Virus record (IMG/VR): IMGVR_UViG_3300025079_000031
Location: 1 to 22,593 of that record
DNA from: a virus
Strand: one strand, 5' to 3'
DNA length: 22,593 nucleotides
The position numbers and the translations under genes were made by a program. The notes beneath the pieces were generated by a model. That model made no database searches. It saw only the letters and a list, made by a program, of their open reading frames with translations, and had not been told where the DNA came from. Below, in pieces: positions 1-22,593 of the stretch (position 1 is its first letter; each line of letters begins with the position of its first letter).

Positions 1-121
1 TAGAAAAAGAAAAGAAACCAATTCTTTCCCAAGGAACACCCTGTTCTTTTTTTTGCTGACATATATTTAACAGCTCTGTTGTTTTGCCTGTACCAGGAGG
101 TCCTACAATTATATTAATCAT
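1..121 (-). CDS. P-loop helicase, N-terminal fragment (Dda/UvrD-like, partial)
   Basis: Only the first 40 codons are inside the window; the gene runs off the left edge. The translation begins MINIIVGPPGTGKTTELL, with a textbook Walker A motif (GPPGTGKT, residues 7-14), and continues to WERIGFFSFS. A P-loop at the extreme N terminus followed by a 'GFFSF' strand is how phage superfamily 1 helicases of the Dda/UvrD type start, where the Phe-Ser/Thr segment leads into motif Ia. That identification is inference from a fragment; another AAA or P-loop ATPase is possible. The ATG overlaps the stop of the preceding gene (TAATG), so translation is probably coupled. It is the last visible member of the leftward replication block. 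Confidence 0.7.
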   Translation of the reverse strand, partial: MINIIVGPPGTGKTTELLNICQQKKEQGVPWERIGFFSFS

Positions 122-777
122 TAAAACAATATTCCTTGTGTTTCTATATTTGTATTTGTTTTGTAATTTTTATTTTCAAACTTAGGGTAATTTAAAATTG
201 GATACTTAAAATTTTTTAAGATTTGCTTTTTATCTTTTTTATTTGCTATAACATAAAGATAACGATGTTTTCGAGGTCGTTGTACAACATGAAATTTATC
301 TGGATTATTTTTTCTTTCTTCTAATGTATATTGCTCACATATTGTTTTACTATGTTTATTTGTTCCTTTCATTCTCCATTCAGTTCTTTTATCAGACAAA
401 CCAGTATATAAAAAATTTGTAGCTTGATAAATATATCCTGTGTGATGTTGACTCGTATCTGCGTAAGAAACAATTATAACTGGTCTGTGTAAAAGCTTAA
501 AAGAATTACTTACTAAAAAAGAAGCCTCATTTTTAATATTGTTTTTTAAAACAAGCCTATTTAATTCTAATACTTTTTTCCTGTACTCATCTCCTGCAAT
601 ACCTCTACATAAAGATTGAGAAGCTGGAGATCCATAACAAACAACACCAACTAATTCATCATTAAAAAATAAACCAAAAGAAAACTGTATCATTGGCATT
701 CTTTTTGCATAATGAATTCCTAATATAAAAGGTTTTGTTTCTTCATATTTTATTGGCATTACTTTATAGTTCTCCAT
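121..777 (-). CDS. Mom-like DNA modification protein (GNAT-fold acyltransferase)
   Basis: The 218-aa protein resembles the phage Mu Mom family, which uses a GNAT fold to convert adenine in phage DNA to an N6-carbamoylmethyl form and so blocks restriction enzymes. Visible support: a VGVVCYG strand and a YGSPAS turn (about residues 43-53), an 'ELNRLVL' segment (about 71-77) matching the ELxRL signature of these proteins, and a block with IIVSYADTSQ followed by GYIYQATNFLYTGLS (about 101-128). The C-terminal third is basic and lysine-rich, as expected for DNA contact. It sits between primase and helicase genes, 2 nt after the primase stop, consistent with action on replicating DNA. The assignment rests on motif memory, not alignment; another GNAT enzyme is possible. 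Confidence 0.62.
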   Translation of the reverse strand: MENYKVMPIKYEETKPFILGIHYAKRMPMIQFSFGLFFNDELVGVVCYGSPASQSLCRGIAGDEYRKKVLELNRLVLKNNIKNEASFLVSNSFKLLHRPVIIVSYADTSQHHTGYIYQATNFLYTGLSDKRTEWRMKGTNKHSKTICEQYTLEERKNNPDKFHVVQRPRKHRYLYVIANKKDKKQILKNFKYPILNYPKFENKNYKTNTNIETQGILF

Positions 778-779
778 AA

Positions 780-2342
780 TTAAAATGGTATAACCTCATC
801 TTCAGTTCCTCCTAAAATATCTTTATCAGTTTTTTCTTCTGTTTTTAAATCAGGCATCTTTTGCATATTTTTAGGCTGTGTATATGCAGGTATTTTCCAC
901 GCACGTGTTTGTATTCCTTTTGGATATACCATCACATCTATACCCTCTAAATCTTTTATTCGTTGAACTAACCAAGATCTATTCTCTTTAAAATTTTTGG
1001 TATTCTCTAACCATTTTGATAAGTCACGTAAACGAAAGTATGTCGAATTCTCTTCCGCATTAGTATAGGGTTTTTCCATATCTAATTCATCAATATCAAA
1101 TGACTCACCTCTTGCGGTACAAAACTCAAATAAATAATCTTTAAACTCACCCACCTTCGATACATCTTCAGGCATATTAATTGTAGTAATTGTTTCAAAT
1201 AATCCTGACTGTATTTCTTCCCAGTCAGCTTGTTTCATCATAGGTATGTAACGTAATAATTTTCTTTTAACTAATTTACGTAAACGATGATGATATTCTA
1301 TTTCATCTTGTACTTGTGTCTCTACTGGATGAGAGTCTATATCAAGATACCAAATACGTGGTTCGCGATCCGTGACACGTAAGTTCGCATATACAGGATG
1401 ATCTTGACCTGATGTACCCACACCAAACTTTCTTAATTTACATTTAGCTTTTTGACAAACACTAGCGATAGGTTGATCATTACATTTATACATATATTTC
1501 ATGGTACCATCAGCTTTATCAGCACCAACTTGTTTCATAATAATACCTACCTCATTAGTATTTAAAGGTGGGTCCATGTATTCGCGGTTATATGTTTCTA
1601 ATAAATTCTTCCAGTCATCAGGATTAGACTTACGATAAAAAATTCCCACACTAAATAATCCATTATTTCTTGTCCCTTCTGGATAGCCTTGATCCGTTAA
1701 AATTTCTAAACATGGAGGGCCATCAGCCATGTTATTATCTTCTACCTGTATTAATATTTTACCAATATCATCACAGACATATTTGTCATATAACTCAAAG
1801 AATTCTTCTAGTGTAGCACCTTCACCATTATCAAGAAACGCGTACCGTGTTTCGCCGTGATAAGGTAAGTTTAGCCACGATCCAGTGTCTTGTTCATCAG
1901 AGAGTTTAATTTGTTTAGGAAATACCTCCGCTTTTGCATAGCCAAGATGAGCGCGTATTTCTTTTAACTTTTCATCAAACAGAAAAGCAGGTTGTGGATT
2001 TTTGGAAAATAAAAAAAGATGAGCGCCAAAAGATTTGGAGGCACACATCACTAATGGTAGTTTGTATTTTCGTATTTGTGATAATATTTTTTTATGATCC
2101 AAAGGGTACTCGTCAATATCAATACAGCCCCACGTACAAGTTGCATCGTCTCGAATGGGAACAATACCTAAAGCACGATCTTTTCCTTCAAGATGATCTT
2201 GAAACATTTGTAAAGTAGGTTCTTCATGCACTGTACGCATGCGTCCATCACGCTTACCATTTTGTTTTGTTTGGGTGTACTCATAAAAACCGTGAGCTCT
2301 ATCTAACCCATCAAATATATTTTTAAATTTTTCTACTTTCAT
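780..2342 (-). CDS. AEP-family DNA primase (TOTE/PriCT-like)
   Basis: The 520-aa protein looks like a phage archaeo-eukaryotic-type primase that makes primers for replication. The AEP catalytic signature is visible: CIDIDEYP (D75, D77) for metal binding, SKSFGAHLF (102-110) giving the S-x-G-x-H motif with H108, then EVFPKQ (139-144) and GSWLNLPYHG. Residues 205-275 resemble a PriCT helical region (PEGTRNNGLFSVGIFYRK, then NEVGIIMKQV). C211, C287, C296 and C301 form a possible Zn or Fe-S ligand set, as in PriL-type C-terminal domains. Residues 315-520 are not recognised; no helicase motif is seen there. A separate SNF2 helicase lies at 4209. The start has no clear Shine-Dalgarno and follows a hairpin at 2362-2380. 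The start of the ORF agrees with the N-terminal fold, so I keep it. Confidence 0.78.
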   Translation of the reverse strand: MKVEKFKNIFDGLDRAHGFYEYTQTKQNGKRDGRMRTVHEEPTLQMFQDHLEGKDRALGIVPIRDDATCTWGCIDIDEYPLDHKKILSQIRKYKLPLVMCASKSFGAHLFLFSKNPQPAFLFDEKLKEIRAHLGYAKAEVFPKQIKLSDEQDTGSWLNLPYHGETRYAFLDNGEGATLEEFFELYDKYVCDDIGKILIQVEDNNMADGPPCLEILTDQGYPEGTRNNGLFSVGIFYRKSNPDDWKNLLETYNREYMDPPLNTNEVGIIMKQVGADKADGTMKYMYKCNDQPIASVCQKAKCKLRKFGVGTSGQDHPVYANLRVTDREPRIWYLDIDSHPVETQVQDEIEYHHRLRKLVKRKLLRYIPMMKQADWEEIQSGLFETITTINMPEDVSKVGEFKDYLFEFCTARGESFDIDELDMEKPYTNAEENSTYFRLRDLSKWLENTKNFKENRSWLVQRIKDLEGIDVMVYPKGIQTRAWKIPAYTQPKNMQKMPDLKTEEKTDKDILGGTEDEVIPF

Positions 2343-2361
2343 AAATAATAATAAAATAACT

Positions 2362-2380
2362 AGGGGCCTTGAAGGCCCCT
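2362..2380 (-). terminator. GC-rich hairpin between SSB-like and primase genes
   Basis: AGGGGCCTT-g-AAGGCCCCT is a perfect inverted repeat, best drawn as a 7-bp stem AGGGGCC/GGCCCCT with a 5-nt loop. Read leftward it is followed by AGTTATTTTATTATTATTT, which is U-rich but interrupted, and then directly by the primase ATG. It fits a leaky terminator or attenuator lowering primase expression relative to the SSB-like gene. The lack of an uninterrupted U run makes full termination uncertain. Confidence 0.6.
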
Positions 2381-2400
2381 AACCTAGATAATTAAGGTGA

Positions 2401-3228
2401 TTACGAACCTAAAACGCCACTATCCATATTAGGTGTTACGTTTTTCATTTCGTTATCGTCATTATCACTATTTGCTTCTGGAGCAGGATCGATAGATCCT
2501 GATGTCACAAGCTCATGAAAATGTTTAGCTTCCTCCACAATATAAGATGGATTAGGAATATCATTGACTGATTTATCCAAGGTGATTTTCCATCCCCACC
2601 AATCATTCTTTTTATTTGCTTCTTGTACACCTTCCATTTTGTATACATTTGCAAACATAGGTAATGTTCTTAGTGACCCATCGTTGGCTTTAATTTTCTG
2701 ATTCATCATCATTGTATTCCAATAACGGGATTTTTTATATTGTGTCTTCTGCATAATAATTTGGCATCGCTCAAACGATCCATCATCATTAATTCGTAAA
2801 ACAAAATATTCAGCCGTCGTAACAATGTAGGTAGGAGAGATCGCTCCATTAATCATGTAATGATCTTCCCCATCCGCGCCACGCGTTAAAGCTGGCATGT
2901 CTTCAGGCTTATAAATTTTTACAGGTGCACCAGTCCCTTCACCTAAAGGTGACCACTCTACCCCACGTACTCTAAAGGCACATGGAACTACAGTTATGCT
3001 TTTGTAAAAGTCTTTTGTAACAGAATTAAAAATATCACCTTGCTCAAGTCCTTCTACAAACTTAGCATTTGATTTTTTAATCTCTGGTGTTTGAGAGCTA
3101 GCAATTTTTAAAAATGGTATTGCCATTTCTTGCGCACCAACATTTTCAAAGCCAACACCAATGTGGCTTGAAAAGTCTACAACATTAGTCGATATTTCAC
3201 TTTTCTTTTTTTTCGTTACATCGTTCAT
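2401..3228 (-). CDS. probable phage ssDNA-binding protein
   Basis: A 275-aa protein without a catalytic motif. The first half starts with a basic stretch (KKKKSE, residues 6-11) and the segment MAIPFLKIASSQTPEI (about 35-50), which I associate with a conserved phage replication-block family often taken to be ssDNA-binding. The middle is rich in beta strands and aromatic residues (YIVTTAEYFVLRINDDG; RYWNTMMMNQK; NDWWGWKITL), as expected of an OB-like fold. The last 35 residues are acidic and low-complexity (NSDNDDNEM), like the acidic tails by which phage SSBs such as T7 gp2.5 recruit partners. It lies just upstream of primase in the same operon. The function is inferred from tail, composition and position; no OB signature is provable by eye. 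Confidence 0.5.
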   Translation of the reverse strand: MNDVTKKKKSEISTNVVDFSSHIGVGFENVGAQEMAIPFLKIASSQTPEIKKSNAKFVEGLEQGDIFNSVTKDFYKSITVVPCAFRVRGVEWSPLGEGTGAPVKIYKPEDMPALTRGADGEDHYMINGAISPTYIVTTAEYFVLRINDDGSFERCQIIMQKTQYKKSRYWNTMMMNQKIKANDGSLRTLPMFANVYKMEGVQEANKKNDWWGWKITLDKSVNDIPNPSYIVEEAKHFHELVTSGSIDPAPEANSDNDDNEMKNVTPNMDSGVLGS

Positions 3229-3230
3229 GG

Positions 3231-3788
3231 TTATTTCCCTTTTTTAATTTTCACTTTATTACCCATATACACATTAAATATATCTATAGGTAAATCGGTA
3301 CCTTTATTTATTTGTTCGCCAACAAAGGCGTTCAAGGTCATAGGTTCGACCTTGCGTTTTTGGTCTGGAGCTAAACCATTTTGCTCTAAGTCTTCTACCA
3401 ACTTAGATGCCTGATCATTATCTCCTTTACCAAACCTCACTGACACAATGTTTTTAATTAGTTCATCGTGGTTATTTTTTTCTAACCATCCAAAACATTC
3501 TGTTTCATTATCTTTAGTGATGCTCGCTTTATAAAAGGGTTTATAACTTATTGCTTCACCACTCGTCAGTTTAATCTCTTTAACTCCGCGTTGCTCCATC
3601 ATCTGAACAATTGAATCATTCATTTGTTGTAGCTCGGATTTTTTTCTTTTAACGTCGTTTTCTAATGAAAGTATTTCACTTTCAATTTGTAAATATCTAT
3701 TGGATGCTTCTGACACATCTTTAACCTCAGATATTTTTACTTTATTTTCTTCAGGTAAAAAATTTGTAAAATCAACTTTCTCTGTCAT
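3231..3788 (-). CDS. coiled-coil replication-block protein, unknown function
   Basis: A 185-aa protein. Residues about 25-75 form a long charged helix likely to be a coiled coil (heptad-like ESEILSLENDVKRKKSEL and following). A beta-hairpin segment follows (VKEIKLTSGEAISYKPFYKASITKD), then a globular part containing FGWLEKNNHDELIKNIVSVRFGKGD. The combination resembles a phage family found beside the SSB-like gene in marine and alphaproteobacterial phages, but I cannot name a function. The stop is 2 nt before the SSB-like gene, and the start overlaps the upstream gene by 17 nt, so the three genes are co-transcribed. A role assisting the SSB-like protein or recombination is possible only by neighbourhood. 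Confidence 0.6.
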   Translation of the reverse strand: MTEKVDFTNFLPEENKVKISEVKDVSEASNRYLQIESEILSLENDVKRKKSELQQMNDSIVQMMEQRGVKEIKLTSGEAISYKPFYKASITKDNETECFGWLEKNNHDELIKNIVSVRFGKGDNDQASKLVEDLEQNGLAPDQKRKVEPMTLNAFVGEQINKGTDLPIDIFNVYMGNKVKIKKGK

Positions 3789-4125
3789 AGTTATTCCTCT
3801 CGTGTAAGTCTATCTGTATGGGGAGATATGTATGCGATTGGCGATCGTATTTTAAAAGATTATATCTGCCACGATTATTTTCTGCAGCAACTGAACAACA
3901 AAGACCAATCATTGATGGATCACCAATCAATAATAAATAATCTTTATCATTAAAATCTTTTAATATATTTTTAGCCTTACGTATCGCTGGTCCAGGTGAT
4001 AACATAATTTGTTTTCCCTCCTCAAATATAGGAATTAGTTTTCCATATTCCTGAGCAGTGATTACATTAAATCGAGATACCTCTTGGATAACGTACACAT
4101 TTCCTTTGTTTTCTAAGTCTTTCAT
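3772..4125 (-). CDS. conserved phage protein of unknown function, first gene of leftward replication block
   Basis: A 117-aa soluble protein. It begins MKDLENKGNVYVIQEVSRFN, then shows ITAQEYGKLIPIFEEGKQIMLSPGPAIRKAK, a loop NDKDYLLLIGDPSMIGLC (about residues 78-95) and YNLLKYDRQSHTYLPIQIDL. This alternation suggests a small alpha/beta fold; the LLLIGDPSMIG stretch looks like a buried strand and turn. I recall similar proteins upstream of SSB-like genes in other marine phages, but no function. It overlaps the following gene by 17 nt and is the first gene of this leftward transcript, next to the divergent SNF2 helicase gene. Confidence 0.62.
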   Translation of the reverse strand: MKDLENKGNVYVIQEVSRFNVITAQEYGKLIPIFEEGKQIMLSPGPAIRKAKNILKDFNDKDYLLLIGDPSMIGLCCSVAAENNRGRYNLLKYDRQSHTYLPIQIDLHERNNYDRES

Positions 4126-4208
4126 CTTTCTAGGGCAGTCTATATTATTTTTATTTTAATTATACAAGAAAAATGTTACTGTTTTTTAATTTTATAATTT
4201 AGAAAGTT
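4126..4208. promoter_or_regulatory. divergent intergenic region with -10 boxes on both strands
   Basis: This 83-nt AT-rich gap separates the leftward replication block from the rightward SNF2 gene. A perfect TATAAT lies on the plus strand at 4193-4198, 10 nt before the SNF2 ATG, and a second perfect TATAAT lies on the minus strand at 4164-4159, 33 nt before the leftward ATG. Neither has a convincing -35 box at 16-18 nt. In DNA this AT-rich a TATAAT can occur by chance, so the calls rest mainly on position. If the plus box is used, the SNF2 mRNA would have a leader of only a few nucleotides. Confidence 0.45.
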
Positions 4209-5672
4209 ATGCCGAAATATAAATATAGTTTTAAAACAACGCCTTACGAGCATCAATTAGCTGCTATGGGAGCTATGTTAAATCATTTTTCTAAGCAAAA
4301 TAAAGAGTTTGCGTTGCTTATGGAAATGGGTTGTGGAAAAACAAAAGTATTAATTGATGCGTCTTCGTTTCTTTATGACAATGGATATATTTTTGGTTTA
4401 CTTGTTATCTGTCCTAACGGTGTCAAAGGAACGTGGGTCAAAGAAATTGAAACACATATGCCAACACACGTGGATCATAACGTAGTCGTATGGACAGGAC
4501 AAAAAACAAAAAAGCATGAAGAAGAATTACAAACATTATTTATTACGGAACCTGCGAAAGTACATTTAAATATTTTAATTATGAACGTTGATGCGTTTAC
4601 CACGGACCGTGGACGCAAGTTTGCTGATAGATTTCTCATGACCCGTCAAGCATTGATGGCTGTTGATGAAAGCACGATCATTAAAAACTCAAGCGCGTTA
4701 CGTACCAAAGCGATTACTAAACTTGGTAACTTAGCGCGTTACCGTGTTATCATGACAGGTTCCCCTATTACTAAATCTCCTGAAGATCTGTATGCGCAAT
4801 GTAATTTTTTAAATCATGATCTATTAGGGTTTAGTTCTATTTATACATTTAGAGCGCGTTACTGTCAGATGCAGCGATTATCTTTTGGTGGTCGTTCGTT
4901 TAATAAAGTAACAGGATATAAAAACTTAGAAGAATTAAATTATAAGTTACGACAATTTTCTTATCGTGTTTTAAAAAAAGACGCGCTTGATCTTCCTGAT
5001 CAAGTATGGATGAAAAGAATTGTTCCAATGACAACGGAACAGCTTGATGCGTACATGCAAATGAAACGCACTGCTTTAGTGCAACTCAAGCAAGAAACAT
5101 TGACGACTACGTCAGTGCTCGCTCAAATGATAAGGCTTCATCAAATAGTGTGTGGTCATATGGCAACCGATGATGGTAAAGTATTATCGTTACCAAATAA
5201 CCGCGTTAAAGAACTATGTGCTATTCTAGAAGAGCACGGTGATAAAGCAATCATTTGGGCGAATTATCGTCATGACATTCAAGAGATTGAAAAAACATTA
5301 TTAAAAAAATACGGTCCGCGCTCCGTGGTCACGTATTATGGAGACACACCACAAAATATTAGACAAGAAAATATTAGACGATTTCAGGAGGATCAGGAGA
5401 CACAATTCTTTATTGGTCAACCTATGACAGGTGGTAGAGGTATTACATTAACTGCAGCTAGTCTTGCTGTCTTTTATTCAAACAATTATGATTTAGAGAT
5501 CCGTGAGCAGGCAGAGGCACGTAACCATCGTATTGGTACAGAAGATAAAGTCACTTACATTGATCTTGTTTCAACAGGAACAGTTGATGAAAAAATTATT
5601 TATTCACTACGAAATAAAATAAACTTAGCTACATCGGTGTTAGCTGAGGACATAAGGAAATGGTTAATATGA
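4209..5672 (+). CDS. SNF2-family DEAD/DEAH-box helicase
   Basis: A 487-aa superfamily 2 ATPase with both RecA-like lobes. Residues 11-16 (TPYEHQ) form the Q-motif region; Walker A is MGCGKTK at 40-46; motif II is DEST at 153-156 in place of DEAH, common in phage SNF2 proteins; MTGSP (about 184-188) is motif III. Lobe 2 shows a 'IIWANYRHDI' strand, PMTGGRGITLTAA (motif V region) and QAEARNHRIG at 434-443 as motif VI. Such proteins translocate on dsDNA and may remodel replication or recombination intermediates, or displace host proteins; the exact role here is unknown. Its last codons overlap the next gene (ATGA), showing coupled translation. The length is typical of minimal viral members, with no extra domain. 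Confidence 0.9.
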   Translation: MPKYKYSFKTTPYEHQLAAMGAMLNHFSKQNKEFALLMEMGCGKTKVLIDASSFLYDNGYIFGLLVICPNGVKGTWVKEIETHMPTHVDHNVVVWTGQKTKKHEEELQTLFITEPAKVHLNILIMNVDAFTTDRGRKFADRFLMTRQALMAVDESTIIKNSSALRTKAITKLGNLARYRVIMTGSPITKSPEDLYAQCNFLNHDLLGFSSIYTFRARYCQMQRLSFGGRSFNKVTGYKNLEELNYKLRQFSYRVLKKDALDLPDQVWMKRIVPMTTEQLDAYMQMKRTALVQLKQETLTTTSVLAQMIRLHQIVCGHMATDDGKVLSLPNNRVKELCAILEEHGDKAIIWANYRHDIQEIEKTLLKKYGPRSVVTYYGDTPQNIRQENIRRFQEDQETQFFIGQPMTGGRGITLTAASLAVFYSNNYDLEIREQAEARNHRIGTEDKVTYIDLVSTGTVDEKIIYSLRNKINLATSVLAEDIRKWLI

Positions 5673-5893
5673 TTCCATGTCCCAATTGTAAAGGAAACGG
5701 ATATGTCAAACTATCGTTTGAAGCAGAGACCAACATTGAACAGTGTAAGGTTTGTCACTCACAAGGGGAAATCGATGAAAATAAATACTACCACCAATCG
5801 TGGACCGAGGGTACGAACGACAGTATTAGCATCTACTACGGACCACCACTTGATCCAGAATGCTTTAAAAACTACAAAATTTCGGGAGGGTAA
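5669..5893 (+). CDS. DnaJ-like zinc-finger microprotein
   Basis: A 74-aa protein starting MIPCPNCKGNGYV, with a second CKVCHSQGEI motif about 25 residues later. The two CxxCxGxG-type motifs are those of DnaJ central-domain zinc fingers, predicting one zinc-bound hairpin. The rest is polar and aromatic (YYHQSWTEG, YYGPPLDPECF) and unrecognised. I prefer the ATG at 5669, which overlaps the SNF2 stop (ATGA) and has AAGGA 10 nt upstream, over the ATG at 5660, which has no spacing for a ribosome site. Phages often carry such free DnaJ-type fingers; their partners are unknown. A second open frame overlaps its 3' two-thirds. Confidence 0.72.
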   Translation: MIPCPNCKGNGYVKLSFEAETNIEQCKVCHSQGEIDENKYYHQSWTEGTNDSISIYYGPPLDPECFKNYKISGG

Positions 5894-5930
5894 GCCAGTA
5901 ATACAGTTTAAGGGAGAGCCACCCTTTTAG
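5775..5930 (+). CDS. possible overlapping small gene (51 aa) in another frame
   Basis: The frame opens upstream, but the ATG at 5775 has AAGGGGA at 5763-5769, a reasonable ribosome site. The product would be a basic 51-aa peptide: MKINTTTNRGPRVRTTVLAS at the start and KPVIQFKGEPPF at the end. It overlaps the zinc-finger gene for 119 nt and continues 37 nt past that gene's stop, so the region would be dual-coding. The stretch is less AT-rich than its neighbours, which would fit constraint from two frames but is weak evidence. The zinc-finger frame is certain from its cysteines; this one could be a chance open frame. Confidence 0.33.
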   Translation: MKINTTTNRGPRVRTTVLASTTDHHLIQNALKTTKFREGKPVIQFKGEPPF

Positions 5931-5932
5931 AG

Positions 5933-5988
5933 TTCCAAGCGAGTTATTCACATTTTCCTCCTTAAAAAATAAGGTTGCTCGCTTGGAA
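5933..5988. repeat. 11-bp inverted repeat enclosing a small hairpin
   Basis: TTCCAAGCGAG at 5933-5943 is perfectly matched by CTCGCTTGGAA at 5978-5988. Inside the 34-nt loop a second hairpin, CCTTA-aaaaa-TAAGG, occupies 5960-5974. No U run follows on either strand, so it is not a standard intrinsic terminator. The right arm overlaps the -35 region of a putative promoter for the gene at 6033, so an operator or an RNA structure is as likely. Confidence 0.55.
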
Positions 5989-6003
5989 AAAATTACATAT
6001 AAT
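5975..6003 (+). promoter_or_regulatory. candidate promoter for the CxxC small protein
   Basis: TTGCTC at 5975-5980, 17-nt spacing, then a perfect TATAAT at 5998-6003. The -35 box matches the sigma-70 consensus at only its first three positions. The predicted start is about 6010, giving a leader of roughly 23 nt with AAGG at 6021-6024. The -35 lies in the right arm of the inverted repeat, so a protein binding there could block it. Confidence 0.42.
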
Positions 6004-6032
6004 TCGCCTAAATATAAAAAAAGGCAAAGGTT

Positions 6033-6230
6033 ATGTTGTTACCTAATAGTCCTGTGAGAAAAATATCTCAATGTCCACAATGTGGCGAGGTATCTCTTAA
6101 ATTTTATAACCCTCAATATAATAAAGTTTTAAAAAAAGAAGAGTGGGAACAGGTATTATCGGATGGTCTACAGGCCCTGAGAAAAGTTCTCGGACCTGTA
6201 AAAGAAGACCCAAAGTTTTTTATGGATTAA
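6033..6230 (+). CDS. small CxxC protein, unknown function
   Basis: A 65-aa protein with one CPQCG zinc-knuckle pair near the N terminus (residues 14-18) followed by SLKFYNPQYNKVLKKEEWEQVL and an amphipathic helix (SDGLQALRKVLG). One CxxC pair alone cannot make a complete zinc site; it could pair in a dimer or bind through another ligand. The gene lies alone between the inverted repeat and the opposing operon, and its stop overlaps the stop of the minus-strand gene at 6227-6331, so the two transcripts run into each other. No function recognised. Confidence 0.55.
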   Translation: MLLPNSPVRKISQCPQCGEVSLKFYNPQYNKVLKKEEWEQVLSDGLQALRKVLGPVKEDPKFFMD

Positions 6231-6331
6231 TTTTGAAGACGTTCATCTATTATTTTACCAATGATGAACACCATAAATCCAATACCGACTAGGGCTAAGA
6301 GTATTAGCCCTAATAAAATATGCGTTATCAT
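6227..6331 (-). CDS. 34-aa single-pass membrane microprotein
   Basis: A 34-codon frame: MITHILLGLILLALVGIGFM then VFIIGKIIDERLQN. The first 26 residues are almost wholly hydrophobic with small residues spaced along the helix, and the tail is charged, predicting one transmembrane segment with the C terminus outside the bilayer. Its ATG overlaps the stop of the preceding frame (ATGA), as seen throughout this operon, which supports real translation; GAAGAG upstream is a weak ribosome site. Its stop overlaps the stop of the opposing gene at 6230. Possible roles, all inference: host membrane takeover, superinfection exclusion or lysis timing. Confidence 0.6.
   Translation of the reverse strand: MITHILLGLILLALVGIGFMVFIIGKIIDERLQN
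6290..6312. other. 9-bp perfect hairpin inside the membrane microgene
   Basis: TAGGGCTAA at 6290-6298 and TTAGCCCTA at 6304-6312 pair perfectly around a 5-nt loop. On the plus strand it lies about 60 nt after the stop of the gene at 6033, and on the minus strand it is inside the 34-codon frame. Neither side has a uniform U run, so it may be a weak bidirectional barrier between converging transcripts, or a by-product of the Leu-Gly-Leu and Ala-Leu codons it encodes. Confidence 0.45.
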
Positions 6332-6468
6332 AATGACTCTTCAACAATCTTTTCTAATTGCATAGGCCTTGATAGCTTTGTTTTCTTACACATCTGATCA
6401 AGCAACTTTCTTGTCTTCGCTGTAATCATTTGATTGTAATGTGTTAATTTTTTCTCTTTCTTTTTCAT
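6328..6468 (-). CDS. 46-aa basic protein resembling a ribbon-helix-helix regulator
   Basis: ATG at 6468 is preceded by AAGGA with a 5-nt gap, a strong ribosome site, although it lies inside the upstream zinc-finger gene (71-nt overlap in a different frame). The product is basic at the N terminus (MKKKEKKLTHYNQ). It then has a short strand-like ITAKT and two helices, TRKLLDQMCKKTKL and SRPMQLEKIVEESL. This order (strand, helix, turn with small/polar residues, helix) is the pattern of Arc/CopG-type DNA-binding proteins. It ends in an ATGA overlap with the membrane microgene. The fold is inferred from pattern only. A repressor acting on the nearby repeat-rich control region is an attractive but untested possibility. 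Confidence 0.52.
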   Translation of the reverse strand: MKKKEKKLTHYNQMITAKTRKLLDQMCKKTKLSRPMQLEKIVEESL

Positions 6469-6628
6469 GTTTATCCTTAAAATTGTAGCACCTGATACAT
6501 AAATGATCAGGATATTTATTCTTTATCGCTATCATCAACCATTGGTGATAACGTCTATTGCACGATTTACAATCGTGAAACTCATCAAACATTCCCATTA
6601 TTTTTTTAACTCCCCTTCTCTTTGCCAT
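6398..6628 (-). CDS. small zinc-finger protein (paired CxxC)
   Basis: A 76-aa protein with CKSCNRRYHQ (first pair) and CIRCYNFKDK (second pair, about 24 residues later), a four-cysteine zinc finger, followed by a charged helix (KHEKEREKINTLQ). AAAGGAG lies 7 nt before the ATG at 6628, which supports this start, giving a 31-nt overlap with the preceding gene. The ATG at 6598, overlapping that gene's stop as TAATG, is a plausible alternative that would remove ten basic residues. Its 3' end overlaps the 46-aa frame. It probably binds nucleic acid or a host protein; no family name is justified. Confidence 0.65.
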   Translation of the reverse strand: MAKRRGVKKIMGMFDEFHDCKSCNRRYHQWLMIAIKNKYPDHLCIRCYNFKDKHEKEREKINTLQSNDYSEDKKVA

Positions 6629-6792
6629 GTATCTTCTCCTTTAACTGGTGTGGTATACACACCAGTTGCAGGATATAATGTTTTTTGATCGTTTGCCTGC
6701 CAACCAATGATGCCATTATATTGATTATTTATAATATGCACCCAAATTAATGATGGCTGTTTTTTTCTAAAGTAATTAAAAACTTTTTTCAT
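6598..6792 (-). CDS. small soluble protein, unknown function
   Basis: A 64-aa protein, MKKVFNYFRKKQPSLIWVHI and onward, with a beta-rich middle (YNGIIGWQANDQKTLYPATG) and a charged tail. A perfect AGGAGG stands 4 nt before the ATG, itself in an ATGA overlap with the preceding gene. Aromatic-rich, basic at the start, no membrane segment. No family recognised. Strong translation signals in a block of tiny genes suggest an early gene product that interacts with host machinery, but that is inference from position. Confidence 0.58.
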   Translation of the reverse strand: MKKVFNYFRKKQPSLIWVHIINNQYNGIIGWQANDQKTLYPATGVYTTPVKGEDTWQREGELKK

Positions 6793-7127
6793 TGATCCTC
6801 CTGAACATTATCATCAGTATTTATAACCTCATCTATTCCACTTATGACAAGGTTATCTTCATTATGATCTTCATTTAACTTTATGGAGTCAAGAATAGCT
6901 TTTCCTCCTTTAGTCATGTGATAAGTAATATCTACCCATCTACCCCAAAAAGTATCAGTGCTAAAAGCATACACCCATCCTGCATCCGAAGGCGTTGTTG
7001 CAATACCTCCTTTATGAAAATGAAACTCATATTTTGGGTTTCCATTAGAAGAGCTATTTAATTTTTTAACTCCTGAAACTTTTATATTTATAATTGATTT
7101 TTTATTTCCTTTTTGATATTTAATCAT
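6789..7127 (-). CDS. hypothetical early protein, acidic tail
   Basis: A 112-aa protein with AGGAGA 6 nt before the ATG. The N-terminal half is basic and beta-rich (KSIINIKVSGVKKLNSSSNG, then YEFHFHKGGIATTP). The middle contains WVYAFSTDTFWGRWVDITYH, with four tryptophans in the protein as a whole. The last 35 residues are acidic (NEDHNEDN; NTDDNVQEDQ). Such a layout, a compact beta domain with an acidic tail, occurs in proteins that mimic DNA or contact SSB-type partners, but no specific family is recognised. It is followed in an ATGA overlap by the 64-aa gene, so the two should be made together. Confidence 0.6.
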   Translation of the reverse strand: MIKYQKGNKKSIINIKVSGVKKLNSSSNGNPKYEFHFHKGGIATTPSDAGWVYAFSTDTFWGRWVDITYHMTKGGKAILDSIKLNEDHNEDNLVISGIDEVINTDDNVQEDQ

Positions 7128-7136
7128 TTCTTTCTC

Positions 7137-7265
7137 CTAATATCTGTAAGACTCTGCAAGTTCATGCACCATGTCAACAATTTGATCTAGTTCCACATGA
7201 ACTACTTTTTCGTTAGCATTTAATAATTCTCTGATCTCTCTGATAAAATCTTCTTTAGTTTCCAT
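7137..7265 (-). CDS. 42-aa acidic helical microprotein
   Basis: A 42-codon frame starting METKEDFIREIRELLNANEK and ending LAESYRY. AGGAGG sits 7 nt before the ATG, and that ATG overlaps the stop of the preceding gene (TAATG), two independent signs that it is translated. The peptide is acidic and predicted to form two amphipathic helices separated by NANEKV, so it may be a helical hairpin that dimerises or binds a partner. No cysteine, no membrane segment, no recognised family. Confidence 0.6.
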   Translation of the reverse strand: METKEDFIREIRELLNANEKVVHVELDQIVDMVHELAESYRY

Positions 7266-7786
7266 TATTGATCCTCCTTAATTAATTCTGCAGTTGCACC
7301 CCACTCATCACCGACTCTAAAAATATTTGGAGTTGAGCTCCAACCTTTACTAAAACAAGCCCACGCGTCATCATCTTCATATCTTTCTTTAAGATTAAAA
7401 GAATTTAAAATACGTGAACGACCATTGCCGTAATTTGATGGTAAAAACTTTTTGCCACCAAACAACACCTGTTCATCATCATGTAAAAGCCATAAAGCTT
7501 TATCACCATAACTATATTGATCTTTAACCCAAATAAGTTTTGCTTTAACACGACGATCTAATTCATATAAACCTAAGAAACTATCTTTACCTAGGTTTTC
7601 ACAAATATTTGCTTTAGTATCATCAAGACTTGAAGACGCACTAAGGCAAGCTTGAGATAAAAAACCATCTGTATCTGATCTTTCCCAACTTACTTGTTCT
7701 TTAGTTCTAGACTCAATTGCAGTTTGTTTAAATTCTTCTGCTTTAGCTAACCAATCTTTTTTAGTTAAGTTTTCTCTGTTAAACAT
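7265..7786 (-). CDS. hypothetical early protein, 173 aa
   Basis: The open frame extends to an ATG at 7819, but I choose the ATG at 7786: the upstream ATG lies inside the 37-codon membrane gene, while AGGAG at 7802-7798, just after that gene's stop, serves 7786 at a spacing of about 11 nt. The product starts MFNRENLTKKDWLAKAEEFK, with a helical N-terminal part containing a serine-rich stretch (SDTDGFLSQACLSASSSLDD). The C-terminal part is beta-rich and aromatic (AKLIWVKDQYSYGDKALWLL; WACFSKGWSSTPNIFRVGDEW). Not recognised. Its stop overlaps the next ATG (TAATG), continuing the coupled chain. If 7819 were used the protein would have 184 residues. Confidence 0.58.
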   Translation of the reverse strand: MFNRENLTKKDWLAKAEEFKQTAIESRTKEQVSWERSDTDGFLSQACLSASSSLDDTKANICENLGKDSFLGLYELDRRVKAKLIWVKDQYSYGDKALWLLHDDEQVLFGGKKFLPSNYGNGRSRILNSFNLKERYEDDDAWACFSKGWSSTPNIFRVGDEWGATAELIKEDQ

Positions 7787-7803
7787 TTTATTTCTTTCTC
7801 CTG

Positions 7804-7917
7804 TTAAAATATAAACCAATCTGCAAGTGCAACCAGACTTACAGGTAATGAAAGAGCAAGGTAGATCCAGTCTTCCTTGCTCGCTAATTTAAGATCGTTG
7901 ATAATATATTTAATCAT
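7804..7917 (-). CDS. 37-aa membrane microprotein
   Basis: A 37-codon frame: MIKYIINDLKLASKEDWIYL followed by ALSLPVSLVALADWFIF. The first 18 residues are amphipathic and charged, and the last 19 are hydrophobic and run to the C terminus, as in tail-anchored proteins. GGAGG stands 7 nt before the ATG, and the ATG overlaps the stop of the preceding gene (TAATG). Such tail-anchored phage peptides can act on the inner membrane as holin-like, exclusion or host-takeover factors; which applies is unknown. Confidence 0.6.
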   Translation of the reverse strand: MIKYIINDLKLASKEDWIYLALSLPVSLVALADWFIF

Positions 7918-8120
7918 TATTTTTCCTCCCCAACGAAATCATTAAATTTTAAAAAACAACCTCTTAAAGAATACCATGCATCTCTATGACCTTCTTTTTT
8001 TATCTTGATAAGAACTTGACTACCTTTACTTACGTAGTCTCCACCAACAAGCCATTTATTATTTACTTTTTCTGCTCTAACTCTTTCACCGTTTAGTAGG
8101 GCTTCGTATACTTTTTTCAT
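7917..8120 (-). CDS. small basic protein, beta-rich, unknown
   Basis: A 67-aa protein, MKKVYEALLNGERVRAEKVN, then KWLVGGDYVSKGSQVLIKIKK and a C-terminal YSLRGCFLKFNDFVGEEK. Alternating hydrophobic residues suggest a small beta barrel. AAGGA 5 nt before the ATG supports the start. It is the first gene after a 70-nt AT-rich gap that holds a candidate promoter, with a CAGAAAACAGCC element whose downstream end is 76 nt before the ATG. Its stop overlaps the 37-codon membrane gene. No family recognised. Confidence 0.58.
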   Translation of the reverse strand: MKKVYEALLNGERVRAEKVNNKWLVGGDYVSKGSQVLIKIKKEGHRDAWYSLRGCFLKFNDFVGEEK

Positions 8121-8152
8121 CGCTTCCTTCTTTCTATTTGTTATGTGTTACT

Positions 8153-8181
8153 TATATAGTATTTTATAATATTTTAAAACA
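8153..8181 (-). promoter_or_regulatory. candidate leftward promoter downstream of the shared box
   Basis: Reading leftward, TGTTTT (8181-8176), 17 nt, then TATATA (8158-8153). The -35 is poor, but the region aligns with the one upstream of the gene at 8428-8586: both have CAGAAAACAGCC, 8 nt, GATAA, 22-23 nt, ACTATA. Shared spacing between two otherwise unrelated AT-rich stretches is better evidence than either box alone. Confidence 0.45.
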
Positions 8182-8190
8182 TTTATCTTA

Positions 8191-8415
8191 TTATTGGCTG
8201 TTTTCTGGGGTTTCTAGGGCCTCTATTATTTGTCTAATCCATGAATTTTCATCAATCATTTCAAAGTACAACCACGTACAATATTGATCACTTAAATTAC
8301 CTTGTAGGAATTCATCGTACCTACAGTCGCGCATGAAGGTTTGGTAAGGCGTATGATAGACATAAAGGTAACAACATACGCCCACCGTGATACACGCGAC
8401 TACCAACTTAATCAT
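8191..8415 (-). CDS. small membrane-anchored or exported protein
   Basis: A 74-aa protein starting MIKLVVACITVGVCCYLYVY, a hydrophobic segment of about 18 residues that would act as a signal anchor. The rest, about 55 residues, is polar with three aromatic clusters and cysteines C31 and C46 that could pair in the periplasm. The ribosome site is weak (GAGAAAG). Its last codons contain one of the AACCCCAGAAAACAGCC repeats, so the repeat is coding here and a control element for the next gene. Function unknown; a membrane-located host-takeover or exclusion factor is possible. Confidence 0.55.
   Translation of the reverse strand: MIKLVVACITVGVCCYLYVYHTPYQTFMRDCRYDEFLQGNLSDQYCTWLYFEMIDENSWIRQIIEALETPENSQ
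8196..8212 (-). promoter_or_regulatory. shared 17-bp upstream element, copy A
   Basis: Leftward reading AACCCCAGAAAACAGCC, identical over 17 bp to copy B at 8659-8675; the inner CAGAAAACAGCC recurs on the plus strand at 9203-9214. The downstream end is 76 nt before the ATG at 8120. Likely a binding site for an activator or phage transcription factor. Confidence 0.62.
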
Positions 8416-8427
8416 CTTTTTTCTTTC

Positions 8428-8586
8428 TCATTTTTTATCCTTATACTTTTTGATTAATTGTTCGTTAGTACTATCATCAACAAAATAAGTATAACCATTC
8501 ATTTCAATACGTAAGGCATCTTCTGCTGTTACAACAATAACCATCTTGCCTATTTCTATTTTAGTTTTTTTGTTATTCTTTCTCAT
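8428..8586 (-). CDS. 52-aa small early protein, unknown
   Basis: A 52-codon frame with AAGGAG 6 nt before the ATG, a near-perfect ribosome site. The product starts MRKNNKKTKIEIGKMVIVVT, continues AEDALRIEMNGYTYFVDD and ends in a lysine-rich helix (QLIKKYKDKK). It looks like a small beta-hairpin domain with basic ends and no membrane segment, possibly nucleic-acid binding. It is the first gene after a promoter-like stretch with copy B of the shared upstream box. No family recognised. Confidence 0.62.
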   Translation of the reverse strand: MRKNNKKTKIEIGKMVIVVTAEDALRIEMNGYTYFVDDSTNEQLIKKYKDKK

Positions 8587-8614
8587 AACTTTCTCCTTTA
8601 TGTTTATATAATAA

Positions 8615-8642
8615 TTTATAGTGATTTATTATATATATACAA
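8615..8642 (-). promoter_or_regulatory. candidate leftward promoter for the 52-aa gene
   Basis: Reading leftward, TTGTAT (8642-8637), 16-nt spacer, TATAAA (8620-8615). A TATAAT also occurs slightly upstream. The predicted leader is about 20-30 nt and contains the AAGGAG ribosome site. It lies at the same distance below a CAGAAAACAGCC box as the promoter at 8153-8181. Confidence 0.45.
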
Positions 8643-8658
8643 TACTTATCGATATTAT

Positions 8659-8675
8659 GGCTGTTTTCTGGGGTT
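8659..8675 (-). promoter_or_regulatory. shared 17-bp upstream element, copy B
   Basis: Leftward reading AACCCCAGAAAACAGCC, the same 17 bp as copy A. It begins at the stop codon of the nuclease gene (TAA at 8676-8674), and its downstream end is 73 nt before the ATG at 8586. Here most of it is noncoding, so its conservation cannot be explained by protein sequence. Confidence 0.65.
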
Positions 8676-8961
8676 ATTTAAGGGTACAGTTTCCCTCTTC
8701 ATCGACCATTAATATACGTATCTTGAGTTTCTTCTGGAGGTCTGTTTGTGTGCGTGTGATGAGATATCCTTTGTATTTTCCTGACTTGCGTATGCTTGTT
8801 GATTTAACATCAACTAATAATATTTCTCCGTACTCATTGATACCAACGAGATCACAAGGACCTAAGCTTGAGAGATTATCAAAGACATAGTAACCTTGAT
8901 CCGATAAAAATTTAATTGCTTGGATGTGCGATATGAAACCTTTTTGATGTTTTCTATTCAC
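8674..8961 (-). CDS. PD-(D/E)XK nuclease-like protein (Hjc-type)
   Basis: A 95-aa protein with the core of a PD-(D/E)XK nuclease: a helix (HIQAIKFLSDQGYYVF), then GPCDLVGINEYGEILLVDVKST. The D of PCDLV and the D-V-K triad lie on adjacent strands, as in Holliday-junction resolvases of the archaeal Hjc type and related small endonucleases. The usual D-x(n)-[DE]-x-K spacing is present (about 13 residues). It may cut branched DNA before packaging or degrade host DNA. The start is a GTG with no Shine-Dalgarno, and no internal ATG would keep the domain. A good sigma-70-like promoter predicts transcription starting at or next to that GTG, so the mRNA may be leaderless. Confidence 0.68.
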   Translation of the reverse strand: MNRKHQKGFISHIQAIKFLSDQGYYVFDNLSSLGPCDLVGINEYGEILLVDVKSTSIRKSGKYKGYLITRTQTDLQKKLKIRILMVDEEGNCTLK

Positions 8962-8967
8962 TTGATT

Positions 8968-8996
8968 AATATAGCATCAGTGATGATAGGTGTCAC
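8968..8996 (-). promoter_or_regulatory. strong candidate promoter, leftward, for the nuclease gene
   Basis: Leftward GTGACA (8996-8991; 5 of 6 matches to TTGACA), exactly 17 nt, then TATATT (8973-8968; 5 of 6 to TATAAT) preceded by TGC, an extended -10. The predicted start, 7 nt further, is 8961, the G of the GTG start codon. The -35 abuts tandem CGTGRTC repeats. Confidence 0.62.
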
Positions 8997-9016
8997 GTGG
9001 TCCGTGATCCGTGGTT
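8996..9016. repeat. three tandem 7-mers CGTGRTY at the leftward promoter
   Basis: CGTGGTC, CGTGATC and CGTGGTT stand head to tail at 8996-9016, in a patch much richer in G+C than its surroundings. The first copy touches the -35 box of the leftward promoter, a position typical of an operator. Similar short words occur elsewhere in coding DNA of this window. Confidence 0.5.
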
Positions 9017-9019
9017 CAC

Positions 9020-9185
9020 CTTACACTACTTACACCTTTTCCGACCCCTTTTAAAAAAAAAAAATTTAAAAACGAAATACTAGTGTAAGGTGTGTCAGGT
9101 AGACAAAATAATCGTTTGTTTAAGCCATAAACTACCTTACACTTGTCGAGTTTTAGTAGTGTAAGCCTTACACTAGTAGTGTAAG
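9020..9185. repeat. cluster of seven CTTACAC/GTGTAAG sites (iterons or operators)
   Basis: The 7-mer occurs at 9020-9026, 9029-9035, 9136-9142 and 9167-9173 as CTTACAC, and at 9083-9089, 9159-9165 and 9179-9185 as GTGTAAG. The last three form two overlapping perfect palindromes: TAGTGTAAG-c-CTTACACTA (9157-9175) and CCTTACACTA-g-TAGTGTAAGG (9166-9186). A run of T4A12T3A5 at 9048-9072 lies among them. Seven copies in 166 nt cannot be chance. The cluster lies in the 324-nt noncoding gap 8962-9285 between divergent transcripts, so it should be an operator array or a replication origin with iterons and an unwinding element. Confidence 0.72.
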
Positions 9186-9202
9186 GTAAAAATATTGATT
9201 GG

Positions 9203-9214
9203 CAGAAAACAGCC
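9203..9214 (+). promoter_or_regulatory. shared upstream element, copy C (plus strand)
   Basis: CAGAAAACAGCC on the plus strand, the 12-bp core of copies A and B. Its downstream end is 72 nt before the ATG of the terminase small-subunit gene at 9286, matching the 73 and 76 nt of the other copies. The flanks are not conserved with A and B, so the core is the functional part. Confidence 0.62.
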
Positions 9215-9223
9215 ATTTTGTTC

Positions 9224-9252
9224 TTTGCACCACGAGGAAAATAATTTATATG
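9224..9252 (+). promoter_or_regulatory. candidate rightward promoter for the packaging module
   Basis: TTTGCA (9224-9229), 17 nt, then TATATG (9247-9252). The predicted start is near 9259, at the beginning of the word TATAAAGAGGGT. The promoter is imperfect in both boxes, as expected for one that needs the upstream element at 9203-9214. Confidence 0.45.
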
Positions 9253-9258
9253 TTGATT

Positions 9259-9270
9259 TATAAAGAGGGT
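9259..9270 (+). promoter_or_regulatory. TATAAAGAGGGT word, copy 1
   Basis: The same 12-mer occurs at 11039-11050, and in both places it stands just before a terminase gene (15 nt before the ATG at 9286, 10 nt at 11061). The A/T-to-G pattern resembles the start-site end of single-subunit phage RNA polymerase promoters (TATAGGGAGA), but it could also be a leader or late-promoter element. Confidence 0.45.
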
Positions 9271-9285
9271 TAGAAATAGTGTATT

Positions 9286-9825
9286 ATGGTTAAAATAATT
9301 GATGGAAGAAAATCACGCAAGTTAACACCAATGCAATTACGATTTGTTTATGAGTTTTGTACTAAGACATTAATGGGTTTGCAATCTGCATCTGAGTCTG
9401 CGCGTAAAGCAGGATACTCTGACTCTGCAGCTAGAAGATCTGCTTGGGAGTTACAAGATCCAAAGAAATATCCATTGGTTGCTGAGGCTATCTACGATAT
9501 GAAAAAAGAACTAGCAGATAAGTATTCTGTTAGTATGGATAAGCATGTTGCAAGGTTAGATAATCTTAGTAAAAAAGCTGAAGATGAAAAACATTATGCA
9601 GCAGCGATCAATGCTGAGGCTTTAAGAGGTAAGGCTGCAGGATTGTATGATCCAACAATAAGAATGGAGAGTGCTGTTGAGAACTTACCGCGCGATCAAC
9701 TATTGCAAAAACTAAGTGAACTACAACGCAAAGGAATTCCAATTGTTAATGAAGAGAATGTCATTGAACAAGAAGAGACTAAGCCTGAACCAAAACTAAT
9801 TGAACAAGAAAAGAGTAATGACTAG
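9286..9825 (+). CDS. terS: terminase small subunit
   Basis: A 179-aa protein that recognises phage DNA for packaging. Residues 14-60 contain the small-terminase helix-turn-helix pattern: LTPMQLRFVYEFC, then SASESARKAGYSDSAARRSA and ELQDPKKYPLVAEAI, the 'AGYS..sAr..A..LL..P.V...I' layout of this family. A central coiled-coil oligomerisation region follows (VARLDNLSKKAEDEKHYAAA), with a Glu/Lys-rich tail that would contact the large subunit. It opens the rightward module and is likely driven by the promoter at 9224-9252. No strong Shine-Dalgarno is visible (only GTGTATT upstream). Location 1.2 kb before TerL, with three small genes and a structured element between, is compatible with this role. 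Confidence 0.82.
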   Translation: MVKIIDGRKSRKLTPMQLRFVYEFCTKTLMGLQSASESARKAGYSDSAARRSAWELQDPKKYPLVAEAIYDMKKELADKYSVSMDKHVARLDNLSKKAEDEKHYAAAINAEALRGKAAGLYDPTIRMESAVENLPRDQLLQKLSELQRKGIPIVNEENVIEQEETKPEPKLIEQEKSND

Positions 9826-10063
9826 AAAAGAAATAAATGAACAATATGGTGATCTTAACCTTTTATGTGTAGATGGTATGGACGAAGCTATTATTGGTGT
9901 AGCTCAACAGTTTAATACTATGTCTGTGGCTTACAACAGAAATAAATGTATTGAAATTTTAATGAGGTGGGGCGGAACCCATTTAGATGCAGTAGAGTAT
10001 TTTGAGTTTAATATCATTGGTGCTTACGTAGGAAAGAACACTCCTACTTTTATAGATTTATGA
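9818..10063 (+). CDS. conserved phage protein of unknown function, 81 aa
   Basis: The protein starts MTRKEINEQYGDLNLLCVDG and contains a block rich in conserved-looking residues: MDEAIIGVAQQFN, NRNKCIEILM and VEYFEFNIIGAYVGKNTPTF. I recognise this as a widespread phage orphan family (a 'D-x-A-IIG-V... YFEFN..GAYVG' signature), with no known activity. I prefer the ATG at 9818, overlapping the TerS end by 8 nt, over the ATG at 9800; both keep the domain. Its stop overlaps the next ATG (TTATGAC), so expression is coupled. The position next to TerS is common for this family in marine phages. Confidence 0.62.
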   Translation: MTRKEINEQYGDLNLLCVDGMDEAIIGVAQQFNTMSVAYNRNKCIEILMRWGGTHLDAVEYFEFNIIGAYVGKNTPTFIDL

Positions 10064-10263
10064 CAAAAGTGTTTTTATTGGTTGTTAGTTTATGGGGCTA
10101 CAATGGTGACACCTGGGTTTATACTGGTAACCAAATGGTTCTTGGAGATCCAATGCCTAAAGAACAATGCGAGGAAATTGTAACTAAGTGGACTAAGTTT
10201 GAAATGAATAAATACTTTCGTTTCTCAATTGAGTGTATTCAAGATTTACGTAAGAACATATAA
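10060..10263 (+). CDS. small exported or membrane-proximal protein
   Basis: A 67-aa protein beginning MTKVFLLVVSLWGYNGDTWV, a short hydrophobic start that may be a signal or anchor segment, then YTGNQMVLGDPMPKEQCEEI and a C-terminal FRFSIECIQD. Two cysteines (in EQC and IEC) could form a disulphide bond. I recall similar 'LWGYNG.. YTGNQ' proteins in marine phages, without function. It starts in an ATGA overlap with the previous gene and is followed by 47 nt of AT-rich spacer. The short hydrophobic stretch may also be just the first beta strand. Confidence 0.52.
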   Translation: MTKVFLLVVSLWGYNGDTWVYTGNQMVLGDPMPKEQCEEIVTKWTKFEMNKYFRFSIECIQDLRKNI

Positions 10264-10310
10264 TCGCGTATCTGTGCTTTTTAAAAAAATAATCAATTAA
10301 CAATGATAGA

Positions 10311-10724
10311 ATGAAAGAGTCTTACTTTGTTAAATTAATAAAGAAGAAGCTCACTATTTATGACTGGTTGCGCATTGAGACTACAACTCTTCATGGGTTC
10401 CCTGATATGATTGGAGTTGCTCCACGTTTAGATACGATCTTCATTGAGGCTAAAGTTGCAACTGGTAACAAGATCAAGTTGAGCCCACATCAAATAGCAA
10501 TGAACATTAAACTGTGGAAGGAGACTGGAGGTTGCAATTACATATTGGTTTATCAGCAACACGCGAAGCACCTTCCCCCAGACACGATAAATCTGTATGA
10601 GGGAAGGCTTTCGCTAAATCTCTTAGAAAACGGTGTACTCGAACCGCCAACCGCGGAAGGTTGGGATACTATATCTAGATATCTGCAGGCAGTTCACGGT
10701 TCACGTCCCAAAAAACCTAAGTAA
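10311..10724 (+). CDS. VRR-NUC/PD-(D/E)XK-like nuclease
   Basis: A 137-aa protein with the VRR-NUC signature. An early helix (VKLIKKKLTIYDWL) with a following Glu is succeeded by GFPDMIGVAPRLDTIFIEAK. The Asp of FPDMIG and E-x-K of FIEAK are the catalytic metal ligands, and KLSPHQIAMNIKLWKETG plus YILVYQ complete the fold. VRR-NUC proteins cut branched or flapped DNA, and phage forms are thought to trim junctions before packaging. It lies just before a structured noncoding element and TerL, fitting that use. No clear ribosome site precedes the ATG. Its stop overlaps the first arm of the inverted repeat at 10720. The last residues (GSRPKKPK) are basic. Confidence 0.75.
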   Translation: MKESYFVKLIKKKLTIYDWLRIETTTLHGFPDMIGVAPRLDTIFIEAKVATGNKIKLSPHQIAMNIKLWKETGGCNYILVYQQHAKHLPPDTINLYEGRLSLNLLENGVLEPPTAEGWDTISRYLQAVHGSRPKKPK

Positions 10725-10850
10725 TCCGCCAATTATAACGTACGATAACTTTTATTTTCGTACCTTATAATTCGACTTAGCTAATAAACCGCAGAACTCT
10801 GGGCTTTTTTCGCGGTTCGCGGTTAAGCGTCTAGTTTATGGCGGATTACT
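10720..10850. other. nested inverted-repeat element between nuclease and TerL (pac/cos or structured RNA candidate)
   Basis: Outer arms AGTAATCCGCCA (10720-10731) and TGGCGGATTACT (10839-10850) are perfect 12-bp partners. Inside, AATTATAA-c-GTACGA (10731-10745) pairs with TCGTAC-c-TTATAATT (10758-10772) in a 14-of-15 stem with a 12-nt loop, and AACCGC (10787-10792) pairs with GCGGTT (10812-10817), which is repeated at 10819-10824. This makes a closed three-way-junction-like fold. It starts at the nuclease stop codon and lies 211 nt before TerL. No U run follows, so it is not a simple terminator. A packaging start site or a structured RNA are the readings that fit position. Confidence 0.6.
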
Positions 10851-11060
10851 GGGATTATTTATTAAAAACGTTAGGGTACCTGTGAATTATGAGAAAAATG
10901 GCTTGTTTCCGCCATTATCTACCACCTCATTTCACCCACGGTAACGCACGGCGAGTAGGCTAAGACCATGTTTCAAATTTTCAGCCATCAATTTTTCATA
11001 TGAAACACTTTTTTATAGGGTATACCCCTTTTTTTTAGTATAAAGAGGGTAGGAGTCCCA
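10851..11060. promoter_or_regulatory. TerL leader: hairpins, palindrome and shared 12-mer
   Basis: This stretch before TerL holds no gene. It has a hairpin AATGGC-(8 nt)-GCCATT (10897-10916), a 7-bp inverted pair TGTTTCA (10969-10975)/TGAAACA (11001-11007), a perfect palindrome GGGTATACCC (11018-11027) followed by a run of eight T, and TATAAAGAGGGT (11039-11050), also present before TerS. AGGAG at 11051-11055 is the TerL ribosome site. Palindrome plus T run could terminate upstream transcription or bind a regulator. Confidence 0.5.
11039..11050 (+). promoter_or_regulatory. TATAAAGAGGGT word, copy 2
   Basis: Second exact copy of the 12-mer seen at 9259-9270. It is followed directly by the AGGAG ribosome site and the TerL ATG 10 nt downstream. 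If it is a promoter, the TerL mRNA would start very close to its Shine-Dalgarno. Confidence 0.45.
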
Positions 11061-12524
11061 ATGGATCAAAAAAATAATAAATTTGAAAAGTATTCGGACG
11101 AAGAATTAAGGCTTTTATTAGCAATTGCGATGCAAGATGATGCAGCCAAGGCAAAAGATAGCTTTATGCACTTTGTTAAAATGGTCTGGCCTGAATTTAT
11201 TGATGGATATCACCACAATGTAATGGCTCAAAAATTTGAAGACATAGCATCTGGCAAGTTAAAGCGATTAATTGTCAATATGCCACCAAGACACACTAAA
11301 TCAGAATTTGCTTCGTACTTATTTCCAGCTTGGTTGATGGGTAAGAAACCAAAAACAAAGATAATCCAAGCAACTCACACAGCAGAGCTCTCATATAGGT
11401 TTGGTAGAAAAATGCGTAACCTTATGGACGACGAAGGATACAAGAAAATATTTAAAGATGTTCGATTACGTGCAGATAGTAAAGCATCGGGACGTTGGGA
11501 AACAAATCATGCAGGAGAATATTTTGGAGCTGGTATTGGAGGTGCTATTACTGGACGTGGTGCAGATCTATTGATCATTGATGATCCTCATTCAGAGCAA
11601 AGCATCAGTGAAACTAATTTTGATAATGCATTTGAGTGGTATATGTCAGGACCAAGGCAACGTTTACAACCAGGTGGAGCTATAGTTGTCGTAATGACAC
11701 GTTGGTCGGAGCGCGACTTGACGGGCCGTTTAATAAAACAACAAGCAGAAACTAAAGCGGATCAATGGGAGGTAGTAGAGTTCCCTGCTTTACTTCCAAG
11801 TGGCAAACCTATTTGGCCCGAGTATTGGAAACAACAAGAACTAGAGTCTATTAAATCAAACTTACCTGTTATGTCGTGGGAGGCGCAATATCAACAACAA
11901 CCAACGTCTCAAGAAGGAGCAATTATTAAACGCGAATGGTGGAAGATGTGGGATAAAGAAGATATGCCTCAACTAGTTCATATTATTCAAAGTTATGACA
12001 CCGCCTTTAGTAAAAAAGAAAAAGCCGATTTCAGTGCCATTAGTACATGGGGAATTTTTAAAGCAGGATATAATCAGGATCAAATTATATTATTAGATTG
12101 TATCAAAGAGCGTTGGGAATTTCCTGAATTGAAAAAAATTGCTTTAGAACAGTATGAGTATTGGGAACCTGAAACAATTATTGTTGAAGCTAAAGCAAGT
12201 GGCATGCCTTTGATACAAGAACTTAGACAAGTAGGAATTCCTGTGGTAAGTTATTCGCCGTCACGTGGTAACGATAAGTTAACAAGAGTAAATTCTGTGT
12301 CTCCTATTTTTGAAGCGGGTCAAGTGTGGGCTCCTGAAGGAAAAAAATTCGCGGAAGAAATGATTGAAGAATGCGCCGCATTTCCTTATGGTGAGCATGA
12401 TGATTTAGTTGATAGTATGACGCAAGCCTTAATGCGTTATCGTCAAGGTAATTTTATTGCGCTGAAGGATGATTATGAAGACCCGATTAAACCTATTTAC
12501 GAACAACAACCCGAGTATTATTAA
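11061..12524 (+). CDS. terL: terminase large subunit
   Basis: The 487-aa packaging motor and nuclease. The N-terminal ATPase shows a P-loop region VNMPPRHTKSEFA (about 72-84; PPRHTKS replaces the classic GKT loop, as in many large terminases) and Walker B LLIIDD (170-175). It also has an AVVVMTRWSERD coupling-motif region. The C-terminal RNase-H-like nuclease shows SYDTAF with D313, IIVEAKASG with E376 and a final acidic motif HDDLVDSM (D447/D448). The ATG at 11061 has AGGAG 5 nt upstream, which fixes the start. Its stop is directly followed by the ATG of the next gene. The length fits a complete enzyme of the terminase_6 type. Confidence 0.95.
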   Translation: MDQKNNKFEKYSDEELRLLLAIAMQDDAAKAKDSFMHFVKMVWPEFIDGYHHNVMAQKFEDIASGKLKRLIVNMPPRHTKSEFASYLFPAWLMGKKPKTKIIQATHTAELSYRFGRKMRNLMDDEGYKKIFKDVRLRADSKASGRWETNHAGEYFGAGIGGAITGRGADLLIIDDPHSEQSISETNFDNAFEWYMSGPRQRLQPGGAIVVVMTRWSERDLTGRLIKQQAETKADQWEVVEFPALLPSGKPIWPEYWKQQELESIKSNLPVMSWEAQYQQQPTSQEGAIIKREWWKMWDKEDMPQLVHIIQSYDTAFSKKEKADFSAISTWGIFKAGYNQDQIILLDCIKERWEFPELKKIALEQYEYWEPETIIVEAKASGMPLIQELRQVGIPVVSYSPSRGNDKLTRVNSVSPIFEAGQVWAPEGKKFAEEMIEECAAFPYGEHDDLVDSMTQALMRYRQGNFIALKDDYEDPIKPIYEQQPEYY

Positions 12525-14801
12525 ATGGTAGCTCAAGCTGCAATACCTCTAGCGATGCTTGCATCAAGCATGGGGTTATCTATTCCTGCTGTTGTTGATT
12601 ATTTTAAAGGACAAAATGTAGATCTTTCAAATTATGGAGAGAATGATTTAGTAGATATTGAAACAATATTTCCTCAAACAGAGTCGCAACGAATTAAAGA
12701 ATTTAAAACATATGAAGATAGTTTTTACACACCAAAACCTGTCACAGAAAATACAGATCTTAGTGATATTATTTTACAAACAAAAAAAGATGATGATGAA
12801 AAAATAACAACGATAGACCAAGAAGGAAACGTGTTACCTGATCTTCCCGATCAAATGCCCGATCCTAATGATGATGGACCAAAGATAGATATTAATTGGA
12901 AACGATTAGCAGAAATTTTAATGGAGAAAGCGGTTGATCAAACAGTCACTAAATTAGAAGATAAAGTTATAGATATTCAAAAGAAAAAAAAGAAAGGTGT
13001 TAATTTTGCTCCTGAAAAAACAGATAACATTACACGGTTACATAAAATGCGATTACAAAATATTATTGATGGTAAGACTGATACGTATCCAGGCGGTCCA
13101 CAAAATGAGCGTATAGTTTTAAATGGTCCTGAAGGATCTGATTTACCTCCTATTGCTATAGGGAATATTAATTTTGAAGATTGGACAAATAAAATTACAT
13201 TAAGTGATGAAGAAATTTTTAATCAAAAGGATTGGTATAAAAAAGTATATGAGAGTTTTGATGTTGTTACTGGAGGAGATAAAGATCTTCGTGATAAAGT
13301 AGCAAGAGCATGGTTATCAGGACAAATTAACGAGTCTCCCACAAATGCTTTAACCAATGTTTTATATATTTATGAGCAATACAAAAGAGGTGTTGCGTTT
13401 GATGACGTAAAAGGAAAAGGTCTTCCTGCACCAACAAATAATATTAAAAGCATTATTTACGGAAAAGATATTGAAAGTGGTATTGGTCCAAAGATAGCTG
13501 ATTTTATTGATGCGGGTGAAGGTTTAGTAACGCGTTCCATTATGAATAATGACACGGCAGGCGGTTCGCCGTTCGTGGTCGACGTTCATACAGCAAGAGA
13601 TACAGGAATGGTAGATCCTACTTACTTAAATAAACTTCGAGAACTTGGTTACATTGTTCCAGAAAATATTAAAACTGATTTTGGTGCGGGTGGTATAGCA
13701 GGAACTAAATATGAAAACAGATCTTTATTTGGTCAAGATCTTACAAAATATTTAAATGATATAAACTGGAAAGGTAAGAACGATTGGATCCCTGCAGAAG
13801 TTCAAGCCATTGGATGGATGAACTTAACAAAAATGTATGGTGAACTAGGTACTAGTGGAGATATTGATATGGCACTTAATAGAAACTTGCGTCGTCTTTC
13901 TATGGAAGTCGATCCTGGTGAAGGAAGTCCATGGTCAGTAGTGTATGGAGAAAAATATAATGCCTTACCTGACGATAAAAAATTTAAAGTAAGTGAAGAA
14001 GTGACAGCTAAAGCGATTGAATATGTTAGAGAACTTACAGGAGTTGATTTTAGTGGAACTGTTCACGGTACAGGTGGATGGGAACTGTATCAAAATCCAT
14101 CAACCGTGCAACAAGCCTACATGTCAAAAGAAACCGCAAAAGACGCGGCAGCTAAACTTGCCTATATGCTTAATCAAACAGAGGTATGGGTTAATACGGC
14201 AAAAGAGTTAACAAAGAATCCTAATCATTTTTCTTTAGATATTGTTGAAGATGGGTCAGAAAATCTACGTGATAGTGATACATTGAAATCTTTATTTGAA
14301 AGAATTATAAACGCGGATCCTAATGGTTTATTTCGTGGTTATCAACCTATAATAGTAGACGGAAATGCAGGAATTCGTATAATTATAGACAAAGATGCTA
14401 TTAAGAATTCTCCTTTAAAAAAAGCAGATATACTGCCTTATATTCAAGAATTTACTCAAAATCAGCTTAATGATATTACAAATGATTTGAATTTAGATGC
14501 TAATACGTATATATCTGAAATAGAATTAGAGAAACTAGTTAACAATTGGAAAAAGGATAAACAAGGTGGCGGTTTTAAAAACAACTTTAGTGACGACTCC
14601 TCAACAACTTCCGAAGGTGGAGGCAGGCCAAACATCTATAATTATGCAGAACAACTTACGAAGTTCTTCTCAAAAATCCTCCAAAGAGAATCAACCAACA
14701 TCTCAGACACAACCAAAAAAATAACAAAGAAAAAATTAGGTGGATCTATTGATATACCTACATTTCATTTTGGTGGCTTTATAGACATTAATAGGTTATA
14801 A
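12525..14801 (+). CDS. 758-aa protein with OGG/HhH-GPD-like motif, unknown role
   Basis: Its ATG follows the TerL stop without a gap, and portal follows 6 nt later. Residues 1-25 are hydrophobic (AAIPLAMLASSMGLSIP), then an acidic, disordered region to about 200. The middle contains SGIGPKIADFID (K323) and, 30 residues on, VVDVHTARD (D353). These match the hairpin-Lys and 'VDVH' catalytic-Asp motifs of OGG1-type DNA glycosylases (PGVGTKVAD and VDVH in human OGG1). Then WIPAEVQAIGWMN (about 424) gives a structural helix. The C terminus is basic and Gly-Gly rich (KKKLGGSIDIP, FHFGGFIDI). Known: a VDVH motif with Lys marks bifunctional glycosylases. Inference: a fold relative used in head or DNA processing. 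It may also be a purely structural protein. Confidence 0.55.
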   Translation: MVAQAAIPLAMLASSMGLSIPAVVDYFKGQNVDLSNYGENDLVDIETIFPQTESQRIKEFKTYEDSFYTPKPVTENTDLSDIILQTKKDDDEKITTIDQEGNVLPDLPDQMPDPNDDGPKIDINWKRLAEILMEKAVDQTVTKLEDKVIDIQKKKKKGVNFAPEKTDNITRLHKMRLQNIIDGKTDTYPGGPQNERIVLNGPEGSDLPPIAIGNINFEDWTNKITLSDEEIFNQKDWYKKVYESFDVVTGGDKDLRDKVARAWLSGQINESPTNALTNVLYIYEQYKRGVAFDDVKGKGLPAPTNNIKSIIYGKDIESGIGPKIADFIDAGEGLVTRSIMNNDTAGGSPFVVDVHTARDTGMVDPTYLNKLRELGYIVPENIKTDFGAGGIAGTKYENRSLFGQDLTKYLNDINWKGKNDWIPAEVQAIGWMNLTKMYGELGTSGDIDMALNRNLRRLSMEVDPGEGSPWSVVYGEKYNALPDDKKFKVSEEVTAKAIEYVRELTGVDFSGTVHGTGGWELYQNPSTVQQAYMSKETAKDAAAKLAYMLNQTEVWVNTAKELTKNPNHFSLDIVEDGSENLRDSDTLKSLFERIINADPNGLFRGYQPIIVDGNAGIRIIIDKDAIKNSPLKKADILPYIQEFTQNQLNDITNDLNLDANTYISEIELEKLVNNWKKDKQGGGFKNNFSDDSSTTSEGGGRPNIYNYAEQLTKFFSKILQRESTNISDTTKKITKKKLGGSIDIPTFHFGGFIDINRL

Positions 14802-14807
14802 AAAATT

Positions 14808-17189
14808 ATGGCTGATAATAATATTGATCAAAAAATACAATCAATTGTTGGTGAAACAATTGAAGATGCAATTGAAAACGAAGAACCTGTCGAAATAGAA
14901 ATAGTTACTGAAGAAACTATTGTTGATGATGAACCAATAGAACAAGACTTTTATGGTAATTTAGCGGAGGACATGGACGACGGTGATCTAGGAGTTATTG
15001 CTAGTGATCTTATGGGTGATTATGAAAATGATCGGGCGTCACGCGAAGAGTGGGCCCATACTTACACACAAGGATTAGATTTACTTGGAGTAAAATTTCA
15101 AGAAAGAACAAGACCGTTTCGCGGTGCGAGTTCCGTTACACATCCTTTATTAGCAGAAGCTGTTACACAATTTAGTTCAACCGCCTTTAAAGAAATGATG
15201 CCATCTGATGGTCCTGTGAGAACGCGTGTCGTGGGAAAAGAATCAGTTGAAGTATATCAACAATCACAACGCGTAAAAGAATTCATGAATTATAATCTTA
15301 CACAAGTAATGGAAGAGTACACGCCTGAACTTGATCAGATGTTATTTTATTTACCCCTCAGTGGTTCCACATTTAAAAAAGTATATTACGATGCGCAACT
15401 TGGAAGAGCCGTGTCAAAATTTGTTCCAGCCGAAGATCTTGTTGTCCCTTACACGGCAAGTGATTTAGATTCCTGTGAACGTGTTACACATCTTGTTAGA
15501 TTATCAGAAAATGATGTACGTAAAAAACAAGTGGCAGGTTTTTACCGAGATATTGATATTACGCCATCCCCTTCTGATACACCAACGTACAGCACAGGAA
15601 ATATTAAAGATGCTATTAATAATTTAGAGGGTCTTCAACCAACGGGCGAATCAGAAACAGTTTCTATTTTAGAGTTTCATGTAAACTTAGATCTTATAGG
15701 TTATGAAGATAAACAAGGTGATGAGGAAACAGGAATTAAACTTCCCTACATTGTAACTCTAGAAGAGTCTTCAGGAAAAGTTTTATCTATTCGTCGTAAC
15801 TATGATGAAGATGATTCATTATTTAAAAAGAAACAATATTTTGTTCATTACAAATTTTTACCAGGTTTAGGATTTTATGGTTTTGGTTTAATACATTTAA
15901 TTGGTGGCCTATCGCGTACCGCGACACAAGCATTACGTCAATTAATTGATGCTGGAACATTAGCTAATCTTCCTGCGGGTTTCAAGACACGTGGTCTACG
16001 GATCGCCGATAATGATGAACCCTTACAACCAGGAGAATTTAGAGATGTTGATGCACCGTCTGGTGCAATTCGAGAAGGCTTAATGCCATTACCTTATAAA
16101 GAACCATCACAAACATTATTTGGTTTACTTGGTTTTGTTGTTGATGCAGGTCAACGCTTTGCACAAATTGCGGACATGCAAGTAGGTGATGCAAATCAAG
16201 GTGCCCCTGTTGGAACGACAATTGCTTTATTAGAACGCGGTTCGCGTATCATGAGTAGCATTCACAAAAGAATGTATTATGCAATGCAAACAGAATTTAA
16301 ATTATTAGCTAAAGTTATTCAAACATATCTTCCTGAGGAATATCCTTATGCCGTTGTTGGAGGAGATAGATCTATTAAACAAACAGATTTCGATGAACGC
16401 GTGGATATTATTCCCGTTGCAGATCCGAACATATTCTCCATGGCACAACGCATTCAGTTGGCACAGACTCAGCTTCAGTTAGCAACGAGTGCGCCTCAAC
16501 TTCACAACGTGAAAGAAGCTTATATTCGCATGTACGAGGCTTTGGGCGTTTCGGATATTGACAAGATTATGAAATTGGAAAAACCCGAACCTATGAGCCC
16601 ATCCATGGAGAACCGTAAATTAATTGAAGAAGATAAGATTGAAGCATACGAAGGACAAAATCATGATGCACATATTCAAGCACATATACTTTTTGGTTTA
16701 TCACCAATTGTTCAGTTAATGCCTCAGATAGGTGTTGAGTTAAATAAACATATTTTACAACATGTCACAATTAAGGCAAAAGAAGCAGTAGCTCAACAAA
16801 TAGAACAAGCAGAAAAACAAATGGGTCAAGTAGCAGAGGGTGGAGATCTAGAGTTAATGTCTGAAGCACAGATTGCCACATTAGAGGCACAATTCATGGG
16901 CGAAGTACAACAACTACAAGCACAAATGAGTGGTGAAGGACAACCAGACCCTGTTATTCAATTAAAACAACAAGAATTACAACAACGAGCAATGAATGAT
17001 CAAGCTAAACTACAATTTGATCAATCTAAACTTGGTTTTGAACAACAAAAATTACAACAAAAAGATGCTATTGATAATGCAAGAATTGACTCTCAGGAAG
17101 ATATTGCGCAACTAAGAGCCAATATTAATCTTAAAAAACTAGATGCTCAAGGTAAAGGACCAGGTTTTCAATATAAAAATGCTAAATAA
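14808..17189 (+). CDS. portal protein
   Basis: A 793-aa protein in the portal position between TerL and the scaffold/capsid genes. After an acidic N-terminal 50 residues it shows the portal core: EDMDDGDLGVIASDLMGDYE, then RTRPFRGASSVTHPLLAEAV, SSTAFKEMMPSDGPVRTRVV and YLPLSGSTFKKVYYD, all typical of marine podo- and siphovirus portals. The stem/clip region contains FLPGLGFYGFGLIHLIGGLS and the DMQVGDANQGAPVGTTIALL segment. The last 170 residues are Gln-rich coiled coil (about 650-780). It forms the 12-subunit DNA channel and head-tail connector. No clear ribosome site is seen in the 6-nt gap. The recognised blocks and the length make this a safe call. Confidence 0.9.
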   Translation: MADNNIDQKIQSIVGETIEDAIENEEPVEIEIVTEETIVDDEPIEQDFYGNLAEDMDDGDLGVIASDLMGDYENDRASREEWAHTYTQGLDLLGVKFQERTRPFRGASSVTHPLLAEAVTQFSSTAFKEMMPSDGPVRTRVVGKESVEVYQQSQRVKEFMNYNLTQVMEEYTPELDQMLFYLPLSGSTFKKVYYDAQLGRAVSKFVPAEDLVVPYTASDLDSCERVTHLVRLSENDVRKKQVAGFYRDIDITPSPSDTPTYSTGNIKDAINNLEGLQPTGESETVSILEFHVNLDLIGYEDKQGDEETGIKLPYIVTLEESSGKVLSIRRNYDEDDSLFKKKQYFVHYKFLPGLGFYGFGLIHLIGGLSRTATQALRQLIDAGTLANLPAGFKTRGLRIADNDEPLQPGEFRDVDAPSGAIREGLMPLPYKEPSQTLFGLLGFVVDAGQRFAQIADMQVGDANQGAPVGTTIALLERGSRIMSSIHKRMYYAMQTEFKLLAKVIQTYLPEEYPYAVVGGDRSIKQTDFDERVDIIPVADPNIFSMAQRIQLAQTQLQLATSAPQLHNVKEAYIRMYEALGVSDIDKIMKLEKPEPMSPSMENRKLIEEDKIEAYEGQNHDAHIQAHILFGLSPIVQLMPQIGVELNKHILQHVTIKAKEAVAQQIEQAEKQMGQVAEGGDLELMSEAQIATLEAQFMGEVQQLQAQMSGEGQPDPVIQLKQQELQQRAMNDQAKLQFDQSKLGFEQQKLQQKDAIDNARIDSQEDIAQLRANINLKKLDAQGKGPGFQYKNAK

Positions 17190-17415
17190 AACATTAATAA
17201 CACCACAACAATTATTTGATAGTTACATTGATCTTCTTGATAAATTTGTCAAAGATACAGTAACTAATGATAATTTAGCTTTAATTATGGCAGAAGTTTT
17301 AATGGTTAAAGTAAAAGAATTGTTTGAAGGTAAAGGATATAGTGAAGACCAGACTTTACTATTTATTCAACATGCTTTACAAGAATTAGATGAAGATAAA
17401 CCAACAATTCACTAG
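17179..17415 (+). CDS. small helical protein after portal, unknown
   Basis: A 78-aa helical protein, MLNKTLITPQQLFDSYIDLL, then LIMAEVLMVKVKELFEGKGY and a Glu-rich C terminus. I choose the ATG at 17179, which overlaps the portal end by 11 nt; the ATG at 17143 would overlap it by 47 nt and add only 12 residues. It is acidic, with long amphipathic helices and no membrane segment. Position suggests a portal- or scaffold-linked accessory protein; no family recognised. Confidence 0.5.
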   Translation: MLNKTLITPQQLFDSYIDLLDKFVKDTVTNDNLALIMAEVLMVKVKELFEGKGYSEDQTLLFIQHALQELDEDKPTIH

Positions 17416-17423
17416 GAGATAAC

Positions 17424-17663
17424 ATGGCATTAAATAATCCAAAACCAAAATTTATAAATGGTTCTCTATATCCAAATGCTAAAATGACAGTTTCAAAAGA
17501 TATGAATCCTTATGCAGGACCCCATGTAAATCAAACTGCAATAGCTGATGTTTATAGTGCAACAATGGAAGGACCAAAAGTTACACAAAACTTAGGATCT
17601 GGACCAAAAGGACAACGTAGTAAAGTTCAAATTAAAAAAGTAGCATTCAAAGGTTTAAAATAG
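17424..17663 (+). CDS. small basic conserved phage protein
   Basis: A 79-aa protein with AGGAG 7 nt before the ATG. It is rich in Lys, Gly and Pro (NPKPKFINGSLYPNAKMTVS; NPYAGPHVNQTAI; GPKVTQNLGSGPKGQRSK) and ends KVAFKGLK, so probably unfolded on its own and bound to DNA or a capsid partner. Similar 'KPKF..GSLYP' proteins occur after portal genes in marine phages, without known function. A TATAAT lies at its stop codon and may start the lysis transcript. Confidence 0.58.
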   Translation: MALNNPKPKFINGSLYPNAKMTVSKDMNPYAGPHVNQTAIADVYSATMEGPKVTQNLGSGPKGQRSKVQIKKVAFKGLK

Positions 17664-17669
17664 TATAAT
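17664..17669 (+). promoter_or_regulatory. candidate -10 box before the lysis block
   Basis: A perfect TATAAT immediately after the preceding stop codon, 23 nt before the ATG at 17693. The -35 at 17-nt spacing (TAGCAT) is poor. It may start a separate transcript for the holin block, but AT-rich chance is possible. Confidence 0.35.
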
Positions 17670-17692
17670 CCTGTTTTAACAAAGGAGGTTTT

Positions 17693-17812
17693 ATGAACCT
17701 ATTAAAAGATCTATGGGCTCACCTTAAAGAGTGGAGCGACTGGAAAATGAAGGACTGGATTAAAGCTGCTATTGTAGCTGTAATCGTAATTATTATTATC
17801 GGAGCCATTTAA
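17693..17812 (+). CDS. 39-aa membrane microprotein, likely lysis-linked
   Basis: ATG preceded by a perfect AAGGAGG 4 nt upstream. The product is MNLLKDLWAHLKEWSDWKMK then DWIKAAIVAVIVIIIIGAI: an amphipathic, Trp-rich N-terminal helix and a very hydrophobic C-terminal segment of about 17 residues. It overlaps the 3TM holin start (TAATG), so the two are made in a fixed ratio. The arrangement fits an antiholin, a pinholin partner or another regulator of lysis timing; no homology supports one over the others. Confidence 0.62.
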   Translation: MNLLKDLWAHLKEWSDWKMKDWIKAAIVAVIVIIIIGAI

Positions 17813-18225
17813 TGGCATTCGGATTGCTATCTGGTTTACTAGGCGGTAAAGACGGCGCTTTAAAACAAGTAGCTTCCGTTATCGATTCAATTCATACATC
17901 AGAAGAAGAGAAATTAGATAAAAAAATTATAATGCAACGCATTCAACAAAAGCTTGCAGAAAAACAATTAGATGTTAATGCAAAGGAAGCCAGCCATCGC
18001 AGCGTATTCGTTGCTGGCTGGCGACCATTTATAGGTTGGATCGGAGGGCTTGCTTTAATGTTTTCTTTCATCCTATCTCCCTGTATTGAATGGTATGCAA
18101 AATTTGCAGGTATAGATATTATGCCTCCTGCCATAGAAACTGGGCCCCTTCTAGCAATTGTCACTTCAATGCTTGGCGTCGCTGGTATGAGAAGTTTTGA
18201 GAAGGCAAAGGGTTTAACAAAATGA
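17812..18225 (+). CDS. 3TM holin (gene-transfer-agent type)
   Basis: A 137-aa protein matching the 3TM holin family described for gene-transfer-agent release. It has an amphipathic N terminus (FGLLSGLLGGKDGALKQVAS), a charged coiled region (EEEKLDKKIIMQRIQQKLAEK) and a basic hinge (ASHRSVFVAGWRPFIGW). The hydrophobic segments begin at about residues 68, 88 and 110, and it ends GMRSFEKAKG. Such holins permeabilise the inner membrane so the endolysin, here encoded 1.05 kb downstream, reaches the wall. The ATG overlaps the previous stop. The VAGWRPFIGW stretch is the most distinctive part. Confidence 0.85.
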   Translation: MAFGLLSGLLGGKDGALKQVASVIDSIHTSEEEKLDKKIIMQRIQQKLAEKQLDVNAKEASHRSVFVAGWRPFIGWIGGLALMFSFILSPCIEWYAKFAGIDIMPPAIETGPLLAIVTSMLGVAGMRSFEKAKGLTK

Positions 18226-18341
18226 AAAAGAGTTCACAGAAAAAAGTTAAAAAAGTAATTAAAGGTTTAAAAAAAGCATCTAATACACATGCTAAACAAG
18301 CTAGAACTTTACAAAAAGTTATGGGAAAAAGAGGAAAATAA
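18222..18341 (+). CDS. 39-aa lysine-rich microprotein
   Basis: A 39-codon frame whose ATG overlaps the holin stop (ATGA) and whose stop overlaps the next ATG (TAATG), so it is very likely translated. Sequence MKKSSQKKVKKVIKGLKKAS, then NTHAKQARTLQKVMGKRGK, with about 15 Lys/Arg of 39 residues and no acidic residue. It should bind nucleic acid or a membrane surface. It resembles the other basic proteins that follow and may be an internal capsid or DNA-condensing peptide. Confidence 0.6.
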   Translation: MKKSSQKKVKKVIKGLKKASNTHAKQARTLQKVMGKRGK

Positions 18342-18676
18342 TGGTTAAGAGAAAATTAAAAGATTTAAGTGGTGATGGTAAAATAACTCGTAAAGATGTT
18401 TTAATTGGCAGAGGCGTTATTAAGAAAAAAAAAGGTGGAATGGCTAAAGGATCTAGAGAAGGTTCTGTCATTGATACACCTGTCTCTTTTGCTAAAGGCG
18501 GTAAATTAGATATTAAAAAAGCTATTAAGAAACCTGGAGCTTTGCGTAAATCTCTTGGTGTTAAAAAAGGAGAGAAAATTCCTACAAGTAAATTAAACAA
18601 AGCTGCAAAAGCAAAGGGTAAACTTGGTCAACGAGCAAGATTTGCTAAAACATTATCTAGGTTAAGAAAAAAATAA
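18341..18676 (+). CDS. basic protein with GG motifs, unknown
   Basis: A 111-aa strongly basic protein: KRKLKDLSGDGKITRKDVL, then KKKKGGMAKGSREGSV, FAKGGKLDIKKAIKK, and a C-terminal KKGEKIPTSKLNKAAKAKGKL. DLSGDGKITRKDVL resembles an EF-hand-like loop (D-x-[ND]-x-G-x-[IV]-[TS]-x-x-[DE]) and may bind calcium, a single loop only. Two 'KGG' turns recur in its neighbours. Coupled at both ends by TAATG overlaps. Known-type basic phage proteins of this kind occur in virions, but here that is inference. Confidence 0.58.
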   Translation: MVKRKLKDLSGDGKITRKDVLIGRGVIKKKKGGMAKGSREGSVIDTPVSFAKGGKLDIKKAIKKPGALRKSLGVKKGEKIPTSKLNKAAKAKGKLGQRARFAKTLSRLRKK

Positions 18677-18945
18677 TGGGTAAACTTTGCGCAAAAGGTA
18701 AAGCAGCAGCTAAACGTAAATTTAAAGTATATCCAAGTGCATATGCTAACATGTATGCAAGTTCAATTTGTTCTGGCAAAACAGTTGAGGGTGGTAGAAA
18801 AAAACCAAAGAAAAAAGCTGATGGAGGAATGATTAATAAAGTTTCTCAACAACGAAAAAAAATATCTAATTACAATCAAGGTGGCATAGCTAAAGGTTGT
18901 GGTGGTATTAAGGAAAATAGAAGAAAAGTAACCACAGTAGCATAA
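18676..18945 (+). CDS. basic Cys-containing protein, conserved viral family
   Basis: An 89-aa basic protein starting GKLCAKGKAAAKRKFKVYPS, then AYANMYASSICSGKTVEGG and KKKADGGMINKV. The 'C-x-x-GKAAAKRKF.VYPSAYAN..A...C' block is a recognisable motif of short viral proteins seen in cyanophages and other large-genome viruses, with unknown function; C5 and C32 could bind zinc with a partner. The second half is low-complexity with 'NQGGIAKGCGG'. Start and stop are both TAATG overlaps. It is probably DNA-associated. Confidence 0.62.
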   Translation: MGKLCAKGKAAAKRKFKVYPSAYANMYASSICSGKTVEGGRKKPKKKADGGMINKVSQQRKKISNYNQGGIAKGCGGIKENRRKVTTVA

Positions 18946-19277
18946 TGGCTAAAAAAGGATTAAGAGCTTGGGTTAAAGAAAAGTGGGTCGATATAGGTGC
19001 TCCTAAAAAAGATGGTAAGTACCAACCATGTGGTAGATCTAAAGGAAGCAAAAGATCTTATCCTAAATGTGTTCCAATTGCAAAGGCAAGATCAATGAGC
19101 TCATCACAAAAAAAATCAGCCGTTTCTAGAAAAAGAGCCGCTGGTAATCCTGGTGGTAAACCTACTAACGTAAAAACTATTGTAAAAAAATCTAATGGAG
19201 GCTATATAACCGTAAATCCAAGAGGTTTTGGTAGAATGTTACCAGATAAAAGGCCAACAACAAGAATATTTACATGA
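18945..19277 (+). CDS. basic Cys-containing protein, conserved viral family
   Basis: A 110-aa basic protein starting KKGLRAWVKEKWVDIGAPKK, then CGRSKGSKRSYPKCVPIAKA and SSSQKKSAVSRKRAAGNPGG. The 'W-V-x-E-K-W-V-D-I' opening with two cysteines (C28 and C42) and a later Ser/Lys/Arg tract is a repeated family pattern in marine phages, function unknown. A YITVNPRGFGRMLPDKR tail follows another Gly-Gly turn. Its stop overlaps the endolysin ATG (ATGA). The high charge again suggests DNA or membrane contact, and the context between holin and endolysin is unusual. Confidence 0.62.
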   Translation: MAKKGLRAWVKEKWVDIGAPKKDGKYQPCGRSKGSKRSYPKCVPIAKARSMSSSQKKSAVSRKRAAGNPGGKPTNVKTIVKKSNGGYITVNPRGFGRMLPDKRPTTRIFT

Positions 19278-19714
19278 CATATGACGAATTAGCTGGTTCC
19301 GTAAAATTATCCGAAGGCTTTAGAGATCACGTATACATAGATACGGAAGGATTTCGTACAATAGGTTGGGGGCATAAAGTGGTGCATGAAGATAATTTTC
19401 AAGATGGCAAGACATATACAAAAGAAGAATTACAAGAAGTATTTGATAAAGATTTAAATAATGCAATAGGTAAAGCTAGAACACTCATGGAAGAACATGG
19501 TGTAACTGATTTGCCTACAACTGCACAACATACCATTACCGAAATGGTATTTCAGCTTGGCCCTACAGGCGTGTCCAAGTTCCGTATGATGTGGAAATGC
19601 CTGCAGGAAAGCAATTTTATTGGTGCGAGTTACGAAATGCTCGACTCGAAATGGAACAAACAAACTCCAAATCGTTGCAAAAAATTAGCTGACCAAATGA
19701 AATCATGCGATTAG
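19274..19714 (+). CDS. endolysin, GH24 (T4-type) lysozyme
   Basis: A 146-aa muramidase. SEGFRDHVYIDTEGFRTIGWGH gives E14, D23 and T29, in the same 9- and 6-residue spacing as E11, D20 and T26 of T4 lysozyme, the general acid and its partners. FQLGPTGVSKFRMMW and SKWNKQTPNRCKKLADQM complete the helical lobe. It hydrolyses the MurNAc-GlcNAc bond after the holin opens the membrane. No signal peptide is present, so it depends on the holin. The N-terminal end overlaps the basic gene by 4 nt. Two cysteines near the C terminus might be regulatory; not certain. Confidence 0.92.
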   Translation: MTYDELAGSVKLSEGFRDHVYIDTEGFRTIGWGHKVVHEDNFQDGKTYTKEELQEVFDKDLNNAIGKARTLMEEHGVTDLPTTAQHTITEMVFQLGPTGVSKFRMMWKCLQESNFIGASYEMLDSKWNKQTPNRCKKLADQMKSCD

Positions 19715-19899
19715 AAAATTTTTTTACCTATTACAAAAAAGAATTAATTGCTAGACAAGCAACCGTAGAACAAGCTATATTACAAGGCGTTCCAAATTGG
19801 GACGAATATAAGTATTTAACGGGAAAGTTACATGCTTTAAAACAAGAAGTACAGGAACTCACGGACCTGCTAAAAAAACAGGAGCTATCGGATGAATAA
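19705..19899 (+). CDS. small coiled-coil protein, unknown
   Basis: A 64-aa helical protein, MRLENFFTYYKKELIARQAT, then VEQAILQGVPNWDEYKYLTG and a Glu/Lys-rich C-terminal helix. The pattern of an N-terminal helix, 'GVPNWDEYKYLTG' turn and a coiled coil is repeated in small phage proteins placed between lysis and head genes; no function is known. It overlaps the endolysin end by 10 nt and GroES by 8 nt. AGGAG at its own 3' end serves the next gene. Assembly chaperone or scaffold partner are guesses. Confidence 0.55.
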   Translation: MRLENFFTYYKKELIARQATVEQAILQGVPNWDEYKYLTGKLHALKQEVQELTDLLKKQELSDE

Positions 19900-20311
19900 A
19901 CCAGAAAGTAAACTTATTATGCCAAAACATATTTGGGATGGTAAAAAAAAAGAAACACAGAAAAAAGATATAGAAAAAGTACCTAAACCAACAGGATATC
20001 GTCTTGTTTTATTTCCTTTAAAATTAGAAGGTAAAACAGCAGGAGGTGTAATTCTTACAGATACCGCTATTGAACAAGCTTCAATTGCTACTAATATTTG
20101 TAAAGTTATTGCCGTAGGTCCTGATGCTTACATGGATAAAGATAAATTTCCTAATGGTGCATGGTGCAAGAAAGACGATTGGATTATCATTACAAAATAT
20201 GCAGGAGCTAGACTTAGCATTGATGGTGGTGAACTTCGTATAATCAACGACGATGAAGTACTGGCAGTTGTCGAAGATCCTCGAGATATTTTGCCAGCTA
20301 ACTTAATTTAA
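19892..20311 (+). CDS. GroES-like co-chaperonin
   Basis: A 139-aa Cpn10-fold protein. KPTGYRLVLFPLKLEGKTAG begins the first strand, followed by GGVILTDTAIEQASIAT, the GroES mobile-loop region (GGIxLxxxAxEK), then CKVIAVGPDAYMD and KKDDWIIITKYAGARLSIDG, and ends IINDDEVLAVVEDP, the classic C-terminal strand. It is about 40 residues longer than bacterial GroES, with a charged 30-residue N-terminal extension. T4 gp31 uses this strategy: a phage cap for host GroEL that folds the capsid protein. Placement just before scaffold and capsid genes fits that. AGGAG 7-8 nt before ATG. Confidence 0.85.
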   Translation: MNKPESKLIMPKHIWDGKKKETQKKDIEKVPKPTGYRLVLFPLKLEGKTAGGVILTDTAIEQASIATNICKVIAVGPDAYMDKDKFPNGAWCKKDDWIIITKYAGARLSIDGGELRIINDDEVLAVVEDPRDILPANLI

Positions 20312-20323
20312 CATGGAGGGCCC

Positions 20324-21226
20324 ATGCCAACAATATTAAATACTAAAGAAGAGACTAATAAAACTATTCCAATAGATACATCTGGTGAATCAATGGATAT
20401 AGAGATAGAAAATAAAAATGATGATTTAGAAGAAACAGTTGCAGAAGTTTCTACTAATGAAGAAACAGTTACAAGTGAAGAAGGGGAAGAATATTCACAA
20501 TCAGTCAAAAAAAGAATTGATAAACTTACTTTTAAAATTAGAGAAGCAGAACGTCAAAAAGAAGAAGCCTTAGTGTATGCTAAATCTGTAAAAGAAGAAA
20601 GAGACACTCTTAAAGGCAAAATGACTAAAGTTGATGAAGGATATATTAATGAATATTCTGCTAGAGTTAAATCAGAACTTAACAAAGCGGAATCTGTACT
20701 TCAATCAGCAATAAATGCTGGAGATGTAAAAGCTCAAGTAGAAGCTCAAAAAGCAATTGCTAGATTAGCAATTGAAGAAGAAAGAGCTAATTCTTCTATA
20801 AAACAAAGAGAGCAAATAAAAGAAAATTTAAAAAATAATCCTGCTCCCCCTGCTCCCCCTACTCCTAAACAAGCTCAACCTGATCCAAAAGCAGAAGCTT
20901 GGGCTGAAAAAAATGAGTGGTTTGGTAAAGATGAAGCTATGACTTTTACGGCTTTATCTTTTCATAAAAAATTAATTTCTGAAGAAGGGTTTGACGGCAA
21001 GACAGATGAGTATTATAGTGAGCTTGACAAACGAATAAAAAAAGAGTTTCCTCATAAATTTGAGGATAAGAACAAAGACAGCCGAAGAGTCCAAACGGTT
21101 GCCTCTGCTAATAGATCGACAAAGAATGGACGCAAGGTAGTGAGACTCACACCCTCCCAGATAGCAATAGCTAAAAGACTTGGTGTGCCACTAGAAGAGT
21201 ACGCAAAACACGTGAAGGAGGCGTAA
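20324..21226 (+). CDS. head scaffolding protein
   Basis: A 300-aa protein with the layout of a phage scaffold. The N terminus is acidic and disordered (DIEIENKNDDLEETVAEV and following), then comes a long coiled coil (about 65-170; KKRIDKLTFKIREAERQKEE, ARLAIEEERAN). A proline-rich hinge follows (PAPPAPPTPK), then EAWAEKNEWFGKDEAMTFTA, and a basic C terminus (KNGRKVVRLTPSQIAIAKRLG) ends in a helix-turn-helix-like element that could dock on the capsid protein. GGAGGG is 5 nt before the ATG at 20324. It precedes two small conserved head-region genes and the capsid gene, the usual order. Confidence 0.75.
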   Translation: MPTILNTKEETNKTIPIDTSGESMDIEIENKNDDLEETVAEVSTNEETVTSEEGEEYSQSVKKRIDKLTFKIREAERQKEEALVYAKSVKEERDTLKGKMTKVDEGYINEYSARVKSELNKAESVLQSAINAGDVKAQVEAQKAIARLAIEEERANSSIKQREQIKENLKNNPAPPAPPTPKQAQPDPKAEAWAEKNEWFGKDEAMTFTALSFHKKLISEEGFDGKTDEYYSELDKRIKKEFPHKFEDKNKDSRRVQTVASANRSTKNGRKVVRLTPSQIAIAKRLGVPLEEYAKHVKEA

Positions 21227-21227
21227 T

Positions 21228-21695
21228 ATGACTATAGATAGTAAACAAAAAACCTCACGCAAATTAGAAACCCGTGAACAACAAACTCGTAAAAAAGGTT
21301 GGGTTCCGCCATCTAATTTAGATGCCCCTGAACCACCAGAAGGTTTTCACCATCGGTGGGTAAGATTTGAGTATAGAGGTACGCAAGATGATAAAAACGT
21401 AGTTTCTAGAATTAGATCGGGATATGAACCTGTGAGAGCAGATGAATATCCAGACAGAATGGATCTACCTCATTTAAGTGAGGGAAAATTTAAAGGCACT
21501 ATTGCAGTAGGTGGATTAATGTTAATGAGATGTCCGATTGAAGTTAAAGAGTCTAGGGATGAATATTTCCAAAACTTAACTAACGATCAACAGAAATCAG
21601 TTGACAACGATCTTATGAGGGAAGAGCACCCCTCCATGCCAATCTCACAAGATAGGCAGTCTCGGGTAGAATTTGGTGGAAACAAAAAATCTTAA
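21228..21695 (+). CDS. conserved phage protein next to capsid gene
   Basis: A 155-aa protein: basic N terminus (KQKTSRKLETREQQTRKKG), then WVPPSNLDAPEPPEGFHHRW, VRFEYRGTQDDKNVVSRIRS, GYEPVRADEYP and IAVGGLMLMRCPIEV. The 'W.PPS.L..PEPP.GF..RW.R....G..D..NV....R.GYEPV.A..' signature is found in many marine and T7-like phages just before the capsid gene, unknown function, probably virion or scaffold-linked. GGAGG stands 6-7 nt before the ATG, only 1 nt after the scaffold stop. Confidence 0.7.
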   Translation: MTIDSKQKTSRKLETREQQTRKKGWVPPSNLDAPEPPEGFHHRWVRFEYRGTQDDKNVVSRIRSGYEPVRADEYPDRMDLPHLSEGKFKGTIAVGGLMLMRCPIEVKESRDEYFQNLTNDQQKSVDNDLMREEHPSMPISQDRQSRVEFGGNKKS

Positions 21696-21741
21696 TGAGT
21701 AAGGTCTATGTTTTACCAATATTGTCTAAAGGAGACATAAC

Positions 21742-22362
21742 ATGGCTAATATAGATGCGAAATTTGGTCTTCGTCCATACGAAAGATCAGGTTCAAATTA
21801 TAATAACCAAGGTGTTAATGCGTATCCTCTAAATCTAGAAGGCTCAAGTGGTGGTACTACAAATACCATTTTTACTGGTTCTCCAGTAATCCCACTGACT
21901 TCAGGGATGATAGATCAAGCGCAAGCACAAACTGGTGGTAACGTTCCTTTGTTAGGTGTTTTTATGGGTTGTAAATATATTGCAACTGATGGAACTCCAA
22001 CATGGTCTGCACACTGGCCTGGTTATTCCTCAATTAAAGCAACTACGGAAGCAATAGCTTACGTAGCGGATAATCCGCACGCTTTATTTGTAATAAATGC
22101 TGACGGTGCTTTACCAGATAGTGACTTATTTAAAAATGCACAAATGGTAACAGCTCAAGATGGTAACGCTACAAGTGGTTATTCAAGTGCTGAACTTGAT
22201 GCTACAAGTGCAGCAGCTGCTGAAGCAGCCTTCAATTTAAAAATTGTAGGTTTTGATGATGAAGCTTCTGTAAGTGCAGGTGCCGTTGATAAAACTGTAG
22301 CAGGTCGACTAGCGATCGTAAAACTTAACGTTCATTTCATGGACTCAACCGCAGGAATATAG
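21742..22362 (+). CDS. minor head protein, possible decoration protein
   Basis: A 206-aa protein with AGGAG 9 nt before the ATG. It begins MANIDAKFGLRPYERSGSNY, which matches the opening of a well-known phage head-region family ('MANxDAKFGLRP..'), usually paired with the capsid gene. The middle is beta-rich and Gly/Thr/Ser-rich (GTTNTIFTGSPVIPL; GNVPLLGVFMGCKYI), and the C-terminal part contains LDATSAAAAEAAFNL and VDKTVAGRLAIVKLNVHF. The composition (alternating strands, few charges) is like capsid decoration proteins. No enzyme motif. The role is inferred from position and family recall. Confidence 0.65.
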   Translation: MANIDAKFGLRPYERSGSNYNNQGVNAYPLNLEGSSGGTTNTIFTGSPVIPLTSGMIDQAQAQTGGNVPLLGVFMGCKYIATDGTPTWSAHWPGYSSIKATTEAIAYVADNPHALFVINADGALPDSDLFKNAQMVTAQDGNATSGYSSAELDATSAAAAEAAFNLKIVGFDDEASVSAGAVDKTVAGRLAIVKLNVHFMDSTAGI

Positions 22363-22372
22363 GAGATAGGAT

Positions 22373-22593
22373 ATGGCTATTAATAGAGCACAGCTTGCCA
22401 AAGAACTAGAACCTGGTTTAAACGCCCTGTTCGGTTTAGAATACGCACGCTACGAAAATGAAGCTGCTCAAATATTTGAGCAAGAAACAAGTGACAGAGC
22501 TTTTGAAGAAGAAGTTATGTTAGTTGGATTCGGACAAGCAAATGTAAAAGCAGAAGGATCAGCAGTTGGTTTTGATACCGCTTCTGAATCTTT
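22373..22593 (+). CDS. major capsid protein, N-terminal part (truncated by window)
   Basis: The first 73 codons of a gene that runs off the right edge: MAINRAQLAKELEPGLNALF, then GLEYARYENEAAQIFEQETS and FEEEVMLVGFGQANVKAEGS. The pattern of a helical N terminus with 'ELEPGLNALFGLEY' followed by 'E.TSDRAFEEEV.L.GFG' matches HK97-fold capsid proteins of marine podo- and siphoviruses. Ribosome site AGGAG 7-8 nt upstream. Position after scaffold and minor head genes is the normal order. No protease domain is visible in the part seen. Confidence 0.82.
   Translation, partial: MAINRAQLAKELEPGLNALFGLEYARYENEAAQIFEQETSDRAFEEEVMLVGFGQANVKAEGSAVGFDTASES

Follow-up and report, generated by a model that had tools for sequence, protein, structure and literature searches.

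The window analysed here, a 22,593-nt stretch of viral DNA (IMG/VR record IMGVR_UViG_3300025079_000031), carries an accessory gene of the Mom family in an apparently exchangeable modification slot between the primase and helicase genes of a replication operon. Its product most likely modifies adenine at the N6 position and shields the phage DNA from restriction, a reading to which a probability of roughly 0.7 is assigned. As far as its sequence tells, the protein is an ordinary Mom enzyme of a known kind. What is new is the place in which it is found, a seamless and polymorphic slot in which the window lineage is known to carry only DNA-modification genes, apart from a single 160-aa companion that matches no family. 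The slot is unusual in that a precise position of the replication operon is repeatedly reused, with unrelated DNA-modification enzymes replacing each other or missing, and searches of the open-licence literature brought up no account of such a slot between primase and helicase. The window phage is marine, and its lineage is related to the pelagiphages, a group of great abundance in the ocean.

Identity of the Mom-like protein

The mom-like gene (121..777, minus strand) starts with ATG and encodes a protein of 218 aa. An earlier note on this DNA had recognised in it a Mom-type GNAT protein from two sequence blocks, ELNRLVL and YADTSQHHTGYIYQATNFLYTGLS, both of which are present in the translation of the ORF, and this assignment is confirmed, because sequence, fold and key residue agree. 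The Pfam profile PF25680 (Mom) matches the ORF with an E-value of 5.4e-37 and 127.9 bits (cut-off 27.1), the match running from residue 4 to residue 199 of the protein and from position 2 to position 202 of a profile of 202, and PHROG 1384, annotated as 'Mom-like DNA modification protein', matches it at 2.9e-61. A phmmer comparison with the crystallised Mu Mom (PDB 8bv8) gives 2.1e-7. The AlphaFold2 model, built from 12 input sequences (pLDDT 82.8, pTM 0.76), has 8bv8 as its top Foldseek match (E-value 2.4e-12, TM 0.66–0.71) and thus shows the GNAT fold of the Mom type. Mom being the best hit for both profile and fold, the outcome foreseen as fatal to the assignment, a match to another GNAT family only, did not occur.

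Ser124 of Mu Mom (241-aa numbering) aligns with Ser86 of the window protein, in a column that is at least 90% conserved in alignment A1 and invariant in alignment A2; the importance of this serine is taken from the title of the 8bv8 entry alone, which describes an 'inactive mutant S124A'. An alignment of 22 members of the family, the window protein and Mu Mom included, contains 16 invariant columns (H22, Y23, G35, G44, E71, L72, R74, S104, D107, G114, Y117, A119, N121, G126, H142 and Y173). Karambelkar et al. in 2020 reportedly described residues of Mu Mom that coincide with several of these conserved positions. In the profile search Mom is the sole domain above cut-off in the 218 aa, with no endonuclease fusion, unlike the Mom–REase fusions of jumbo phages, which carry an endonuclease domain (PMC7824862).

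It could be argued that this GNAT protein has diverged from Mom in its chemistry and has as its acylation target a protein, a tRNA or a nucleotide used in replication, given that its identity to Mu Mom in the family alignment is only about 24% and that GNAT folds are versatile. This is improbable, since the whole Mom profile is covered, the key serine is retained along with other columns of the family, and Foldseek favours Mu Mom by seven orders of magnitude in E-value over the second-best GNAT (E-value 7e-5, TMq 0.47). Mom enzymes are described as attaching an acyl-type group to N6 of adenine in DNA (PMC7824862) and as shielding phage DNA from restriction (PMC6483171). The window Mom is accordingly expected, by family membership, to put such a group on adenine N6 of the phage's own DNA, which would shield it from host restriction.

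Position and expression of mom within the replication operon

The gene lies in a minus-strand run that opens with a Pam3 gp32-like gene (3772..4125), followed by a gp33-like gene (3231..3788), a gp34-like gene (2401..3228), an AEP-type (archaeo-eukaryotic) primase of 520 aa (780..2342), mom, a UvrD-type SF1 helicase, a small gene and PolA. Only the first helicase codons (1..121, minus strand) fall within the window, the gene running off its end; the remainder of the order was read from L003, a contig of 62,244 bp with a 99% identical mom, in which the complete helicase (506 aa) is followed by the small gene and then by PolA. The placement of mom between primase and helicase, as the earlier note had it, is correct: only 2 nt separate the end of the primase gene from the mom start codon, while the helicase ATG overlaps the mom stop codon (TAATG). 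The large terminase of the window is 61% identical to that of pelagiphage HTVC027P. The same primase–mom–helicase–PolA stretch is found in L236, a contig of a Candidatus Pelagibacter MAG (MED605), whose binning is a weak pointer to SAR11 hosts. GATC occurs 108 times in the window against 64 expected, a count reached by 0 of 100 shuffles; examined as a sign of restriction avoidance, the motif is over-represented and shows no depletion.

In phage Mu, mom is a late gene at the right end of the genome, beside the DNA invertase, and is overlapped by the upstream zinc-finger gene com, which regulates it. The window mom shares none of these features and lies inside the replication operon in stop–start overlap with the helicase. 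The absence of an adjacent Com-like regulator, also part of the earlier reading, holds, the gap between the primase stop and mom being 2 nt. The window has three zinc-ribbon-like ORFs in other places (5660–5893, 6033–6230 and 6398–6628), which were considered as Com candidates and rejected, as they give no Com profile match at an E-value of 0.5 and also occur in Mom-minus relatives: of 10 Mom-minus loci tested, all have those at 5660 and 6033, and nine have that at 6398. Nor was inhibitory RNA structure detected at the start of mom, where 110 nt fold no better than shuffled sequences (z −0.31), and the promoters found in positions 1–4400 (21) equal chance expectation (20.6). Expression of mom seems most simply explained by common transcription and stop–start coupling. 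A stem-loop with a T-rich tail (2358..2384, minus strand), resembling a terminator or attenuator, lies between the gp34-like gene and the primase. Relatives retain it, and where its stem differs among them the changes come in pairs; it may set the levels of primase, mom and helicase, possibly as an attenuator.

Presence and absence of mom among close relatives

Intact and nearly identical copies of mom are carried by the window and by six further contigs, one of them from a separate MAG; the six are five IMG/VR contigs (L001/L024, L002, L003/L038, L004/L025 and L005) and L236. A search of primase relatives combined with a synteny check found this type of mom only in the window clade, all the more distant relatives of the window type that were examined being without it. 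A segment of 659 nt (121..779, minus strand) is absent from near-identical relatives, as the result of either an insertion or a recent loss, and is bounded by two direct copies of the hexamer TTTTAA, one at the primase end (780..785) and one at the mom end (121..126). The comparison of L024, which carries mom, with L023, which does not, is the clearest: the helicases are identical over 1518 nt, the primases show 5 differences in 828 nt, and the difference in length is exactly 659 nt, with TTTTAA at both borders. Either gain of mom by L024 or its loss by L023 may account for the polymorphism. At 16 mom-less loci in which the junction was inspected, the primase stop leads directly into the helicase start. 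The statement that mom belongs to the replication operon is therefore only half right: the gene is linked to the operon by its stop and start codons, but it is outside the operon core, because close relatives, some of them near-identical phages, lack it at the same junction. Its GC content is 26.0%, against 34.4% for the primase and 32.1% for the helicase.

Such a polymorphism among near-identical contigs could also be taken as the sign of a recently dead gene or a passing assembly feature. This is extremely improbable, given that mom is intact in all seven carriers, including the separate MAG, and that allele differences are mainly synonymous, the two main alleles differing at 8 synonymous and 3 nonsynonymous codons. 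Comparison with the homologues in L006 and L009 gives a dN of about 0.14–0.16 and a dS of about 1.1–1.2, that is, a dN/dS of about 0.13 with dS near saturation, and this low dN relative to dS shows purifying selection on the window Mom. The natural pairs of Mom-plus and Mom-minus phages offer a way to probe the effect of Mom on phage DNA and host range without engineering.

The nearest mom genes beyond the clade are found at 14 loci (L006–L019) and are 45–80% identical to that of the window. Within the DNA available around each of them, no match to any gene of the window operon was found, and it follows that mom moves between phage types. In L006 (863–2126) and L009 (5711–6980), the marine-phage homologue has on one side a small HTH-like gene and on the other a gene of the RecA-dependent-nuclease/DUF968 type, with overlapping ends.

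Cargo of the primase–helicase junction

In the contigs related to the window, the primase–helicase junction is empty in 63 of 76 and filled in 13, by 541 to 2559 nt. The 76 come from 78 contigs picked, L037 and L039 being omitted because the primase is cut by the contig end; L074 and L086 give no primase match, and the window and L236 stand outside the set. The survey of helicase loci at this junction covered 70 of 80, nine 5'-truncated loci and L139 being omitted and L139 examined separately. All 13 filled junctions hold DNA-modification genes. The cargo is Mom in five contigs, an MT-A70 methyltransferase in L116 and L139, an N6/N4 methyltransferase in L087, and a C5-cytosine methyltransferase in L088, L089 and L235, that of L089 being assigned from the profile scan of the identical protein of L088. 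In L134 an N6/N4 methyltransferase is accompanied by the 160-aa protein without family match (3517–3999), which could be a partner nuclease. In L090 (616–3183) an N6/N4 methyltransferase is followed by two tandem, divergent Moms of 252 and 249 aa, which match PF25680 at 1.9e-23 and 1.1e-26 and form their own long branch in a Mom tree with many unresolved forks nearby. These contig counts overstate the number of independent events, because the contigs are related; the distinct cargo states are about eight.

A more ordinary account would see in the window Mom a moron, landed by chance at a permissive junction, with the slot methyltransferases reflecting no more than the general frequency of this kind of gene in phages. 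The occurrence of Mom genes in many contexts, the small number of distinct cargo states and the behaviour of the junction in two sister types, empty in one and with HTH genes in the other (see below), all speak for this account. It is nonetheless considered rather unlikely, owing to the other junctions of the operon and to the Moms of L090. At a threshold of at least 150 nt, the control junctions are never filled (gp32–gp33, 0 of 50; gp33–gp34, 0 of 59; gp34–primase, 0 of 64), and the interval between helicase and PolA, which often contains the small gene and is longer than 900 nt in 8 of 71 cases, is filled by a different class of genes. Those read there encode either ROS/MUCR-type zinc-finger proteins or proteins resembling PD-(D/E)XK nucleases, the latter on a match below cut-off, and no modification gene was found among the enlarged intervals that were read, in which two extra proteins were profile-scanned (this second variable site is seen in L033:9348–10001, L113:5845–7229, L117:5825–7307 and L123:5867–6727). 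Besides, two types of Mom occupy the same junction: the Moms of L090 are 28% identical to that of the window while the helicases are 76% identical, so that the two are unlikely to derive from one insertion.

The favoured reading, a Mom-family accessory gene in a modification slot, can be extended to a model in which the junction is a dedicated exchangeable slot, where Mom, adenine, cytosine and glycosyl-type cassettes are swapped precisely between overlapping stop and start codons, so that the enzyme on board is produced alongside the replication proteins and marks the DNA while it is copied. The chances of this wider model are put at about even. Mom would be made with the replication proteins, as the common mRNA and the overlapping stop and start codons suggest, and would act on newly made phage DNA. 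The different cargos may answer different host restriction systems, and their movement would rely on homologous recombination within the conserved genes on either side. If the model is true, the identity of the modification is a fast-switching trait in the arms race with host restriction.

The same junction in sister pelagiphage types

HTVC027P and HTVC023P share with the window the order primase, helicase, PolA. In the HTVC027P type, with the junction in view in 79 of 80 contigs, 53 of the 79 carry a GT-A-like gene in the slot that holds mom in the window, and the other 26 have an empty junction. In the cultured pelagiphage itself, for which infection RNA-seq is published (PMC12753301), this gene is gp05 (L145:3493–4200), whose glycosyltransferase match is weak (0.004, below cut-off) and whose action on DNA is putative. 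In the HTVC023P type the junction is empty in all 76 contigs with the primase in view (4 of 80 being without it), and it is empty in HTVC023P itself. According to the available part of PMC9599517, HTVC023P-type pelagiphages, a group that here includes HTVC027P, carry thymidine hypermodification genes near PolA; a Mom or methyltransferase slot is not described in that part. The 023Pt_psg01 type, again with 4 of 80 contigs lacking the primase in view, has gaps of at least 150 nt in 17 of 76 contigs: 10 of the 17 contain a LexA-HTH-like ORF of 72 to 82 aa (one of which was profile-scanned), five have no ORF of 70 aa, one has another ORF of 70 aa, and one encodes a 320-aa MUG113/GIY-YIG-like protein. 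Since the junction is empty in the HTVC023P type and holds HTH-like ORFs in the 023Pt_psg01 type, the modification slot is limited to part of the group: it is valid for the window lineage and perhaps for the HTVC027P type, and does not extend to the group as a whole.

Mom genes beside replication genes in other phages

The contrast with Mu drawn in the earlier note is true, but the position in the window is not special in this respect. Mom matches were found in 288 phage records, from which 15 were picked for diversity and their gene context read. In three of them (BarnCat, TwoStep and VSiP), mom directly adjoins the DNA polymerase gene, and in Alsa_2 and Appa a single gene stands between mom and, respectively, a DNA polymerase gene and SSB. 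The ten remaining phages have mom farther from such genes, elsewhere, or among unannotated neighbours. A mom gene beside replication genes is thus not rare. Mom-like genes of the same family as that of the window occur in Riggi, Listeria A511/LP-026, Proteus Inception, Staphylococcus Alsa_2, BarnCat, TwoStep and VSiP, which are different replicons from the window phage; the available part of PMC8670742 contains no passage on Mom. The window contains no tRNA, and a scan of 35 loci found a tRNA in 2, namely tRNA-Leu in BarnCat and tRNA-Gly in Appa. In the latter, a Microbacterium phage (L066:4001–4734), the tRNA-Gly adjoins the mom-like gene, which could be a clue to the donor of the Mom group or a product of chance.

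Follow-up and report, generated by a model that had tools for sequence, protein, structure and literature searches.

A 12-bp box at a fixed distance from sigma70-like hexamers marks probable portable promoters in relatives of Pelagibacter phages HTVC023P and HTVC027P

Three copies of a 12-bp word near the terminase genes

The window analyzed here, a whole stretch of viral DNA of 22.6 kb, represents part of the genome of a relative of the Pelagibacter phages HTVC023P and HTVC027P, a placement based on its terminase, portal and primase proteins (terL ~61% identical). Small leftward genes and rightward packaging genes abut at 8961-9286. As the first-pass annotation had stated, the window contains three exact copies of the word CAGAAAACAGCC, here termed A and B (both on the minus strand) and C (on the plus strand), and no further copy was found in it (Table 1). 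The three copies are not a product of chance, since none of 200 first-order Markov simulations of the window gave any 12-mer with at least six G/C three times. Copy A overlaps the last codons of an upstream ORF, and copy B was correctly described as mostly noncoding, being intergenic. The distances from the word to the ATG codons, previously given as 76, 73 and 72 nt, were end-to-start differences, and the true gaps are 75, 72 and 71 nt. Likewise, the stretch shared by A and B, reported as 17 bp, is 18 bp long (AACCCCAGAAAACAGCCA). In both copies GATAA begins 8 nt past the word and is followed by ACTATA at 22 and 23 nt, in agreement with the original description.

Table 1. Positions of the word copies, associated hexamers, dyads and genes in the window
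Feature	Position	Strand	Remarks
Arc/CopG-like (ribbon-helix-helix, RHH) 46-aa protein	6328..6468	-	candidate binding partner; conserved across relatives
67-aa ORF behind promoter A	7917..8120	-	no family match; other genes at this place in relatives
Promoter A, -10-like hexamer TATAAG	8151..8156	-	17-nt spacer; predicted from sequence
Promoter A, -35-like hexamer TTTTAA	8174..8179	-	16 nt after box; phase common to non-redundant promoters
Box, copy A, CAGAAAACAGCC	8196..8207	-	overlaps 3' end of ORF 8191-8415
52-aa ORF behind promoter B	8428..8586	-	replaced by unrelated genes in relatives
Promoter B, -10-like hexamer TATAAA	8615..8620	-	16-nt spacer; predicted likewise
Promoter B, -35-like hexamer TTGTAT	8637..8642	-	16 nt after box; phase common to non-redundant promoters
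Box, copy B, CAGAAAACAGCC	8659..8670	-	3 nt past stop of ORF 8674-8961
Copy C, 16-bp perfect dyad TGGCAGAAAACAGCCA	9200..9215	+	word at 9203-9214; upstream of terS
terS, terminase small subunit gene	9286..9825	+	phrog_51, E 6.5e-12; downstream of copy C
Related dyad TGGCTTGTTTCCGCCA	10899..10914	+	one mismatch to TGGCNGNNNNCNGCCA; upstream of terL

Several other elements occur in the same region. In the 166 bp between the leftward genes and terS (9020-9185), TAGTGTAAG occurs on both strands, five times exactly and once as a near copy, and these repeats are also present upstream of terS in relatives; they are possibly origin iterons or a second operator set. The sequence TATAAAGAGGG lies shortly before the start codons of both terS and terL (9259-9269 and 11039-11049), perhaps as a late-promoter -10 or as ribosome-binding context. 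Upstream of terL, TTTCAAATTTTCAGCCATCAATTTTTCATATGA (10965-11010) is nearly unchanged in diverged relatives and is possibly a packaging site.

Recurrence of the word and anatomy of the probable A and B promoters

Loci of relatives were gathered via terL and terS protein similarity, and further loci via the DNA pattern; the unbiased set comprises the 117 loci obtained through terminase-protein similarity only. These 117 loci contained 45 occurrences of the word, spread over 25 contigs, whereas 300 permuted words averaged 0.2 occurrences. Of the copies, 42 were followed by sufficient sequence to be testable, and 36 of these had an ORF starting with ATG 69-80 nt downstream, compared with 13 of 59 for permuted words. 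The check suggested in the first-pass annotation, namely a search of relatives for many copies at 65-80 nt before start codons, was accordingly positive. Among the six copies lacking an ATG at 69-80 nt, five represent the terL-upstream site and the sixth is in locus L160. There, the box promoter at 3836 (minus strand) has its ATG at 60 nt, with TTGACA and ATG both 12 nt nearer the word, a shift of roughly one helical turn. A site orthologous to copy A was present in three relatives (L009, L010 and G001). The word was absent from the isolates HTVC023P, HTVC027P and 023Pt_psg01, even allowing one mismatch, and we found no promoter motif in the literature on this phage group. Pattern matches in five loci outside the family (L112, L116, L119, L121 and L122) were discarded, as they are not at promoter distance and look like chance.

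Copies A and B form part of a module consisting of CCCAGAAA(AC/TT)AGCCA, exactly 16 nt, a sigma70-like -35 (TTG/TTT), 16-17 nt, and usually a TATAAR-type -10. When all sites and their close variants were clustered at 80% identity, 12 of the 25 clusters had TTG or TTT at an offset of exactly 16 nt downstream of the word (next best offset, 4 of 25); these clusters share ancestry and are therefore not independent trials, and the phase is partly inherited. Pairwise identity among 14 non-redundant promoters was 88% in the word, 71% in the 5 nt before it, 63% in the 16-nt linker, 59% in the -35 and 46% both in the spacer and in the sequence farther upstream. CAGAAATTAGCC is found at the same 16-nt phase in more distant relatives, one of which, L161, has the consensus TTGACA; L031, L113 and L161 show a less distinct -10. 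GATAA was considered as a constant second element and rejected, because it is missing in L044, L047 and L147 despite an intact 16-nt phase, and it is also absent from copy C. What stays constant in relatives is instead the 16-nt spacing between the word and the -35.

Both A and B have hexamers within the 16-18 nt separation of sigma70-type promoters, and both also have, at a constant spacing upstream of the -35, the kind of conserved site that characterizes activator-dependent phage promoters. TATAAG in A and TATAAA in B, which overlap or adjoin ACTATA, appear to be better -10 candidates than ACTATA itself. A generic sigma70 scan gave 9 sites against 8.2 in shuffles, with no excess and with A and B unlisted; the two were missed because their hexamers are far from consensus, which fits weak hexamers and lends the promoters no support. 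HTVC027P encodes no RNA polymerase of its own and uses the host enzyme (PMC12753301). In the same phage, upstream of gp33/gp34, reported as early-to-middle (L015 16750-17800), CAAGCTTCAAG-type repeats stand directly before TTGACA; these repeats are a different upstream element in a similar place.

We selected 80 promoter sites, requiring a -35-like hexamer and allowing 50-94 nt to the ATG. They precede genes for 41 distinct proteins, which group into 18 families not linked to one another by blastp at E 1e-3, and the ATG distance is 69-80 nt in all but one of these families. Because it stands before 18 unrelated gene families, the module can be regarded as a portable promoter for exchangeable accessory genes. 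In family searches most box-downstream genes were without known function; ParB-like and DNA methyltransferase proteins are among those encoded near boxes in relatives. The 62-kb relative G001 (L123-L126) has a gene for a Mom-like DNA modification protein and, at L123:2507-3271, one for a ParB-like protein. Taken together, these observations make it very probable that A and B belong to a conserved, portable promoter. The earlier proposal of a promoter-linked control element is strongly supported for A and B by orientation, distance, the 16-nt phase and the 18 families; this support does not extend to copy C, which lacks the phasing.

Symmetric sites and a candidate binding protein

Copy C needs to be treated separately from A and B, since it is without their -35 phasing and is symmetric like the terL-upstream site. 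The latter is the one site in the window, beyond copy C, within one mismatch of TGGCNGNNNNCNGCCA (0.06 in shuffles). In relatives the centre of the terL-upstream dyad is AAAA, AAAT or TTTT, and the changes between the AAAA and TTTT orientations are expected of a site that is read symmetrically. In one relative, G002, the word is inverted before a type-A promoter, with its centre still 15 nt from GATAA. A common dyad for all copies was tried and rejected, because the upstream half of A and B reads CCC, not TGG. A and B retain the downstream half only (CAGCCA), and the terS sites of many relatives retain only the TGGCAG half. As A and B are asymmetric in their upstream half, a dimer site there is conjectural.

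The most attractive phage-encoded candidate partner of the box is the 46-aa Arc/CopG-like protein. Its AlphaFold (AF2) model (pLDDT 84) has helices at 17-30 and 34-45 and an extended N-terminus, with no strand in the monomer, where the Arc/CopG fold has one ahead of its two helices. Foldseek returned Arc and CopG as top matches with weak E values of ~0.7-0.8 (TM 0.67-0.70), and Pfam RHH_1 and TraY reached only E 0.12-0.18. The fold may be that of Arc and CopG, with which the sequence identity is 13-18%; these two are repressors, whereas the present protein is a putative binder of the box. The RHH-like 46-aa protein occurred in all eight searched records with the strict box-promoter pattern, the pattern occurred in none of nine records without this protein, and three records, including G003, carry the protein without the pattern; this co-occurrence is only a lead, as other core genes are distributed alike and shared ancestry confounds it. 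Changes in the RHH strand showed no clear correspondence with the AC-to-TT change in the box. Among the families listed for the 62 G001 proteins there was no HTH regulator and one ParB-like protein.

Interpretation of the box and comparison with known systems

Upstream regulator sites are known from other phages. The late promoters of P2 and P4 are bound by Ogr/Delta, a zinc-finger activator, at a TGT-N12-ACA site near -55. Like the module described here, they are phage promoters that the host polymerase uses and whose regulator site lies around -55 to -60, but they differ from it in site sequence, in serving late genes and in their zinc-finger activator. The box contains no TGT-N12-ACA dyad, and no Ogr family was present among the 25 of 34 Pfam families listed for the 62 G001 proteins. 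In T4 middle promoters, the MotA box takes the place of the -35, at about -30. There too, a gene class is marked by a short box at a set distance from the -10, whereas the present module keeps a -35-like hexamer and has its box farther upstream. The nearest published parallel is found in archaeal viruses, which share an early-gene regulatory sequence whose later shut-off was ascribed to Aca8 (PMC11065993). In rudiviruses such as SIRV2, as here, one regulatory sequence stands before many unrelated small accessory genes and can be used as bait; they differ in having an archaeal TATA/BRE core and the wHTH repressor Aca8, in place of sigma70-like hexamers with a box upstream of the -35 (PMC11065993).

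In A and B, the box probably serves as the activator site of a sigma70-type promoter module. Its position makes a phage-encoded activator, as proposed in the first-pass annotation, plausible, and the modified host sigma factor offered as an alternative is unneeded, because sigma70-type -35/-10-like hexamers with 16-17 nt spacing are present. The box could instead be a repressor operator through which strong early promoters of accessory genes are silenced as infection proceeds, in the way that Aca proteins repress anti-CRISPR operons. This is a possible though rather unlikely reading. The swapped accessory genes behind one regulatory sequence do resemble the arrangement at the archaeal-virus early-gene motif (PMC11065993), the Arc/CopG-like fold of the candidate protein is rich in repressors, and the consensus -35 of L161 would need no activator. 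However, 16 nt separate the box from the -35 downstream of it, which is beyond the usual reach of steric repression, and A and B have the weak -35 hexamers that activated promoters should show.

That the same box stands at the same locus with different genes behind it in relatives would suit a recombination linker, a conserved boundary for cassette exchange; such a linker predicts neither the fixed -35 distance nor a word conserved above linker and spacer, and it adds little, given that conserved promoters act as linkers anyway, so we regard it as improbable. The 18 bp and similar layout common to A and B could reflect recent duplication of one promoter region, with descent and not selection behind their similarity. 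This is very improbable: the word persists where terS identity is only ~70-75% and neighbouring letters have largely changed, so that conservation above the flanks in diverged relatives, which duplication does not predict, is already observed, and a 13-bp version lies on the opposite strand before terS. In A and B the word lies where the preceding genes end, which might suggest a leader RNA element or a terminator of the gene before it; we consider this equally improbable. Folding around the sites was no stronger than in shuffles (z +0.39 to -1.17), no Rfam family matched the window and, with the -10 as placed, the box would be outside the downstream transcript. Finally, copy C and the terL dyad are intergenic around the terminase genes and beside the TAGTGTAAG repeats, as packaging or replication signals with incidental proximity to start codons would be; this view leaves unexplained the constant distance of A/B-type sites before 18 gene families and is hardly credible.

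Under the activator reading, the lineage would place the module before exchangeable, mostly leftward accessory genes, and the -35/-10-like hexamers would form an active promoter. The box centre would lie near -59 from the inferred start, with a regulator protein bound there that presumably activates host RNA polymerase rather than repressing it. Dimeric class I type activators bind near -59. Since copy C is a full symmetric version and the terL dyad is similar, this protein may have a further role at the packaging genes. In the complete scheme, the 46-aa protein would bind the box near -59, activate the host polymerase at accessory promoters and time packaging via the terS and terL dyads. This is speculative and, as a whole, unlikely; if it were true, one small regulator would link host-takeover genes and packaging.

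A phage promoter with an upstream regulator box is of a known kind, and this box would be a new example. Its fixed phase offers a direct handle on gene regulation in these phages. The box can further serve as sequence bait for exchangeable accessory genes, among which anti-defence genes may be expected.
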